This document shows positions 1 to 64,000 of a stretch of DNA of 64,000 nt, one piece after another. Location of the stretch: contig WHTT01000003.1 in NCBI GenBank assembly GCA_009377605.1, positions 1 through 64,000 on the forward strand, written 5' to 3'. How positions within the stretch are numbered: the first letter of the stretch is position 1; each line of letters begins with the position of its first letter. The stretch comes from Luteitalea sp. GTDB taxonomy: Bacteria > Acidobacteriota > Vicinamibacteria > Vicinamibacterales > Vicinamibacteraceae. The notes beneath the pieces were generated by a model, which saw nothing but the letters and a program-made list of their open reading frames with translations, searched no databases and had not been told where the DNA came from. The translations under genes and the position numbers were made by a program.

Positions 1-1263
1 TTCGAAACGCCCAACATCGATCGCCTGGCCAAAGAGGGCACGCGCTTCACGCAGTATTACGCGGGCAGCACCGTGTGCGCCCCGTCGCGCTACAGTCTGA
101 TGACGGGCTTCCACACCGGGCACGCGTGGGTGCGCGGCAACGGTGAGATTCCGCTGCGCCCGGAGGACGTGACGATTGCCGAGGTCTTGCGAGAGCGCGG
201 CTACCGCACGGCGGTCATTGGCAAGTGGGGACTCGGCCGGACCGGCACACCTGGCCTGCCCCCACTTCAAGGCTTCGACGAATCCTTTGGCTATCTCGAC
301 CATCGTCATGCCCACCGGCAATATACGGACTATCTCTACCGGGACGGCAAGCGGATCGACGTGGACCCGTCGAAGTATGCCAATGACCTGGTGACCGAGG
401 AGGCACAGTCGTTCATCAGCCGGACCGCGGAACGCGACCAGCCGTTCTTCTTGTATTTGAACTACTCGATGCCCCACGCCGAGCTGCTCGTCCCCAAGGA
501 TTCGATGGCGCCGTTTGCTGGACGCTTTCCTGAAACGCCGTTTGAAAACAAGAAGGCGGATGCGAATCCATCGCCGAAACCGGGTCCCTCGGGTGGCTAT
601 CGGTCGCAGCCGACCCCGTATGCCGCGTTCGCGGGCATGGTGACGCGCATCGATCGCTACGTCGGCGAGCTGGTGTCGCTGCTCGAGCGGGAGGGACTAG
701 ACGATTCGACCCTGGTGCTCTTCACGAGCGACAACGGCCCGCACAAAGAGGGCGGGGCGAATCCGGAGTTCTTCCGTAGTGCTGGTCCGCTCCGTGGCAT
801 CAAGCGGGACTTGTACGAAGGCGGGATACGGGTACCGATGATCGCGCGGTGGCCTGGCACGGTGCCCGCTGGGCGCGTCAGCGATCATCCCTGGGCGCAC
901 TGGGATCTGATGCCGACATTCGCGGAGCTTGCGGGCGCAGACACACCGGACAGCATCGATGGGATGTCCATGGCTCGCGCGCTGCGCGGCGAGCCCCAGC
1001 CCACACACGAGTTCTTCTACTGGGAGTTCCACGAGCGCGGCTTCGACCAGGCGGTGCGGCACGGCAACTGGAAGGCGGTGCGCCATGGCCTGGACCAGAC
1101 GCTGGAGCTCTACGATCTCGCGAGCGACGTCGGCGAGGAACGCGATGTTGCCGCGAAGCATCCAGAGGTCGTCAAAGAAATTGAAGAATATCTGCACGGC
1201 GCCCGGACCGAATCCGAGCGCTGGCCTGTCAAAGACAAGCCCAAGACGGCAAGCGACAGGTAG
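1..1263 (+). CDS. Sulfatase (arylsulfatase family S1), 5' end outside the window
   Basis: The frame is open from base 1, so the N-terminus with the first metal-binding aspartates lies upstream; a GTG at 73 is internal, not the start. The visible 420 codons carry the sulfatase signature C-A-P-S-R at codons 26-30, where Cys26 would become formylglycine, then a GKWGLG motif near codon 75 (the family usually has GKWxLG) and the metal-binding S-D-N-G at 243-246. The C-terminal part (MPTFAELAGA and following) matches the family's substrate-side subdomain. Family enzymes hydrolyse sulfate esters of sugars or aryl compounds, normally outside the cytoplasm; this substrate is unknown. The product ends at TAG 1261-1263. 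A separate FGE/anaerobic sulfatase-maturating enzyme would be needed and is not in the window. Confidence 0.93.
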   Translation, partial: FETPNIDRLAKEGTRFTQYYAGSTVCAPSRYSLMTGFHTGHAWVRGNGEIPLRPEDVTIAEVLRERGYRTAVIGKWGLGRTGTPGLPPLQGFDESFGYLDHRHAHRQYTDYLYRDGKRIDVDPSKYANDLVTEEAQSFISRTAERDQPFFLYLNYSMPHAELLVPKDSMAPFAGRFPETPFENKKADANPSPKPGPSGGYRSQPTPYAAFAGMVTRIDRYVGELVSLLEREGLDDSTLVLFTSDNGPHKEGGANPEFFRSAGPLRGIKRDLYEGGIRVPMIARWPGTVPAGRVSDHPWAHWDLMPTFAELAGADTPDSIDGMSMARALRGEPQPTHEFFYWEFHERGFDQAVRHGNWKAVRHGLDQTLELYDLASDVGEERDVAAKHPEVVKEIEEYLHGARTESERWPVKDKPKTASDR

Positions 1264-1709
1264 GGTCTACGATCCGGACACGCGCGCACTGGGTTATGTA
1301 TGAACGCGGGGCACAATCCACCGTTTCTCATACGCAGCGCAGCGGGCCAGGCACCTACCCACGTGCGCCTCGAAGCAGGTGAACCAGTCATCGGCCTCTT
1401 GCCCAACGTGTCATACATGACTCTATTGATTATGAAGCTCGATTGACGCTAGCGGCCAGACGCGGGCACAGCTCCTGTGCGCAACATCGATGCCGAACTG
1501 TCCCCGGGGCGAGCCCGGCGCGAGACTTGTGCCAATCAATCAAGCAAATACCAATCGCCGTTAACCATGAATGTCATCGATCGACAACAAATATAGATGT
1601 CATCGATCGGCGACATGGCCGGCAAGGTGTGCCGACACCATCTCATTCCTGCCATAGAACGCCTCCGGGAGGCGACCATTCCCGACCTCGATTCCTCGTC
1701 ATTCTCTCC
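1264..1709. other. Intergenic region upstream of padR, no convincing gene
   Basis: About 450 bases without a supported gene; short open frames here show no family motif. The centre (about 1555-1615) is visibly more AT-rich than its surroundings and contains the 13-base direct repeat ATGTCATCGATCG at 1571-1583 and 1597-1609. The second copy also forms ATGTC-N10-GACAT with bases 1612-1616. This resembles the ATGT...ACAT form described for PadR operators, but it lies about 150 bases upstream of the padR start, so any regulatory role is inference. Confidence 0.4.
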
Positions 1710-1757
1710 TTGACAGCTTAGGAAAGAAGCGACATCATCCTCCTAACACACTTAGGA
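1710..1757 (+). promoter_or_regulatory. Promoter and inverted-repeat operator candidate of padR-permease operon
   Basis: A consensus -35 TTGACA (1710-1715) is followed after 17 bases by CATCAT (1733-1738, 4/6 match to TATAAT). TTAGGA occurs at 1718-1723 inside the spacer, and a perfect inverted repeat TCCTAA-CACAC-TTAGGA lies at 1741-1757, just downstream of the -10. The last half-site also contains the Shine-Dalgarno TTAGGAG (1752-1758) for the padR ATG at 1764. A regulator bound here would block both transcription start and translation, consistent with PadR autoregulation; the binding itself is inference. Confidence 0.6.
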
Positions 1758-1763
1758 GACGCC

Positions 1764-2105
1764 ATGCCACCACGCGCCGATTTGCTGCCAGGAACACTCG
1801 ACCTGTTGATCCTGAAGTCGGTTTCCCTTGGCACGCTGCACGGCTACGGTGTGCTGCTTCGCATCGAACAGATCACGGGCGGCGCGCTGCTGGTTGAGCA
1901 AGGTGCGCTCTATCCCGCGCTGTTCCGTCTCGAGCACCGGGGCCTCCTCCAGAGCGAGTGGGGAGTGTCGGAGAACAACCGGCGCGCGAAGTATTACCGG
2001 CTCACAGCGGCGGGGCGCCGGGCGCTCCGTGCCGAGACGGAGAGCTGGAATCGTCTGACGGCAGCCATGGCGGCCGCCCTTCGGACGCGCACGGGAGAGG
2101 TGTAA
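1764..2105 (+). CDS. PadR family transcriptional regulator
   Basis: A 113-residue winged-helix regulator. It starts with the typical [14 protein letters not shown] helix, then GxLHGYGVLLRI, the recognition region LLVEQGALYPALFRLEHRGLL, and the wing EWGVSENNRRAKYYRLTAAGRR near residues 70-92, all hallmarks of the short PadR subfamily. ATG 1764 is preceded by TTAGGAG. The stop is 4 bases before the start of the first permease, so the three genes form one operon with a likely self-regulated promoter. In acidobacterial genomes PadR genes of this type are the standard partner of duplicated orphan permeases. The ligand is unknown. Confidence 0.92.
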   Translation: MPPRADLLPGTLDLLILKSVSLGTLHGYGVLLRIEQITGGALLVEQGALYPALFRLEHRGLLQSEWGVSENNRRAKYYRLTAAGRRALRAETESWNRLTAAMAAALRTRTGEV

Positions 2106-2109
2106 CGCG

Positions 2110-4836
2110 ATGTGGGTGCGACTTCGCTCGTTCGTTGGCGGTCTGGCGCGACGCGCACGGGTCGAGCGCGACCTGGCGGACGAAATCGAGTTCCACGTGC
2201 GGGCGCGGGCGGAACATTGGGAGCGGCAGGGACTCTTGCCACCGGAGGCTGCACGCAAGGCACGGCTCGAGTTCGGCGCAGTGGAAGGCTACAAAGAGAG
2301 GTGCCGCGAGGCACGGGGTCTGAGACTGATCGACGAGCTGCGCGGCGACCTGGGCTACGGGCTGCGGCAGATGCGCGCAGCGCCGATGTTCACCGCTATC
2401 GCCGTGGGGATCCTTGCCATCGCCGTCGGCGCGAATACCGCCGTCTTCAGCGTGATCGAGGCCGCGCTATGGCGCATGCTGCCGGTGGAGCGCCCCGAGG
2501 AGCTGCGAGAGCTCGCGTGGACCGCGCGCCAGGACGGCTTCTCGGGATGGTACAACGGCTCGATGCGCCCGTATCCGGGAGGGGGCTTGATTGCCACGTC
2601 CTTTGCCTATCCGGTCTACGCGCACGTACGCGACAACTCGACAGCCTTTGCCGATCTCTTCCTGTTCGACAGAAACGACCGGATCAATATCGGCGTGGCT
2701 GGACAGGCACATGTGGTGCCCGGGCTCCTCGTCTCTGGCAGCTTCTTCCGCGGCCTCGGCGTCGAGATGGCGATCGGCCGGCCGATCGTACCGGAGGACG
2801 ATCGCGCGGGCACACCCCCGGTGGCCGTCCTGAGCTACCGCTGCTGGCAGCGGCTGTTTGGAGGCAATCCGAGCGCACTCGGCCAGACCATCACCGTCAA
2901 CAGCGCGCCGGCCGTCGTCATAGGTGTGACGCCACCCGGGTTCTACGGCGTCGAGCCGGGCCGGCCGATCGATCTCGTGGTGCCGATCACCGCGATCCTG
3001 CCCGCCTTTTACGACGACATGCCTGACATTCTCAGGAGCTCGCGTCACTGGGGCTTCCGCGTCATGGGCCGACTGAAGCCGGGCGTCACAGACGAGGAGG
3101 CGCAGACGGAGACGGAGGCGCTCGTGCGACAAGCGCTTCCTGTCAATCCGGGTCAGGACGAGCGCTACGATCTGACAGATGTTCTCGTCAATGCGGGCGG
3201 GCAGGGGCTCGACGCGTTGCGGCGGAATTATGCGCGTCCGCTCTGGCTGTTGATGGGAATCGCTGGCGCCATTCTCCTCATTGCCTGTGCCAACATTGCT
3301 GGCTTGCTCCTGACGCGAGCGACGTCGCGCCAGCGTGAAATCTCGATTCGTCTTGCGGTCGGTGCCGGACGCGCACGGCTCGTGCGGCAGCTCCTCACCG
3401 AAAGCTTCCTGCTTGCCTGCGTCGGCGGAGGGCTCGGGATTGGCCTGGCGTTCGTCGTTCGAGATCGGCTCCTTCCTTTACTGAATCTAGTGCAGGAACC
3501 GCTCGAGGTCACCCTCGGGCTGAACCTTTGGCTGCTGGCCTTCTCGATCGGTCTGTGCCTTGCGGTCGGCGTCCTGTGCGGGATTCTGCCCGCACTGCGG
3601 GCAACGCGGGCGAATGTTGCTCCAATGCTTGCCCGGGCCATGCCTAGTGGCTCTGCCAGCGGATCACGCCTCTTCGCCGGAAAGACCTTGATTGCCCTCC
3701 AGGTAGCGCTCTCAGTCGTATTGCTCGTTGGCGCAGGCCTGTTCGTGGGGACGCTCGTCAACCTCCGGTCGGAGGCGCTCGGCTTCCGGCCCGAGCATGT
3801 ACTCCTGTTCGACATGGATGCCGCGTTGAGCGGATACGAGGGTACGCGGCTCCACGACTTCTACGAGCGAGCGCTGGAACGGGTGTCCGCGGCACCTGGT
3901 GTCCGTGCTGCATCGATGTCGCAGTATGGCCTCCTGGAAGGCGGTGGGAGGACTGAGGACATCGTCGTGTCGGGCGCACCTCGAGGGCGGGCGAAGATGC
4001 ACGTCCACGTGCTCTTCGTCGCACCGCGCTTCTTCGAGACGATGGGCATTCCGCTGCTGGTGGGCCGGGACTTCACATCAAGCGATCGGGAAGCGGCGCC
4101 GCGTGTCGCGCTGGGAAACCAAACGTTAGCGCGACGGCTCCCTGGCGGCCGCTCACCGGTAGGGCGTCGTATCCGCTACGGCGAGCCACCGGACGGCGAC
4201 ACTGAGATCATCGGAATGGTGGCGGATGCGAGGTTTGCCACGTTACGCGAACCGTCACCGCCAATCTTGTATTTGCCCTACCGCCAGCATCAGCATCACC
4301 GCATGACCTTCGCTATGCGGGCGGCGGGTGCGCCGGCGGCGCTTGCGTCAGCGATCCGTCAGACGCTCGCCGAGCTCGACCCCAACGTTCCCCTGCTCAA
4401 CGTCATGACGCAGAACGAACAGATCAACCGATCCGTCCAACAGGAGCGAACCTTTGCCCAGCTCGTGTCAGGCTTTGCCGCGCTCGCCGTCTTGCTTGCA
4501 TGCTTGGGCATCTACGGGACGCTCGCATATTCGGTCGCACGGCGGACATCCGAGATCGGTCTCCGCATGGCGCTCGGCGCACGCCCGTGGAACATCGTCC
4601 AGCTGGTGCTGCGAGAGTCGCTCATCCCCGTTGTGATGGGGGCCGTGCTCGGCCTAGCCGGCGCCATCGCGAGCACGCGGCTCGTCGAGAGCATGCTCTT
4701 CGGCCTGACGCCGCACGACGCCCCAACATTTCTCATCGCCACGCTTGCGCTCGTGGGCAGTGCGCTCCTTGCAGCCTGGCTGCCCTCGCGCCGCGCCGCG
4801 CGTGTCGACCCGATGTCCGCGCTCCGCTGCGAGTGA
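2110..4836 (+). CDS. ADOP-type ABC transporter permease (MacB/FtsX-like), first of a tandem pair
   Basis: A 908-residue membrane protein. It has an N-terminal basic amphipathic prefix of about 80 residues (VERDLADEIEFHVRARAEHW) characteristic of acidobacterial duplicated orphan permeases, then a first membrane segment at about 93-116 and a MacB periplasmic core domain. A first FtsX block of membrane segments lies at about 380-500 (LLIACANIAGLLL ... EISIRLAVGAGRARLVRQLL), followed by a second periplasmic domain and a C-terminal FtsX block (SEIGLRMALGARPW ... SALRCE). No ABC ATPase gene is nearby, so the energy source, if any, is unknown. The family is thought to export or move molecules across the inner membrane, or to act as a mechanotransmitter, as MacB does. 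It is followed after 23 bases by a closely similar paralogue. Confidence 0.9.
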   Translation: MWVRLRSFVGGLARRARVERDLADEIEFHVRARAEHWERQGLLPPEAARKARLEFGAVEGYKERCREARGLRLIDELRGDLGYGLRQMRAAPMFTAIAVGILAIAVGANTAVFSVIEAALWRMLPVERPEELRELAWTARQDGFSGWYNGSMRPYPGGGLIATSFAYPVYAHVRDNSTAFADLFLFDRNDRINIGVAGQAHVVPGLLVSGSFFRGLGVEMAIGRPIVPEDDRAGTPPVAVLSYRCWQRLFGGNPSALGQTITVNSAPAVVIGVTPPGFYGVEPGRPIDLVVPITAILPAFYDDMPDILRSSRHWGFRVMGRLKPGVTDEEAQTETEALVRQALPVNPGQDERYDLTDVLVNAGGQGLDALRRNYARPLWLLMGIAGAILLIACANIAGLLLTRATSRQREISIRLAVGAGRARLVRQLLTESFLLACVGGGLGIGLAFVVRDRLLPLLNLVQEPLEVTLGLNLWLLAFSIGLCLAVGVLCGILPALRATRANVAPMLARAMPSGSASGSRLFAGKTLIALQVALSVVLLVGAGLFVGTLVNLRSEALGFRPEHVLLFDMDAALSGYEGTRLHDFYERALERVSAAPGVRAASMSQYGLLEGGGRTEDIVVSGAPRGRAKMHVHVLFVAPRFFETMGIPLLVGRDFTSSDREAAPRVALGNQTLARRLPGGRSPVGRRIRYGEPPDGDTEIIGMVADARFATLREPSPPILYLPYRQHQHHRMTFAMRAAGAPAALASAIRQTLAELDPNVPLLNVMTQNEQINRSVQQERTFAQLVSGFAALAVLLACLGIYGTLAYSVARRTSEIGLRMALGARPWNIVQLVLRESLIPVVMGAVLGLAGAIASTRLVESMLFGLTPHDAPTFLIATLALVGSALLAAWLPSRRAARVDPMSALRCE

Positions 4837-4859
4837 TGGAGCAGGGAGAGGTAAACACG

Positions 4860-7619
4860 ATGTGGGCTCGATTTCGTTCCTTCGCTCGTGGCCTGGTCCG
4901 GCGCACACGGGTTGAAGGCGCCCTGGCGGAGGAGCTCGATTTCCATCTGCAGGCTCGAGCGGAGCACTGGAGGCACCAGGGGCTGCCACCCGCTGAAGCC
5001 GTGCGCCGCGCCCGGCTGGAGTTCGGTGCCGTCGAAGGCTACAAGGAACGCTGCCGCGAGGCGCGTGGCCTGCGATTTGTCGACGAGCTCCGGTCGGACG
5101 TCTGGTACGCGATACGACAGTTGAGACGAGCCCCGACCTTCACGCTCGTGGCCACTGGGACGCTGGCCATTGGGATTGGAGCCAACGCGGCGATCTTCAG
5201 CCTCATCAACGCCGTGCTACTGAAGACGTTGCCTGTCGAACGGCCGCACGAGCTGCGGCTGCTCGAGTGGACCGCGCGCCGCGCGGGCTTCTCGACTTGG
5301 TACACCTGGGCACCCAGCATTGACGGCATAAATACGAGGGCGGGATCAGCGGCAGCGCAACGAAACGCGGCTGGCGAGGACTTTGGAACCTCGTTCGCCT
5401 ACCCGGTGTACACACACGTGCGGGACCACGCTGCCAGCTTCGCCGAGCTCTTCGCCTTCGGACAGCCAAAACGGGTGAACGTCATCGTTGGCGATCGGGC
5501 CGAGCTCGCCGCGGGACTACTCGTGTCTGGGAACTTCTTCCGCGGCCTCGGCGTCCCGGCGCTGATTGGGCGCGCTATCGAGGCCACCGATGACCAGGCA
5601 GGATCGCCGGCGGTGGCGGTCCTGGGCTACCGGTTCTGGCAGCGCGTCTTCCGCAGCGATGAGCGCGTCGTCGGCCAGACGATCGGCGTGAACGGCACAC
5701 CGGTCGTCATTGTCGGCATCGCGCCGCCGACGTTCGATGGCGTCAGTCCGGGCCGCCGCACGGATGTCATGGTGCCCATCACCACGATGCTGCCGGCCAT
5801 TCACGACATCCCCGACATGCTCCAGAGCGCGCGTCATTGGGCGTTCAACGTGATGGGCCGCGTGAAGGGAGAGGTCACCGAGGAACAGGCGCGCGCAGAA
5901 GCTGAGTCGCTCGTGCAGCGGGCTATCCTGGACAACCCGCCTGCAGGCGAAGAGTACGACTTGCCACGGGTGGCGCTCAATCCCGGCGGTCGGGGGTTGG
6001 ACATGTTGCGGCGAGAGGTCTCGAGTGCCCTTCGTATTCTCATGGCCATTGTGGGCACGGTGCTGCTCATTGCGTGCGCCAACATCGCCGGTCTGCTGTT
6101 GATGCGCGGTGCGGCGCGTCGGCGCGAGATCGGGACGCGGCTATCGCTGGGCGCACCACGCGGGCGCGTGGTGCGCCAGCTCCTGACCGAGAGCCTCTTG
6201 CTCGCCGGTCTCGGCGGATCCGTGGGGATCGTCTTGGCGTTCGCGCTGCGTGGCCTGCTACCCCACCTTCTGAATTGGCAGGGACGAGAGACGATCGCGA
6301 TCGACATGGCGCCGGACGTTGGGATGCTGGCGTTCGCTCTGGCGACCTGTCTCGTGACAGGGCTCGTGTGCGGGCTCGCCCCAGCGTTGCGTGCAACCCG
6401 CGTCGACTTGGTTCCTGCGTTGGCACGCGCAGTTCCCGGCGCGGCGGATCGCTCGTCGCGGTTATGGGCAGGCAAAACGCTCGTGATCACCCAAGTGGCG
6501 CTATCGTTTCTGCTTCTCGTGGGAGCTGGCCTGTTCGTCCGAACCCTCGTCAGCTTACAGTCCGAGGCGCTCGGATTCCGGCCCGAGCAGCTTCTCCTGT
6601 TTAAGCTGAACGCAGGACTAAGCGGCTACGAGGACTCGCGGCTCAGCGACTTCTTCGAACGGGTGACGAAGCGGGCAGCCGCTATTCCGGGCGTGCGCGC
6701 GGTCTCGCTTTCGCGATATGGGCTCATTGGTGACGGGAGAAACAGGGGCGACATCGCCGTGCCGGCCGGCAAGGGCCAGGCACTCGTCCATAAGCACTAC
6801 GTGGGGCCACGCTATTTCGAGACCATGGGCATCCCCCTGCTCCGGGGCCGCGACATTGCCTGGACCGATCGCGAAGGGACGCCGGTTGTCGCCATCGTGA
6901 ACCAAGCGCTCGCAAAGCAGCTCCCCAATGGCGTTGCTCCCATCGGTGAGCGAATAGGCTACGACTCCGAGGCAACCGACCTGGCCGAGATCATCGGGGT
7001 CGCTGCGGACGCAAGGTTCGACAGCCTGCGCGAGGCTGCACCGCCAACCCTCTACCTCCCTTACCGCCAGCATCCACAGTCCTCGATGACGTTCGCGGTC
7101 CGCCTCGCGGGATCGCCGGACGCAGTCCGTGGCTCGATTCGCCGAGCCGTCGAGGAGATCGACCCGAATGTGCCCATGTTCGGCATTCGGACGCAGGAGG
7201 CGCAAATCAGCGTCGCGATGGGGCCGGAACGCCTGTTGGCGCAGCTCGTGTCAGGGTTTGCGCTGCTCGCGCTTCTACTGGCCTGCCTGGGCATTTATGG
7301 AACCCTCGCCTATTCCGTGGCACGGCGGACGTCGGAGATCGGTCTCCGCATGGCGCTCGGCGCAGACCGATGGGATGTCGTCCGAATGGTGCTGCGCGAA
7401 TCAGTCGTTCCGGTCGTGCTAGGAGTGGCCCTTGGTCTCGGGGCCGCCGCGGTAGCCACGCGAGTCATCGAGAGCATGTTGTTCGGCGTGACACCGCACG
7501 ATGCGCCAACGCTCCTCGCCGCCGCGCTCATACTCACGGGTAGCGCCCTGCTCGCAGCCTGGTTGCCCTCGCGCCGCGCCGCCCGGGTCGACCCTATGTC
7601 GGCACTACGTTGCGAATAA
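4860..7619 (+). CDS. ADOP-type ABC transporter permease, second of the tandem pair
   Basis: The start is placed at ATG 4860 (MWARFRSFARGLVRR), which has GGGAGAGG upstream and aligns with the first residues of the preceding permease. The frame is open much further upstream, but that part only shadows the previous gene. The 919 residues follow the same plan: prefix domain, first membrane segment, MacB core, FtsX block (LLIACANIAGLLLMRGAARR), second core, C-terminal FtsX block. The last 28 residues are nearly identical to those of the upstream paralogue (both end in SRRAARVDPMSALRCE). It differs mainly in the periplasmic parts, including an insertion near residues 155-175 (WAPSIDGINTRAGSAAAQRN). 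This pattern, with conserved membrane domains and divergent periplasmic domains, suggests duplication with different ligand surfaces. Confidence 0.9.
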   Translation: MWARFRSFARGLVRRTRVEGALAEELDFHLQARAEHWRHQGLPPAEAVRRARLEFGAVEGYKERCREARGLRFVDELRSDVWYAIRQLRRAPTFTLVATGTLAIGIGANAAIFSLINAVLLKTLPVERPHELRLLEWTARRAGFSTWYTWAPSIDGINTRAGSAAAQRNAAGEDFGTSFAYPVYTHVRDHAASFAELFAFGQPKRVNVIVGDRAELAAGLLVSGNFFRGLGVPALIGRAIEATDDQAGSPAVAVLGYRFWQRVFRSDERVVGQTIGVNGTPVVIVGIAPPTFDGVSPGRRTDVMVPITTMLPAIHDIPDMLQSARHWAFNVMGRVKGEVTEEQARAEAESLVQRAILDNPPAGEEYDLPRVALNPGGRGLDMLRREVSSALRILMAIVGTVLLIACANIAGLLLMRGAARRREIGTRLSLGAPRGRVVRQLLTESLLLAGLGGSVGIVLAFALRGLLPHLLNWQGRETIAIDMAPDVGMLAFALATCLVTGLVCGLAPALRATRVDLVPALARAVPGAADRSSRLWAGKTLVITQVALSFLLLVGAGLFVRTLVSLQSEALGFRPEQLLLFKLNAGLSGYEDSRLSDFFERVTKRAAAIPGVRAVSLSRYGLIGDGRNRGDIAVPAGKGQALVHKHYVGPRYFETMGIPLLRGRDIAWTDREGTPVVAIVNQALAKQLPNGVAPIGERIGYDSEATDLAEIIGVAADARFDSLREAAPPTLYLPYRQHPQSSMTFAVRLAGSPDAVRGSIRRAVEEIDPNVPMFGIRTQEAQISVAMGPERLLAQLVSGFALLALLLACLGIYGTLAYSVARRTSEIGLRMALGADRWDVVRMVLRESVVPVVLGVALGLGAAAVATRVIESMLFGVTPHDAPTLLAAALILTGSALLAAWLPSRRAARVDPMSALRCE

Positions 7620-7681
7620 TGGCGGCCAGTCGTTTCACATACTTTGTGTTCCGCATAATGAGGCTGCTCGAGAGTCGGGCG

Positions 7682-8038
7682 TCAGGCCCCTGCTTCTTCG
7701 GGACCGAGCAGCCGCCCGATCGCGCCGACGAGCCTTCGCCATTGGCTGACCTCCCGCGCCAACTGCTTGCGGCCAGCCTTCGTGAGTGTGTAGAAGCGCG
7801 CCTTGCGGTTGTTCTCGGAGGTACCCCACTCGGCGGTAATCCAACCCCGGGATTCGAGCCGCTGCAATGCTGGGTACAGCGATCCGTGATCGACGAGCAG
7901 GACTTTGTCGGTCTGGGTCTGGATGGCCCGGGCGATGCCCTGACCGTGCTGGCGGCCGAACACCAGCGTCCTCAAGATCAGCAGGTCGAGTGTGCCCTGG
8001 AGCAGCGCGATGCGATCCTTCTCGTCTTTGGTTGACAT
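7682..8038 (-). CDS. PadR family transcriptional regulator, without an adjacent permease
   Basis: 118 residues from ATG 8038 ([25 protein letters not shown]). The PadR core is complete: GQGIARAIQ, the helix with [21 protein letters not shown], and the wing [26 protein letters not shown] 9 bases upstream is in frame, but it would overlap the proposed -10. The gene is convergent with the permease pair (62-base gap) and is not followed by a permease of its own. Its upstream neighbour on the same strand is a lipoprotein gene ending 40 bases away. Its target may be itself, through the palindrome in its promoter, or the neighbouring permease pair; neither is shown by sequence alone. Confidence 0.9.
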
Positions 8039-8046
8039 TCGACCCA

Positions 8047-8076
8047 AGTATGACCTGCGCTCAGGTCGGGTGTCAA
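8047..8076 (-). promoter_or_regulatory. Promoter with palindromic operator candidate for the orphan padR
   Basis: Read on the minus strand: TTGACA (8076-8071), then 18 bases, then CATACT (8052-8047). A perfect inverted repeat GACCTG-AGCG-CAGGTC (8067-8052) fills the spacer. A repressor sitting there would cover both promoter elements. The predicted transcript would start at about 8040, essentially at the ATG (8038), so this mRNA may be leaderless; no clear Shine-Dalgarno is present. Confidence 0.55.
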
Positions 8077-8077
8077 C

Positions 8078-8962
8078 CTAAGCGCGGGGCCCAGTCGCGT
8101 TGTCGGCGTCACGGTAGGGCGGCCCTTTCGGGCCACCGCGCTCGACGGCGCTAGAGCGACCGGCAGGGCTGCCTTCGACTTCGCTCAGGCCAGGAAGGCC
8201 CCGCCCTACCTCGCCACGAGCAGCCTCCCGCAGACGTTGTCCCTTCCGCCTCATCCACCACACGAGCCACACCATCAGCGCGACCGCAGTGGCGAGCGCA
8301 ACCCCGAAGATGATGAGCGTGCGGTAGAGAATCGTCTGGGGGTGGAGCCGGATCTCGATGTCGACAGGGTCGCCGGCAAAGCGCGCCGCGAGCGGCTGCT
8401 CCCACGTGACGATGTTGCCGCGCTCGACTTCTCGTGTTGGTGAGTTGTGGAACAGCACCTTGCTCGGCAGGTGCAAACGGAACGCAACCAGCTCGTCGCC
8501 GGTCCAGGAGCCCGCGCCAGACGGTTTGGCGATCGGCGCACCCACGCGCTGACGGTACACATGCTCGGCGCCACGGCGCGTCAACCCGTAGCGCGACCAG
8601 CGAAACGGGGCGGCGTCGCTCAGGCGCTCGATGTTGGGGGTCTGAAGCTCCACCCTGACATACGCCCGGCCATACCGGCGCCACGGCCGCGAGACGTAGA
8701 CATCCCGTGTCACCGCAGACTCGAACAACTTGCCAATGGCCTCGCGATCGATCGGCGCGGCAGGATCGGTCGGAACATCGAAGCCATGCAGCGCCCGCAG
8801 CGCCGGGAGCGAGCTGCTGACGACGATTCTCGCCGATCCATCGAGGTTGACGAACGTCTCTTCGTCGTACTCGTATTCGCGAAACCACCCGCCGCCGCCA
8901 CAGGCACCTACGCCCAGCAGGGCAACGAGCACCGCCCAGCTCACCAGTCGACCGACACGCAT
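8078..8962 (-). CDS. Lipoprotein with C-terminal membrane segment; C-terminal tail encoded by a repeat
   Basis: 294 residues, no family recognised. The N-terminus is a lipoprotein signal (VLVALLGVGAC, Cys21 followed by glycines). The body (to about 220) is rich in beta-type segments such as DIEIRLHPQTILYRT, and one membrane segment lies near residues 214-236 (LIIFGVALATAVALMVWLVW) followed by basic residues. From about residue 250 the protein reads through a GGTAGGGC...GCCCTACC-bounded repeat (8113-8210), giving a low-complexity tail (GLPGLSEVEGSPAG). The original stop was therefore probably replaced when the repeat arrived. The stop lies beside the next gene's -35 element. Function unknown. 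Confidence 0.7.
   Translation of the reverse strand: MRVGRLVSWAVLVALLGVGACGGGGWFREYEYDEETFVNLDGSARIVVSSSLPALRALHGFDVPTDPAAPIDREAIGKLFESAVTRDVYVSRPWRRYGRAYVRVELQTPNIERLSDAAPFRWSRYGLTRRGAEHVYRQRVGAPIAKPSGAGSWTGDELVAFRLHLPSKVLFHNSPTREVERGNIVTWEQPLAARFAGDPVDIEIRLHPQTILYRTLIIFGVALATAVALMVWLVWWMRRKGQRLREAARGEVGRGLPGLSEVEGSPAGRSSAVERGGPKGPPYRDADNATGPRA
8113..8210. repeat. GGTAGGGC...GCCCTACC bounded intergenic repeat inside a gene's 3' end
   Basis: Bounded by GGTAGGGC (8113-8120) and its complement GCCCTACC (8203-8210), with inner hairpin GGGCGGCCC-TTTC-GGGCCaCC and a CCTTCGACTTCGCTCAGGCC segment. The terminal octamers equal those of the 57-bp repeats at 15806 and 57691, while the inside differs. 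It is translated as the C-terminus of the lipoprotein at 8078-8962. Confidence 0.7.
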
Positions 8963-8990
8963 ACGGAGTGATCATACTGAATAGGCCGTC

Positions 8991-9066
8991 GTAGCGCAGG
9001 CCTTTAGGCCTGCCCGCGCCCGGACGGCGTGACATCCCAGTTGGCAGGCCTAAAGGCCTGCGCTAC
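8991..9066. repeat. Long perfect hairpin repeat between divergent genes
   Basis: Two 24-base arms (8991-9014 and 9043-9066) are exact reverse complements around a 28-base loop; the arms begin GTAGCGCAGGCCTTTAGG. Each arm also contains the smaller palindrome GCAGGCCT-TT-AGGCCTGC. The same sequence type recurs at 39159-39180, so this is a dispersed REP-like family. It sits directly upstream of polA, so the extruded or transcribed hairpin could influence polA expression (inference). Confidence 0.85.
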
Positions 9067-9091
9067 AGGCAAGGTATCCTTATGAGTACGT

Positions 9092-11785
9092 ATGGCTGAA
9101 CGTCCCGTTTTGTTTCTGATCGACGGCAGCTCGCAGATGTATCGCGCCTACCACGCCATTCGCGGGCTTTCCGGCCCGGACGGGCGATCGACGAACGCCG
9201 TGTACGGCTTCGTCACGATGCTTCGCAAGCTGATGCAAGACCATGCGCCGACGTTCATTGCGGCGGCCTTCGATCTCGCCGGCCCGACCTTTCGCTCCGA
9301 CCTGGCCGCCGACTACAAGGCCAACCGGGCACCCATGCCATCCGATCTCGCTGACCAAGTCCCCTGGGTCCACGAAGCGTGCGCGGCGCTCGGCGTGCCG
9401 ATCATCACCTATGAGCGTTACGAAGCGGACGATGTGATGGGAACGCTGGCCAGACACGCCGTCGATCAGGGCTTCGACGTCGCATTGGTGACCGGTGACA
9501 AGGATTTCTTTCAGCTCGTCGATGAGCATGTCCGGGTGTTCAATCCGCGGGACGAGGGTACCTGGTACAACCGAGGTGCGGTTATCGAGAAGTTTGGCGT
9601 GCCTCCGGAGCGCGTGGTCGACGTAGTGGCGCTCATGGGAGATGCCATCGACAACATCAAAGGGGTCCCCGGGATCGGCGAGAAAGGCGCACGAGACCTC
9701 ATTGCGCAGCACGGATCGCTCGACGAGTTGCTCTCACGCGCCAGCGAAGTGTCGCAGAAGCGGTATCGGCAGGCACTCGAAACGCATCGCGAGCAGGCCC
9801 TCCAGAGCCGAGAGCTGGCGCGCATTCATACAGATGTGCCGGTGGACGTCGACCTCGACGGCATGCGCTATCGCGGTCCGTCGCAGCCCGCGGCGTTCGA
9901 TCTGTTCTCACGTCTCGGTTTCCGATCGCTCGTCTTCGAGTACGCGCCATCGGCCACCGACATCGAGCGTGATTACCGCGCCTTGACGTCGCTCGACGAG
10001 GTGCGCGCGTTGGCGGCGGACCTCGAGCGCGCTGACCGCTTCGCCGTGTACGTGGCGAGCGACGGGTTGGCGCCCATGCTCGGCACGATGGTGGGCATGG
10101 CCATTGCCACTGGGCCGCGCTGGGCCCGCTATTTGCCCTTCGGTCACACGACGTTGGACGCAACGAGCAATCTCAGTGCCGCCGCCCTGGAGATCCTGAA
10201 GCCGGTTCTCGAAGATCCGAAGAGGAGCAAGGTCGCGCACGACTTGAAGACCACCGCCGTGCTCCTCGCGCGGTACGGCATCGTGCTGCAGGGTCTCGAA
10301 GGGGACGCGATGCTCGCGAGCTATGTGCTCGACGCGACCCAGTCCAGCCACGCCATAGAGCCGCTGGCGCTGGAGCGGCTCGGCTACCGCGCCACGAGCG
10401 TGGAAGAGGTCTGCGGCCGCGGCGCCAAGGCGGTTCCCTTGGCGCGTGTGCCTGTCGATGCGGCGGTCGTCTTCGCGGGGGAGCGTGCCGACCTCGCGCT
10501 ACAGCTGCGCGATGCCCTCACACCGGCACTCGAGCGGGAGGGCCTGGTCTCCGTGTATCGCGAGCTGGAGCTGCCGCTCGTGCCGGTGCTGGTGGACATG
10601 GAGCGCGCCGGTGTGCGGCTTGACATCGCGGTCCTCCGTGGATTGTCAGGCCAGATGGAGACGGAGCTGCAGCACCGCAGCAAGCGCATCTACGAGCTCG
10701 CGGGGATGGCGTTCAACATCAACTCACCCCGCCAGCTCGCGGAGGTGCTCTTCGACAAGCTGCAGCTCCCGACACTGAAGCGCACGGGGAAGACGCGTGC
10801 GGCGTCCACGGCGGTCGAAGTGCTGGAGGAGTTGGCGCTCGCGCACGAGCTGCCCCGGGAGATTCTCGAGTGGCGCGCGGTGCAAAAGCTCAAGAGCACG
10901 TACGTCGACGCGCTGCCGCAGCTCATCAACCGTGACACCGGGCGGGTCCACACGTCGTTCAACCAGGCCGTGGCAGCAACCGGGCGCCTGAGCAGCTCTG
11001 AGCCGAACCTTCAGAACATCCCAATCCGCACCGAGCTCGGCCGCGAGATTCGAGGCGCGTTCATCGCCGAGCCTGGCAATGTGATCATCTCGGCCGACTA
11101 CTCGCAAATCGAGCTCCGCGTCCTGGCACACCTCGCTGGCGAAGAGGCGCTCATCGAGGCGTTCCGGCGTGGCGAGGATATTCACGATCGAACGGCGCTG
11201 CAGGTGTTTGGCGCCAACAGCGGCCTGAGCAAGCACGAGCTGCGGCGGCGAGCGAAGATCATCAACTACGCGCTGCTCTACGGCAAGACGGCATTCACCC
11301 TCGCCCGTGACATCGGTGTGACCCAACAGGCCGCACAGGAGTTCATCGACGCATACTTTCGCGGCTTCCCCGCTGTGCGGCGGTTCATCGACGACACGCT
11401 GGCGCGAACACGTGAGACGGGCGTGGTGACGACAATGTGTGGACGACGGCGGCTGGTGCCGGAGATCACGAATCGGAACGGCCAGATTCGTGCCGCCGCT
11501 GAGCGCGTGACGGTCAATCTCCCCATTCAGGGCAGCGCAGCCGACATCCTCAAACGCGCGATGATCAACCTGCACGCCGCGCTCATCGAGCTCACTGCAC
11601 GCGGCGGACGCCGGCCGCTCATGATTCTCACCGTGCACGACGAGCTCCTCTTCGAAGCACCGCGTGAGGAAGCGGACGAGACGGCAGCACTCGTGCGCCA
11701 TCACATGGAAGACGCGGCCGCGCTGACCGTACCGCTCACCGTCGACGTGGGCGTCGGCGAGAACTGGAAAGAAGCGAAAGGATGA
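9092..11785 (+). CDS. polA: DNA polymerase I
   Basis: 897 residues in the usual three-domain layout. The 5' nuclease domain (about 1-290) has TGDKDFFQL and DAIDNIKGVPGIGEKGA. The 3'-5' exonuclease-like domain (about 315-485) has lost its catalytic residues: the DxE site reads VYVASDG near 319-325, the second aspartate site reads HDLKTTAVLL, and the YxxxD site reads FAGER. The polymerase domain has motif A with DYSQIELR (Asp669), motif B RRRAKIINYALLYG with Tyr726 where E. coli has Phe762, and motif C HDE (849-851). It should fill gaps and remove RNA primers without proofreading. ATG 9092 has no clear Shine-Dalgarno; a TATCCT (9075-9080) lies 11 bases upstream, so the leader may be very short. 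A 5-codon out-of-frame ATG...TGA (9082-9099) overlaps the start. Confidence 0.97.
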   Translation: MAERPVLFLIDGSSQMYRAYHAIRGLSGPDGRSTNAVYGFVTMLRKLMQDHAPTFIAAAFDLAGPTFRSDLAADYKANRAPMPSDLADQVPWVHEACAALGVPIITYERYEADDVMGTLARHAVDQGFDVALVTGDKDFFQLVDEHVRVFNPRDEGTWYNRGAVIEKFGVPPERVVDVVALMGDAIDNIKGVPGIGEKGARDLIAQHGSLDELLSRASEVSQKRYRQALETHREQALQSRELARIHTDVPVDVDLDGMRYRGPSQPAAFDLFSRLGFRSLVFEYAPSATDIERDYRALTSLDEVRALAADLERADRFAVYVASDGLAPMLGTMVGMAIATGPRWARYLPFGHTTLDATSNLSAAALEILKPVLEDPKRSKVAHDLKTTAVLLARYGIVLQGLEGDAMLASYVLDATQSSHAIEPLALERLGYRATSVEEVCGRGAKAVPLARVPVDAAVVFAGERADLALQLRDALTPALEREGLVSVYRELELPLVPVLVDMERAGVRLDIAVLRGLSGQMETELQHRSKRIYELAGMAFNINSPRQLAEVLFDKLQLPTLKRTGKTRAASTAVEVLEELALAHELPREILEWRAVQKLKSTYVDALPQLINRDTGRVHTSFNQAVAATGRLSSSEPNLQNIPIRTELGREIRGAFIAEPGNVIISADYSQIELRVLAHLAGEEALIEAFRRGEDIHDRTALQVFGANSGLSKHELRRRAKIINYALLYGKTAFTLARDIGVTQQAAQEFIDAYFRGFPAVRRFIDDTLARTRETGVVTTMCGRRRLVPEITNRNGQIRAAAERVTVNLPIQGSAADILKRAMINLHAALIELTARGGRRPLMILTVHDELLFEAPREEADETAALVRHHMEDAAALTVPLTVDVGVGENWKEAKG

Positions 11786-11795
11786 GCGCGGGACG

Positions 11796-12212
11796 ATGGT
11801 TCTGACCACGAGGCTGATCATCGACACGAAAGGACAGGGAGACGTGCGTGACGTCACGGCGGAGGTGAGGGAAGTCATTGCTGACGCGCCGCTGGAGTCT
11901 GGCACCGCCACCGTCTTCGTCGTTGGCTCCACGGCCGGCGTGACCACGCTGGAGTTCGAGCCGGGCGTGGTCGCCGATCTGGACCGCGCGTTCGAACAGA
12001 TCGCACCACGCCAGGCGGCATACGAGCATCATCGCCGCTGGGGCGACGACAACGGATCGAGCCACGTCAGGGCCGCGATGCTCGGTCCTTCTCTGACCAT
12101 CCCCTTCGAGCATCGTCGCCTCCTGCTCGGCACCTGGCAGCAGATCGTTGTCGCCGAGTTCGACACGGGCCCCCGCCGCCGCGAGATCGTCGTGCAGATC
12201 GCCGGCGAGTAG
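11796..12212 (+). CDS. yjbQ: YjbQ / UPF0047 family protein
   Basis: 138 residues covering the full YjbQ domain: STAGVTTLEFEPG near residue 48, then HHRRWGDDNGSSHVRAAMLG (about 76-95), PSLTIPF, and LLLGTWQQIVVAEFD (about 108-122) with PRRREIVVQI at the end. The histidines and aspartates of the HH-x-W-x-D-x-NG-x-x-H motif are present. Family members have weak thiamine-phosphate-synthase-like activity in vitro and an uncertain cell role. The gene follows polA by 10 bases, so it is probably co-transcribed. A second, divergent member of this fold occurs at 53403. Confidence 0.9.
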   Translation: MVLTTRLIIDTKGQGDVRDVTAEVREVIADAPLESGTATVFVVGSTAGVTTLEFEPGVVADLDRAFEQIAPRQAAYEHHRRWGDDNGSSHVRAAMLGPSLTIPFEHRRLLLGTWQQIVVAEFDTGPRRREIVVQIAGE

Positions 12213-12236
12213 TCCATGTTCCTACTGCGGTTTCCC

Positions 12237-12264
12237 GAATCCTGATTCCTGAATCCTGATTCCT
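12237..12264. repeat. Four tandem 7-bp units overlapping a stop codon
   Basis: GAATCCT-GATTCCT-GAATCCT-GATTCCT fills 12237-12264 exactly, and the last bases belong to the stop codon (12263-12265) of the minus-strand gene. Two more units of the same pair occur at 20076-20089. Confidence 0.85.
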
Positions 12265-13111
12265 ACTTCGTCCACTTCTGTTTGGTCAATTCCCACTCCG
12301 CCAGCATGCCTGCTCGCGCTGCGTCGACATCACTTATGTTGGCGAGTCGCTCGAGTCGCTGCGGGATGATGCCACTGATGACCAAGCGGTCGAGATCGCC
12401 GCGGAGATTACTCGCGTGATTGGGCTGAGCGAGCGAGGACTGCACCCATCCGGCGACCGCCAAGTCCCAAGCGAGATCGACTTCGCTGCGCGCAAGGGCG
12501 GCGGCTGCGCGCCAGTAGGCCGCTGTGGCGGAACCGGGCGTGCGCCTCAACTCGGTGACCATTCGCTCGCTGATGGCGGCATAAATGCGCGGGCGCTCGT
12601 CTCCTTCGCGCGTCTGCGCGAAACGATCCAAGGCGGTGGCCCACCAATCGAGAACCTGATCGCGATCTCGCGACGCGAGATTCGCACCATCGCCCAGCGC
12701 GGCATCGAAAAGCTCCGCAGCCGCTCGATACGAGGCGTCCAGGTAGAGCGCTTCTCCCAACCCCAGGATGAGCTCTGTTCGACTGCGGGCCGAAAGCCGT
12801 TCAGAATCGACCGCCCGCAGTGCTTCACGAGCCCTCATCAGGTCGGAAGGCTCGGCAGTCTCACGGAACTGTTCCAACGTCGCACGCCCAATCAGGAGCA
12901 ACGCCTCACTCTGTCTGTCTGCAAGCTGGAGCGCCGGGGAGGCCGCGGCGATGGCGGCCGCCCAATCACCGCGGTTGTAAGAAGCACGGGCTTCGATCAC
13001 TGGGTCGACCGTTTGTGCTCCCGCCACAACGCCAAGGAGGGCCCACACGGCGAGCGTGAGCCACAGGTCGAAGGCGCGCGTCACCCGCGCAGCGTGATCA
13101 CGATAAGTCAT
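12263..13111 (-). CDS. Secreted helical-repeat (TPR-like) protein, function unknown
   Basis: 282 residues. An N-terminal hydrophobic stretch (LWLTLAVWALLGVVAGAQT, about 17-35) looks like a signal peptide, and the mature part starts near TVDPVIEARA. The remainder is alanine/leucine-rich paired helices (YNRGDWAAAIAAASPALQLA; YRAAAELFDAALGDG), the pattern of tetratricopeptide repeats that bind other proteins. No catalytic motif is visible. It is convergent with yjbQ and divergent from the PcnB-type gene, with a short AT-rich shared upstream region. Its stop codon lies in a run of 7-bp repeats. Confidence 0.75.
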   Translation of the reverse strand: MTYRDHAARVTRAFDLWLTLAVWALLGVVAGAQTVDPVIEARASYNRGDWAAAIAAASPALQLADRQSEALLLIGRATLEQFRETAEPSDLMRAREALRAVDSERLSARSRTELILGLGEALYLDASYRAAAELFDAALGDGANLASRDRDQVLDWWATALDRFAQTREGDERPRIYAAISERMVTELRRTPGSATAAYWRAAAALARSEVDLAWDLAVAGWVQSSLAQPNHASNLRGDLDRLVISGIIPQRLERLANISDVDAARAGMLAEWELTKQKWTK

Positions 13112-13149
13112 TGATGATTAATACTTTGTATCGATCTCGCACCGCAATT

Positions 13150-13158
13150 TGCTATAAT
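13150..13158 (+). promoter_or_regulatory. Extended -10 promoter for a leaderless mRNA
   Basis: TGCTATAAT is a perfect TATAAT (13153-13158) with the TGn extension. The ATG at 13166 begins 8 bases after the -10, exactly where transcription should start, so the mRNA is predicted to be leaderless. No good -35 is seen at the usual distance, as expected for an extended -10 promoter. Confidence 0.7.
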
Positions 13159-13165
13159 CGCGGCG

Positions 13166-14503
13166 ATGGGGGAGCCGACTATCCTGCCTCGCAGCGAGCA
13201 CGGGCTCTCGCGGCGAGACATCGATCCTGACGCCCTCAAGGTGCTGTATCGGCTCCATCGTCATGGCTTTACGGCGTACTTGGTCGGCGGAAGCGTCCGT
13301 GACCCGCTCCTTGGTCGCCGGCCGAAGGACTTCGACATCGGCACCTCAGCTCATCCTTATCAGGTCAAGCGACTCTTCCGCAACTGCTGGGTCATCGGCC
13401 GGCGCTTTCGCCTGGCGCACGTGCGCTTCGGGAACAAGACGATTGAGGTTGCTACCTTCCGGCGAACGCTGCCGGCCGGCACCGAGACGGAACCGCCGCT
13501 CGTGAGCCCGCATGCGGGGACGGCCGGCAGTGACAAGCCCGCGACAGCGGCTCCGAGACCGTCCGCGGCGCGCGATCTGGATCCGGCAAGCCGCATCGTC
13601 CGGCGCGACAACACGTTTGGCACGCCCGAGGAAGACGCCTTCCGACGTGACTTCACGATCAACGGTCTCTTCTACGACATCGCCACCTTCTCCATCATCG
13701 ATTACGTTGGCGGTCTTCGTGACCTGGAAGCGCGCGCGGTTCGCTCGATCGGCAGTCCTGACGAGCGATTCCAGGAAGATCCCGTGCGTATGCTGCGCGC
13801 GGTCGTGCTGGCCTCGCGGCTCGACTTTATCCTCGATCCCGCAATTCCGGAAGCCATCCGCCGGCACGCACCACTCATCGCGCAGAGCGCGCCGGCACGC
13901 CTGCTCGATGAGTACTACAAGATCCTGCGCAGCGGTGCCGCACGGCTTTCCTTTGCGCGCTTGGCGGACAGCGGCTTGCTCTACCACCTCACGCCAGAGC
14001 TCTTGACGGGCGACCTCGCGAGCCTGGAGCGGTCGCTCGAAGTGCTGGACAGCTACCGAGCACGGTTTGCGCAAGCACCGGACACGCTCACGAACACAAT
14101 CCTCATGGGCACGCTGCTCGTACCGCTCGGCCTGCTCGGAGCACGCAGCCGGAGCCCAGGTGATGCGGAGACATCGCCTCTCCGAACGCTGGGACTGCTG
14201 CCGGTGTCGCGCCGCGATCTCGAGCGGCTCGTTCAGGCCCTCGACTTGCAGGCGCGATTACTCCAAACGGACCGGCCGGTGCGAGCGCAGCGGGGCGTCC
14301 TGCACCGCAGCGCGCTCGGAGACGCGGTGACGTGGCTCGAGCTTCACGACAACCGCCCTGACGTGGTGGCGTATTGGCGCGACCTGCTGGCACAGCGCGG
14401 CCGCGCGCGGCCGGTCGATGGCTCTGACCCGGATGATCAGGACTTGCGCTCTCGCCGCCGACGCCGGCGCCGCCGCGGCGGTCGCCGTTCGCGACCAGGC
14501 TAG
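13166..14503 (+). CDS. pcnB: Poly(A) polymerase I / tRNA nucleotidyltransferase family protein (PcnB type)
   Basis: 445 residues of the class II nucleotidyltransferase fold. The head has LVGGSVRDPLLGRRPKDFDIG (about 36-56) with the catalytic D-x-D, followed by VIGRRFRLAHVRFG, the PcnB-type signature. EEDAFRRDFTINGLFYD (about 155-171) and RFQEDPVRMLRAVVLASR (about 202-219) complete the neck. The arginine-rich tail (SRRRRRRRRGGRRSRPG) resembles the basic tails of bacterial poly(A) polymerases rather than CCA-adding enzymes. Such enzymes add 3' A tails to RNA to promote decay; CCA addition cannot be excluded by sequence alone. The stop TAG is the outer TAG of a 166-bp repeat element. The start follows a TATAAT with no room for a ribosome-binding site. 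Confidence 0.88.
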   Translation: MGEPTILPRSEHGLSRRDIDPDALKVLYRLHRHGFTAYLVGGSVRDPLLGRRPKDFDIGTSAHPYQVKRLFRNCWVIGRRFRLAHVRFGNKTIEVATFRRTLPAGTETEPPLVSPHAGTAGSDKPATAAPRPSAARDLDPASRIVRRDNTFGTPEEDAFRRDFTINGLFYDIATFSIIDYVGGLRDLEARAVRSIGSPDERFQEDPVRMLRAVVLASRLDFILDPAIPEAIRRHAPLIAQSAPARLLDEYYKILRSGAARLSFARLADSGLLYHLTPELLTGDLASLERSLEVLDSYRARFAQAPDTLTNTILMGTLLVPLGLLGARSRSPGDAETSPLRTLGLLPVSRRDLERLVQALDLQARLLQTDRPVRAQRGVLHRSALGDAVTWLELHDNRPDVVAYWRDLLAQRGRARPVDGSDPDDQDLRSRRRRRRRRGGRRSRPG

Positions 14504-14665
14504 TGTCCTGTCTCAGTGATTCGCGACATAATTCCCGGGCGGGGCATCCCACCTGGCGTCGTTGCTCGTCGGTCACATACGGCCTGTATGCTCCCTCCTC
14601 GCGCCTCGCCAGCCGGGCGCCGCGCTCCGGGACTTATGCCACGAATCACTGAGACAGGACACTAG
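14500..14665 (+). repeat. 166-bp structured element, copy 1 (terminal arms, conserved core)
   Basis: The outer 24 bases (14500-14523) and last 24 (14642-14665) are exact reverse complements, beginning CTAGTGTCCTGTCTCAG. Pairing continues to 37 bases with 3 mismatches. The asymmetric core 14561-14628 (starts GTTGCTCGTCGGTCAC) matches copy 2 at 64 of 68 bases. The left CTAG supplies the TAG stop of the PcnB-type gene; the right end lies 12 bases from the serC stop. No transposase or open frame under protein-level constraint is inside. Confidence 0.9.
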
Positions 14666-14677
14666 ACACGGAAGTAA

Positions 14678-15778
14678 TCAACCGTGCTTGCGCTCGAACT
14701 CTCGCATGAAGGCGGTGAGGGCATCGACGCCTTCCTCGGGAAACGCGTTGTAAATCGACGCGCGGATGCCGCCGACGGACCGGTGCCCCTTCAACCCGTC
14801 GAGACCGTTCGCCGTCGCGTCGGCGACAAACGCTTTCTCGAGCTCCTCGCTGGGAAGTCGGAACGTGACGTTCATGAGCGAACGGCTGTCGGGCTGGGCA
14901 TGGCCCCGATAGAAGTCCGTGCGATCGATCGCGGCGTAGAGCTTCGCGGCCTTCCGCTCGTTTTGTGTGCCGACGGCTTGGAGGCCGCCTTCGGCACGCA
15001 GCCACTTGGCCACGAGGCCAACCATGTAGATGGCAAACACCGGCGGGGTGTTGTAGAGGGATCCGTTGTCGACATGCGTCGCGTAGCTCAGCATCGTCGG
15101 CAGGCTGGACGGCGACCGCCGGGCGATATCGTCGCGGATGATCACGAGCGTGACACCGGCCGGTCCGAGGTTCTTTTGCGCGCCCGCGTAGATGAGAGCG
15201 TGGCGCGAGACGTCAATCGGCCCGTTGAAGATGTCCGACGAAGCGTCCGAGACCAATGGTCTGTCGCCGACCTCGGGCAGCTCCCGCCATTGAGTTCCGT
15301 AAATCGTGTTGTTCGACGTCACGTGCACGTACGCACCGTCGGCAGAGAGCCGTATCTCGTCCTGACGCGGGATGCGCGCGAAGCCCTCTGATTCAGTGGA
15401 GGCCGCCACATGTACGGCTCCCACCCGCTTCGCCTCCTTGACGGCCTTCTGCGACCAGGCGCCGGTCACGATGTAGTCACCCGTACCGCCTGGCGGGACG
15501 AGGTTCATGGGAACCATGGAGAACTGCAGGCTGGCGCCGCCGTGTAGGAAGAGCACATGGTAGTTGTCGGGGATGCTGGCCAGTGCGCGCAGGTCGGCAA
15601 CGGCCTCTTGAAGCCTCCGTTCGAAGGCTTTCGAACGGTGGCTGATCTCCAGCACCGACATGCCGACGCCCGGCAGCGAGACGAGGTCCCGCTGCGCTTC
15701 CTCGAGCACGGGAAGTGGAAGGATTGCTGGTCCGGCGCTGAAGTTGAAGATGCGGTGGACAGTAGTATTCGTGATCAT
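14678..15778 (-). CDS. serC: Phosphoserine aminotransferase
   Basis: 366 residues starting MITNTTVHRIFNFSAGPA; the FNFSAGPAxLP opening is diagnostic for SerC. It continues with LFLHGGASLQFSMVPMNL (phosphate and PLP binding, about 74-91), VSDASSDIF, and the PLP lysine in YAGAQKNLGPAGVTLVI (about 196-212); NTPPVFAIYMVGL and a C-terminal SVGGIRASIYNAFP complete the fold. It converts 3-phosphohydroxypyruvate and glutamate to phosphoserine and 2-oxoglutarate. SerA lies 117 bases upstream on the same strand, so the two steps of serine synthesis are adjacent, separated only by a 57-bp hairpin repeat. Confidence 0.96.
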   Translation of the reverse strand: MITNTTVHRIFNFSAGPAILPLPVLEEAQRDLVSLPGVGMSVLEISHRSKAFERRLQEAVADLRALASIPDNYHVLFLHGGASLQFSMVPMNLVPPGGTGDYIVTGAWSQKAVKEAKRVGAVHVAASTESEGFARIPRQDEIRLSADGAYVHVTSNNTIYGTQWRELPEVGDRPLVSDASSDIFNGPIDVSRHALIYAGAQKNLGPAGVTLVIIRDDIARRSPSSLPTMLSYATHVDNGSLYNTPPVFAIYMVGLVAKWLRAEGGLQAVGTQNERKAAKLYAAIDRTDFYRGHAQPDSRSLMNVTFRLPSEELEKAFVADATANGLDGLKGHRSVGGIRASIYNAFPEEGVDALTAFMREFERKHG

Positions 15779-15805
15779 CGGTTACTGTATTATCCCATGT
15801 CTCAA

Positions 15806-15862
15806 GGTAGGGCCGCCTCGCCGAGGCGGCCGTGACGGCGCGGGAGGCTGACGCGCCCTACC
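15806..15862 (-). repeat. 57-bp hairpin repeat (GGTAGGGC family), copy A
   Basis: Read on the minus strand, this is base-for-base identical over 57 positions to the copy at 57691-57747, including the flanking CGAT. It starts GGTAGGGCGCGTCAGCC and ends GGCCCTACC, with inner stem GGCCGCCTCG-GCGAGGCGGCC. It lies between serA and serC and could attenuate or process their joint transcript. Confidence 0.9.
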
Positions 15863-15895
15863 ATCGCTATGCGATCGCACAGCGAGAACAAACAT

Positions 15896-17146
15896 TCACG
15901 AAAGCGAGACGACCTGGAGGTCGAAGATGTTCGCGTTTCCGCGGCGGAGCGTATCGAGCAGTGCACCATCTGGCTCGCGTCCGAGGTTGACGCGGGCAAC
16001 CGCCGCCTCGGCGCCCTCGAACACCACGTTCTCCGTTTCTTGTACATTGATGCCGCGGTCGCGCAGCACATCGAACACATGCGCGAGCACGCCCGGGCGA
16101 TCGCGGTGGCGGATGACCAACATGTGAGTGGCCGGTGAGCGGCGCGCGAGGTTGACCACGTTGGGCACCTGTCCGGTGTCTCGATAGGCCAGCACGATAC
16201 GCACGGTCTCGGCGGCAATGGCCTCTTGTGCCTGATTGGTCGATGCGCCAATGTGGTGCGTCCCATAGACGCCGCTGGAGATGAGCGCGGAGCTGAACGT
16301 TCCAGTGCCGCTGGACGGCTCACCGCAATACACATCCAGGCCTGCACGAATGCCATGCCTCTGCACGGCCTCCAACAGCGCGGCTTCATCCACGAGCTCG
16401 CCGCGTGAGGTGTTGACGAAGAGGGCGCCAGGCTTGAGTCGCGCGAGCACCGCCCCTCCGACTACCCCCCTGGTGTCCGGCGACAGTGCTAGATGGACCG
16501 TGAGCACGTCGCAGCGCTCTGCCACTGCCTTGGGGGAGGGTGCCAGAGAGATATGGACCTGACGCGCGGCGATCTCGAGATCGAGCGCAGCCAGCTCCTC
16601 GTCGGTCAACGGTCTGTCCTCACCGTTGAATCGCCGGCTCCACAAGACGATTGCCATACCGCACGCCGCGGCACGCTTGATCACCTCGCGCGCGATAGCG
16701 CCTGCGCCAAGCACGCCGAGCGTGCGGCCGAACAGCCCCGCGGCCTTCGCGTAATCCTTCTTGTTCCACGTGCCGGCGCGCAAATCGGCGACACCATCGG
16801 GAATCCTGCGGTCGAGGGCGAGGATGAGTCCCATGGTCAACTCGGCCACACTGATGCTGTTCTTGCCGGGACAATTCGACACATAGATGCCGCGCGTCGA
16901 TGCAGCCGCCACGTCGATGGTGTTGTAGCCGGCGCCCGCCCGCACGACGAGCGCGAGTCGGCCAGCGTCCAGCATCGGCTCGGTGACCTGGGTGGAGCGC
17001 ACGACCAGCACTTCCGCCTCGGTTCGACCAATCGCGTCAACGAGCGCCTCCTCTTTCAAGTCGGGCTCGTACACGACATCGCAGCTGGCGGCTTGCAACG
17101 CGCCGATTCCGGTCTGCTCGAACTTGTCCGCAATCAAGACTCTCAT
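15896..17146 (-). CDS. serA: D-3-phosphoglycerate dehydrogenase with C-terminal ACT domain
   Basis: 416 residues. The substrate domain starts MRVLIADKFEQTG. The NAD domain carries GRTLGVLGAGAIAREV (Rossmann glycine motif, about 139-154), LFVNTSRGELVDEAAL (catalytic Arg), VYCGEPS, and the catalytic His in YGTHHIGASTNQAQ (about 295-308). Residues from about 340 (HMLVIRHRDRPGVLAHVFDVL) form an ACT domain, the usual serine-feedback site. It oxidises 3-phosphoglycerate to 3-phosphohydroxypyruvate. It lies 43 bases downstream of a DUF1015 gene and upstream of serC, so the three probably form a serine operon. Confidence 0.95.
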   Translation of the reverse strand: MRVLIADKFEQTGIGALQAASCDVVYEPDLKEEALVDAIGRTEAEVLVVRSTQVTEPMLDAGRLALVVRAGAGYNTIDVAAASTRGIYVSNCPGKNSISVAELTMGLILALDRRIPDGVADLRAGTWNKKDYAKAAGLFGRTLGVLGAGAIAREVIKRAAACGMAIVLWSRRFNGEDRPLTDEELAALDLEIAARQVHISLAPSPKAVAERCDVLTVHLALSPDTRGVVGGAVLARLKPGALFVNTSRGELVDEAALLEAVQRHGIRAGLDVYCGEPSSGTGTFSSALISSGVYGTHHIGASTNQAQEAIAAETVRIVLAYRDTGQVPNVVNLARRSPATHMLVIRHRDRPGVLAHVFDVLRDRGINVQETENVVFEGAEAAVARVNLGREPDGALLDTLRRGNANIFDLQVVSLS

Positions 17147-17189
17147 GGCGAAGAATCAGGCGGTACGTGCCGGATGGCCCGGAAGAGAC

Positions 17190-18407
17190 TCAGATCAAAT
17201 GCACCAACAGCCCGTCCCGGAGCTTTGGCTCGAACCAGGTCGACTTGGGCGGCATGATCGCGCCGGCGTCGGCAACGGCCATCAGCTCCGCGACGCTCAC
17301 CGGGAACATCGAGAACGCTGCCGCTGCCTGGCCGTTCCGTACCAGGCGCTCGAGCTCGCCGGGGCCGCGGATGCCGCCAACGAAATCGATGCCCTTGTCC
17401 GTCCGGGGATCTCCGATCTTCAAGACAGGTCCGAGCACGGTCTCCTGCAGCACCGCGGCATCGAGCGCCGTCGTGGGATCGGCTGATCCGGTCAGGCTGG
17501 GTCGCAGCGTGAGGGCGTGCCAGCTCCCGCCCACGTAAACTGTACACTGTCCCCTGCGTGACGGCGACGGGCCGCCCGGCTCGAGCGTGCCGCACGCCGC
17601 CAGCGCCTCGAGAAACTGCGTCTCGCTCATGCCAGATAGGCTCTTGACCACGCGGTGGTACGGCAGGATCTGAACCTCATCGTCAGGAAAGGCAACCGCG
17701 AGGAACCAGGCGTGCTCACCCGCGGCCTCCGCCGTGGCTGCCATCGCTGTGTGCGCTCGCGCCGCACTCGCCGCGCGATGGTGACCATCGGCGATATAGA
17801 GCTCTGATACCTCATCGAACGCCGCGATGAGCGCCTCACAGGTGTCAGGCTCGGCGCGCCAGAGGGTATGCGCAACGCCGTCCTCCGCGATGAAATCATA
17901 GAGCGGCACCCCCGCGCAGACGCGTGCCCGCAGGACGTCGATTGACGGTTGGGGGCGATAGGTCAGAAGCACGGGGCCGGTCTGCGCGCGCAGGCAGCCC
18001 ACATGCCGCGTGCGATCGTCCTCCTTGTCCGGCCGGGTCTTCTCGTGCTTCTTGACGAGACCCTGGTTGTACTCTTCGATCGAGTAGCAGGCGGCCAGGC
18101 CAGTTTGCTCGTGTGCGCCCATGCGGAGCCGGTAGAAATAGAGCTTCGGGAATGGCTCCTCGATGAGCGCCGTGGACCTCAGGCGGTCGAAGTTGGTACG
18201 GGCGCGCTCGTAGACTGCGTCGGAGTACGGGTCGGTCTCGAGCGGGAGATCGATCTCCGCGCGCGAGACATGAAGGAAGCTGAGCTCGCTGCCGCTGGCG
18301 AGCGCGCGCGCCTCCTCGACGTTCACGACGTCGTAGGGGACGGCGGCTACGCGCGGTGCCAGATCGGGGCGAGGGCGAAGCGCACGAAAGGGACGAATGA
18401 CAGCCAT
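17190..18407 (-). CDS. DUF1015 family protein in serine operon
   Basis: 405 residues, start chosen at ATG 18407 because the protein then begins MAVIRPFRALRPRPDLA, the conserved DUF1015 opening; the open frame continues upstream only through repeat sequence. Conserved family segments are visible: VAAVPYDVVNVEEARAL, YFYRLRMGAHEQTGLAACY, KKHEKTRPDKEDDRTRH, LYIADGHHRAASAA (about 199-212) and DPRTDKGIDFVGG. The DGHHR motif suggests a catalytic or phosphate-binding site. DUF1015 genes are commonly found beside serA in several phyla; a role in serine metabolism, such as a serine kinase-like activity, is inference from context. Confidence 0.9.
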   Translation of the reverse strand: MAVIRPFRALRPRPDLAPRVAAVPYDVVNVEEARALASGSELSFLHVSRAEIDLPLETDPYSDAVYERARTNFDRLRSTALIEEPFPKLYFYRLRMGAHEQTGLAACYSIEEYNQGLVKKHEKTRPDKEDDRTRHVGCLRAQTGPVLLTYRPQPSIDVLRARVCAGVPLYDFIAEDGVAHTLWRAEPDTCEALIAAFDEVSELYIADGHHRAASAARAHTAMAATAEAAGEHAWFLAVAFPDDEVQILPYHRVVKSLSGMSETQFLEALAACGTLEPGGPSPSRRGQCTVYVGGSWHALTLRPSLTGSADPTTALDAAVLQETVLGPVLKIGDPRTDKGIDFVGGIRGPGELERLVRNGQAAAAFSMFPVSVAELMAVADAGAIMPPKSTWFEPKLRDGLLVHLI

Positions 18408-18435
18408 GGCCGCGGGTATTCTACAGGCTCCACGG

Positions 18436-18481
18436 CGATGGTAGGGCGCGTCAGCCTCCCGCGCCGTCACGGCCGCCTCGC
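18436..18481 (+). repeat. Truncated copy B of the GGTAGGGC hairpin repeat
   Basis: CGAT plus the first 41 bases of the 57-bp repeat, including the start GGTAGGGCGCGTCAGCC, after which the match breaks off at GCCTCGCAG. It sits just upstream of the DUF1015 start on the opposite strand. Bases 18482-18565 show nothing recognisable. Confidence 0.8.
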
Positions 18482-18565
18482 AGTAGCCGTGCGTGGACAC
18501 GGGATGTGCACGTCACGTGAACTGACCGCGCTACGAGATCTTACCGATTCAGCGGTTATATGCGA

Positions 18566-18731
18566 CTAGTGGGCTGTATCAGGCATTTGTGAAGTGGCTG
18601 GCGGAGCGCGGCGCCCGGCTGGCAAGGCACGAGGAGGGAGCATACAGGCGATATGTGACCGACGAGCAACGCCGCCAGCCGGGATGCCTCGCCCGCCAGG
18701 CGCTTTACAAATGCCTGATACAGCCCACTAG
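18566..18731 (-). repeat. 166-bp structured element, copy 2 (inverted relative to copy 1)
   Basis: Exactly the same length and layout as copy 1, on the other strand. The outer 25 bases (18566-18590 and 18707-18731) are exact reverse complements, beginning CTAGTGGGCTGTATCAGG, and pairing extends to 37 bases with 3 mismatches. The core 18603-18670 matches copy 1 at 64 of 68 bases. Within the 24-bp perfect stem six positions differ from copy 1, and all six are compensated on the opposite arm. The CTAG at 18728-18731 provides the TAG stop of the M23 lipoprotein gene. Confidence 0.9.
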
Positions 18732-20023
18732 GAGCCACTCTGGGCTTCTTGGGGCCGCTTTTCTGGCGGGGCCCCCGCCTCAGCGACGACGGCGGCAGGG
18801 CTCACGAAGCGCGTCGCGGTCTGCTGCTGGAACGTCGTGAACCGCGCGCGGTACTTGGCTGGAATCGGGTCACCTGGCGGCAGCTTGCGGTGCTCGACGA
18901 GCGGGTTGCGATGCCGACCGTTGCGGAGCAACTCGTAGTGGAGGTGTGGGCCCGTGGCGAGGCCTGTCGAGCCGACGCGCCCAATCATCTGTCCCTGTGC
19001 AACGCGCCGTCCGGCTCGAACTCCCTTGGCGAACGACGACAGATGCAGGTATCGAGTCTCGTACCCGCGATCGTGGCGGATTGCCACCGTGTTGCCACCA
19101 CCACCCATCCGGCCTGCCTTGAGCACGACACCGCTCGCGACCGCGATGATGGGAGCGCCCCGCGACGCGCCGTAGTCGACGCCACGATGTGCGCGAACCC
19201 GACCAAGCACCGGATGAAGCCGACGATACGAGAACCGCGACGTGACGCGCGGCTCGAATTGCAGCGGCGTGGCCAGCATGAACCGTTTTACCGACCGTCC
19301 TTGGCGATCGTAGTAGCCTGGCTTGCCACCCGGCGGCGTGAAGCGAAAGGCTTCATAGCTACGCCCGCCAGTCGTGAGGCGCGCGGCGATCAAGTCGCCG
19401 TACCCAACGAACTCACCCTCGCGCACGACCTTCTCGAAGACCAGGTCGAACTCATCCCCCACGTGGAGGTCGTGATGGAAGTCGATGTCGCCGCCGAACA
19501 CCTCCGCCATCTCGATGGCGAGCGGCTCCCGTTCGCCAGCTTTGCCGAGCGCGGCGATGAGCGACGGGTGCTCCTCCGAGATGGCGCCCTGCACCGAGAC
19601 GAGCGCGCGTGACTTCTCGTACGGAACCACTTTCACATCGAACCGCGGCTCGCCGTCCGGCTCCTGCAAGCCCACGATGCGCAAGAAGCGATCGGCGTCG
19701 ATCTCATAGGTGAACTCGCGAATCAGGCCATCGACCGTCCATTCGAGCCGATAGCTGTGATCGGCCCGCAGGTGGCGCGGATCGAAGGTCCGCCGCATCG
19801 ATTCAATCAATGAGTAGACGATGTCCTCGCTCACCTCGTGGGCCCGCAGCAGGCTCGCGAAGGTCGCGTTGCGCGGCACGCGCGCCTCGATCACCTGCGC
19901 CGCCTCTCGTGCGAGGACGATGTCGCGGCTCACCCTAGTGGACACCCGTTGCGCCGCCGGTTGCGAGCAACCGACCAAGAGCATGACGGCCGCCACCGCC
20001 AGGATTTGTCGAACGCTCCTCAT
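18728..20023 (-). CDS. M23 family metallopeptidase, lipoprotein
   Basis: 431 residues. A lipoprotein signal MRSVRQILAVAAVMLLVGC puts Cys19 as the lipidated residue. An N-terminal region with OapA/LysM-like sequence (RNATFASLLRAHEVSEDIVYSL) probably binds peptidoglycan. The C-terminal LytM domain has the zinc ligands HRGVDYGA (H-x3-D, about 283-290) and GPHLHYEL (about 364-371). Family members cut peptide cross-bridges in cell-wall peptidoglycan or activate amidases. It is divergent from the M28 peptidase gene. The stop TAG is formed by the edge of a 166-bp repeat, so the last few residues (AQSGS) may not be original. Confidence 0.92.
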   Translation of the reverse strand: MRSVRQILAVAAVMLLVGCSQPAAQRVSTRVSRDIVLAREAAQVIEARVPRNATFASLLRAHEVSEDIVYSLIESMRRTFDPRHLRADHSYRLEWTVDGLIREFTYEIDADRFLRIVGLQEPDGEPRFDVKVVPYEKSRALVSVQGAISEEHPSLIAALGKAGEREPLAIEMAEVFGGDIDFHHDLHVGDEFDLVFEKVVREGEFVGYGDLIAARLTTGGRSYEAFRFTPPGGKPGYYDRQGRSVKRFMLATPLQFEPRVTSRFSYRRLHPVLGRVRAHRGVDYGASRGAPIIAVASGVVLKAGRMGGGGNTVAIRHDRGYETRYLHLSSFAKGVRAGRRVAQGQMIGRVGSTGLATGPHLHYELLRNGRHRNPLVEHRKLPPGDPIPAKYRARFTTFQQQTATRFVSPAAVVAEAGAPPEKRPQEAQSGS

Positions 20024-20045
20024 CGTTCCCGTTTCCTAGTCGAAT

Positions 20046-20089
20046 GTCCTGAGCGAGCGAAGCGAGTCGAAGGGTGAATCCTGATTCCT
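20046..20089. repeat. Short dispersed repeat and two 7-bp units in divergent intergenic region
   Basis: A GTCCTGAGCGAGCGAAGCG segment with its continuation (20046-20074) is related to the CCTTCGACTTCGCTCAGG segment inside the repeat at 8113-8210. It is followed by GAATCCT-GATTCCT (20076-20089), the same pair of 7-mers as at 12237. It lies between the M23 and M28 gene starts. Confidence 0.5.
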
Positions 20090-20178
20090 GACCAGATGCC
20101 CGACATAGTAACCTATAACACGTCAGTTTCCGAAGAAAAGCCGCCTGGCACCCCAATTTTCAGCACGAGGAGACGCTC

Positions 20179-21843
20179 ATGGCGATGCCGCCTTCTAGCG
20201 GGCCGGAGAAGGGTCCCCGGTCCCTTCTTCCCGCTCTCACGGTCTTGGCCGTTGCCGCGCTGACCGTTACGCTCGCCGCGCAGGGCGAGGAGCGCGTCGA
20301 TTACGATGCGCTCTACGAGATCAAGCACGAGGCGCAGCACAACTCCAAGGTGATGGAGACCCTCAGCTACCTCACCGACGTGTATGGCCCCCGGCTGACC
20401 AACTCCCCGAGCATGCGCCAAGCGGCAGAGTGGGCCAAGGCCAGGCTCGTCGAATGGGACCTGAGCAACGTCCACTTCGAGCCGTGGGGGCCCTTTGGAC
20501 GCGGATGGACCAATGAGCGCTTCACGGCAACCCTGGTGAGCCCTCAGCCCTTCGTGCTCGACGGCCATCCCAAGGCGTGGACGCCAGGCACCGATGGTCG
20601 CGTCACCGCCGAGGTGGTAAAGACGACGCTCGACACCGAAACCGATCTCAACGAGCACCGCGGCAAACTGAAGGGGAAGATCGTGCTGCTCGCGCCGCGT
20701 AGCGCCCAGGAGCGCGCTACCGGATCCGGCAACTCCGCTGACGCGGATCCCTCCTTCGAGCCGCTGATCCGCCGCTACACCGACGACGAGCTCCGCCAGA
20801 TCCAAGAAGAGCGCATTCGCGCAGAGACGTCGAGGCGCCGCGGAGGTCCCGGCAGTGGATCCCAAGGAGAGGAGTTTCGGCGGAAGCGGATGCAATTTCT
20901 CGTGAGCGAGGGTGCGCTCGCGACCCTAGAACGCTCGCGCGGCGAAGGAAACGGGGTGATCGGCGTGCAAGGTGCCCGGTCTGGCGAGGATATGCGCCAA
21001 CCGAAGAGCCCGCCCGTGCTGCCGCAGGTCATCCTCGCGGTGGAGCACTATGGGCGTCTCTCCCGCATTCTCGACAAGCAAATTCCCGTGAAGATCGACC
21101 TGGAGATCGACAACAGGTTTACCGACGACGATCTCAACAGCTTCAACGTCGTCGCCGAGCTGCCAGGGACGGACAAGAAAGATGAAGTGGTGATGATCGG
21201 TGCGCACTTCGATGCGTGGCACGCTGCTACGGGCGCAACCGACAACGGCGCGAGCTCGGCGGTGGTCATGGAGGTCTTGCGCATTTTGAAGAGCACGGGC
21301 CTGACCCCACGACGCACGATTCGCATGGGGTTGTGGACGGGCGAGGAACAGGGGCTGCTCGGCTCGCGGGCGTACGTCAAACAGCACTTCGCGAACCCGG
21401 ACACCATGGCGCTCGAGCCTGCACACGAGAAGCTCTCCGTCTACTTGAACATGGACAACGGCGGCGGCGCCTTCCGCGGCGTCTACCTGCAGGGCAACGT
21501 CGCCGCCAAGCCGATCTTCGAGGCCTGGACGGCGCCGTTCGAGGATATGGGCATGACGACGCTCACCATGAGAAACACGGGTGGCACTGACCACTTGGCG
21601 TTCGATGCGGTCGGCCTACCGGGGTTTCAGTTCATCCAGGATCCGCTGGACTACGATACGCGCACGCACCATACGAACCTGGATTTCTACGAGCGTGTCT
21701 TCGAGGAAGATCTGATCAAGAACGCCATCGTCTTGGCGACCTTCGCCTACCAGGCAGCGTCGCGAGAAGCGCTGCTTCCGAGGAAGCCGCTACCCGCGCC
21801 ACGCAAGGAGGAGGGGCGGCCGACGCCGACGTCGACACGGTGA
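20179..21843 (+). CDS. M28 family peptidase (secreted aminopeptidase type)
   Basis: 554 residues; GAGGAGA precedes ATG 20179. A signal or membrane segment lies at about 17-34 (LPALTVLAVAALTVTLAAQG). Residues 45-340 hold a helical region and a PA-like insertion with a charged low-complexity loop (RRRGGPGSGSQGEEFRRKR). The catalytic part has metal ligands in MIGAHFDAWH (about 337-346), ATDNGAS (about 352-358), TGEEQGLLGSRAY (about 387-399), and TDHLAFDAVGLPGFQF near 471-486. Enzymes of this family release N-terminal residues or process peptides outside the cytoplasm using two zinc ions. The stop TGA lies in the first unit of a GTGA-type 8-bp repeat array. Confidence 0.9.
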   Translation: MAMPPSSGPEKGPRSLLPALTVLAVAALTVTLAAQGEERVDYDALYEIKHEAQHNSKVMETLSYLTDVYGPRLTNSPSMRQAAEWAKARLVEWDLSNVHFEPWGPFGRGWTNERFTATLVSPQPFVLDGHPKAWTPGTDGRVTAEVVKTTLDTETDLNEHRGKLKGKIVLLAPRSAQERATGSGNSADADPSFEPLIRRYTDDELRQIQEERIRAETSRRRGGPGSGSQGEEFRRKRMQFLVSEGALATLERSRGEGNGVIGVQGARSGEDMRQPKSPPVLPQVILAVEHYGRLSRILDKQIPVKIDLEIDNRFTDDDLNSFNVVAELPGTDKKDEVVMIGAHFDAWHAATGATDNGASSAVVMEVLRILKSTGLTPRRTIRMGLWTGEEQGLLGSRAYVKQHFANPDTMALEPAHEKLSVYLNMDNGGGAFRGVYLQGNVAAKPIFEAWTAPFEDMGMTTLTMRNTGGTDHLAFDAVGLPGFQFIQDPLDYDTRTHHTNLDFYERVFEEDLIKNAIVLATFAYQAASREALLPRKPLPAPRKEEGRPTPTSTR

Positions 21844-22075
21844 CAGGGTCACGGGGTGAGGGGGTGACAGGGTGAGGGGGTGAGGGGGTAACTTGCTGCA
21901 ACGGGGGTGCAGGTCGTGCATTGTTGCCCGGGCTCTGACGTGGCACGACCTTGGAACTGCACCCCGACCGCTTGAGTCACCCCCTCACCCTGTCACCGCC
22001 TCACCCCCTCACCTTGTCACCCCCTCACCTTGTCACCCCCTCACCCTGTCACCCCCTCACCCTTATTCGCCCTTT
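21840..22075. repeat. Two facing arrays of 8-bp GTGANNNN units around a 90-base centre
   Basis: Left array 21840-21890: units such as GTGACAGG, GTGAGGGG, GTGACAGG, GTGAGGGG, ending GTAAC. Right array from about 21976: TCACCCCC, TCACCCTG, TCACCGCC, TCACCTTG and similar, eleven units. The arrays are complementary, so they can pair as a long imperfect hairpin, and the G-rich strand could form quadruplexes. The first unit contains the TGA stop of the M28 gene, and the last ends next to the stop of the NamZ-like gene (22081). The same arrangement recurs at 45619-45728. Confidence 0.85.
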
Positions 22076-22080
22076 TACTT

Positions 22081-23241
22081 TCATTGATATCTGAGAAATT
22101 CCTGTCTGAGCTCTGCGAACGAGGCGAGACCTGGTTGCCAACTGCCGGCAATGGCATCGAGGCTGGTGTCGGCATCGATCTGCCGTCGGAGTGTGTCCGA
22201 GCCGGAGAGGATGTCGATGGGCATCTTGTGGTGCTCGTATTCGTATGGGGGCTTCCGCCACTCGAAGCGACCGGGATCGGCCCGACGGCAGGCGCCCAGC
22301 AGCGCCACAGCGGTTCTGACCGGTTGGAAGGCGCGACGATCGGTCACATGAACCTGACACCCGCCGCACATCAGGTCCGCGTGCTTCTGGAAGGTTGGCT
22401 CGAACCACGCTGGGCGTACCTTCACGCCGGGTAGCCCCAGGGCCTCGAGCGACGCGGCGAACAGCTCAGCATCGATCCACGGTGCGCCAATGAGCTCGAA
22501 CGGGCGCGTCGTGCCGCGTCCTTCGGAGACCATCGTTCCCTCGAACAGCACCGTGCCCGGATACGCGAGCGCCGTGTCCAGTGTCGGCACGTTGGGCGAG
22601 GGCATGACCCACGGGACCTTTGTGTCGTCGAAGTACATCGCGCGCCGCCAGCCGCTGAGCTCGCTCACTTCGAGACGCGCGCCGAGATCGAATGCTTCGT
22701 TGAACAGCGTCGCGAGCTCGCCAATCGTCAACCCGTGTCGCAGCGCGATGGGGAAGAGTCCGACGAACGATTCGAAGCCTGGCTCGATGACGGGACCTTC
22801 GACAAACTCGCCGCCGATCGGGTTGGGGCGGTCGCACACGATGACGGGAAGGCCGGATCGCGCGGCCGCCTTCAGGCAATTCGCCATGGTGTAGGCGTAG
22901 GTATACACGCGCGTGCCGACGTCTTGCAGGTCGATCACCAGCACGTCGAGACCGTCGAGCATCGCCGGCGTTGGCTCACGCGTGTCGCTGTAGAGCGAAT
23001 AGATCGGGACGCCGTGGTGCAGGTGGATCGCATGCGGCGTCTCGATCATGTTGTCCTGCACGGTGGAGTGAAAGCCGTGCTGCGGCCCGAATAGCGCTGC
23101 CAGGGTGACCTGGGGCGCTCGGCGCAGGCGCTCCGCCACGTGTTGCAGAGAGGCGTCGACCGAAGAAGGATTGGCGACCAGACCGACCTTGAGACCCTTC
23201 AACCGGTCGGAGGCCAGCAGGCGCTCGATGCCGAGGATCAC
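22081..23241 (-). CDS. DUF1343 / NamZ-type exo-beta-N-acetylmuramidase
   Basis: 386 residues from GTG 23241 (VILGIERLLASDRLKGLKVGLV); a TTG one codon earlier is the alternative. More upstream frame only overlaps ilvE. DUF1343 landmarks: GLVANPSSVD, LFGPQHGFHSTVQDNM (about 51-66), PIYSLYSDTREPT, DVLVIDLQDVGTRVYTY (about 97-113), VCDRPNPIGGEFVEGP (about 130-145) and SEGRGTTRPFELIGAPW. NamZ enzymes release terminal N-acetylmuramic acid from peptidoglycan fragments for recycling. No signal peptide is visible, so a cytoplasmic or unusual location is possible. It follows ilvE by 7 bases and is probably translated from the same mRNA. Confidence 0.88.
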   Translation of the reverse strand: MILGIERLLASDRLKGLKVGLVANPSSVDASLQHVAERLRRAPQVTLAALFGPQHGFHSTVQDNMIETPHAIHLHHGVPIYSLYSDTREPTPAMLDGLDVLVIDLQDVGTRVYTYAYTMANCLKAAARSGLPVIVCDRPNPIGGEFVEGPVIEPGFESFVGLFPIALRHGLTIGELATLFNEAFDLGARLEVSELSGWRRAMYFDDTKVPWVMPSPNVPTLDTALAYPGTVLFEGTMVSEGRGTTRPFELIGAPWIDAELFAASLEALGLPGVKVRPAWFEPTFQKHADLMCGGCQVHVTDRRAFQPVRTAVALLGACRRADPGRFEWRKPPYEYEHHKMPIDILSGSDTLRRQIDADTSLDAIAGSWQPGLASFAELRQEFLRYQ

Positions 23242-23248
23242 CAAGGAC

Positions 23249-24331
23249 CTATACGATCGTGCGCCAGCCGTGCGGATCGGGATCTTCGCCGTACTGCAGG
23301 CGCGTGATGGCATCGTAGAGACGCTCGGCGAGCGCACCGGTCCGGCCGCCGCCGATGACGAGCTCACCGCCGTCGTGCACGAGCGTGCCCACGGACTGGA
23401 TCACGGCCGCGGTGCCGGTGCCGAAGACTTCTTTGAGGAGGCCCTGCCGATCGGCGGCCTCTAGCTCGTCGAGTGCCACGGGTCGCTCGGCAACCGTCAG
23501 GCCCCAGTCGCGCGCCAGCGTGATCACCGCATCCCGCGTGACCCCGGCGAGGATGCTGCCCTCGAGCGGCGGTGTGATGAGCTCATCGCCAATCGCGACG
23601 AACAGGTTCATCGTGCCGACTTCCTCGACGAAGCGTCGCTCCACGGCGTCCAGCCAGAGCACTTGATCGCAGCCTTTCTCGCGCGCCTGCTCGGCAACCA
23701 GAAGGCTTCCCGCATAGTTGCCTGCCGCCTTCACCCCCCCCATTCCACCCCGGACCGCACGCACCCGCTCCCGCTCGACCCAGATGCGCACCGGTTTGAG
23801 GCCACCCGCATAGTACCCGCCGACCGGTGACGAGATGACGAACAGGAGATACGTCTCCGACGGTCTGACGCCGAGCATCGGTTGTGTGGCAATCAGCGTG
23901 GGACGCACGTAGAGTGCCGTGCCGCGTGAGGCCGGCACCCACTCACGGTCAGTGGCCACCAGCGTCATGATGGCGGATTGGAGGAAGTCCGGGTCCGGCG
24001 GCGGTATCGACAACCAGGGCGCGCCCGCCGCCATGCGCTGGCAGTGCCGGTCCACCCGGAACAGTGCCACCTGCCCATCGCGTTGCCGATACGCTTTCAG
24101 CCCCTCGAACATCGCCTGGCCGTAGTGAAAGACCATGGCTGCCGGCTCGAGCGAGAACGAGGCGTACGGCACGACGCGTGCCGACGTCCAGCCCTCACCA
24201 GTCACGTACTCCGCGACGAACATGTGGTCGGCGAAGTGCCGGCCAAAGCCAAGCTCTGTCTCCTTCGGCTTCGGACGCGGGGTCTTCGTGCGCTCGACCT
24301 GAATGGACGGCGTGGCAACCGTTCCCGTCAT
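23249..24331 (-). CDS. ilvE: Branched-chain amino acid aminotransferase (type II)
   Basis: 360 residues from ATG 24331, chosen because GGAGGCC precedes it and homologues begin near here; an in-frame ATG 42 bases upstream adds 14 residues unlike the family. Conserved parts: FGRHFADHMFVAEY, VFHYGQAMFEGLKAYR (about 68-83), LYVRPTLIAT, the PLP lysine in GGVKAAGNYAGSLL (about 192-205), FVEEVGTMNLFV and EVFGTGTAAVI. It transfers amino groups between leucine, isoleucine or valine and 2-oxoglutarate. Its stop overlaps the ribosome-binding region of the next gene (NamZ-like). Confidence 0.95.
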   Translation of the reverse strand: MTGTVATPSIQVERTKTPRPKPKETELGFGRHFADHMFVAEYVTGEGWTSARVVPYASFSLEPAAMVFHYGQAMFEGLKAYRQRDGQVALFRVDRHCQRMAAGAPWLSIPPPDPDFLQSAIMTLVATDREWVPASRGTALYVRPTLIATQPMLGVRPSETYLLFVISSPVGGYYAGGLKPVRIWVERERVRAVRGGMGGVKAAGNYAGSLLVAEQAREKGCDQVLWLDAVERRFVEEVGTMNLFVAIGDELITPPLEGSILAGVTRDAVITLARDWGLTVAERPVALDELEAADRQGLLKEVFGTGTAAVIQSVGTLVHDGGELVIGGGRTGALAERLYDAITRLQYGEDPDPHGWRTIV

Positions 24332-24421
24332 AATGGCCTCCAGCCCCTCTGGGCGGTCCGGGTCCGCCCGCACTGATCAGGGCCACTGAGACTGTACTAC
24401 GATCCTCGTTATGTCAGAACC

Positions 24422-24512
24422 CTTGAGAACCCGGAACTTGACGCATTGTGTCGAGTTTCGGGTTCTCAAGTGAGCGTCGGGGAGCGCGGCCCTGGCCGCG
24501 GTCCGCAAGAAA
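24422..24512 (+). repeat. Composite hairpin repeat (CTTGAGAACCC arm plus 42-base module)
   Basis: Arms 24422-24442 and 24450-24470 (starting CTTGAGAACCCGGAAC) pair at 19 of 21 positions around a 7-base loop. They are followed by a 42-base module 24471-24512 (TGAGCGTCGGGGAGCGCGG to CCGCAAGAA) which is nearly identical to 57599-57640. It occupies the upstream region of the pseudouridine synthase, whose ATG is 15 bases after its end. Confidence 0.8.
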
Positions 24513-24526
24513 GAAAATCACCAGCG

Positions 24527-25555
24527 ATGACCATCTCGCAGGACGGGGCCTCGCCCGAAGGGCTCGAGCGACGGACGTTTCGCGCCGATCGCGGCGACGT
24601 TGGCGTGCGCTTGGATCGGGTCATCCTGCGGCGCCTGGCCGATCGACATGACATCGCGCGCCCGGACGTGCAGCGCTGGATTGGCGCGGATCGGATCTTT
24701 GTCGACGGCGTGCCCATCACGCGTGGAGGCCGGCGCGTCTCGCTGGGTGAGGAGATTGCCGTGCTCGTGCCAGCAGCACCGGCCCGGCGTGAGCATCTCC
24801 CAGAGGCGCGACCCCTCGACGTCCTCTTCGAGGACGAGCATCTGCTAGCGGTCAACAAGGCGCCCGGCACGGTCGTCCATCCGACCAAAGGGCATTGGAG
24901 CGGCACACTGTTCAACGCGCTGCTCTGGCATGCCAAGCAGTGGGGACCGCGCGGTGGCCGGCCCGGCCTCGTGCACCGGCTCGACAAGGACACCTCCGGC
25001 ATCCTGCTGGTGGCCAAGGATCCGGAGGTGCTGGCGCGCCTTGCCCGGGCGTTGCAGCGCCGCACGTTTACAAAGCAGTACGTGGCGCTCGTCTACGGGC
25101 ATCCTCCGCAGGAGGCTGGGCGGGTCCAGCTCAATCTCGAGCGGGACGCAGAGCATTGGTATCGCATGCGGGTCGCGGAGAACGGTGGCCGCGAAAGCGT
25201 GACGGAGTACGAATGCGTTGCGACCAGCGGGACGCCGCGCGCCGGGCTATCGCTCGTGCGCTGCCGGCTCGTCACGGGGCGCATGCACCAGATCCGCCTC
25301 CACCTTCGCGCACTTGGGGTGCCCATCGTCGGCGACCGTCTGTACGGTCAACCGCGTTGGCAGGGGATCAGCGACGAGGCGCTGGCCGCGGCGGCACAGG
25401 CGTTTCCTCGTCAAGCCCTCCACGCGTGGCGCCTCGGGTTCACGCATCCCATGACCGGTGAGCGGCTGCAGATCACTGCGCCGCTTCCGGACGATATCCG
25501 AGCGCTCGTCGCGCTCGCCAAGTTACCGTTATCGGCGCTCGATGCCGGAGCCTGA
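24527..25555 (+). CDS. RluA/RluD family 23S rRNA pseudouridine synthase
   Basis: 342 residues from ATG 24527. Translation further upstream would run through a repeat element, so that extension is rejected; a ribosome-binding site is not obvious. Residues about 20-80 form an S4 RNA-binding domain (VRLDRVILRRLADRH ... WIGADRIFVDGVPI). The catalytic domain begins DVLFEDEHLLAVNKAPGTVVHP (about 94-115) and has the family motif GLVHRLDKDTSGILLVAK (about 147-164) with the catalytic Asp. The later GRMHQIRLHLRALGVPIVGDRLYG matches RluD. It probably isomerises uridines of large-subunit rRNA; exact positions cannot be read from sequence. Confidence 0.93.
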   Translation: MTISQDGASPEGLERRTFRADRGDVGVRLDRVILRRLADRHDIARPDVQRWIGADRIFVDGVPITRGGRRVSLGEEIAVLVPAAPARREHLPEARPLDVLFEDEHLLAVNKAPGTVVHPTKGHWSGTLFNALLWHAKQWGPRGGRPGLVHRLDKDTSGILLVAKDPEVLARLARALQRRTFTKQYVALVYGHPPQEAGRVQLNLERDAEHWYRMRVAENGGRESVTEYECVATSGTPRAGLSLVRCRLVTGRMHQIRLHLRALGVPIVGDRLYGQPRWQGISDEALAAAAQAFPRQALHAWRLGFTHPMTGERLQITAPLPDDIRALVALAKLPLSALDAGA

Positions 25556-25687
25556 CCGGGCCCCCAGCGGTAGTGGTCGCGCTGGGGTGACTTTAGGGCC
25601 GCCGCTATCGGGTATCATCTTCCCACTGCAGACGTTGCGCAACTAGTTCCACTAGACAGAACGCGCCTTTGGCATGGAGGATTTGCG

Positions 25688-27019
25688 ATGAGATCAATCA
25701 CTCGCCGTCGATTCGTCAAAGCTGCCGGTGCCGCCGGTGTTGGGCTCGCGGTGGTCGATCGCCGCGCCGCGTGGACGCTCATGGCGCCGAGTGACCGCGT
25801 GCGTGTGGCGGTGATGGGCGTCAACAGCCGGGGCCATCAGCTGGCCCGTGTGTTCGCGCAGCAACCGGGCGCCGAGGTTGCCGTGATCTGCGACGTGGAC
25901 GGGCGCGCGATGAGCAAGACCATCGATCACGTGCGCGATCTGACGAGCGTGGCGCCAAAGGGGGAAGCCGATGTGCGCCGTGTGATCGAGGACCCCTCGA
26001 TCGACGCGGTCGTTGTCGCCGCGCCGGACCATTGGCACGCGCCTGCGGCGATCATGGCGGTCGCCGCCGGGAAGCACGTGTATCTCGAGAAGCCGGCGAG
26101 CCACAACCCCAACGAAGGTGAGCTGCTGGTGGCTGCGGCCAATCGATCCAAGCGTCTGGTGCAACTCGGCACGCAGCGTCGCTCATGGAGCAATGTGGTC
26201 CGGGCAATGGAGCAGCTCGAAACAGGCGTTATTGGCCGTCCCTACTACGCCGCGACGTGGTACGCCAACAACCGGCCGTCGATCGGGCGCGGGCGCGAGA
26301 CGGCCGTGCCCGACTGGCTCGACTATGAGCTGTGGCAAGGACCCGCACCTCGCCGGTCCTATAAGGACAATTTCATCCATTACGAGTGGCACTGGTTCTG
26401 GCATTGGGGTACAGGCGAGGTGGGCAACAACGGCACTCACCTGTTGGACATGGCGCGATGGGGCTTGGGCGTCGGCCTGCCCACGCGCGTGACCGCCGCC
26501 GGCGGGCGCTACAGGTATGACGACGACTGGGAGTGTCCGGACACGGAAATGACGACCTGGGAGTTTGCGGACAACAAGATGATTACCTGGGAGGGGCGGA
26601 GCTGTGCGCCGCATCGGCTCGATGCGAGCGGCGCTGGTATCACGTTCCACGGTGAACAAGGAACGCTCGTCATCGATCGCAACGGGTATCGCGTGTACGA
26701 CCTGAAAGACGAGCTGGTCACCGAGGTCGACGATACCGCGGCCTCCTCGGACCAGGGCACCGTTGGACCTGGTGCTACGCTCGACGCCGTGCACATCGCG
26801 AATTTTCTCGATGCGATTCGCGGCGAGGCGACCCTCAACGCTCCAATAGACGAGGGGCACAAGAGCACGATGCTGGCCCATCTCGGGAATATTGCATCTC
26901 GAACGGGGCATGTGCTGCACTGCGATCCAGAGACGGGCCACGTGAAAGACGATCCAGAAGCGGCGAAGCTGTGGGGGCGAGAATACGAGAAGGGATGGGA
27001 ACCCACGGTGACCGAGTAG
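25688..27019 (+). CDS. Gfo/Idh/MocA family oxidoreductase with Tat signal
   Basis: 443 residues; GGAGG lies upstream of ATG 25688. The N-terminus has a twin-arginine signal (TRRRFVKAAGAAGVGLAV), so the folded protein with bound cofactor is exported. The Rossmann domain starts VRVAVMGVNSRGHQLARVF (about 38-56), then APDHWHAPAA (about 113-122) and the family motif KHVYLEKPASHN (about 130-141). GEVGNNGTHLLDMARWGLG in the second domain is typical of the Planctomycetes/Acidobacteria exported subgroup. Such proteins act on sugars or inositol-like substrates with tightly bound NAD(P); the substrate here is unknown. A small cupin follows after 28 bases. Confidence 0.9.
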   Translation: MRSITRRRFVKAAGAAGVGLAVVDRRAAWTLMAPSDRVRVAVMGVNSRGHQLARVFAQQPGAEVAVICDVDGRAMSKTIDHVRDLTSVAPKGEADVRRVIEDPSIDAVVVAAPDHWHAPAAIMAVAAGKHVYLEKPASHNPNEGELLVAAANRSKRLVQLGTQRRSWSNVVRAMEQLETGVIGRPYYAATWYANNRPSIGRGRETAVPDWLDYELWQGPAPRRSYKDNFIHYEWHWFWHWGTGEVGNNGTHLLDMARWGLGVGLPTRVTAAGGRYRYDDDWECPDTEMTTWEFADNKMITWEGRSCAPHRLDASGAGITFHGEQGTLVIDRNGYRVYDLKDELVTEVDDTAASSDQGTVGPGATLDAVHIANFLDAIRGEATLNAPIDEGHKSTMLAHLGNIASRTGHVLHCDPETGHVKDDPEAAKLWGREYEKGWEPTVTE

Positions 27020-27047
27020 TCTGCATTGGAGAAAAGGGAGGTAGGCG

Positions 27048-27533
27048 ATGAGGAGGTCTTCTGTTCGGCCCAGTCAGATCACGGTGTGGGGAACCGTGGT
27101 TGGCATCGTGCTTCTGGCGCGTGCGGATGTCACGCTGCAGGAGCCCAGCGCTGGTGTGAGGTTCCTGCCGGGGCGTGAGGTCACAGCCGCGTTCGAGAAG
27201 GGCGGTACCATTCTTGAAGATGCCGCGTACAAGGTTCTGGCAGGCCATCGCGACGAACCGGGTGAGGCGGAGGTCCACGAGCGCGACACCGACATCTTTT
27301 ACGTCCTCTCAGGCACGGCCACCATTGTCACCGGCGGTGCGGTCGTGGACGGCAAGACCACCGAAGCGGGTGAGATTCGCGGGCCGAGCATCGACGGCGG
27401 CGACACGCGCCCGCTGGCGAAGGACGACATGCTCGTGGTGCCGCATGGCACGCCGCACCAGTTCACCGAGGTCAGCACCCCGTTCCTCTACTACATCATC
27501 AAGGTCACCGCACCGGAGAAGGCGGGCGGGTAA
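27048..27533 (+). CDS. Cupin domain protein, exported
   Basis: 161 residues; GGGAGGTAGGCG precedes ATG 27048. The first 30 residues contain a hydrophobic stretch (ITVWGTVVGIVLLARADV) that may be a signal peptide. A single cupin barrel follows with motif 1 EVHERDTDIFYVLSGTATI (about 73-91; His, Glu-type metal ligands) and motif 2 VVPHGTPHQFTEV (about 129-141). It could be a small metal-dependent isomerase, dioxygenase or binding protein; nothing more specific can be read. It is co-oriented with and close to the Tat-exported oxidoreductase, so both may serve one extracytoplasmic sugar pathway. Confidence 0.82.
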   Translation: MRRSSVRPSQITVWGTVVGIVLLARADVTLQEPSAGVRFLPGREVTAAFEKGGTILEDAAYKVLAGHRDEPGEAEVHERDTDIFYVLSGTATIVTGGAVVDGKTTEAGEIRGPSIDGGDTRPLAKDDMLVVPHGTPHQFTEVSTPFLYYIIKVTAPEKAGG

Positions 27534-27563
27534 GCTCTTTCATCACGAGCTCGACGTGAGCGG

Positions 27564-27569
27564 TATAAT
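27564..27569 (+). promoter_or_regulatory. TATAAT -10 element ahead of the SPFH-like gene pair
   Basis: A perfect TATAAT lies 24 bases before the ATG at 27594. No good -35 matches at the usual spacing. It suggests that the SPFH-like pair is transcribed separately from the preceding cupin gene. Confidence 0.45.
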
Positions 27570-27593
27570 CGCGTACGCTTCCCGAGACTTACC

Positions 27594-29312
27594 ATGGCAG
27601 AACGCGAGCCGCCCGTCCGGTCCGGTGTTACTGACGTCAAAGCGAGCTACGCCGAGGCGCTCCGTCTCATCGGCACTCAGGATCAGCACGGTAACCACAT
27701 TGGCATCGTGAGCGTGTCATGGGTCGGCCTGCGGCTCGTGGGGCTCGCATTGCGCCTCCTCGGCCTTGTCGTCGTCGTTGGCCTTGTCTTCGCTCGCCAG
27801 CCGCTCAATTGGCTGCCCATCAGCGATGGCGCACCAGCGATGTTCGTCCAGTTGAGGGACTGGACCCTGCTCTCCACGGGCACGTGGCTGCTGGCGCTCT
27901 TCTGGTACCTCCTCTACTTCGCGGTGGCGCAGTTCAAGAGCAGCGTGTTCGTCGGACAGTCCGGGGCCGAAATCCATCTGGCGCGTCACAAGAAGATCGT
28001 GGACACCGTCCGCTACGGCGAGCTCCGCGTCGTCCTCGACCCGCGCGTCTATCCTCTGGCCGTCGTCTCCACCAAGTACTTCCTGCTCCCCGCGGCACGC
28101 GTGGACGCAACGACGAAGGACAACATCACGCTGTCGCACACCGGCGCGTTCTTCCTCCGCGTGAAAGACAGCTTCAGGCTCCTCGTGAAGGGAGGGTTCC
28201 CGCGCTTCCTGCAGCAGTTGGAGAAGCTGCACGCATCGGCCATTCAGGAGGAAGCGCTGAGGATCCCCGCGACCGAGTTCAATCGGTTTCTCGTCGATCC
28301 GGTGTCGATACCTAGCCGCCAGGCTGGCGAGAGCATCACCGAGCGGCTGGGCGCCTTGGAGCAATCCGACCTGTCCGTGGACTCGCTGACCGAGATGTCG
28401 GAGATCGACGCGATGGACGTCTCGAGCTTCGATCTCTCCGAGCCCATGAGCCCGAAGCGGCGCGCCATCCTGCCACGCCTTCAGCAGCTGGCGGAGGACT
28501 ACGGCATTGAGATCGTGGACTATCTGCCGATGAAGAACACGGTTCCCAATGAGTTCCTCGAGACCTTGGCTGTGCCGCTCATCTCGTCGCTCACCCGTCT
28601 CGATCAGGCCACCGAGGCGTTGAAGGAGATTATCGGCGAGGAGATCGAAGAGGAGATCGTCGCGAAGGTCTCGGCCAAGCAGCTCGCACTGCTCGAAATC
28701 CGGAAGATCATCCAGGAGATCAAAGCCGTCAACGGCACCCTGGCAGACGAGGACAATCGTCAAGCAATTGTCTATGCGCGGACGACCGCGATGAAGAACC
28801 TGGCGGAAGGCATCCTCGCCACCGTCCTCGCGAAAATCGAGGGTCTGCGCTTGACGATTCGCGCCAAGCACATCGACACGGCCGGTCTCGAGCGCTACTT
28901 CACGGAAATGGACGACCTGCTGTCGCATTTCGAAGCGAACGTCGGACGCTATGTGCCTGCGCTCGGGACGGTGCTGATCGATAACATCTCGGCCGACCAG
29001 CTCGTGCCAGCGGTCGACATCTTCGAGCGTGTCATCGGAGAGACCGGCACGAGAGCGGCCCTCGAAATCCTCAAGCGCGAGGGCGAGGTCGACCCGGGGG
29101 CCTTGAAGACCGCGACAGAGACCATCGAGCGGGAGACGGAGGCCATCCAGATCGACGAGTTCATGGAGCGCATCCGGGGGTCGCTCGACGAGGTCCGCAT
29201 CGATTCCGGCGTCTCGACGGTGGCGTATCAGCCCGACAAAGTGATGGCGCGTATCACCGAGATCGAGAAGGATGCCGGGGTGACGGAGGTGGAGCCCGTC
29301 GGCACTGTCTGA
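27594..29312 (+). CDS. Membrane protein with SPFH/band 7-like region, first of a pair
   Basis: 572 residues, no exact family recognised. Two membrane segments (about 38-67 and 92-112) are followed by a region that reads like a band 7 domain: VRYGELRVVLDPRVYPLAVVST, DATTKDNITLSHTGAFFLRVKD, then LQQLEKLHASAIQEEALRI (about 210-228). Residues about 290-460 are long charged helices (EIIGEEIEEEIVAKVSAKQ) with coiled-coil character, and the C-terminal part is acidic. It resembles the HflK/HflC or stomatin plan, in which many copies form a cage on the membrane. The next gene, 46 bases downstream, is a second protein of the same plan, suggesting a hetero-oligomer. No protease or NfeD gene accompanies them. 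Confidence 0.6.
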   Translation: MAEREPPVRSGVTDVKASYAEALRLIGTQDQHGNHIGIVSVSWVGLRLVGLALRLLGLVVVVGLVFARQPLNWLPISDGAPAMFVQLRDWTLLSTGTWLLALFWYLLYFAVAQFKSSVFVGQSGAEIHLARHKKIVDTVRYGELRVVLDPRVYPLAVVSTKYFLLPAARVDATTKDNITLSHTGAFFLRVKDSFRLLVKGGFPRFLQQLEKLHASAIQEEALRIPATEFNRFLVDPVSIPSRQAGESITERLGALEQSDLSVDSLTEMSEIDAMDVSSFDLSEPMSPKRRAILPRLQQLAEDYGIEIVDYLPMKNTVPNEFLETLAVPLISSLTRLDQATEALKEIIGEEIEEEIVAKVSAKQLALLEIRKIIQEIKAVNGTLADEDNRQAIVYARTTAMKNLAEGILATVLAKIEGLRLTIRAKHIDTAGLERYFTEMDDLLSHFEANVGRYVPALGTVLIDNISADQLVPAVDIFERVIGETGTRAALEILKREGEVDPGALKTATETIERETEAIQIDEFMERIRGSLDEVRIDSGVSTVAYQPDKVMARITEIEKDAGVTEVEPVGTV

Positions 29313-29358
29313 CAGGCGCAAGACCGTCTTCAGCCCGAGCCACGAAGGAACGTACACA

Positions 29359-30720
29359 ATGGCCACGGTTCGCAAGGTCGTAGAGCGACATCTTTCGGGA
29401 GTCGTCGACGAGAGCCTCGGCAGCGGCCGCACGGCCGTTTCGGGCGCCATGACTGCCGGCGCCGAGCGCGCCGCAGAAGCGGTGCAGGAGCGTCTGACGC
29501 GCATCGTTGGCGTGGTCGAGAAAGCGACCGCCGGCGACATCCGACAGTTTGCCGGCGTCAACGAGAGCGAGATCCTGAGCTACGTGCCGGACCGCCGGAG
29601 CATCTCCGGAATTGCCGCCATGTCGCTCGGGTTCTTCTTCCTGACCGTCCTGCCCTCGAGCTGGAAGCTGCTCTCGATTCTCTTCTTCCTGGCCGGCGTT
29701 GGGTACTTTCTCGTCGGTTACGTACTGAATGCCAAGATCGACGTGCCCGAGGGCTATGAGGGCGTCGTGTGCCGCTATGGCAAGCCGATTCCAGAGCGCA
29801 AGGCGCGGCGCGGACGAAACTGGCACCTCTGGTACCCTTACTTCATCCCGTTCCTGGTCTCGCAGCGCGACCAGGTGGTGGACACCACGAACGCGGGCTA
29901 CACCGGCGATTTCGCGTCCATCTCGCTTCGAAACCAGATCACGCTGCGGGTCACCGACTCATCCACGTTCATCACCAACACCTCGCCTGCCTCGCTCATG
30001 AAGATTGTGAACTTCTACGCGTCCTACGTCGTGCTCCGGATGATCGTGTCGGTCACCGACTCGCGGGTGAAGTTCATGGGGCGCGACCGGCTCGACAATC
30101 TCGGGCACGCGCTGAACCGCTACCTCAGCGACTCTTGTGGCGTGAGCACGGTGCGCGCAACGATGCCGGACGCCGAGAACCCGATCCTCGACGACCTCGA
30201 GGAGGTCCGCACCGGTTTGAAGAGCATCTCCGCTATGACGGAAAAGAAGCAGGTGCGGCTGGAGGCGGAGGTGAAGGTCGTGGAGTCGTCCATCCGCCGC
30301 GAGCGGAAGGCGGCTCGCAACGAAGCCCTACAGCTCCAACAGCAGCGGATTACGCTCGAGACCCACATCACCGAAGAGGTGAACACACGACGACAAGAGC
30401 TGCTCATCAACGCCAGACAGCGCCTCGAGGAAAGCTTGTCGAAGGTCCGGGAAGAGGTTGCCACCTGGAAAGCGAAGGTCGAAAAGGCGCTTGCCTTGAA
30501 AGCCTCTCGGGAAATGCTGGAGCGAGATCTCGATCTCCGCATTGCCCGTATCAAGCGCGCATTCATCGAGCGTCTCATCCCCGAGCAAGTGCAGGTGCTC
30601 GGTGTCGAGGGTATCGGCACCGGCTTCGGTCTGAGTCTTGGCAACTCCCTGCTGCGAAAGCTGACGCTGCCCGCAACCGATCTGCCATCGACCTCTCGAC
30701 GCGATGACGACGACCAGTGA
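29359..30720 (+). CDS. SPFH/band 7 domain membrane protein, second of a pair
   Basis: 453 residues. A helical N-terminal region (1-75) is followed by two membrane segments (about 83-99 and 103-123) and, immediately, the SPFH opening KIDVPEGYEGVVCRYGKPI (about 126-144) and RDQVVDTTNAGYTGDFASI. A long charged coiled coil covers about 275-400 (KKQVRLEAEVKVVESSIRRE ...), and glycine-rich GVEGIGTGFGLSLGNS follows near 415-430. The tail is acidic (RRDDDDQ). The sequence is a better SPFH match than its partner upstream. Family proteins scaffold membrane microdomains or regulate membrane proteases. It ends 14 bases before the convergent NUDIX gene. Confidence 0.78.
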   Translation: MATVRKVVERHLSGVVDESLGSGRTAVSGAMTAGAERAAEAVQERLTRIVGVVEKATAGDIRQFAGVNESEILSYVPDRRSISGIAAMSLGFFFLTVLPSSWKLLSILFFLAGVGYFLVGYVLNAKIDVPEGYEGVVCRYGKPIPERKARRGRNWHLWYPYFIPFLVSQRDQVVDTTNAGYTGDFASISLRNQITLRVTDSSTFITNTSPASLMKIVNFYASYVVLRMIVSVTDSRVKFMGRDRLDNLGHALNRYLSDSCGVSTVRATMPDAENPILDDLEEVRTGLKSISAMTEKKQVRLEAEVKVVESSIRRERKAARNEALQLQQQRITLETHITEEVNTRRQELLINARQRLEESLSKVREEVATWKAKVEKALALKASREMLERDLDLRIARIKRAFIERLIPEQVQVLGVEGIGTGFGLSLGNSLLRKLTLPATDLPSTSRRDDDDQ

Positions 30721-30734
30721 GTCGGCTCACGAGT

Positions 30735-31193
30735 CTAGACCAGGAGGCGTGTCAGCTCGTCGAGGAGAGCCTCCTGCGCTGCATTGATCTTCTGCCGCGC
30801 GATGTCGAGCGGGTAGAACGCCGCGTAATCAATCTCCGGGAACTCCCGCATGCGGCCGGATCGCGGCGGCCACTCCAGCGTAAAGCGGTTCGGCTTGATG
30901 GCGAACGGGTTGCAGTCACCGCGCACGCCCCAGGCGTGCACGACCTTGCCTCCCTTTTGCTTCACCGGCGTGAGCGGGAGAAACGGGCCCTCGGGTGCGA
31001 CGCCGATCTCCTCCTGAAACTCGCGGCAGGCGGCGTCGAGTAGATCCTCACCCTCGTCTGGCTCACCCTTCGGAATCGTCCAGGCGCCGGCGTCCTTGTT
31101 CCTGAAGAAGGGTCCGCCCGGGTGAACGAGCAACACCTCGAGCTGCCCGTCATGCTCCCGAAACATCAGCAGTCCAGCGCTCAGCTTGGGCAT
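30735..31193 (-). CDS. NUDIX hydrolase
   Basis: 152 residues from ATG 31193, which gives the MPKLSAGLLMFR opening typical of this NUDIX subgroup; an upstream ATG at 31250 would add 19 unlikely residues. The complete Nudix box GEPDEGEDLLDAACREFQEEIG(V) lies at about 48-70, with the REFQEE glutamates as metal ligands. TIPKG just before the box and FPEIDYAAFY near the C-terminus resemble phosphohydrolases of the diadenosine polyphosphate or dATP type. It cleaves a nucleoside diphosphate-linked substrate; the substrate is not evident. Confidence 0.9.
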   Translation of the reverse strand: MPKLSAGLLMFREHDGQLEVLLVHPGGPFFRNKDAGAWTIPKGEPDEGEDLLDAACREFQEEIGVAPEGPFLPLTPVKQKGGKVVHAWGVRGDCNPFAIKPNRFTLEWPPRSGRMREFPEIDYAAFYPLDIARQKINAAQEALLDELTRLLV

Positions 31194-31395
31194 CTTGATA
31201 GGGCCACCCGCGCTCGTAGGTGCGGTTAAGGGCGCGCCAATCACCGCCAATCAGGGTACACAAGCGACGCCGTGCCCGTGTCAGATATGATCACAGGTTG
31301 CCGCACCTGCTGCTGCCTCGACTGATACGGCGCGGCTGGCGGGCGCGATAGGACACCGCGGGGTCTCCCCGCACGACAGAATCAAGGAGCATTCG

Positions 31396-31878
31396 ATGAT
31401 CAAAATTGGTGACAAGCTGCCTGAGGGCACGTTCAAGACGCTGACGACAGAAGGACCAAAGGACAGCTCGGTCCAAGAGCTCTTCGGCGGCAAGAAAGTG
31501 GTACTGTTCGGTGTGCCTGGCGCATTCACGGGCGTCTGCACGAAGCAACATCTGCCGACCTACGTGCAACAGTACGATGCGATCAAGGCGAAAGGGGTAG
31601 ACACGGTGGCCTGCCTGGCGGTCAACGACGTCTTCGTGCTCGACGGGTGGAGCAAGGCGGGCGGGGCGGACGACAAGGTTCTCATGCTCTCCGACTGGAA
31701 CGCTGACTACGTGAAGAAGTTGGGTGCCGACTTCGATGGCTCCGGCTTCGGTCTCGGGATCCGTAGCAAGCGCTTCTCCATGGTCGTGGACAACGGGCAG
31801 GTCAAGAGCCTGAACGTGGAAGAGGCGCCGGGCCAGTGCACCATTACCAGAGCGGACGAGATTCTGGGCCAACTGTGA
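31396..31878 (+). CDS. Peroxiredoxin, Prx5 / AhpC-TSA redoxin family
   Basis: 160 residues with AAGGAG ahead of ATG 31396. The peroxidatic cysteine lies in the Prx5 signature [14 protein letters not shown] (about 44-57, Cys51), preceded by KKVVLFGV; the second conserved part is [20 protein letters not shown] with an additional cysteine in [10 protein letters not shown] near the C-terminus. It reduces hydrogen peroxide and alkyl hydroperoxides in the cytoplasm with thiol or glutaredoxin reductants. A TATGAT (31286-31291) is a possible -10. The next gene follows after 16 bases. Confidence 0.94.
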
Positions 31879-31894
31879 CGGTGATGGGCTCCTG

Positions 31895-32575
31895 ATGGCC
31901 AGCCGAACCCTCGACCTGGACGAAGCGCTCTACGCCTACTTGCAGCGTGTGTCGCTGCGTGAGCCGCCGCTTCTTCGGCGCCTTCGCGACGAGACGAACG
32001 TGCTGGCGCACGATCGAGCGCGGATGCAGGTCTCACCGGAGCAGGGCCAGCTCATGGCCCTGCTGGTCCGGCTAGTGGGCGCGAGCAGAACGCTGGAGAT
32101 CGGCGTCTTCACCGGCTACAGCACGTTGGCGGTCGGGCTCGCGCTCCCAGCCGACGGGTGCATTGTCGCGTGCGACATCAGTAAGGAGTGGACCGACGTC
32201 GCGCGCCGATACTGGGAAGAGGCAGGAGTGGCACGGAAGATCGAGCTGCGGTTGGGCCCAGCTCTGAGCACGCTAGACGACCTGCTGGCTGCGGGTGGGG
32301 CCGGTACTTTCGACTTCGCGTTCATCGATGCCGACAAGAAGAGCTACCAAACCTACTACGAGCGCGCCCTCGCGCTCATCAGGCCGGGCGGCCTCATCGC
32401 GATCGACAACGTGCTCTGGAGCGGCAAGGTAGCGGATCTCACCGTGCAGGACGAAGACACGCGAGCGCTCCGCGCGCTGAACGAGAAGCTCCACACCGAC
32501 GAGCGTGTTGACCTGAGCCTGATCCCGATCGGCGATGGGCTGACGCTGGCGCGCAAACGTCATCCTGTGGCGTAG
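31895..32575 (+). CDS. Class I SAM-dependent O-methyltransferase (CCoAOMT-like)
   Basis: 226 residues. Motifs of the O-methyltransferase 3 family are clear: [36 protein letters not shown] (SAM motif I region, about 50-85), [41 protein letters not shown] (metal-binding DADK, about 145-164), [17 protein letters not shown] and an acidic-to-basic C-terminus. Family members methylate catechol-like hydroxyl groups in a divalent-metal-dependent manner. It probably forms an operon with the peroxiredoxin. Its last 16 bases overlap the 3' end of the convergent lytic transglycosylase gene. Confidence 0.93.
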
Positions 32576-33699
32576 TCAGCGAGCAAAGCGACGCTCAGCG
32601 CATAGCCGTGCGCGCAGTTGTATTGGAGCAGTGCCTCGTAGTTCGGATAGACGAGGTAAGCGGTCCTTGGGTTGGTGCGCACCAGCGACGCCGCGACGTC
32701 CACTTGGGGCAGTCGGGTGCCATTGGCGCGGCGAACGCCTAGCTCGTCCCACGCGCTGAGGGGCAACGGGCGTGACATTTCCTGCATCGCACGGCACCCT
32801 TCGTCGCGCGGTGGTGCGGCCTCGGCAATGGCAGCACGTCTGGCGTTGGGCACCCGCACAGGGCGTCCCCATGTGCGATCGGACGACCACTCGTGGCTCT
32901 TCAGGTAGTACGCAATCGACGCGAACACGTCAGCAGGCGTGGCCCAGATATCCGCCCGGCCGTCCCGGTCGAAATCCTGCGCGAACGTCAGGTAACTGCT
33001 CGGCATGAATTGGGGCTGCCCCATCGCACCCGCCCAAGATCCGCGCATCTCGGCAAGCTCGATGTCGCCGCGGTCGAGGATCTCGAGCGCGGCGAAGAGC
33101 TCCTGCCGGAAGAAGCCGGTGCGCCGAGGGTCGTAGGCGAGCGTGGCCAACGTGGGGATCATGGGCTGGCGCCCACCGAGCTGACCAAAGCTCGACTCGA
33201 GTCCCCAGATGGCCACGACGAAGCGGCGCTGGACCCCGTAGGTATCCTCGATTTGCTCGAGCACACTGCGGTGCGTCGCGAGCTGCCTACGCGCGGCGCG
33301 CACCATTGCAGGGGTCAGTCGGCGTTTGATGTACGCTTCTCTGTCACCGGTTCCTGTCGCTTGGGCACGGTCGCGCCGGAGGATCCGGGCGACCGGTTCT
33401 ATGCCTTCGAGCGCTTCCCGCACGGTTTCCGGTCGGATGCCGCGAACGAGGGCCTCCTCGCGAATGCCTTGCAGCCACATGGCAAACGGCGCCGCCCTGT
33501 CGGTGGTGCTCGTCAGCCCCTCTTCGGCGAGCGACGCGCGTGCCGCAACCGGTGCGCCGTTCACGGGTTGCTGCAGCGCCTGGCCGGAGCGCGTAGCTCC
33601 GACGAGCACGCCTGCGGCAAGGAGGAGCCCCATGCTTGATCGGAGCCCAACGGACGGAGGTGTCCCGCGCTTGGCACACCCCGTCCTCCTGTGATGCAT
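32560..33699 (-). CDS. Lytic murein transglycosylase (MltB-like, GH103)
   Basis: 379 residues from ATG 33699 (MHHRRTGC), giving an N-terminal basic and hydrophobic signal ([21 protein letters not shown]); the frame continues upstream without coding character. The catalytic domain has [14 protein letters not shown], the catalytic glutamate in [16 protein letters not shown] (about 156-171), [20 protein letters not shown] (about 211-230) and [25 protein letters not shown]. Family enzymes cleave the muramic acid-glucosamine bond of peptidoglycan, leaving 1,6-anhydromuramic ends. The C-terminal [23 protein letters not shown] also matches the family. Confidence 0.93.
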
Positions 33700-33721
33700 A
33701 GCAGCAGTATACAGCGAACCT

Positions 33722-34591
33722 CTACGATTGCTCGAGTCGAGCGATGAGGCTCGATGTGTCCCAGCGGCTTCCGCCTCTCGCCTCGATCTCGGCATAGAAC
33801 TGATCCACGAGCGCCGCCACTGGAAGCCGGCTGCCGTTGTGGCGAGCCTCATCGAGACAGATACCCAGGTCCTTCCGCATCCACTGCACCGCAAACCCGA
33901 AATCAAAGCGTCCCTCGAGCATCGTCTTGGCCCGGTTGTCCATCTGCCAGGACTGTGCGGCGCCGCGTGACACAACGGACAAGACCTGCTCCGTGTCGAT
34001 GCCTGCCTGCTTGACGAAATGAAGCGCCTCCGCCAGTCCTTGGATGAGGCCGGCGAGACAGATCTGATTGACCATCTTGGTGAGCTGTCCAGATCCGGCC
34101 GGACCAACCAGCACCAGAGCCTTCGCGTACGCCTCGAGAGCCGGCTCCGCCTTACTGAACGTCTCCGGCTCGCCGCCGGTCATGACGCTCAACTGACCAC
34201 GCTCGGCACCAGCCTGGCCGCCCGAGACTGGCCCATCCAGGAACCCTAGACCGCGCCCGCGGGCCTCGGCGTCGAGCTCCCGCGCGAGGCGTGCGGACGC
34301 CGTGGTGTGATCGATGAAGATGGCGCCCGACTTCATACCGGCAAACGCCCCCGTCTCTCCCAGCGTCACCGCGCGCACGTCCGCGTCGTTGCCGACGCAG
34401 GCCATGACGAAGTCCGCGTCGCGCGCGGCTTCGCGTGGCGTGGGTGCGCTGCGACCGCGGTGCTGTTTCACCCACGCATCCGCCTTTGCGGCCGTGCGGT
34501 TGTACACAACGACGTCATGACCAGCGGCCGCCAAGTGACCAGCCATCGGGTACCCCATGACGCCCAGACCGATGAATGTAATGTTCGACAT
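33722..34591 (-). CDS. NAD(P)-dependent beta-hydroxyacid dehydrogenase (HIBADH family)
   Basis: 289 residues from ATG 34591, which gives the Rossmann start MSNITFIGLGVMGYPMAGHL; further upstream the frame enters a 7-bp repeat array. Other signatures: VVVYNRTAAKADAW, DHTTASARLARELDAEARG, FLDGPVSGGQAGAERGQLSVMTGG (about 117-140), and the catalytic lysine in GSGQLTKMVNQI (about 166-177). It oxidises or reduces a short beta-hydroxyacid such as 3-hydroxyisobutyrate, tartronate semialdehyde or succinic semialdehyde; the substrate cannot be chosen by sequence. The ribosome-binding site is weak. Confidence 0.92.
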   Translation of the reverse strand: MSNITFIGLGVMGYPMAGHLAAAGHDVVVYNRTAAKADAWVKQHRGRSAPTPREAARDADFVMACVGNDADVRAVTLGETGAFAGMKSGAIFIDHTTASARLARELDAEARGRGLGFLDGPVSGGQAGAERGQLSVMTGGEPETFSKAEPALEAYAKALVLVGPAGSGQLTKMVNQICLAGLIQGLAEALHFVKQAGIDTEQVLSVVSRGAAQSWQMDNRAKTMLEGRFDFGFAVQWMRKDLGICLDEARHNGSRLPVAALVDQFYAEIEARGGSRWDTSSLIARLEQS

Positions 34592-34625
34592 GGAGAAATT
34601 CTTGGGGACGTCGAGCGGAAATGCA

Positions 34626-34833
34626 AGGTTCGAGGTTCGAGGTTCGAGGTTCAAGGTTCGAGGTGGGGGTGTTTGGACGTCTCGGGGTCGAGGTCAAACG
34701 TAGGAGGTTGGAGGGTTCGCGGTTCAGGTTGGAGGTTCGGGATTGGAGTCGCACCTTGAGGGCCGGCGTCAGCCGCCCGAGAGGGCGGAGCCTGCACGTT
34801 GAACCTTGAACCTCGCACCTCGCACCTCGAACC
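34626..34833. repeat. Facing arrays of 7-bp AGGTTCG-type units
   Basis: Left: AGGTTCG three times, AGGTTCA, AGGTTCG and a partial unit (34626-34664), followed by degenerate GGAGGTTGG-type units. Right: TTGAACC twice, TCGCACC twice, TCGAACC (34799-34833), complementary to the left array. The left part lies upstream of the hydroxyacid dehydrogenase start; the right part is translated as the C-terminus of the NAD-glutamate dehydrogenase. Confidence 0.85.
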
Positions 34834-37800
34834 TCTCAAGAACGCCGGCCTCGATCCGTTCCTCGATCTCGAGCAGCTTCGCGAGCTCGTCGTCGAGCGA
34901 AAGACCAGACTCGAGCAGTTGTTGGCGTGCTGTGTCGGCATCCAGCTCGCGATCCACTTCGAGGTACGCGGCGACGATCTGCCCCATATCGGCGCCGGTT
35001 GTTCTCGCGATCCGTGGTAGGAACGAGACGCCTGCGTGGTTGACGAGGTGGTTGGCTGCCATCGTTGCAACGATCTCGCGTCTGAGCGGGTGCGTCGGGA
35101 AGTGCTCGCGGAAGCTTTCGCGAAGACGTCGAGGAAAGTAGCGCTCGAGAAGCGGGAGGGCGACGTCCGTGTCCACCCATTCGGCCTCCAGAACCTCGGT
35201 AAACGCCCAGATCTTCGTGTAGCCCAGGAGAACTGCGCGAATCGGTCGAGGGATACCCCGGTCACGTGTCGGGCTGGCCAGGAGCTCGTCGCGGCTGGGC
35301 AGGTCCTCGTTCTCACGGCTCAGCACCTGCAGGCTGACGAGGTGATCGATGGCATCGAGGAACTCTTCGTAGTGTTGCGCGCTCCGCAGCCCGTCGAGCG
35401 TGATGGCCACCGCCTGATGCCGATTGTCGGCCAGCACGAGCTCCGAGACCTCGTCGGTCATCTCCTCGAGCGTGCGATTGCGCTCCTTGCGACTGCCGAT
35501 GACGCCACGCCGGGTGAGCAGGTTGAGGAGAATCTTGATGTTGACCTCGTGATCCGACATGTCGACGCCGCCGGAGTTGTCGATCGCATCCGTGTTACAC
35601 AGCCCTTCGCCCATCCAGTACTCGATCCGTCCCTTCTGCGTGACACCGACGTTGCCCCCTTCGCCGAGGACACGCGCCTGGACCTCCCCGCCGTCCACGC
35701 GCACCGGGTCGTTGGCGCGATCTCCTACCTCCACGTCGTCTTCCGCCGAGGCCTTGATGTAGGTGCCGATGCCGCCGTTGTAGAGCAAATCGACCTTCGC
35801 CTTGAGAATGTGGCGAATGACCTCCTCGCCGCTGGCCTCGCTGGCCGTGATCCCGAGCAACGCCTGCATCTGCGGGCTGATGGGAATGGACTTCGCCGAA
35901 CGGTCGAAGATGCCGCCGCCCTCGCTGATGAGGCTGGCGTCATAGTCGGTCCACGTCGAGCGCGGCAGCCCGAACAATCGGTCACGCTCCGCAAAGCTCT
36001 TCTCGGGATCCGGGTCGGGATCGATGAAGACGTGCCGGTGGTTGAACGCCGCGACGAGCTTCATCGCGCGGCTCAAGCGCATCGCGTTGCCAAACACGTC
36101 CCCCGACATGTCACCGATGCCGGCGCAGGTGAACGGCTGCTCCTGGATGTCGTGCCCCAGATTGCGGAAATGATGCCGGATGCACTCCCACGCGCCGCGT
36201 GCGGTGATCCCTTCCTTCTTGTGGTCGTAGCCGTGGCTACCGCCAGACGCGAACGCGTCACCGAGCCAGAAGCCGTACTGCGCTGAGACCTCGTTGGCCG
36301 TGTCCGAGAGATGGGCCGTGCCCTTGTCGGCGGCCACGACCAGGTACGGATCATCGTCATCGTGCCGCACGACGTCGGGTGGATGCATCACGTCGCCATC
36401 GACGATGTTGTCGGTGACATCGAGGAGGCCGGAGATGAACTGGCGATAGCGGTTGGTGAGATAAGCGTCGAGGGCCGGGCGCTGCGGCACGCTGCCCTTG
36501 AGGACGAAGCCGCCCTTGGACCCCACCGGCACGATGATCGAGTTCTTGAGCATCTGCGTCTTCATCAAACCGAGGATCTCGGTCCTGAAGTCGTCATGCC
36601 GGTCGCTCCAGCGGATGCCTCCGCGCGCCACTTTTCCACCGCGCAGGTGGATGCCTTCCAGCAAGGGCGAGTGCACGTAGATTTCATACACTGGCCGCGG
36701 CGAGGGCATCCCCTCGACCCTCGCACTTTCCATCTTGATCGAGATAACGGGCCGCTCCGGTGTTTGGTAGAAGTTCGTGCGGACCGCCGCGCGGATCAGA
36801 TTGTCGAACGCCCGCAGAATCTCGTCCTCGCGCAGGCTGGCGACCTTGCCCAAAACATGAGCGACATCCGCCTGACGCTGTTCCATCGCCTCTTCACGCT
36901 GCAGCCGCAGCGCCGGGTCGAAGCGCGCCGCGAACTCACGGAAGAGTGCTGCGGCCACCCTACTGTTCCGTAGGAGCACACTGTTGATCGTGTCGGCGTT
37001 GTAGTGCGGGCGGATCTGGAGCAGGTGATTCCGGAGCGTGCGCAAGAGGTCCACCTGCCGCCACCTGAGCCCTTCGAGCAGGATGAGGCCGTTGAGCGGG
37101 CAGTCAGTGGCGCGCCCCTCGTGGAGTGCACGAAGCGCGTCCAGCAGTCCCTCTTCGTTCTCCAGGACTGCCGTGGCGATCTTCGGCGGCACCTCGATCT
37201 TGAACCGCTCCATGAAGCCCTTGCGGCCCTCGGGCAAGACGAGTGGCATGCCGAGCTCGTCGACGACTTTGAGACCGAGGTGCTGGAGCGTGCGCAGCGT
37301 TTCCGTGAGGCCGAGCGGCGTCGGCGAGAAGAGCTTGAGGCACACGCGCTCCGGCGACTCCCGGAGCACGTTCATCTCGAGCCGTGCTTCGAGCGACTCG
37401 AGCCGCCGGACGTCTTCAGGCACCTCCCACGGCTGCGCCGTCTCGCGGTAGAGGCCGCTCCGGCTCTCCGTGCGCAGATACTTTCGCAGCAACTGGCGCC
37501 CCTCGAGCGGGCCGAACGCGACGTCCATCTCATGGGCGACGAGGTCCTCCCAGCTCGTGATGGTGCGCGCCGCGATCTCCCTTGCCTTTTCGGCGTCGAG
37601 CGGGTGCTCGAGTGTGGCCGCGTCGAAGTAGAACGCCAGCACCACGTTGTTGCCGCAGTCGGCCCACGTGTTGAACGAAATGGGCCCGAACCGATCGGCG
37701 AGCGCGAGCTTCAGGTCTTCCTCGGTCTTGTGCGAGTAACGGAGATCGGAAAAGGCAACCAGCGCCGCGGCGTAGCCAGCGCCTTGCCGCGTCGTCACGA

Positions 37801-39055
37801 TGATCTCGTCGTCGCTGGCCATGTGCACCATCTGGTCGATGACCCGCTTGATGTCTGCCGTGCTCGCGTAGAAGAGCTCGCGCTTCGGGAAATGGTTGAA
37901 GATCGCGCGCGTCTCGCGAAACGCGTGGGAGTTGGGGCGTGCTCCCAAGAGAGCCAGCAATGTTGCCAGCTTCTCCTTCAACATCGGGATGTCTTGCGCG
38001 CGCTCGGCCAGCGCTCCCTTGGCGAGGCGGCCGAATAGCACGGTTGCTCCGACGAGGTCGCCGTTGGGCCCCCATTCGCGGACCACGACGTCATCGATCG
38101 GTTCCAGGTGGTGAATGGCATACGCCCGCACCGAGTAGTCGATGTCTACGACCCGGTCGTCACCATTCTGCGGAAGCAGGGTGGCCTGCGCCTGCTCGAC
38201 CAGACCTGGGAAGACCACGGGTAGCAGCGCCGGGTCCTTGAACGCGCCGAGCGCGGTTTCCTGGTCCGCATGCGGCCGTCCGTCTTCACCGACGCGGTAC
38301 CGAAGCATGCCGAACAGCACGTAGTTCTCGTCGAGAAGCCACTCGATGAAGGCGCGCGCTCCCTCGAGCTCTTGCGTGTCGCCGCGCCGCGCCGCCAGCC
38401 GCGGCGTGAGCTCGCGAAGCGTGCCCTTCATATCGGGAAAATCCTCGACGGCGAGGAACACGCTCTTGAGCAGCGAAAACACCTGGTGCTCGATGTGGTG
38501 CAGCTTCTCCTTCTTCTCGACCCGCTCGATGCGGAACTCGCAGAGCAGCTCCCGTGCGCCGTCGTCGTTGGCGCTGCCAATCCGCACAATGCGCTCCCAT
38601 TGGCGGTGCACCGTGAAAATCGGATGGATCGCCGAGAAGACACGCACGCCCTTGCGCTGGAAGTAGTTCTTGAGGCTTTCGAACAGGAACGGGGCATCCG
38701 GCGTGTGAATGTCGACAATCGTGACGTCGTGGCGGCCGCCGTCCACATCAGTCATGCCGATGCCCGTGGCATCCGCCTCGCCTGGGTTGCGCACCATGAC
38801 GTGAATGCCGGGCAGGCCACGATAGAGCTGCGTTTCTGGCGGGATCGTCCGGGCGACGAAGGCGAAGTAATGCTGCAGCCGGGCGGCTAGAGCCGCCGCT
38901 GGCAAGCGAAGCGCCAAGAGGTCTGGCATCTCCGCGAAAATGATGGGGGCAAAGCTGCACAGCAGCTCACGATCGTCCGCGGCCGCCTCCCGGCCGAGGA
39001 TGTCGAGCACCTCGTTCAGCACCGCGGCGCGTCGCTGCGGGTCGGCTGTTATCAT
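34769..39055 (-). CDS. gdhB: NAD-specific glutamate dehydrogenase, large (180-kDa type)
   Basis: 1428 residues, somewhat shorter than the usual 1600 or so of this class. The long N-terminal regulatory half includes ACT-like parts (FESLKNYFQRKGVRVFSAIH; LKLFSPTPLGLTETLRTLQ). The catalytic part lies at about 690-1180 with YEIYVHSPLLEGIHLRGGKVARGGIRWSDR, VGSKGGFVLKG (substrate lysine region), PYLVVAADKGTAHLSD, TCAGIGDMSGDVFGNAM and FIDPDPDP. It oxidises glutamate to 2-oxoglutarate and ammonia with NAD, a catabolic role. The last 20 or so residues (FEVRGARFKVQRAGSALSGG) are encoded by a 7-bp repeat array, so the native C-terminus has been replaced or extended. Confidence 0.95.
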   Translation of the reverse strand: MITADPQRRAAVLNEVLDILGREAAADDRELLCSFAPIIFAEMPDLLALRLPAAALAARLQHYFAFVARTIPPETQLYRGLPGIHVMVRNPGEADATGIGMTDVDGGRHDVTIVDIHTPDAPFLFESLKNYFQRKGVRVFSAIHPIFTVHRQWERIVRIGSANDDGARELLCEFRIERVEKKEKLHHIEHQVFSLLKSVFLAVEDFPDMKGTLRELTPRLAARRGDTQELEGARAFIEWLLDENYVLFGMLRYRVGEDGRPHADQETALGAFKDPALLPVVFPGLVEQAQATLLPQNGDDRVVDIDYSVRAYAIHHLEPIDDVVVREWGPNGDLVGATVLFGRLAKGALAERAQDIPMLKEKLATLLALLGARPNSHAFRETRAIFNHFPKRELFYASTADIKRVIDQMVHMASDDEIIVTTRQGAGYAAALVAFSDLRYSHKTEEDLKLALADRFGPISFNTWADCGNNVVLAFYFDAATLEHPLDAEKAREIAARTITSWEDLVAHEMDVAFGPLEGRQLLRKYLRTESRSGLYRETAQPWEVPEDVRRLESLEARLEMNVLRESPERVCLKLFSPTPLGLTETLRTLQHLGLKVVDELGMPLVLPEGRKGFMERFKIEVPPKIATAVLENEEGLLDALRALHEGRATDCPLNGLILLEGLRWRQVDLLRTLRNHLLQIRPHYNADTINSVLLRNSRVAAALFREFAARFDPALRLQREEAMEQRQADVAHVLGKVASLREDEILRAFDNLIRAAVRTNFYQTPERPVISIKMESARVEGMPSPRPVYEIYVHSPLLEGIHLRGGKVARGGIRWSDRHDDFRTEILGLMKTQMLKNSIIVPVGSKGGFVLKGSVPQRPALDAYLTNRYRQFISGLLDVTDNIVDGDVMHPPDVVRHDDDDPYLVVAADKGTAHLSDTANEVSAQYGFWLGDAFASGGSHGYDHKKEGITARGAWECIRHHFRNLGHDIQEQPFTCAGIGDMSGDVFGNAMRLSRAMKLVAAFNHRHVFIDPDPDPEKSFAERDRLFGLPRSTWTDYDASLISEGGGIFDRSAKSIPISPQMQALLGITASEASGEEVIRHILKAKVDLLYNGGIGTYIKASAEDDVEVGDRANDPVRVDGGEVQARVLGEGGNVGVTQKGRIEYWMGEGLCNTDAIDNSGGVDMSDHEVNIKILLNLLTRRGVIGSRKERNRTLEEMTDEVSELVLADNRHQAVAITLDGLRSAQHYEEFLDAIDHLVSLQVLSRENEDLPSRDELLASPTRDRGIPRPIRAVLLGYTKIWAFTEVLEAEWVDTDVALPLLERYFPRRLRESFREHFPTHPLRREIVATMAANHLVNHAGVSFLPRIARTTGADMGQIVAAYLEVDRELDADTARQQLLESGLSLDDELAKLLEIEERIEAGVLERFEVRGARFKVQRAGSALSGG

Positions 39056-39136
39056 GAGTACACCTTATCATCTTTATAAGTAAACGAGATGATACCGCAG
39101 GCCGAACGGGTAGGCGAAGATGCCACACGACAGGGC

Positions 39137-39235
39137 CTCCGAAAGAATTCTTTCGGAGCGCAGGCCTTTAGGCCTGCCAACGTTCGGCCGAACAAAGGGC
39201 GCCGCTTTGTGGGCAGGCCAGGCCTGCCCTACGGA
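39137..39235. repeat. Cluster of palindromes after pntB, including GCAGGCCT family hairpin
   Basis: A perfect 22-base palindrome (39137-39158, centre GAAAGAATTCTTTC) is followed by GCAGGCCT-TT-AGGCCTGC (within 39159-39180), the inner motif of the hairpin at 8991-9066. A partly complementary arm containing GGCAGGCC-AGGCCTGCCC ends near 39231. The cluster begins 80 bases from the glutamate dehydrogenase start and ends about 10 bases from the pntB stop, so it could act as a transcript 3' end. Confidence 0.75.
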
Positions 39236-39245
39236 TATGCGGTGT

Positions 39246-40652
39246 TCACGCTGCTGCTTCCTTGACCGCAGCTACCAATTCTGTCAGCGCCTTTTTGGCG
39301 TCGTCAAACAGCATCAGCGTGTTGTCGGCGGCGAAGAGGGGGTTGGGGATCCCGGCGAAGCCAGGGCTGAGGCTGCGCTTGACGACCACGACCGTGCGCG
39401 CCTTGTCCACATCCAGAATGGGCATGCCGGCGATGGGGCTCTTCGGGTCCGTGCGGGCGAGCGGATTGACGACATCGTTCGCGCCGACCACGACGACGAC
39501 GTCGGTCTGCTCGAAGCTGGGATTGATCTCGTCCATCTCTCTCAGCTTGTCGTACGAGATGTCGGCTTCGGCGAGCAGCACGTTCATGTGCCCTGGCATA
39601 CGGCCGGCGACGGGGTGGATGGCAAACTCCACTTCGATGCCGCGGGCTTCGAGCAGCGCCGCCAGGTCGCGCACGGCGTGTTGAGCCTGTGACACGGCGA
39701 GACCGTAGCCCGGCACGAAGACGACGCGGCGCGCCGTGTCGAAGAGCATCGCCACCTCTTCCGCTGACGTCGATTTCACGCGGCCGCCGTACACATCATC
39801 GGCGCTGGCCGCGGTGCCGGCAGCGATCGCGCCGGTCAACACATTGGCAAGCGAGCGGTTCATCGCACGACACATGATCTGCGTGAGGATGAAGCCGGAG
39901 GCGCCGACCAGCGTGCCCGCGATGATGAGGACGTTATTGTTCAGCACGAACCCGGTCGCTGCGCCCGCGAGGCCGGAGTAAGAGTTGAGCAGGGCGATGG
40001 CAACCGGCATGTCCGCGCCGCCGATGGGAAGAGTCACCGTCACGCCCAGCACGGAGGCCACGACCACGAGCGCGACGTAGGCCCACGTCGCCTGGGGATC
40101 CTGCACGAGGAGGCCGCCGAGCGCCAAGGCCACGACCAGCAGTACCGCGCTCGTGATCTGCCTGCCTGGAACCTGGACTGGCCGGCCCGGCAGGAGCCAT
40201 TCCTGCAGCTTGTCGAACGCGACGAGGCTGCCCCAGAAGGTCACGGCGCCGATGATGCCCGAGGCGGCCGTGGCAGATGCGACTTGCACGGTGACCAACG
40301 CCGGGTCCGTGTCGAGGAATGCGGCGCCCGCCACGAGCACCGAGGCGCCGCCGCCGAAGCCGTTCAGCAACGCCACCATCTGCGGCATGGCCGTCATCTG
40401 CACCCTGAGCGCCAAGGTCGCGCCGATCGCCGCGCCGACGCTGAGACCGACGGCGAGCATCATCCAGCTCTGCGGCTCTGCCGTGAGGATCTCGCGATCG
40501 AACAGGGTCACGATGATCGCGATGAGCATGCCGAGGGCGCCGAGCCGATTGCCCCGAACGGCAGTCCGCGGGTGCGTGAGTCCTTTGATGCCGAGGATGA
40601 AGAGCGCCGAGGCGACGAGGTAGCCGAGGTTGATGAGCGCGCGGTCGGGCAC
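39246..40652 (-). CDS. pntB: NAD(P) transhydrogenase subunit beta
   Basis: 468 residues from GTG 40652 (VPDRALINLGYLVASALFILGI), which starts 4 bases after the pntAb stop; the longer frame upstream overlaps pntAb and is rejected. About eight membrane segments cover residues 1-260 (for example LMLAVGLSVGAAIGATLAL; IGAVTFWGSLVAFDKL). The soluble NADP-binding domain III begins near residue 290, with VVFVPGYGLAVSQAQHAVRDLA, HPVAGRMPGHMNVLLAEA, VVVVGANDVVNPLARTDP and PILDVDKARTVVVVKRSL. It couples proton entry to hydride transfer from NADH to NADP. The NAD-binding PntAa is not next to it. Confidence 0.95.
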   Translation of the reverse strand: MPDRALINLGYLVASALFILGIKGLTHPRTAVRGNRLGALGMLIAIIVTLFDREILTAEPQSWMMLAVGLSVGAAIGATLALRVQMTAMPQMVALLNGFGGGASVLVAGAAFLDTDPALVTVQVASATAASGIIGAVTFWGSLVAFDKLQEWLLPGRPVQVPGRQITSAVLLVVALALGGLLVQDPQATWAYVALVVVASVLGVTVTLPIGGADMPVAIALLNSYSGLAGAATGFVLNNNVLIIAGTLVGASGFILTQIMCRAMNRSLANVLTGAIAAGTAASADDVYGGRVKSTSAEEVAMLFDTARRVVFVPGYGLAVSQAQHAVRDLAALLEARGIEVEFAIHPVAGRMPGHMNVLLAEADISYDKLREMDEINPSFEQTDVVVVVGANDVVNPLARTDPKSPIAGMPILDVDKARTVVVVKRSLSPGFAGIPNPLFAADNTLMLFDDAKKALTELVAAVKEAAA

Positions 40653-40656
40653 GGCG

Positions 40657-40935
40657 TCAATCCTTCTTCTTGAACATGCTGAGCATGCGGTTGGTGACGA
40701 GGAAGCCGCCCACAACGTTCGTCGTTGCGAACACCAGTGCCACCAGGCCGAGGATCGTCGTGACCGGATTGGGCGTGGCCACCGAGATGAGCGCCCCGAC
40801 GATGGTGATGCCAGAGATGGCATTGGCCCCAGACATCAACGGCGTGTGGAGCAGCGGTGGCACCTTCGAGATCAGCTCGAAGCCCAGGAACGCGGCGAGG
40901 ACGAAGATCGTGAGAATCGGGAGAAACGAATCCAT
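40657..40935 (-). CDS. pntAb: NAD(P) transhydrogenase alpha subunit, membrane part
   Basis: 92 residues from ATG 40935 (MDSFLPILTIFVLAAFLGFEL); a TTG three codons earlier is possible. It has three membrane segments (about 3-22, 31-53, 58-78) and the conserved ISKVPPLLHTPLMSGANAISGI turn, matching the separate PntA-2 subunit found where alpha is split. It is immediately followed by pntB. A hairpin repeat (40951-40982) sits directly upstream, between this gene and the divergent PQQ dehydrogenase gene. The soluble NAD-binding subunit normally upstream is absent here. Confidence 0.93.
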   Translation of the reverse strand: MDSFLPILTIFVLAAFLGFELISKVPPLLHTPLMSGANAISGITIVGALISVATPNPVTTILGLVALVFATTNVVGGFLVTNRMLSMFKKKD

Positions 40936-40950
40936 GGGGTTCAATTCTAA

Positions 40951-40982
40951 GCGGGAAACGGGGACAGCCCCCGTTTTCCCGC
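40951..40982. repeat. Hairpin repeat (GGGGACAG type) in divergent promoter region
   Basis: GCGGGAAACGGGG (40951-40963) pairs with CCCCCGTTTTCCCGC (40968-40982) with one bulge. The sequence type (GGGGACAG...) recalls the hairpin at 55859-55921. Its position between two divergent starts means it is not a simple terminator. A TATACT (40986-40991) just beyond it could serve the PQQ gene. Confidence 0.7.
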
Positions 40983-41068
40983 GTATATACTGTGCCCGTG
41001 GACATCCGATGGTTCAGGTTCTTGCCGCCGGCGCCGGGTGTCGGAACCGCCCAGCGTGCTGAAGAAGG

Positions 41069-43924
41069 GTGATGAGAAAACACCGGTGTATCCCGTACAT
41101 GATCGCGGTCGCGTTGTGCGCGACCACGACCGTGGCATTGAGCCGCGCGACGACCGACAACGGCGTCGACGTGGGCTGGCCCGTCTATCGAGGCGATCCC
41201 AAGGGCAACCAATACGCCCCGCTTGCCCAAATCCACGCGGCGAACGTCCACAAGCTCCGGCCCGTGTGGGAATACCGTACGCGTGATGCGAACGAGCGCT
41301 CGACGATGCACGTCAACCCGATCGTCGTGAACGGCGTGATGTATGTGACGACGCCGAGCTTGAAAGCGGGGGCCTTGGATGCGGCGACAGGTCGGGAGCG
41401 CTGGGTGTTCGATCCGGCCAAGTACAACGACGGCAAGATTGTCAGGCTGCGCAATCGCGGTGTCACCTATTGGAAAGGCGCTGAGGGCGAGCGAATCTTC
41501 CATTTCGTCCGAGACCGCGTCTACGCCATCGACGCGACATCGGGCGCCCTGATGACGTCGTTCGGACGGGGCGGCTTCATCGACCTCAGGCAGGACCTCG
41601 GCGTCGACCCGACGACGGCAGTCATCGAGATGACGTCGCCTGGCGCCGTGTTCGAGAACCTGCTGATCATCGCGTCACGCGTCAACGAGAGCTACGATGC
41701 CTCGCCGGGACACATCCGCGCTTACGACACGGTGTCGGGAGATCTCGAATGGATCTTTCACACCATCCCGCGCGACGGTCAGCCGGGACACGAGACCTGG
41801 GAGTGGGTCGAGGGAGAAAGCTACGGCGGCGCCAATGCGTGGGGCGGCTTGACGATCGATGAGAAGCGAGGGTGGCTGTTTGCGGCGACCGGTTCTGCGA
41901 CCGAAGATTTCTACGGCGGCTTTCGCAAGGGCGACAATCTGTTTGCCAACTGCGTGCTGGCGATCGATGCGGCCACCGGCGAGCTGCAGTGGCACTATCA
42001 GACCGTTCACCACGACCTCTGGGACTATGACAACCCGCCAGCGCCGATCCTGGTAACGCTCAGGACTGAAGACACCCCCCGAGACGCGGTCGTCCAGCTC
42101 ACGAAGATGGGCTTCACCTTCGTGCTCGACCGAGATACCAGCAAGCCGTTGTTCCCGGTCGACGAGGTTCCCGTTCCACGTTCAACCGTTCCTGGGGAAG
42201 AGGCATCCCCGACTCAGCCCATCCCGCGCATACCGCGACCACTGGTGAGACAGTCACTCACCGAGGCAGACCTGACCGACATCACGCCGGAGGCGCGCGT
42301 CCACGCGCTGAAAACCTTTCGAAGGTACCTGTCGGGGCCGATCTACACACCACCCAGCCTGCAGGGCACGATCACGACGCCAGGTCATCTGGGCGGCGCC
42401 GAATGGCACGGCGCGAGCTTCGATCCGATGTTGAACCTGCTCTACGTCAACGTGAACGAGGTGCCGACGATCAACCGGCTCAGAGCGGTCCATGAGCTGC
42501 CTGGCGATGTCGAAGCAACTCCAGCGCAGTTGGGTCGCCAGATCTATGACCGAACCTGTGCCGCGTGCCACGGCGCCGAGAGACAAGGCGTGCCGCCGCA
42601 GACGCCCGCCCTTCTGGATATGAAGAAGACACCTGAGGAGATCGAGACGGTGATCAAGCAAGGGCGCAATGCGATGCCTGCCTTCCGACAGTTCGGTCCG
42701 CGCGAGTTGAGCGCGCTGTCAGCCTACTTGACGATGCCACCGGGCGAGGTCGAGAGCATCGTCAACCCCGAGAGCATTCCCGACCGCTACACGCTCGATG
42801 GCTATCCGCTGTTCCTCGATCCACACGGCGTGCCGGCAATCTCGCCGCCGTGGGGAACGCTCAACGCCATCGATCTCATCACGGGAGAGATCAACTGGAC
42901 GGTACCGCTCGGTGAGTATCCTCGGCTGGCGGCGAAGGGCATCCGCCATACGGGCACGCTGAACTTCGGCGGGGCCGTGGCGACGGCGGGAGGCGTGATC
43001 TTCATTGCTGCGACTGCTGACGAGAAGATTCGCGCGTTCGAGAAGCACTCGGGCAGGATGCTCTGGGAGCATCAACTGCCGGCCGGCGGCTACGCGACAC
43101 CGAGCGTGTACATGATCGACGGCAGACAGTACCTCGCGATCGCCGCCGGCGGAAGCGGAAAGAATGCCACCAAGTCTGGCGACTCCATTATCGCCTTCGC
43201 GCTGCCCGAGCCCAGCGACGAATCTCAGCAGACGAGCCAGAGCTCGCCTCCGATAGGGAGCTCCGAGTGGATCGAGTTGTTCGACGGCTCCAGCTTGGAT
43301 GGCTGGGTTCACATGAACGGTGCACACAACTTCACGGTGGAAGACGGCGCCATCGTGGGCAGGACCGTGGAAGGAAGCGCAGCCATGAACTCCTTCTTGT
43401 GCTCGCTGCGGGAGTTCGACGATTTCGAGCTCGAGCTCGAGACTGCTATCGATAGGATCACCAATTCGGGCATCCAGATCCGGACCCAGGTCCGCCCCAT
43501 CAAGGGGACAGGCCGAGCCTTTGAGTCCGCCGCCGGCCGAGTCAATGGTCCGCAAGTCGAAATCAGGCGATTCTACGAAGGGCAGCCGGCAACCGGCCTT
43601 CTGTACGGCGAGGCGCTGGGCACCGACTGGCTATCGTCACAGGAGAAGATCGACCAAGGCCATCCTCATTTCATCGACGACGGTTGGAACAAGCTGCGCA
43701 TTGTTGCGAGAGGGCCGCGGATTCAGACGTGGGTCAATGGCCACCAGATCGAAGACATCGTCAATCATGAGGTCTACAAGACACACCGCCGCGGATTCAT
43801 CGGGCTGCAGGTCCACGGCGTGAGCAACCGCGAGCTCGACCTGCCGATCCACGCGGGCTCCGGCGTGACGAAGAGTCAGCCGCTGGTCGTGAAATGGCGG
43901 AACATCCGAGTGCGGCCACTATAG
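41069..43924 (+). CDS. PQQ-dependent dehydrogenase fused to cytochrome c and DUF1080 (3-keto-disaccharide hydrolase) domains
   Basis: 951 residues. A signal peptide (CIPYMIAVALCATTTVALSRA) is followed by an eight-bladed PQQ propeller of the membrane glucose-dehydrogenase-like type (VGWPVYRGDPKGNQYAPL; HHDLWDYDNPPAPILV). A cytochrome c domain is inserted in the propeller, with heme motif CAACH at residues 497-501 and Met candidates near PAFRQFGPRE. The propeller then resumes (AISPPWGTLNAIDLITGE). From about residue 731 there is a DUF1080 domain (WIELFDGSSLDGWV ... HRRGFIGLQVHG). The enzyme should act outside the cytoplasm, oxidising a sugar or glycoside and passing electrons through its own heme. 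The fused DUF1080 domain suggests cleavage of the keto-glycoside formed (inference). Confidence 0.9.
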   Translation: MMRKHRCIPYMIAVALCATTTVALSRATTDNGVDVGWPVYRGDPKGNQYAPLAQIHAANVHKLRPVWEYRTRDANERSTMHVNPIVVNGVMYVTTPSLKAGALDAATGRERWVFDPAKYNDGKIVRLRNRGVTYWKGAEGERIFHFVRDRVYAIDATSGALMTSFGRGGFIDLRQDLGVDPTTAVIEMTSPGAVFENLLIIASRVNESYDASPGHIRAYDTVSGDLEWIFHTIPRDGQPGHETWEWVEGESYGGANAWGGLTIDEKRGWLFAATGSATEDFYGGFRKGDNLFANCVLAIDAATGELQWHYQTVHHDLWDYDNPPAPILVTLRTEDTPRDAVVQLTKMGFTFVLDRDTSKPLFPVDEVPVPRSTVPGEEASPTQPIPRIPRPLVRQSLTEADLTDITPEARVHALKTFRRYLSGPIYTPPSLQGTITTPGHLGGAEWHGASFDPMLNLLYVNVNEVPTINRLRAVHELPGDVEATPAQLGRQIYDRTCAACHGAERQGVPPQTPALLDMKKTPEEIETVIKQGRNAMPAFRQFGPRELSALSAYLTMPPGEVESIVNPESIPDRYTLDGYPLFLDPHGVPAISPPWGTLNAIDLITGEINWTVPLGEYPRLAAKGIRHTGTLNFGGAVATAGGVIFIAATADEKIRAFEKHSGRMLWEHQLPAGGYATPSVYMIDGRQYLAIAAGGSGKNATKSGDSIIAFALPEPSDESQQTSQSSPPIGSSEWIELFDGSSLDGWVHMNGAHNFTVEDGAIVGRTVEGSAAMNSFLCSLREFDDFELELETAIDRITNSGIQIRTQVRPIKGTGRAFESAAGRVNGPQVEIRRFYEGQPATGLLYGEALGTDWLSSQEKIDQGHPHFIDDGWNKLRIVARGPRIQTWVNGHQIEDIVNHEVYKTHRRGFIGLQVHGVSNRELDLPIHAGSGVTKSQPLVVKWRNIRVRPL

Positions 43925-43988
43925 ACCACGTAGCACGCCACAACGTACCGAAACAGTTGGTCCGGCAATCTCAGATACTCCAGGTAGA

Positions 43989-45638
43989 ATGATGCGCGTG
44001 CGCCTCGAACGATATGTGCTTCCACTGATCTTGTTGCTCGCGCAGGGCGGGCTCTTGGACATCACGCGCGTTGCTGCGGCGCAACGTCAGGCAGCGCAGA
44101 GTGATGCGTCGGTCGACATATTGATCCGCGGTGGGCTCGTCGTGGACGGCACGGGTAGAGCACCATTTACCGGCGACGTGGCCGTGAAAGATGGACGCAT
44201 CACGGAAGTGGGGCAGCTCGATGCGACGTCAGCGGAGACCATCATCGACGCGCAGGGCCTGGTGGTGGCACCCGGCTTCATCGATGTGCACACGCACGCC
44301 GACCGCGTTGCTCGAACGCCGGACGCGGAGAACTTCACGCGGATGGGCGTCACGACCATTGTCGCGGGCAACTGCGGCTCGTCAGTCGTGGATGTCGGCG
44401 AGGCGCTTCGTGAGATCGAGCGCACGAAAGTCGCCCTGAACGTCGCGACGCTCGTTGGCCACAATACGGTGCGCGCGACGGTGATGGGCCGCGCGCGTCG
44501 GCCGCCTACCGACCGTGAGCTCGAGCGCATGCGCGCCATGGTCGCTCAGGCCATGCGTGACGGTGCGATCGGCCTATCGACGGGACTGGAATACGTTCCG
44601 GGAACGTATGCGGAGACACCCGAGATCGTGGCGCTTGCGGAAGAGGCGTGCCGGTCGGGTGGGCTCTACACGACGCACATGCGCAACGAGGGGACCGCCG
44701 TCGAGCGCGCCGTAACGGAAGCCATCGAGGTGGGGCGCCAGGCCAGCTGCCCCGTCCAGATCTCGCACCTGAAGATCGATAGCCCAAGCCGATGGGGCCG
44801 CAGCACACAGCTGTTGCAGGCAATCCAGGACGCCCAGCAAGCAGGCGTCGACGTGCGCGCTGATCAGTACGCCTACGCCGCGTCCAGCTCCTCACTCAGC
44901 ATACGGTTTCCATCGTGGGTGCTCGAAGGTGGAGCGGCCGCCATCGAGAAGCGACTGGCAGACACGGAGACGTGGCAGCGTATTCAAAAGGAAATACGCG
45001 CCACGCTGACGGAGCGCGGCTTCAAGGATTTCGCCTTTGCCATCGTCGCCTCCCACGAGGCCGATCCGTCGGTCAACGGTCTCTCGATTGCCGACATCGC
45101 CGAGAAACGCCACGGCTCGCGAAGTCTTGAACATCAGCTCGAGGTTGCGCGTGCTCTGATGCGCGCCGGCGGCGCACGGATGGTCTATCACGTGATGTCG
45201 GAGGAGGACGTGCGTCGGATCATGCGTGATCCGTCAGTGGCCGTGGCATCCGATGCCAGCGTGCTCGAGCTCGGCGACGGCGTCCCTCACCCACGCGGCT
45301 ATGGCAACACCGCCCGGCTGTTGGCCCACTACGTTCGCGAGACGCAGACGCTGCAGTTGGAGGAGGCTGTGCGTAAGATGACCTCCCTGCCTGCGTCGCA
45401 TTTCGGCTTTCGAGATCGCGGCGTGATCGAAGCTGGCGCTCGAGCCGACCTCGTCTTGTTCGACCAGAAGCAGGTCGACGCACCATCCACCTTCGAAAAG
45501 CCACATGCCTACGCGACCGGTATCCCCCACGTCCTCGTCAATGGGGTCTTCGTCATCCGCGATGACAAGCCGACAGGGGCGAGACCTGGCATGGTGCTGA
45601 AGGGCGGAAGCGACGTGGGTGACAAGGTGACCAGGTGA
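43989..45638 (+). CDS. N-acyl-D-amino-acid deacylase (D-aminoacylase family amidohydrolase)
   Basis: 549 residues. A signal peptide occupies about 1-33 (YVLPLILLLAQGGLLDI). The amidohydrolase domain has DILIRGGLVVDGTG, GFIDVHTHADR (metal ligands H-x-H, about 96-106), TTIVAGNCGSSV (Cys ligand, about 120-131), GLSTGLEYVPGTYA, and YTTHMRNEG and VQISHLKI with further histidines. The family HPRGYGNTARLLAHYVRE and LASHFGFRDRGVIEAGARADLVLFD follow (read here as LPASHFGFRDRG). It releases D-amino acids or N-acyl groups from their conjugates. A TAGAAT overlaps the chosen ATG; a start at GTG 43998 on a leaderless mRNA is an alternative. The stop lies in a GTGACAAG-type repeat. Confidence 0.92.
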   Translation: MMRVRLERYVLPLILLLAQGGLLDITRVAAAQRQAAQSDASVDILIRGGLVVDGTGRAPFTGDVAVKDGRITEVGQLDATSAETIIDAQGLVVAPGFIDVHTHADRVARTPDAENFTRMGVTTIVAGNCGSSVVDVGEALREIERTKVALNVATLVGHNTVRATVMGRARRPPTDRELERMRAMVAQAMRDGAIGLSTGLEYVPGTYAETPEIVALAEEACRSGGLYTTHMRNEGTAVERAVTEAIEVGRQASCPVQISHLKIDSPSRWGRSTQLLQAIQDAQQAGVDVRADQYAYAASSSSLSIRFPSWVLEGGAAAIEKRLADTETWQRIQKEIRATLTERGFKDFAFAIVASHEADPSVNGLSIADIAEKRHGSRSLEHQLEVARALMRAGGARMVYHVMSEEDVRRIMRDPSVAVASDASVLELGDGVPHPRGYGNTARLLAHYVRETQTLQLEEAVRKMTSLPASHFGFRDRGVIEAGARADLVLFDQKQVDAPSTFEKPHAYATGIPHVLVNGVFVIRDDKPTGARPGMVLKGGSDVGDKVTR

Positions 45639-45728
45639 CAAGGTGAAGGGCGATTCGCTGCGCAGCGGCCGCTGGGAGCGGAGCGATGTTGGGCCGAACC
45701 GGCTCACCCCTCACCCCCTCACCCTCTG
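45619..45728. repeat. Facing 8-bp GTGANNNN arrays, second instance
   Basis: GTGACAAG, GTGACCAG, GTGACAAG, GTGAAGGG (45619-45650) face CTCACCCC-TCACCCCC-TCACCCTC (about 45702-45727). The period and core are the same as at 21840-22075. The third unit contains the TGA stop (45636-45638) of the D-aminoacylase. Bases 45729-45872 show no gene; they form the upstream region of the P-domain protein. Confidence 0.8.
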
Positions 45729-45872
45729 AGCCGGCCCAGCTTGCGCCCAGAGACCCTACGGGAGTAGTCTTCATCCCCAACCGGCGCCGGTGGCGCTCGC
45801 ATGGACCATAGCCACTGAGACTGGTCTTTTGGACCTTTCGTTTCCATTGCTTGCCAAACTGGGGAGCGCGCG

Positions 45873-48800
45873 ATGAGCAAGGCCGTCCGATGGTCTGGAT
45901 TGGGGGTGGTCCTTCTCGTCATCGGGACGCTTGGTTCGCCTGGCGGCACCGGTACGGTTGCGAGAGCCCAGGGAGAATCCGCTTCGCTTCGACCCACGAA
46001 AGTCGCGGGCGCGGTGCGGTCAGGTGTAACGCGTCCGGTGCGCGATCTGCGGCCGGAGCCGTTGAAAGCGAGCGAGCGGGACCCGGGCCGAGTCGAGGGG
46101 AAGGAGCCGCGAGAGATTCGCAATCGGCCCTTGCCCAAGGGTGAGGGGGCCGAGCAGGCGCTTGCCCCAGCAACGACCGGCGACGCGGCTGCCCAGCGCG
46201 TTGCCCCCCAGCCAGCCATCCCATCTCCGCTCCTGTCATTCGAGGGCGTCAGTAACCAGGACAACGTCGACCAGTTCGGGTTTGGCGTGTTGCCTCCCGA
46301 CACCGTCGGAGACGTCGGGCCGAACCACTACGTCCAGGCCGTCAACATCGTCTACCGCGTGTTCGACAAGCAGGGGGAGCCGCTGACGCCAGCGTTCAAG
46401 ATGAGTCAGCTCTTCCAGAACATCGGCGGTGTGTGCGCCACGCACGACGATGGGGATCCGATCGTGCTGTACGACCATCTCGCGAACCGCTGGCTGCTCA
46501 CGCAGCTCGCGGCCGCCGCACCCATTTCGCATCAGTGCATCGCCATCTCCAAGACAGGCGACCCCACGGGCGGGTACTTCGCGTACGACTTCGAAATGCC
46601 GAACGAGAAGTTCAACGACTACCCGAAGTTCGGCGTGTGGCCCGATGCCTATTACATGACGGACAACCAGTTCACGACCTCATTCGTGGGCGGCGGGGCG
46701 TTTGCCTTCGATCGCGTACGGATGCTGCAGGGCGACCCGGACGCAAGCTTCATCTACTTCGACCTCGAGGCACTCGATCCGACCATTGGCGGCATGCTGC
46801 CCACGGACCTGGACGGTGCGCCTCCCCCCCAGGGCACGCCGAATTATTTCGTGTACTTCACGGCGACCGAGTTCGGTGATGAGAGTGACGCGCTGCGCAT
46901 CTTCGAGCTCCGCGCGAAGTTCGACGAGCCGGAGGCCTCCACGTTCAGCGAGCGCGCCGATAGCCCACTGGTCGTGGCAGATTTCGATCCGCTCACGCCG
47001 CCTGACGCCGACGACGTCGAGCAACCAGCGCCCGCGGATGTCGAGACGGAGTCGCTCGATGCAATCTCCGATCGGCTGATGCACCGTCTCGTCTATCGGA
47101 AGTTTGGCAATCACGAGTCTCTCGTGGTCAATCACACGGTGAACGTTGGGACCGGGACGACAATCGACACGCACCAAGCTGGCGTCCGCTACTACGAGCT
47201 GCGACGTCCACTGCCGGACGGCGCATTCGCAGTGCACGAGCAGGCGAGCTTCGCGCCGGATGAAGACAACCGCTGGATGGGGAGCGCGGCGATTGACAAC
47301 CGCGGCAACCTGGCCGTCGGCTACAGTGTGTCGAGCCTCGAGACGTTCCCATCGATCCGTTACGCGGGGCGCTTGGCGTCCGATCCGCCCGGAGGCTTGA
47401 CGCAGGGCGAGACGGAGCTGCAGGCGGGAAGCTTCGTCCAGCGCGATACGAGGTCGCGCTGGGGGGACTACAGCTCGCTCAATGTCGATCCGGTCGACGA
47501 GTGCACATTCTGGTACACGAACCAGTATTACGCGGTCGACGACCCCAACAGCGTGGCCGAATGGCAGACGCGTGTGGGTGCCTTTACATTCGCCGAGTGC
47601 ACGCCGCCGAAGCGAGGCACGCTGTCAGGCACGGTAACCAATTGCACCGGCGGTGGCAACGTCGCCAATGCCCTTGTCCAGGTCGGAGCGTACTCACGGG
47701 TAACCGGTGGGGACGGACGATACTCGATGAGCCTGCCGCCCGGCACGAAGACGTTGACCGTGACGCCGCCCGCCGGGTATGCGGTGCCGCCGCCGGAAAA
47801 GGTGACCGTCGAAGCAGATGGCACGCTGACCGTGGACGTCTGTCTGACTGGTATACCGCTCATCGAGTTGGCTGACACCGCGCTCGTGGGCGAGGGATGT
47901 GCACCGGAGAACGGTGCTGTCGACCCAGGTGAGTTCGTGATCTTCGACGTCACACTTCGCAACACCGGCTTCGCGCCGACAACGGATCTCAAAGGGACGC
48001 TGCTGAAGAACGCCACGGTCAAGAAGCCGAGTGGAGCAAGGGTGTACGGAGCCATCCCGCCGGGTGGTGAGGCGACGCAGCGGTACACATGGCGCGCGAA
48101 CGGTCTCTGTGGGGAGCCGTACTTCCTCCAACTGCTGGTACAGGATGGTTCGACGAGCTTCGGGACGCTCGAAGCCACCGAGAAGCTTGGCGCCATCACC
48201 GACCACGCATTCGCCAACGGGACTCCCATCGAGTTTGCCCCGGACCCGCCCGCCGCAGGTCCGGCGGCACCGTATCCATCGACAGTCGACGTGTCGGGCA
48301 TTACCGAGCCAGTGAGCAAGATCACGGTGACGCTGCACGGTCTCGCGCACACGTTCCCGGACGACATCGATCTACTGCTCGTGGGCCCACAGGGACAGAG
48401 TGTGCTGCTCATGTCCGATGTGGGTGGTCCAGACGACATTAGCGGCGTCGACCTCACGTTCGATGACGAGGCATCGACGCCCGTACCCGCGCCCATTATC
48501 AGCGGCACGTTCCAACCAACGAACATCGGGACGGACGACACATTCGATGAGCCAGCGCCGCCGGGGCCCTACGGTGCCGCGCTCTCGGTCTTCAAGGTCC
48601 CCGACCCGAACGGAACGTGGAGCCTGTACGCGATCGACGATGTCGAGACGGATGCCGGCGTGATTGCAGGTGGTTGGACGCTGACGGTCACGACTCTCTC
48701 CTGCACCGTGCAGTGCGGCAACGTTCAGCCGACGCTACGCGTCGATGCCACACTGCGTCGTGCGTCATCGACCGCTGTGATGGCCGAGATCCTGGTGAAC

Positions 48801-49031
48801 AACTCTGGGAACGGCGTGGCGCAGGCGGTCCAGATCACCAACGTGACGCTCGATTCCGAAGCTGGCTCACCGCTGCCCCAGCGTTTGGGGGATATCCTCC
48901 CTGGGCAAACGGGAACGGCGCACATCGCGTTCGATCCATCGCCACCGCAAGGCGAACGCGTGCAGCTGCGTGTCGAAGGCTCCTCGCTCGAGGGCCCATT
49001 CGAGGCGACGCTGCGGCGCGTCGTGCCCTAG
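45873..49031 (+). CDS. Large secreted protein with beta-sandwich and P-domain regions
   Basis: 1052 residues. A signal peptide lies at about 7-34 (SGLGVVLLVIGTLGSPGGTG), followed by a low-complexity linker to about 115. Residues about 120-560 start with SFEGVSNQDNVDQFGFGVLPPDTVGDVGPNHYVQAVN and contain repeated aromatic/aspartate motifs. They look like a secreted beta-propeller-like domain, seen in many acidobacterial and myxobacterial exported proteins. A carboxypeptidase-regulatory-like domain (TLSGTVTNCTGGG ... VCLTG) lies at about 585-655, a CARDB-like domain at about 660-780, and a proprotein-convertase P-domain at about 795-940 (VTLHGLAHTFPDDIDLLLVGPQG; TWSLYAIDDVETDAG). No protease catalytic triad is visible. 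It probably binds surfaces or substrates. Confidence 0.8.
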   Translation: MSKAVRWSGLGVVLLVIGTLGSPGGTGTVARAQGESASLRPTKVAGAVRSGVTRPVRDLRPEPLKASERDPGRVEGKEPREIRNRPLPKGEGAEQALAPATTGDAAAQRVAPQPAIPSPLLSFEGVSNQDNVDQFGFGVLPPDTVGDVGPNHYVQAVNIVYRVFDKQGEPLTPAFKMSQLFQNIGGVCATHDDGDPIVLYDHLANRWLLTQLAAAAPISHQCIAISKTGDPTGGYFAYDFEMPNEKFNDYPKFGVWPDAYYMTDNQFTTSFVGGGAFAFDRVRMLQGDPDASFIYFDLEALDPTIGGMLPTDLDGAPPPQGTPNYFVYFTATEFGDESDALRIFELRAKFDEPEASTFSERADSPLVVADFDPLTPPDADDVEQPAPADVETESLDAISDRLMHRLVYRKFGNHESLVVNHTVNVGTGTTIDTHQAGVRYYELRRPLPDGAFAVHEQASFAPDEDNRWMGSAAIDNRGNLAVGYSVSSLETFPSIRYAGRLASDPPGGLTQGETELQAGSFVQRDTRSRWGDYSSLNVDPVDECTFWYTNQYYAVDDPNSVAEWQTRVGAFTFAECTPPKRGTLSGTVTNCTGGGNVANALVQVGAYSRVTGGDGRYSMSLPPGTKTLTVTPPAGYAVPPPEKVTVEADGTLTVDVCLTGIPLIELADTALVGEGCAPENGAVDPGEFVIFDVTLRNTGFAPTTDLKGTLLKNATVKKPSGARVYGAIPPGGEATQRYTWRANGLCGEPYFLQLLVQDGSTSFGTLEATEKLGAITDHAFANGTPIEFAPDPPAAGPAAPYPSTVDVSGITEPVSKITVTLHGLAHTFPDDIDLLLVGPQGQSVLLMSDVGGPDDISGVDLTFDDEASTPVPAPIISGTFQPTNIGTDDTFDEPAPPGPYGAALSVFKVPDPNGTWSLYAIDDVETDAGVIAGGWTLTVTTLSCTVQCGNVQPTLRVDATLRRASSTAVMAEILVNNSGNGVAQAVQITNVTLDSEAGSPLPQRLGDILPGQTGTAHIAFDPSPPQGERVQLRVEGSSLEGPFEATLRRVVP

Positions 49032-49102
49032 TCGGGACAGAAACCCGCGGCGCGATACGGGGCCGTCTCTGCTGGGGTCGTCGTTTCCCGTCCTGGCCGC
49101 GC

Positions 49103-49282
49103 TCAAAACCGATTCGGACCCATGAATTCTTCCCAGTCGAGAGGTGACGCTTCTTCGTACTCCCGCCAGTTGGCGATCCTGCCGCTCACGATGCGCACCA
49201 TCACCGCCCCGTGCCTGCACCGACGCTCCTTCAAGCTTCGACGTGCGTCTCCGGCATCGAAATAGCACGTCTCCCGGAATCT
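49103..49282 (-). pseudogene. 3' fragment of a SnoaL/NTF2-like protein
   Basis: A 59-codon open stretch without a start codon at its upstream end. It reads ...CRHGAVMVRIVSGRIANWREY then EEASPLDWEEFMG, which is the C-terminal strand pattern of SnoaL-like polyketide cyclase/NTF2-fold proteins (xxRIVxGxIxxWREY). An in-frame TGA (49283-49285) cuts it off upstream, so it is interpreted as a gene remnant. It lies in the 536-base gap between the P-domain protein and the third permease. Confidence 0.45.
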
Positions 49283-49497
49283 TCACAGTGGGACCAAACT
49301 GGAACAGCGACTGCGGCACGAGCGCGTGCAACCCCGCCGACTTCTGCTTGGTCACTACCGCGGGATTCCAGCGCCGAGAGGTGCCCCTGGAACACGAAAT
49401 CAGGGCCGGCCGGCTGTACCATTTCTTCGTGAGGTTGACGCGCGAAAGCGCAGACGACGCATCGCCGGCTTTCGCGGGGATCGAATTCACCCCTTGA
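49280..49497 (+). pseudogene. Possible remnant of a secreted protein
   Basis: An open stretch with protein-like composition and no start of its own: GIFTVGPNWNSDCGTSACNP, then FCLVTTAGFQRREVPLEHEI and GRLYHFFVRLTRESADDA. Cysteines and tryptophan suggest a fragment of an exported beta-rich protein. It is directly next to the SnoaL-like remnant. No family is recognised; it may be noncoding. Confidence 0.25.
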
Positions 49498-49567
49498 GCA
49501 GCGCTGGTTCTCAACCGCAATTCGTCACGTGCGGGATCGGTAATTCACCGGTCCCGCACTCAAGAAT

Positions 49568-52219
49568 CTACTCGTCCTGCATGGCGATTCGTGGCGCTGT
49601 TCGGGATGCGCGCCACGCGGGCAGCCACGCAGCGACGAACGCCACGACCGTCAAGAGCAGCGCGGTGACGATGAACACAAGGGGGTCCGACGGATTGGTC
49701 TCGAAGAGCAGCGCCGAGAGTGCCCGCCCCAGCGCTATGGCGCCGGCGGTTCCGGCGACGAGCCCAATCGCGACAACCGCGGCTGCTTGCCGCAGCACCA
49801 GCGCACGTACGTGAGCGGCGGTCGCACCGAGCGCCATTCGAATCCCGATCTCTGGCGTGCGCTGGCGCACCGTGTAGGCGAGGACGCCGTAAAGGCCGAG
49901 GGCCGCGAGCATCAGCGCCACCGCGGCAAAGGCTCCCATCAGCACCATCGCGAACCGCTCGCGACTGACGCCACGCCCAACGACGTCCGTCATCGGTGCC
50001 ACGTGGTGCACCGCCAGCTGTGGGTCCAGAGCGGCGACCTCGGCCCGGACCAGCCCAAGGATGCGTTCCGGTGCAACCTCCGTGGCCACAACCTGCGAGA
50101 GCGCCCAGTTCCGGTCGCCGGCGTACTGGCGGTGCGCCTGATAGACCACGGGGTTGGCCGTGCCGTAAGGGTCCAGCGTCACGTCGCCCACCACACCGAT
50201 GATCTCGCGTTGCTCACGGACCGGCGCAATGCGCTGTCCGACCACTCTCTCCAACGGCATGCCCGGAAAGGCCTTCCTTGCGAAGGCCGCACTGACCACC
50301 GCGCGAGAGGGAGCACTAGCATCGTCCCGCGCGTCGAAAATGCGGCCCGCGAGCGTGGGTATCTCCAACGCCGTGAAGAAGTCTCCGCTGACGATGCGCT
50401 GGTCGGCATTGACCTCGGACTCCTCCGTGCCGGCGAGTGGTCCGCTCTCGATTAAAATGCCCCAGTGGTGATACTTGCCGGTGGCCGGAAGACGGGATGT
50501 GCCGCCCGCGGCCGTCACGCCTGGGATGGTCCTTATCCGGCGAGCCAGCTCCTCTTGAAAGATGGCTCGACGTTGCGCGTCGTAACGGGCCGCTGGCAAG
50601 CTCACGTCGAAGGTCAGGACCCGCTCGACGCGGAAGCCGAGCTCCACCTGTCGCAGCCGATGGAAGCTGGCCATCAGCACGACAGCGCCAACGAGGAGCG
50701 TCAAGGCGAGGGCAAGTTGGGTGCTGGCCAGGGCGCTCCGCAGTCGCGCGTGCCCGCGCGTGCCTGTCGCGGAACGTGACTGCTCGCGCAGCGCCCAGCC
50801 CGGATGGACGCGGGCGAACCGCACGGCCGGCGCCATGCCGAAGGCAATCCCTGTGGTGAGCGTCACCAGGGCGGCAAATGCCAGCACCACGGGATCGAAT
50901 CCAACCTCGTCGAGCCGCGAGATTGCGTCGCGCCCAAGTACTCGCAGAACGTTACTCCCCAGCACGGCGAGCACGAGTCCAAGCAGGCCACCAAGGGCGG
51001 CAAGGAGCACGCTCTCGACCAAGAGTTGTCGGGCAATCCGAAAGCCGCCGGAGCCCAGCGCCGCGCGAATCGCGAGCTCGCGGCCACGGCCCGTGGCGCG
51101 CACGAGCGCGAGATTGGCCACGTTCACGCACGCGACCAGCAGCACCAGTCCTACGGCGATGAACAGCAGCTGCAGCGGGCCGCGCGACCTGCCCACCAGA
51201 TCCTCCTTCAGCGGCAGCAGCGCGACGCCATCCGTATCGGGCCAGCGCTCGGCCATCGACCGATTCAGGCCGGCGAGCTCCGCCTGCGCCTGCTCGATGC
51301 TCACCCCAGACCGCAACCGGCCGATCGCGCTCAGGAAGTGGTTGCTCGGGCCGTTGGCTGTCGCCAGGTCGAGGGGGAGCCACGCGTCCACCACGCCCAC
51401 GATCGGATCCTCGAACTCCTTCGGCGCGATGCCTGTCACGACATAGGGCTCGGCGCTCAGGTGCACGGTCGCGCCGATGATGGCCGGGTCGCCGCCAAAG
51501 CGCTTCCGCCACAGCGCATCGCTCAACACGACGTGGGAGGCACCGGTCTCATCCCGACGATCGAACGCGCGCCCGCGCAGTGGGCCGGAGCGAAGCGCAC
51601 GGAAGTAATCGCTACTCACTCGCAGGATACGAAGCCGCCGGGCTTGCCCGCCCTCAACGAGGTCGAGCCCCGTCTCGTCGTACGTGAAGAGCACGGCCAC
51701 GTCCTCGAACGACGCGGCGTGATCACGAACTTCCTTGACGTGTGGACCAGTCAGATATCCACCAGGCTCGGCAGGTGAAGATCCCTGGTAGAAGCGCACG
51801 AGTTGCCCCGGCTCTGCGTAGGGCAAGGGCGCTAACAGCACCGTTTGCACGACACTGAACACCGCGGTGGTACCGCCCATCCCTAGTGCAAGCGTGGCGA
51901 CGACAACCGCGACGAACCCGGGACTCTTCCGGAGCGTACGCACGGCGAAGCGCAGATCTTGGGTCAGCGATTCCCACCAGTGAGCGCGCCGCTCTCGCTG
52001 CCGCCGGCGGTGGCCGATCGCCTGTAGCTCGCGGCGAACCCGCTCGACACTGCCGAACTCGCGGGCCGCTCGATCACGCGCCTCGACGTCGGAGAGTCCT
52101 TGTGCAATGAGGTCCTCCACGCGCCTCGCGAAATGGAACGCGAGCTCCTCGTCTACGTCGACCGCGATGTTGCTCCGCAGGAGGCGCATGTACCGTCGCC
52201 AGATGGGTGTCTCCCGCAT
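49568..52219 (-). CDS. ADOP-type ABC transporter permease, single copy
   Basis: 883 residues with AGGAGG upstream of ATG 52219. The prefix domain (IAVDVDEELAFHFARRVEDLIAQG) is of a different subtype from the 2110/4860 pair. A first membrane segment lies at about 103-126, then a MacB core, an FtsX block at about 345-480 (LVLLVACVNVANLALVRATGRGRELAIRAALG), a second core, and a C-terminal FtsX block (TPEIGIRMALGATAAHVRALVL). No ATPase gene is adjacent. It lies 9 bases downstream of a padR gene on the same strand, the standard regulator-permease pairing of the family. Confidence 0.9.
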   Translation of the reverse strand: MRETPIWRRYMRLLRSNIAVDVDEELAFHFARRVEDLIAQGLSDVEARDRAAREFGSVERVRRELQAIGHRRRQRERRAHWWESLTQDLRFAVRTLRKSPGFVAVVVATLALGMGGTTAVFSVVQTVLLAPLPYAEPGQLVRFYQGSSPAEPGGYLTGPHVKEVRDHAASFEDVAVLFTYDETGLDLVEGGQARRLRILRVSSDYFRALRSGPLRGRAFDRRDETGASHVVLSDALWRKRFGGDPAIIGATVHLSAEPYVVTGIAPKEFEDPIVGVVDAWLPLDLATANGPSNHFLSAIGRLRSGVSIEQAQAELAGLNRSMAERWPDTDGVALLPLKEDLVGRSRGPLQLLFIAVGLVLLVACVNVANLALVRATGRGRELAIRAALGSGGFRIARQLLVESVLLAALGGLLGLVLAVLGSNVLRVLGRDAISRLDEVGFDPVVLAFAALVTLTTGIAFGMAPAVRFARVHPGWALREQSRSATGTRGHARLRSALASTQLALALTLLVGAVVLMASFHRLRQVELGFRVERVLTFDVSLPAARYDAQRRAIFQEELARRIRTIPGVTAAGGTSRLPATGKYHHWGILIESGPLAGTEESEVNADQRIVSGDFFTALEIPTLAGRIFDARDDASAPSRAVVSAAFARKAFPGMPLERVVGQRIAPVREQREIIGVVGDVTLDPYGTANPVVYQAHRQYAGDRNWALSQVVATEVAPERILGLVRAEVAALDPQLAVHHVAPMTDVVGRGVSRERFAMVLMGAFAAVALMLAALGLYGVLAYTVRQRTPEIGIRMALGATAAHVRALVLRQAAAVVAIGLVAGTAGAIALGRALSALLFETNPSDPLVFIVTALLLTVVAFVAAWLPAWRASRTAPRIAMQDE

Positions 52220-52228
52220 GTCTGCCTC

Positions 52229-52570
52229 CTACCTGGCAGGACTCGCGTCGATCACGCGGTTGACAGCCATCGTGAACCGCTGCCAGCTCGCCGTACGCGC
52301 CGCCAACTCTCGCCGTCCCCTGGCCGTGAGGCGGTAGAACTTCGCGCGGCGATTGTTCTCGCTCGAGCCCCACTCGGCCGCGATCCAGCCTTTGTCCTCC
52401 AAGCGATGCAAGGCGGGATAAAGGGTGCCCTCCTCGATTTGCAACTCTTCTCCGGAGAAGTCGAAGATCCACCGGGCGATGGCATACCCGTGCATCTCGC
52501 CACCCGAGAGCGTCTTCAAGATCAAGAAGTCGAGCGTTCCCTGGACCGAATCGATGATGTTCCTCGGCAT
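52229..52570 (-). CDS. PadR family transcriptional regulator of the third permease
   Basis: 113 residues from ATG 52570. The motif order is that of the short PadR group: IDSVQGTLDFLILKTLSGGEMHGYAIARWI (about 6-35), then LQIEEGTLYPALHRLEDKGWI and the wing EWGSSENNRRAKFYRLTARGRR (about 69-90). AAGGGG lies just upstream as ribosome-binding site. Upstream, CCCCTTGC (52574-52581) and GCAAGGGG (52619-52626) form an 8-base inverted repeat around the probable promoter, a candidate operator. The permease gene follows after 9 bases, so the two are co-transcribed. Confidence 0.92.
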   Translation of the reverse strand: MPRNIIDSVQGTLDFLILKTLSGGEMHGYAIARWIFDFSGEELQIEEGTLYPALHRLEDKGWIAAEWGSSENNRRAKFYRLTARGRRELAARTASWQRFTMAVNRVIDASPAR

Positions 52571-52573
52571 GTT

Positions 52574-52626
52574 CCCCTTGCTTCGTCAGGGTAAGAATAC
52601 GCGCTGTCCCATGACTTGGCAAGGGG
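52574..52626 (-). promoter_or_regulatory. Inverted repeat flanking the third padR promoter region
   Basis: CCCCTTGC and GCAAGGGG are exact complements 37 bases apart. The inner copy overlaps the Shine-Dalgarno of padR. This is weaker evidence than the palindromes of the other two padR genes; no good -10/-35 pair was found between the arms. Confidence 0.35.
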
Positions 52627-52635
52627 AGTGCAAGA

Positions 52636-53070
52636 CTAGCGACACTTGACCAAACGAACGGCCTTGCCGTGCTCCAGCGAAAACGTCCCGAGCTTCGTGC
52701 CGCTTTCCGTGAGCTCGACCGTCAACGTCATGTGGTCGTTGCGCACGCGCCCGGCGTATCGCGCGGCGAGCTTCCGATCGGCCGCACCTTCCCGCAGGGC
52801 CCCTCCTTGCTCCTGTACGTGCCATCCGGACACCTCGAACCGACTTTGCGCGTCGAGTGAGATCGGCTGCTCGATCCTGCCATGTCCGCAGTCGTACTCG
52901 ACCGTCGCGCCGTCCGCCGTGACGGTGAGCCGTACGCGCTCGCCACCCCAGAGGCCGTTCTGGATTGATTGTGCAGGCGGGTCAGGCATTGTCGCCACGT
53001 TGCCGCGAGACGAGGCGAGCGCGCCCGTCGCGAGCAAGCCGAGAGCGATGCTGAGCGCCGTTCGCGTCAC
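52636..53070 (-). CDS. Small secreted protein, function unknown
   Basis: 144 residues. GTG 53070 is chosen as the start because GGAGG stands 9 bases upstream and the product then begins with a standard signal peptide (VTRTALSIALGLLATGALAS). Longer in-frame starts exist up to 53145. The mature part is beta-rich: IQNGLWGGERVRLTVTADG, VEYDCGHGRIEQPISLD, then NDHMTLTVELTESGTKLGTF and a terminal LVKCR. The two cysteines may form a disulfide. It resembles small lipocalin-like or META-type exported proteins seen in Acidobacteria, but no family can be named. Bases 53146-53402 hold no recognisable feature. Confidence 0.7.
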   Translation of the reverse strand: MTRTALSIALGLLATGALASSRGNVATMPDPPAQSIQNGLWGGERVRLTVTADGATVEYDCGHGRIEQPISLDAQSRFEVSGWHVQEQGGALREGAADRKLAARYAGRVRNDHMTLTVELTESGTKLGTFSLEHGKAVRLVKCR

Positions 53071-53402
53071 GCGTCGCAGCCTCCAATAGTAGGAAGTACC
53101 CTCGATTTTACCCGGCATGTGTCCCTCTATCTTCTCGACCTCCACTGAGGCATTCTTAGATCAGTGGGAGTCAGAGTTCGTCCTCCAGGAGGAATCCCAT
53201 GACGCGCGAAGCTGAGCTAGCTGAACAGGTTGAGCATGCGCCGTCCAACCGCTGGAGGTGCCCCAACCTGTGAGGCCAGACGCCCTGGGCCCGCCAGGCC
53301 GCAAAGTATAGACCCACGGTAAGATCGAGCGACACGGCTCGTCGGCCACTCGATCTTGACCGAGCGGGTGCGCTAAACTGTTTGACCGATTCACGCGTGC
53401 GC

Positions 53403-54473
53403 ATGGAGACATCGCCTACTGAGGTTACGCTAGAGGTTAGCCCGCGAGCACGGTTCGACGTCATCGACGTCCGCCGTCGCCTGACGCGTGAGCACGGTGA
53501 TCTCGTTGAAGCCTATTCACGCGCCCTCTACTGTTCGTTCCATACAACCGCCGGATATCTGGAACAGAGCCTCGCGTCGCGGCTCGAGCATCGCCGCGAC
53601 CGCGTCGCACCTTACGTCGAGCTCTTCCGGACGTTGTTTCCGCCAGGCGCAGACTACGAGCACGACAAGCTGCACCTGCGGCGCGAGCTCACCGACGAGC
53701 AGCGACGTGTCGAGCCCCGCAACGCCGACTCGCACCTCGCGTTCATCGGCGCCGGACTGTCACCGGTCGTCACCTATCTCAATCGTCCAGGAAAACCGGT
53801 CTACTTCGTGGACCTGGATGGGCTCAACGGCGCGCAACCACGGCGTCGGCAGACGACAGTGCTCGGGTTCAACGAAGAGGAGGTCGTCACGCGTGAGCGC
53901 CTCGTCGTGCCCGTCTCGGCGCATCCGGTCGATTCAATCAACCTGAAGAGTCCGAGGCTCGGCGTCTACGAGCAACTTCAGGAGCTCGTGGCGCGGCATG
54001 GAGTCCAGAAGGGCCGTGTTCACCTCTCGCTTGCCTCCGGCGAGCGACAGGCCGGCCTGACGATCAACGAGTACGAGACCCTGCTGATGCGCCACGATCT
54101 CGCGGAGGTGTTGCACAATCCGGTGCGCTTCGTCGCTGAGAAGAGCCGCAGCATGCTCGCGCACCCACGTGCGATTCCCAACAAGACCATCGACTACGCG
54201 AAATATGATCTAGTACGGGTCTTCAACGGGATCTTCGACGCCCTCGGCCTGCGAGAGTCCTTCGTCGAGCAGGTCGTCTCGCGTGTAATTGCGTTGCCCG
54301 CCTCCCGATTCTTGAGGATGAAACGTGCCGTCAGCCTGCTCGTTTCCGACCGTGATCGGATGGGCTGCGGGACCCTCGTGCAGGGCCAATACCAGAGCCC
54401 GATCCTGGTGCAGTGGCACAAGGCGCCGCGGGGTCAAAGGCACGTCGACGTCATGCTCACCCGCTTCCGGTAA
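53403..54473 (+). CDS. YjbQ-like domain protein with unknown C-terminal domain
   Basis: 356 residues from ATG 53403; a TTG 21 bases upstream is in frame. The first 170 residues contain a divergent YjbQ pattern: ALYCSFHTTAGYLEQSLASR (compare HTTAGVxxNE), YEHDKLHLRRELTDEQRR, NADSHLAFIGAGLSPVVTYL (compare NGxxHxxAxLLGPS) and FVDLDG. The family's GTWQ motif is not retained. Residues about 175-356 are unfamiliar (NLKSPRLGVYEQLQELVARH; RSMLAHPRAIPNKTIDYAKY; SLLVSDRDRMGCGTLVQGQY) and may be a separate domain. No signal peptide is seen. The activity is unknown; the recognisable part is the YjbQ fold, a tentative assignment. Confidence 0.6.
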   Translation: METSPTEVTLEVSPRARFDVIDVRRRLTREHGDLVEAYSRALYCSFHTTAGYLEQSLASRLEHRRDRVAPYVELFRTLFPPGADYEHDKLHLRRELTDEQRRVEPRNADSHLAFIGAGLSPVVTYLNRPGKPVYFVDLDGLNGAQPRRRQTTVLGFNEEEVVTRERLVVPVSAHPVDSINLKSPRLGVYEQLQELVARHGVQKGRVHLSLASGERQAGLTINEYETLLMRHDLAEVLHNPVRFVAEKSRSMLAHPRAIPNKTIDYAKYDLVRVFNGIFDALGLRESFVEQVVSRVIALPASRFLRMKRAVSLLVSDRDRMGCGTLVQGQYQSPILVQWHKAPRGQRHVDVMLTRFR

Positions 54474-54479
54474 AGAACG

Positions 54480-54571
54480 GTCCTTAGTGCTTGGTCCTTG
54501 GTGCGCCTGGTACGCTTCGGTGTTTCGGTACGCCAAGGCGCACCAAGCACTAAGAACCAAGGACCAAGCAC
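54480..54571. repeat. Facing arrays of 7-bp CTTGGTC-type units
   Basis: GTCCTTA-GTGCTTG-GTCCTTG-GTGCGCC on the left faces GGCGCAC-CAAGCAC-TAAGAAC-CAAGGAC-CAAGCAC on the right, around a centre TACGCTTCGG...CGGTACGCC. It lies in the whole gap between the YjbQ-like gene and the MFS gene, starting 7 bases after the stop and ending 7 bases before the next ATG. Confidence 0.85.
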
Positions 54572-54577
54572 TTCTCA

Positions 54578-55858
54578 ATGCCCCTTCCTCGTGCGCTACG
54601 CTCTCTTCGCCACCAGAATTTCCGGCTGTTCCTGTCGGGGCAGCTCATCTCGCTCATTGGCACCTGGATGCAGATGGTTGCCCAGGCCTGGCTCGTCTAC
54701 CGCCTCACGGGCTCGTCGGTACAGCTCGGCCTCATTGGCTTCGCCGGGCAGATTCCGGTCTTCGTGTTCGCGCCGCTCGGCGGTGCCGTCGCCGATCGTC
54801 TCAGCCGCCACCGTGTCGTGATCGCCGCACAGGCGACGATGATGGCGCTGGCGCTGCTGCTGGGCACGTTGACATTGCTGGACGTCGTGCGGCTTTCCCA
54901 TCTCTACATCCTCGCGACCCTGCTCGGCGTTGCGAACGCGTTCGACATGCCGGCGCGGCAGGCCTTCGTCTTCGAGATGGTCGGTCGCGCGGACCTTCAG
55001 AACGCCATCGCGCTCAACTCTTCCATGGTGAACGCCGCAAGGGTAGCCGGCCCTGCGATTGCCGGAGTCACCGTGGCCGTGGTCGGTGAGGGCTGGTGCT
55101 TCCTCATCAACGGGCTCAGCTACATCGCGGTCATTGCTGGCTTGCTCGCGATGCGAGTCGCGTCTCGGCCTCACGTGCACGCCTCTGTTCCGGCGTGGGC
55201 CAGCATCCTCGAGGGGCTTGGCTTCGTCGCGCGCACCGAGCCGGTGCGTGCACTGCTCCTCCTCCTTGGCCTCGTGAGCCTGATGGGTGTGCCCTACACG
55301 GTGCTCATGCCGATCTTCGCCGATCAAATGCTTGGCGGCGGCGTCTGGGGATACGGCACGCTGCTCGCGTCTGCTGGCGTCGGCGCGCTCGCCGGGGCCG
55401 TGACATTGACGATGCGGCGAGACCTCAAGGGGCTGGGGAAGTGGGTGGCCATCGCGTGCGCAAGCTTCGGTGGAGGGCTCGTGCTCTTCTCACTGTCACG
55501 AGACTTCTGGCTCTCGGCGCTGATCCTCCTACCGACCGGCTATTTCATGATGTTCCAAATGGCCGCGTCGAATACGCTCATCCAGTCGATGGTGCCGGAC
55601 GCGCTGCGCGGCCGCGTGATGTCGGTCTACTCCATGATGTTCATGGGCATGGCGCCGTTTGGCGCGCTCCTGGCGGGCGCGCTGGCCGACGCGATTGGTC
55701 CGCCACTGACTGTTGCGATCGGCGGCGCCGCCTGCGTGGGCGGAGCGAGCCTCTTTGCGTATCGCTTACCGGCGATGCGCGGTCCGGCTCGCAAGCTCAT
55801 CATCGCCCAGCAAGCGGCCGCCGGCGACCCACCGGAAAGCGCGACCGGAAGCAGGTAG
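54578..55858 (+). CDS. MFS transporter (MFS_3 / EntS-like exporter)
   Basis: 426 residues, about 11-12 membrane segments. It opens MPLPRALRSLRHQNFRLFLSGQLISLIGTWMQMVAQAWLVYRL, the characteristic start of the MFS_3 group. The first loop has GGAVADRLSRHRVV (the GxxxDRxxR motif), and further signatures are ANAFDMPARQAFVFEMVG, NSSMVNAARVAGPAIAG and MFQMAASNTLIQSMVPDALRGRVMSVYSMMFMG. Members export siderophores, drugs or other small molecules by proton antiport. The substrate is unknown. The region between the preceding stop and this gene is a 7-bp repeat array, so no ribosome-binding site is evident. Confidence 0.92.
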   Translation: MPLPRALRSLRHQNFRLFLSGQLISLIGTWMQMVAQAWLVYRLTGSSVQLGLIGFAGQIPVFVFAPLGGAVADRLSRHRVVIAAQATMMALALLLGTLTLLDVVRLSHLYILATLLGVANAFDMPARQAFVFEMVGRADLQNAIALNSSMVNAARVAGPAIAGVTVAVVGEGWCFLINGLSYIAVIAGLLAMRVASRPHVHASVPAWASILEGLGFVARTEPVRALLLLLGLVSLMGVPYTVLMPIFADQMLGGGVWGYGTLLASAGVGALAGAVTLTMRRDLKGLGKWVAIACASFGGGLVLFSLSRDFWLSALILLPTGYFMMFQMAASNTLIQSMVPDALRGRVMSVYSMMFMGMAPFGALLAGALADAIGPPLTVAIGGAACVGGASLFAYRLPAMRGPARKLIIAQQAAAGDPPESATGSR

Positions 55859-55921
55859 AAAAGGGGACAGGCCTCTTTTTCGAGAACTGGCGCAGACGAA
55901 AAAGGGGCCTGTCCCCTTTTT
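55859..55921. terminator. Hairpin between convergent genes, possible bidirectional terminator
   Basis: AAAAGGGGACAGGCCTCTTTTTCG pairs with CGAAAAAGGGGCCTGTCCCC in the right arm; the right arm ends in a T run. It begins on the base after the MFS stop and ends at the ALDH stop, so it can terminate both converging transcripts. The GGGGACAGG sequence also occurs as a dispersed hairpin (40951-40982), so it is probably a repeat adopted as a terminator. Confidence 0.75.
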
Positions 55922-57508
55922 TCACTTCTTCGTCAGCTCGCCATCGACTAGCCGCCAGATGCCGCGCGGGTTCTCGTCGTGCAGCTCCGGCGGAAGGAGC
56001 CCTTGCGGTGCGTTCTGGTAGCAGACTGGCCTGGCAAATCGCAGAATCGCCGCGGTTCCCACGGACGTGAAGCGTGCATCCGTGGTTGCCGGCCACGGCC
56101 CGCCGTGGTGCATGGCGTGACACACCTCCACGCCCGTTGGATAGCCATTGAAGACAACACGGCCAGCCTTGTCCGTGAGGATCTCGATGAGCCGTCCGGC
56201 GGCGGCCAAGTCGGCATCGGTCCCGTGAACCGTTGCCGTGAGCTGGCCTTCGAGCGCGCGAGCGACCTGTTCCATTTGTGTGAGGCTGGTTGCTCGCACG
56301 ATCAGCGCGAACGGCCCGAACAGCTCGTGCGTCAGTGAATCCTGCGCAAGCACGGTCTCCGCGCTCGTCATGAAGACGTTCGCTGTCGCCTCCGTACGAG
56401 AGCGATCAGCCGGCGCGCCCGCCGCCGCCAGCTTCGATACACCAGGCGTGGCCGCCACAGCCGACAGGCCGCTCTCGAAGCGCTCGCAAATGCCTGCGTA
56501 GAGCAGTGAGCCGGGCTGGACGGCTTGGACGTGGCCGGCGACTGCCTCGAAGAACGGGTCGTCGTCGGTAGAGCCGGACGTGAAGAGGAGGCCGGGCTTG
56601 GTGCAGAATTGTCCGACCCCCAGTGTCATCGATCGAACGAACCCCTCGGCAATTGCTGCGCCCCGCGTCTCGAGTGCTTCCGGCAAGACGAAGATAGGGT
56701 TGAGGCTTCCCATCTCGGCAAACACCGGAATCGGATCCGGTCGAGCTGCCGCCGCCTGGGCGAGCGCACGCCCTGCCCCGAGCGAGCCCGTGAAGCCAAC
56801 CGCGCATGTCCGGGGATGTTGAACGAGTGGACCGCCAATCACTGGGCCCCGCCCATGCAGGAGCGAGAAGACGCCGGCCGGCAGGCCGCAACGCTCGGCG
56901 GCCTGGGCGACGGCGGACGCGACGAGCTCGGATGTGCCGGGGTGTGCCTCGTGTGCCTTGACCACGACCGGGTTCCCGGCAGCGAGAGCGGACGCCGTGT
57001 CGCCCCCCGCGACGGAAAACGCCAAGGGAAAATTACTGGCACCAAAGACGACGACCGGGCCAATCGGCACGAGCAGCCGGCGGATGTCCGGTTTCGGCAG
57101 CGGCTGGCGATCGGGGTTGCCATTGTCGATGCGCGCATCCACCCAGGATCCATCACGCACTACGGCAGCAAAGAGCTGGAGCTGGCTGCACGTGCGCGCG
57201 CGCTCGCCGATGAGACGATCCTGTGAAAGCGCGGTCTCGCTGTGAGCCCGTTCGATGAGCGCATCGCCGAGCGATATGATCTCTTCGGCGATGGCATCCA
57301 GGAAGCGGGCGCGCGTGTCTGGGGTCGTCGCGCGGTACACGGCAAAGGCCGACGCCGCTCCCTCCAGGGCCCCGTTGACATCATCGAGCGACGCTTCGTG
57401 AAACGCCGGCTCGAGGCTCGTGGCGCGTTGCGGATTGATTGCACGGAAGACGTGGCCCGAGCCCTGGCTCAGATGTCCCGCAATGAAGGATTGTCCGTGA
57501 AGAGACAT
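55922..57508 (-). CDS. Alpha-ketoglutarate semialdehyde dehydrogenase (2,5-dioxovalerate dehydrogenase)
   Basis: 528 residues from ATG 57508 (MSLHGQSFIAG), matching the family start. The NAD(P) site is PVVVFGASNFPLAFSVAGGDTASALAAGNPVVVK (about 152-185). The catalytic Glu lies in PVFAEMGSLNPIFVLP, and the catalytic Cys in TLGVGQFCTKPGLLF (about 302-316). The subfamily feature is a large C-terminal part with HELFGPFALIVRA and GYPTGVEVCHAMHHGGPWPATTD. It oxidises 2-oxoglutarate semialdehyde to 2-oxoglutarate, the last step of oxidative pentose or glucarate breakdown. A FAH-family dehydratase follows upstream on the same strand (57770), so the two probably work in sequence. Confidence 0.93.
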   Translation of the reverse strand: MSLHGQSFIAGHLSQGSGHVFRAINPQRATSLEPAFHEASLDDVNGALEGAASAFAVYRATTPDTRARFLDAIAEEIISLGDALIERAHSETALSQDRLIGERARTCSQLQLFAAVVRDGSWVDARIDNGNPDRQPLPKPDIRRLLVPIGPVVVFGASNFPLAFSVAGGDTASALAAGNPVVVKAHEAHPGTSELVASAVAQAAERCGLPAGVFSLLHGRGPVIGGPLVQHPRTCAVGFTGSLGAGRALAQAAAARPDPIPVFAEMGSLNPIFVLPEALETRGAAIAEGFVRSMTLGVGQFCTKPGLLFTSGSTDDDPFFEAVAGHVQAVQPGSLLYAGICERFESGLSAVAATPGVSKLAAAGAPADRSRTEATANVFMTSAETVLAQDSLTHELFGPFALIVRATSLTQMEQVARALEGQLTATVHGTDADLAAAGRLIEILTDKAGRVVFNGYPTGVEVCHAMHHGGPWPATTDARFTSVGTAAILRFARPVCYQNAPQGLLPPELHDENPRGIWRLVDGELTKK

Positions 57509-57540
57509 ATGGCGATTTTGCCTTGGTAATCGTGCGTTGA

Positions 57541-57682
57541 CAAGAACCCTTGAGGCACCGGCAACGTGACTCGTTGGGTCACGTGTCGATGCGTCGAGTG
57601 AGCGTCGAGGAGCGCGGCCGGAGGCCGCGGTCCGCAAGAACCCTTGAGGCACCGGAAAACTCGACTCGTTGGGTCAAGTTTC
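57541..57682 (+). repeat. Composite hairpin repeat, tandem (CTTGAGGCACCGG units plus 42-base module)
   Basis: The 21-base CAAGAACCCTTGAGGCACCG(G) occurs exactly at 57541-57561 and 57635-57655. Each starts a hairpin of its own (for example GCACCGGAAAACTCGAC with GTCAAGTTTCGGTGC). Between them lies the 42-base module 57599-57640 shared with 24471-24512. It overlaps the N-terminal extension rejected for the ALDH gene. Confidence 0.8.
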
Positions 57683-57690
57683 GGTGCGAT

Positions 57691-57747
57691 GGTAGGGCGC
57701 GTCAGCCTCCCGCGCCGTCACGGCCGCCTCGGCGAGGCGGCCCTACC
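57691..57747 (+). repeat. 57-bp hairpin repeat (GGTAGGGC family), copy C
   Basis: Identical over 57 bases to the copy at 15806-15862 and preceded by the same CGAT. It ends 23 bases from the stop of the FAH-family gene. Perfect identity at 42 kb distance indicates recent copying. Confidence 0.9.
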
Positions 57748-57769
57748 GACAACCGGTCGCACGCGTGTT

Positions 57770-58585
<816 letters not shown>

Positions 58586-58605
58586 GGTTGCGCGGCCATG
58601 ATAGC

Positions 58606-58660
58606 GGAAAAAGGAACCGGGTACATTTTCGCTCCCGAAAAGGTACCCGGTTCCTTTTCC
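58606..58660. repeat. Hairpin repeat (GGAACCGGGTAC type)
   Basis: GGAAAAAGGAACCGGGTAC (58606-58624) pairs with GTACCCGGTTCCTTTTCC (58643-58660) with one bulge. It lies 4 bases after the cysM stop and 20 bases before the FAH gene start. A related hairpin (ACCGGGTACC) is at 62199-62235. Confidence 0.85.
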
Positions 58661-58664
58661 ATTT

Positions 58665-59633
58665 TCATTCCGCTTCCCAGAAGCGTTCGCTCAGGTACTT
58701 GTCGCCGCTGTCCGGAAAAATGGTGACGATGACGCCCTGGTCGAGGGAGCTCGCGAGGCGCAGGGCACACGCCAGTGCAGCACCAGACGAGATGCCGACG
58801 AGCAAGCCCTCCTCGCGAGCCAGCCGGCGCACCATCGCGTACGTCTCCTCCGTCGAGACGGCAAGATCGTTGTCTGCGATGGTCGGGTCGTAGATGCCCG
58901 GCACGATGGCGCTGGCCATGTGCTTGAGGCCCTCGAGGCCATGAAAGGGGTCGTCTGGCTGGAACGAGATCGCGCGGATGGCGGGGTTGAGCTCCTTGAG
59001 GCGGCGAGTGACGCCCGTGAACGTTCCGCTGGTGCCCAGGCCCGCCACGAAGTGCGTAACTCGACCCTCAGTCTGCTCCCAGATCTCCTCTGCCGTGGTT
59101 TCGTAGTGCGCGCGCCAGTTCGCCGGATTGTTGTACTGGTCCAAGTAGACGTAGCGTTCTGGATCGTCGGCGTACAGCCGGCGCGCCTCGCGAATGGCGC
59201 CGTCGGATGACTGCAGCGGGTCGGTCAAGACGAGGTCGACACCGTAAGCCGCTAGAATGCGCTTGCGCTCGTGGGTGACATTGGCGGGCACGCATAACTT
59301 CACGCGGTAGCCCAAGATGGCGCCAATCATCGCGTAGGCGATGCCCGTGTTCCCTGAGGTGGCGTCGAGAATCGTCCGGCCTGGACGCAGCATGCCGTGT
59401 CGCTCGGCGTCGCGAATCATGGCAAGGGCGGCGCGGTCCTTCACGGAGCCGCCTGGGTTCCACCACTCGGCTTTGGCGTGGATTGCCACATGAGCATTCG
59501 CCGGCCGCAGGCGCTGCAAGGCAAGGAGCGGCGTGTTACCGATGAGGTCTAGCGGCGAGGAGCTGGTGGGCGCCGCTCGAGGAGCGGCGCTCACGTCCTC
59601 TCTGCTGGCCAAGGTCGTATGCATGTCGAGCAT
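58665..59633 (-). CDS. cysM: Cysteine synthase (O-acetylserine sulfhydrylase type, CysM-like)
   Basis: 322 residues (start 59633; a second ATG at 59624 is equally plausible). The PLP fold type II is complete: [15 protein letters not shown] (about 28-42), the PLP lysine in [20 protein letters not shown] (about 54-73), [15 protein letters not shown] (about 88-102), and [17 protein letters not shown] (about 190-206) with the phosphate loop GTSGT, plus [16 protein letters not shown]. It makes cysteine from O-acetylserine (or O-phosphoserine) and sulfide or thiosulfate. The subtype cannot be settled. Bases 59634-59899 upstream hold no recognisable gene or promoter. Confidence 0.93.
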
Positions 59634-59899
59634 CCTGCCGTCGGACGCGCACGGCTCACGCTGGACACCGCGCCGTCAACGCTGCCCCTTCGCCGCGCTG
59701 AGGCGTCCAGCCCGTCGAGAGGCGTTATCAGCTGAAGAATGAATAACTTGGAGGCGCCGCGGAAGGGCGCGGCCGTTACGACCGCGTTACCGCGGCAAGC
59801 GACACGCGCATCGACAGCGACACGCAGAGTCGCGGTGGGAGGCAAGCACGAACGGCTGACGTGACATCTTTCGCATAGCCGGAGCGTACGAACCTTATT

Positions 59900-60442
59900 C
59901 TACCCGGACTTGGCTGCTCCTGCCAAACGACGGGAAAAGGGGCCTGTGTCTCCCCCTTCCTCCATACGGAGCGCCTCCTCGGGCGTCTGACAGCTCACCA
60001 CCGCGGCGCCGCGCGTCCGCTGCTCGTCATCGCGCGACACCAGCGTGGTGCCGTATCTGCGGGCGACCGCGACATACGTGGCGTCAGCGGCTCGCAGTCG
60101 ATGGGTTGCGGCCAGCTCGGCCGCCTGTTTTGCCAGTAGCGTTGTGAGGGGCACGACCGTCACATGGGGGAGCGCAGCGCTCGCGTTTGCGTACTCTAGA
60201 GCACCAGTGCGGTCATCACTGGCCCGCGCTACCGCCGCGGCGATCTCCGGAACGAGCAACGTCGGCACGATGACCGGGTCTCCACGGTCCTGGATCTCGG
60301 AGAGGAGGAGAAGGCTTTCTGTGTGGCCCTCCTCATGCGGATTGAACGCGTTCACGAAGACGCTCGCGTCAACCGTGTACCTAGGATTCTTAGACCTGCT
60401 CGCCCGCCTCGACGAACGGCCAACGGGTTTGGCAGGGGCCAT
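59900..60442 (-). CDS. vapC: PIN-domain toxin (VapC)
   Basis: 180 residues. The PIN fold begins at about residue 21 with RYTVDASVFVNAFNPHEEGH (first catalytic Asp in DAS), preceded by a basic extension. EIQDRGDPVIVPTLLVPEIAA gives the conserved Glu, and LRAADATYVAVARRYGTTLVSRDDEQ gives the third and fourth acidic residues (about 115-140). It is therefore a Mg-dependent RNase. The C-terminal tail (about 150-180) is unusual. The antitoxin is encoded immediately upstream (18-base gap), in a standard vapBC order. The gap contains the palindrome CTAGTG-AGACACCA-CACTAG. Confidence 0.9.
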   Translation of the reverse strand: MAPAKPVGRSSRRASRSKNPRYTVDASVFVNAFNPHEEGHTESLLLLSEIQDRGDPVIVPTLLVPEIAAAVARASDDRTGALEYANASAALPHVTVVPLTTLLAKQAAELAATHRLRAADATYVAVARRYGTTLVSRDDEQRTRGAAVVSCQTPEEALRMEEGGDTGPFSRRLAGAAKSG

Positions 60443-60444
60443 TG

Positions 60445-60464
60445 CTAGTGAGACACCACACTAG
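60445..60464. repeat. Short palindrome between vapB and vapC
   Basis: CTAGTG-AGACACCA-CACTAG lies between the two genes and overlaps the antitoxin stop (60461-60463). The ends CTAGTG/CACTAG equal the six outer bases of the two 166-bp elements, so this may be a minimal remnant of such an element or chance. Confidence 0.45.
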
Positions 60465-60775
60465 CGTCGCATCGACGAGAGGAGCTGAACCCCGCTCACG
60501 CCCGGGCGGAAGCGGCGCTCGAGGCGGCGGCCAGCCCGCAGGAATGCGTTCCACGCCGCCGTGGCGTCTGGATCCTCCGCGGTCTGCGCGGCCTCCTCCG
60601 CTGAGTCGACGGGCAGAATGACACCAACAGCGCGGCCCCGATGCGTCACGACGTACGACGCCTGCGCCTCTCGCACTTGGCGCACGATGTGCGCGGCGTG
60701 CGTCTTCAGCTCGCGAACGCCAACCGTCCTCCCCGATCGTTTCGGGTGAGCCGGGCGCTTAATGTAGTCGCTCAT
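60461..60775 (-). CDS. Phd/YefM-type antitoxin (VapB partner)
   Basis: 104 residues. After an 18-residue basic start (SDYIKRPAHPKRSG) the Phd/YefM fold reads RTVGVRELKTHAAHIVRQV, ASYVVTHRGRAVGVILPVD, and a helical C-terminal toxin-binding segment (TAAWNAFLRAGRRLERRFRP). It would neutralise the VapC toxin and bind the operon promoter. The promoter is seen just upstream: TTGACC-N16-GATAAT, with the palindrome ATGTG-AC-CACAT across the start codon. Confidence 0.88.
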   Translation of the reverse strand: MSDYIKRPAHPKRSGRTVGVRELKTHAAHIVRQVREAQASYVVTHRGRAVGVILPVDSAEEAAQTAEDPDATAAWNAFLRAGRRLERRFRPGVSGVQLLSSMRR

Positions 60776-60811
60776 GTGGTCACATTATCACTCAGCGCGG
60801 CCGAGGGTCAA
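60774..60811 (-). promoter_or_regulatory. vapBC promoter and operator overlapping the start codon
   Basis: On the minus strand: TTGACC (60811-60806), 16 bases, GATAAT (60789-60784), and then ATG at 60775. The palindrome ATGTG-AC-CACAT (60785-60774) overlaps the end of the -10 and the start codon, so bound antitoxin would block transcription. The expected transcript start is within 0-3 bases of the ATG, so the mRNA is probably leaderless. Confidence 0.65.
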
Positions 60812-60831
60812 CATCTATCCTGCTAACGAGA

Positions 60832-62163
60832 TTACGGGAGCGCTTTGATCTGCACATTGCGGTATTCGACGGGATCGTTGTGGCCGGCGAAGCCGAAGTA
60901 CCCCGATCGGCGATCCTTGCCGGGGTGCGGCTTGCCGCCCGCGAAATCGGTCACCGTCGCAAGGTCGGCGTCGAGGATGCGTGTCCCATTGAGCTCCACT
61001 TGAATGTGCGAGCCCTGCACGGTCACCTGCTGGAAGTTCCACGTGCCGACCGGACGCTGATAGCCACGGTGGGCAGCAACCATGCCGTATGCGGACCCAT
61101 GGAACTGGCGCGGGTCGAGCTCGGCGTACTTCTCCGCGGTGTCATCGAGCACTTGCAGCTCGCACATCCCCTCGTAGGCCGTGTCCCCCTGGCCCGGGTA
61201 TCGGATGGCGAGGCCGTTGTTGCCGCCTGCCGGCAGCGTGAGCTCGAGGCGTGCCGTGAAGTCGCCGTACTCGCGCTTCGTGTGAATCGTCCCCCCTTCG
61301 CCGGGCTTGCAGCGGATCGTTCCGTCGGGCGTGATTTCATAGCTATCCAGCGGACCGGTCCATCCCGCCCACGTCTTGCCGTCGAAGATCGATTCGAACG
61401 CCTTCGCGTCCCGCTCGGCGAGATACCGGTTGGCTTCGTCGACGGGAATCGTGCGAACGAAGATGTGACGCCACCGAATCTCGCCCCCATGGGTTTGGAG
61501 TTGAATCGGTCCCTTGGGCCAGAGGGGTGCCTCACGATCCCAGAAGTTCTCCATGCGTGCGTGATCGACCACGAGCTCGTCGTTCAGCCACACGGTCGTG
61601 ATCTCGCCAACCTGTATGATGCGGAGCAGGTTCCACTCACCAAATGGCTTGTCGGCGGCGACGAGCGGATCCTTGCCCGCGGCCCCTGGGCTGTTGTTCC
61701 ACAGCCCGCCTGAGCCCTTCTCGGCGCCGAGGTTCGATTTGCCGCCCTGTTGGGTGTAATCCCAGATCTGCACCTGAGGGTTTCCACGTAGATAGATCCC
61801 GCTGTCGGCCTTGGGAACGGTCTTGTATTCGATCCGCAGCTCGATGTCGCCATACTCCTCGTCGGTCGTGGCGTACGGACCCTCGCCGTCGTTCACGAGC
61901 TCACCGTTCTCCACACGCCAGTGCCGTTCGAACTCCGCCCGTTGCAACTCGAGGTACGCCGCCCGCTCGTCGGGCGACATCGCCCACAGCTTCCGCGGGT
62001 CCAGGTGCGGCATGCCGTGCCAGCCTGCCATGTCCTTGCCGTTGAACAGTGCCGTGAAGCCTGGCGGCGGCGCCGACTGCGCGAGAGCCGGTACGGCGCA
62101 ACCGAGCAGTACGCCCAGTGCCACGAGCGGGAAAATGGCGAGCGATCGATGACGAAGCGACAT
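60832..62163 (-). CDS. Secreted protein with two DUF1080 (3-keto-disaccharide hydrolase-like) domains
   Basis: 443 residues from ATG 62163 with GGAGGTAA upstream; the longer frame runs through a hairpin repeat and is rejected. A signal peptide MSLRHRSLAIFPLVALGVLL ends near ALAQS. Domain 1 (about 33-250): FTALFNGKDMAGWHGM, GDIELRIEYKTVPKADSGIYLRG, HGGEIRWRHIFVR. Domain 2 (about 262-443): ESIFDGKTWAGWTGPLDSYEI, GDFTARLELTLPAGGNNGLAIRYPG, SGYFGFAGHNDPVEYRNVQIKAL. This laminin-G/concanavalin-like family includes enzymes that cleave 3-keto-glycosides. It is probably exported and works with sugar oxidoreductases such as those at 25688 and 41069 (inference). Confidence 0.88.
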   Translation of the reverse strand: MSLRHRSLAIFPLVALGVLLGCAVPALAQSAPPPGFTALFNGKDMAGWHGMPHLDPRKLWAMSPDERAAYLELQRAEFERHWRVENGELVNDGEGPYATTDEEYGDIELRIEYKTVPKADSGIYLRGNPQVQIWDYTQQGGKSNLGAEKGSGGLWNNSPGAAGKDPLVAADKPFGEWNLLRIIQVGEITTVWLNDELVVDHARMENFWDREAPLWPKGPIQLQTHGGEIRWRHIFVRTIPVDEANRYLAERDAKAFESIFDGKTWAGWTGPLDSYEITPDGTIRCKPGEGGTIHTKREYGDFTARLELTLPAGGNNGLAIRYPGQGDTAYEGMCELQVLDDTAEKYAELDPRQFHGSAYGMVAAHRGYQRPVGTWNFQQVTVQGSHIQVELNGTRILDADLATVTDFAGGKPHPGKDRRSGYFGFAGHNDPVEYRNVQIKALP

Positions 62164-62198
62164 CCGGCGCACGATTACCTCCGAGGAAATGAAATGAA

Positions 62199-62235
62199 AC
62201 CGGGTACCTTTTTTCATCCCGAAAGGGTACCCGGT
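62199..62235. repeat. Hairpin repeat (ACCGGGTACC type) containing a stop codon
   Basis: ACCGGGTACCTTTT (62199-62212) pairs with AAAGGGTACCCGGT (62222-62235). The TGA of the acetoacetyl-CoA synthetase gene (62214-62216) lies in the loop, and the last residues (RPGTLSG) are coded by the repeat. It starts 36 bases upstream of the DUF1080 gene start. Confidence 0.85.
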
Positions 62236-64000
62236 CTACTTGTGACGGCGTGGGTGATCTCGTCCAGCGCCTCAGGGTTGGCCATCGCCTCCAGGTTTGG
62301 CACTTGTCCGCCATTGATCAGGCGTGCGACGGCGATTTCCATGGCCTTGCCGCTGCGCGTCCGCGGGAGCTGGCTCACCTGGAAGACGTGCTTGGGCACG
62401 TGACGCGGGCTGGCCTTCGTTCGAATGGCAGCACGGATCCGCTCCGTCAGCTGCGAATCGAGCGTCGCGGCAGGCTGCAACACGACAAAGAGCCAGACGA
62501 CCTCATCATCGGCTTCCTTCTTCCCGACGGCGAGCGCCTCCACGACTTGCGAGATGCCCTCGAGCGGGCGATAGATCTCGGCAGTGCCCATCCTCACACC
62601 ACCTGGGTTCAACGTCGCGTCGCTCCGGCCGTAGACGATGATGCCGTTCTCGCCGGTCATCTCGATGAGATCGCCGTGCCGCCAGACACCCGGGAACCGC
62701 TCGAAGTACGCGGCTCTGTATCGCGCGAAGCTGGGGTCGTTCCAGAACATCAGCGGCATGGATGGAGACGGTTGCCGACACACGAGCTCTCCCGGCTGTC
62801 CCACCACCGGCCGGCCGGCTTCGTCATAGCACGCGAGATCAATCGCGAGAGCTGGCCCCTGAATCTGACCGGCGTAGACCGGCTCGGTGGGGACGCCCAG
62901 CATGAAGCACCCGACGATGTCGGTGCCGCCGGAGACACTTGCGAGATGGACGTCTCGCTTGACCGCCTCGTAGACCCACTCGAAGCCTGATGTGGACAGC
63001 GGTGAGCCGGTAGACAGAACCGTGCGCACGGTGTCGAGCCGCGCGACGCCGGCCGGACGCAGCTCGGCCGCCTTACAGGCGTGAATGTACCGCGCGCTCG
63101 TGCCGAAGTGCGTGATGCCTATCCGATCGGCCAGCCGCCAGAGCGGCTCGAGGGAGGGGTAGGACGGCGATCCTTCGAACAGCACAATCGTCGCCCCCTG
63201 CGCAAGCGCCGAGACGAGCCAATTCCACATCATCCAGCCGCACGTCGTGAAATAAAAGAGCACGTCGCCTGGCTTGATGTCGCTATGTAGGCGGAGCTCC
63301 TTGTCGTGCGTCAGGAGCACACCTCCCGTGCGGTGGACGAGGGCCTTGGGGAGGCCCGTCGTGCCGGAGGAGTACAGCACGCAGAGGGGATGATCGAAGG
63401 GAAGCGGCTCGAAGGCTGGTACGCGGGAATCCCGCGGCAGCCAATCCTCCCAAGAGTGCCAGCCTGGGCGCGGCCGTTCAGTCGGTCGCGGGACGAGCAC
63501 GATGCCCCGCGACGGGCGAACACGCGCGCCCAGCTCTCGCACGACCGGCAAGGTCTCGTGAGACGTGCCGCCGTACACGTACCCGTCGGAGGCGACGATC
63601 AGCTTTGGCTCGATCTGATGGAATCGCGTGAAGGCGGCGTCGATGCCAAAGTCCGGTGAGCAGGAGCTGAAGACGGCGCCAATCGAGGCGCACGCCAACA
63701 GAAGGATGACGGCTTCAGGGACGTTCGAGATGTAGGCCGCGACGCGATCGCCGCGACCGATGCCTTCGCGACGGAGCGCGGCCGCCGAGCGTGCCACCTC
63801 CTGCCGCAAGTCGGCCCACGCAAGCCGCCGCTCGTAGCCCGTCTCGTCGGCCGCCACGATCGCGGTGGCGGAGGCGGATGGCTGGCTTGCGGGCTCGAGC
63901 AGCGCCTGCGCGTAGTTGAGCGTCGCCCCTTCGAACCACCGCGTGTGCGGCATTGGGTCGTCGCTCGTGATCCGCTGCGGGGGGGTTGCGAAGCGGATCG
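62214..64000 (-). CDS. Acetoacetyl-CoA synthetase, 5' end outside the window
   Basis: About 595 codons are visible and the frame is still open at base 64000, so the N-terminus is missing. The visible part starts near RITSDDPMPHTRWFEGATLNYAQ, the acetoacetyl-CoA synthetase opening. AMP-binding motifs: LYSSGTTGLPKALVHRTGG, FYFTTCGWMMWNWLVSALAQGATIVLFEGSPSYP, STGSPLSTSGFEWVY, and the C-terminal GDLIEMTGENGIIVYGRSDATLNPGGVRMGTAEIY with the acetylation-type lysine in RTRSGKAMEIAVARL. It activates acetoacetate for return to acetyl-CoA or for polyhydroxybutyrate synthesis. The last few residues come from a hairpin repeat. Confidence 0.95.
   Translation of the reverse strand, partial: IRFATPPQRITSDDPMPHTRWFEGATLNYAQALLEPASQPSASATAIVAADETGYERRLAWADLRQEVARSAAALRREGIGRGDRVAAYISNVPEAVILLLACASIGAVFSSCSPDFGIDAAFTRFHQIEPKLIVASDGYVYGGTSHETLPVVRELGARVRPSRGIVLVPRPTERPRPGWHSWEDWLPRDSRVPAFEPLPFDHPLCVLYSSGTTGLPKALVHRTGGVLLTHDKELRLHSDIKPGDVLFYFTTCGWMMWNWLVSALAQGATIVLFEGSPSYPSLEPLWRLADRIGITHFGTSARYIHACKAAELRPAGVARLDTVRTVLSTGSPLSTSGFEWVYEAVKRDVHLASVSGGTDIVGCFMLGVPTEPVYAGQIQGPALAIDLACYDEAGRPVVGQPGELVCRQPSPSMPLMFWNDPSFARYRAAYFERFPGVWRHGDLIEMTGENGIIVYGRSDATLNPGGVRMGTAEIYRPLEGISQVVEALAVGKKEADDEVVWLFVVLQPAATLDSQLTERIRAAIRTKASPRHVPKHVFQVSQLPRTRSGKAMEIAVARLINGGQVPNLEAMANPEALDEITHAVTSRPGTLSG

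Follow-up and report, generated by a model that had tools for sequence, protein, structure and literature searches.

The two 166-bp repeats in the 64,000-nucleotide stretch of Luteitalea sp. DNA analysed here (hereafter the window) probably represent a MITE superfamily that is moved in trans and whose interior is a selected, transferable core fold that may function as RNA in read-through transcripts. The identification of their arms as terminal inverted repeats of non-autonomous DNA transposons (MITEs) is well supported. The interior of about 96 nt is a separately conserved single-strand fold with compensatory changes, and this core, a covarying fold common to several phyla, is the strongest part of the finding and the one that the initial annotation had missed.

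Copy 1 (14500..14665, + strand) and copy 2 (18566..18731, - strand) are complete single-core MITEs of 166 bp with arm types A (CTAGTGTCCTGTCTCAGTGATTCG) and B (CTAGTGGGCTGTATCAGGCATTTG), respectively. In copy 1, the left arm, or terminal inverted repeat, occupies 14500..14538 (+), with perfect pairing over its outer 24 bp, and the right arm 14627..14665 (+). In copy 2, the left and right arms, named in the orientation of the element, lie at 18693..18731 and 18566..18604 (both -). The folded core is found at 14535..14630 (-) in copy 1 (covariance model R1, 85.3 bits, E 2.4e-17; R2, 79 bits) and at 18601..18696 (+) in copy 2 (R1, 90.8 bits, E 1.2e-18; R2, 89.8 bits), and these are the only matches to R1 in the window better than E 0.4. 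Predicted folding energies are -102 kcal/mol for copy 1 and -108 kcal/mol for copy 2. The initial annotation had described this pair accurately: coordinates and strands are exact, the 68-base cores differ by 4 mismatches, and the terminal stems are perfect over 24 and 25 bp, with most of the remaining arm bases paired as well. Each of the six differences between the copies in the first 24 bases (7, 8, 13, 18, 19, 23) has its complementary change on the opposite arm, and all four ends read CTAGTG/CACTAG.

The core is a hairpin carried by the strand opposite to copy 1, which we call the GA strand. It reads AAGGCGC-GA-N-GA-NN-GA-G-[stem]-loop-[stem]-T-GA-NN-GA-N-GA-GCAACGC within a longer stem, so that copy 1 comprises an outer stem, an AAGGCG.../...GCAACG internal loop, three tandem G.A modules and an apical hairpin, GCATAC..GTATGT. 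The three tandem G.A mismatches are formed by opposed GA dinucleotides and are spaced by one and two Watson-Crick pairs; these spacer pairs covary, the single pair being G-C, C-G or A-T. The tandem mismatches and the AAGGCGC/GCAACGC internal loop are usually kept. Analysis of an essentially gap-free alignment of 37 cores (A2) revealed 89.5% paired cells versus 74.4% after shuffling, with two-sided change at 23 of the 30 pairs. The covariation score was 0.396 versus 0.143 for shuffled alignments, none of 500 shuffles reached it, and it fell to 0.07-0.10 when the partner was slid by 1-3 columns. A larger set of 124 matches scored 0.660 versus 0.179, in an alignment that was fitted to the structure and hence leans towards it. 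An open reading frame runs through copy 2, but a peptide product was set aside: the core varies by compensatory pairs, not codons.

Wobble states indicate which strand folds. In a non-redundant set of 66 cores (similarity below 80%), G.T combinations outnumber A.C by 143 to 42; leaving out the conserved wobble pair at the base of the hairpin, which is kept in 46 of these 66 cores, the counts are 97 and 42 (p ~4e-6 if cells are independent). This excess means that one strand folds alone, rather than both as a cruciform; it fits RNA and single-stranded DNA alike and does not distinguish between them. A scan of 16 loci against Rfam (15) with permissive thresholds gave no relevant match to any core.

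Similarity to the core, some of it weak, was detected in 20 of 40 relatives, and 19 of the 119 genomes of the phylum matched R1 at E <1e-4, several of them with at least 35 matches. Searching 85,000 species genomes with a fixed pattern returned at least 116 stretches, many of them in metagenome bins, which can be misassigned. The 80 matches listed cover about ten phyla or classes: Acidobacteriota, Gamma- and Alphaproteobacteria, a deltaproteobacterium, Myxococcales, Verrucomicrobiota, Elusimicrobia, Omnitrophota, Acidimicrobiia and Planctomycetota. Core matches also come from isolates (Sphingomonas, Alloalcanivorax) and from Azotobacter, Halomonas and Pseudomonas plasmids. Invariance at the bases fixed by the pattern is no evidence of conservation, and the covarying positions had been left free. 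The arms of the pattern-matched elements are mutually unrelated yet self-complementary, and are AT-rich in one of them (L144). No exact pattern match occurred among 2.9 million viral contigs, and the consensus core gave no blastn match to plasmids, phages or E. coli.

With both copies and the central 81 bases as DNA queries, the core was located at about 40 places in the genome, an undercount, several of these lying at contig ends. Five contigs (C38, C53, C82, C94 and C150) start or stop inside elements; the assembly is probably broken there, and copies are undercounted. With the full element as query, genome-wide copies were recovered with E-values down to 4.5e-78, which places the repeat family beyond chance. 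The aligned copies carry at least seven arm types, A (CTAGTGTCCTGTCTCAGTG), B (CTAGTGGGCTGTATCAGTC), C (GGGCCTGTCAGGGAATAAG), D (GTGGTCCGGTGCACAAATAC), E (CTAGTGYGGTGTCTCCGAAAT), F (GGGTCCGGTAAGAAATAAGG) and G (GGACTCGTCTGGGAATAG), and a further type, H, is dominant in the relative G022. Alignment of these copies bore out the expectation of many elements with a conserved core and variable, self-complementary arms: the arms pair in nearly all complete copies, and they are not constant throughout the family. Within type A, positions 12-16 vary (TCTCA, GAACA, GCCCA, TAACA, TCCGC), and the other arm is matched each time.

In 16 gap-free copies, 91.8% of arm cells are paired versus 76.9% after shuffling, and the arm covariation score of 0.361 (0.109 shuffled) was reached by none of 500 shuffles. 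Two-sided changes occur at 18 of the 39 arm pairs; in the outer 24, nearly all changes are two-sided, with very few one-sided or G.T states, these counts being of sequences and not of independent events. The scarcity of such intermediates suggests that arm pairing reflects the symmetry of DNA ends and not a selected RNA helix. The pairing and covariation described in the initial annotation are real, and reflect the symmetry of terminal inverted repeats, not a new pairing rule. Its exclusion of an ordinary MITE is not supported. The elements are about 160 bp long, lack coding capacity, occur in about 40 dispersed copies and end in terminal inverted repeats, which are constant within a subfamily and differ between subfamilies; moreover, both this genome and that of a relative contain IS630-family elements whose ends match. 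One palindrome of 78 bp (L080 1501-1578; G000:C28:46380-46457) has type-A arms and CTAG ends but no core, and a degraded core element with other ends follows it immediately. This core-less arm pair between CTAG ends may mean that the core is not needed for movement.

The flanks of the elements point to transposition. Direct 3-bp repeats, TAA/TAA or TTA/TTA, flank 19 elements of types C, D, F and G and are true target duplications because they are non-palindromic. Three type-H elements show 4-bp YTAR duplications, TTAG/TTAG (L292, L293) or CTAA/CTAA (L247). Types A and B are always flanked by CTAG, which fits a TA or CTAG target and is palindromic, so that a duplication cannot be read from it. 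In a same-genus genome, the element is absent from both orthologous gaps, but these are filled by about 2.3-2.8 kb of other DNA, so that neither is a clean empty site.

IS630 partners were sought through the transposase domain PF13358. The genome itself contains a 1197-bp IS630-family element (L347) encoding a 374-aa transposase with DDE_3 (PF13358) and HTH domains, whose ends (CTAGTGTCCTGACCGCGTG; CTAGTGTCCTGACCGCGTGGTTCG) match the arms of one MITE (L007) at 22 of 26 bases; the remaining CTAG sites in the window give no more than 14, apart from copy 1 itself with 21. In G022, a 1160-bp IS630-family element (L348) has a right end that shares 24 of 26 bases with the right arm of copy 1 and 23 of 26 with the left arm. 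The ends of L347 and L348 differ from each other in block 12-16, the block that varies in type-A arms, as expected of transposase-specific ends. The arms thus covary because both ends match one transposase, and transposon-end symmetry explains the pattern. Another IS630-family element, with ends CTAGTACATCGTCCGATTAGT, was noted at L352 932-2129 (G000:C8, adjoining L004), inside the CTAG that ends a type-A MITE.

The initial annotation had called for a search for co-occurring transposase genes, IS5-family genes included. This succeeded for type A, with the IS630-family elements; IS5-type candidates collected through PF01609 and PF13586 included none with matching ends. The other arm types yielded no autonomous element whose ends match, also around the PF01609 loci examined. 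IS5/IS1031 elements target TNA (3 bp) and YTAR sites, and types C, D, F and G show the 3-bp TNA duplication. An insertion sequence with type-H-like ends (L128) was dropped as a partner since these ends do not enclose its transposase gene. A transposase-like locus within a near-perfect inverted repeat of about 170 bp (L129 352-2718) is unrelated to the core elements.

We propose that IS630-family transposases would move the CTAG types in trans, and that IS5/IS1031-like transposases would probably do so for the TAA/TTA and YTAR types. Insertion would occur in CTAG, TWA or YTAR sites, often stop codons, which it would restore. Each subfamily would have arms of its own, suited to a different transposase; within one element, binding by the same transposase, perhaps with the help of hairpin-templated correction, would keep both ends matched. 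Different transposon ends would have picked up the same core repeatedly.

Bacterial MITEs are usually seen as remnants that particular IS elements have left within a species, and their interiors as of no importance. A conserved interior joined to exchangeable ends would mean that selection on a fold, beyond recognition by a transposase, seems to decide which mini-elements persist. Among described repeats, RUP of Streptococcus pneumoniae is an IS630-linked MITE whose ends match an IS630 element of the same genome (PMC2229807). RUP and the present elements share a length of about 100-200 bp, an intergenic location, a TA-containing target and IS630-matching ends, as in type A; RUP is however one family in one species with no cross-phylum core reported, whereas here the interior crosses phyla and also occurs on ends that are not of IS630 type. 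QMITE1 of Coxiella, about 50 copies and transcribed, is described as combining variable ends with a conserved core (PMC5896051), which makes the original statement that no described element behaves in this way slightly too strong. QMITE1 is 300-400 bp long and confined to Coxiella.

ERIC (IRU, RU-1) of enterobacteria is likewise a MITE-like palindrome, 127 bp long and transcribed, with a long hairpin. Its centre in E. coli (L246 121-164), CCAG-GA-GCTTAC-ATAA-GTAAGT-GA-CTGG, has the same GA-hairpin-GA apex as the core, and AAGGCG and AACGC stretches stand at similar places. ERIC differs by its single G.A module and by having no known variants with exchanged ends. Against two covariance models, the E. 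coli ERIC scored 6.8 and 8.1 bits (E 0.12 and 0.041, 284 bases), below significance; this is a resemblance, homology is not demonstrated, and the elements are not filed as ERIC. By analogy, ERIC offers the closest working model for function: it is transcribed together with adjacent genes, and its effect on mRNA stability depends on its orientation (PMC2229807).

MITEs and IS630-linked MITEs are already known, and for one species a MITE is mentioned whose ends vary around a conserved core (PMC5896051). A covarying core common to different ends across about ten phyla is undescribed as far as our searches reach and absent from Rfam 15; a literature search, with subscription journals mostly outside its coverage, found no paper on a cross-phylum MITE core. 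It is quite possible, if short of probable, that the core is a widespread selfish module of structured RNA (or single-stranded DNA) which has moved between mini-transposons of unrelated transposases, of IS630 type (CTAG/TA) and of IS5/Harbinger-like type (TWA, YTAR), in some ten phyla, with ERIC as a distant relative.

The elements are found at gene ends. Copy 1 lies between a PolyA_pol gene (ORF 13166-14503, PF01743) and a convergent aminotransferase class-V (serC-like) gene, and its terminal CTAG supplies the TAG stop of the PolyA_pol gene (14501..14503, +). Copy 2 is at the 3' end of an M23 peptidase gene (ORF 18728-20023, PF01551), adjoining a DUF1015 gene, and its terminal CTAG likewise supplies the TAG stop of the peptidase gene (18728..18730, -). 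With ORFs called by a codon model, 72 elements showed 27 contacts with gene 3' ends within -5..+3 bp and 2 with 5' ends. Insertion at a stop codon restores the stop and is harmless because the target sites contain TAG and TAA. Between tandem genes, 25 elements are in sense and 19 in antisense orientation, with no consistent bias, which weakens the case for a cis-acting 3'-UTR role. A sense-strand 3'-UTR role had been considered from a ratio of 19:7 in this genome and was dropped, the ratio being reversed elsewhere (6:12).

Our best guess for the function of the core is a structured RNA within read-through transcripts, possibly acting at their processing. A widely conserved host factor, such as RNase III, RNase E or an RNA-binding protein, could bind or process the fold, which might make gene-end insertions tolerable or help the element persist. 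We weighed against this, as an unlikely yet serious contender, a fold that works as single-stranded DNA, with the GA strand extruding (on the lagging-strand template or at excision) and aiding transposition, replication or repair. Tandem G.A pairs are stable in DNA too. Strand-specific folding is compatible with either molecule, the elements lack an orientation bias relative to genes, and a core common to elements with different transposases is what a replication or repair function predicts. However, DDE transposition of double-stranded DNA, indicated by the target duplications and the IS630-like ends, needs no hairpin, and a conserved G.U-type wobble at the hairpin base (46/66) is typical of RNA.

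An RNA fold under selection also has to be set against an ordinary MITE interior, conserved only through recent shared ancestry and horizontal spread, in which unselected hairpin-templated (quasipalindrome) correction would produce the pairing. Few sources do give rise to whole MITE families, and correction would lead to what the arms display, changes almost all matched and few intermediates. For the core we consider this improbable: neither the tandem G.A mismatches nor the AAC bulge would survive correction, but most copies keep both while the flanking pairs turn over. The arms are wholly replaced between phyla with the core still recognisable, and the G.T excess over A.C is strand-specific. 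Most improbable is a core that is itself a mobile unit inserting into the loops of existing palindromes or MITEs, the arms belonging to the target: this would account for a constant core in variable self-complementary arms and for the core-less type-A palindrome L080, but the arm-core junction has no duplication or fixed boundary, the inner stem joining arm and core covaries as one helix, target duplications flank the arms and not the core, and L080 resembles an internal deletion because arm-proximal bases are retained.

On the reading that we prefer, a selected fold carried by exchangeable ends, the role of ERIC-like repeats becomes testable across many phyla with one covariance model. The elements are an unannotated repeat and a possible RNA family; in hundreds of genomes they interrupt assemblies and lie at the ends of genes.

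The core also occurs in pairs. A two-core query found Azotobacter, Halomonas, Methylophaga, Magnetococcus and Pseudomonas plasmids, and two-core elements were recognised in Thiodiazotropha, Woeseiaceae, Halomonas, Azotobacter, Sphingomonadaceae, Verrucomicrobiota and Omnitrophota. They measure about 245-290 bp, with inverted cores and, in most, terminal inverted repeats of about 20 bp, and include elements whose repeats are perfect over 20 bp or more; examples are L343 2988-3188, L345 2934-3136, L132 7362-7562 and L199 1894-2113. As two joined inverted hairpins with many extragenic copies, they recall REPIN/BIME, the REP doublets moved by RAYT, from which the present elements differ by their long terminal inverted repeats, their core of about 96 nt and the target duplications around single-core elements. 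Several second cores lack the G.A modules and keep the AAGG.../...AACGC loop, which suggests that the loop is the more basic feature. On the Azotobacter plasmid pAcX50f, in a stretch where the PLSDB gene table lists no gene (L343 1771-2953), an IS630-family transposase in two reading frames abuts the two-core element.
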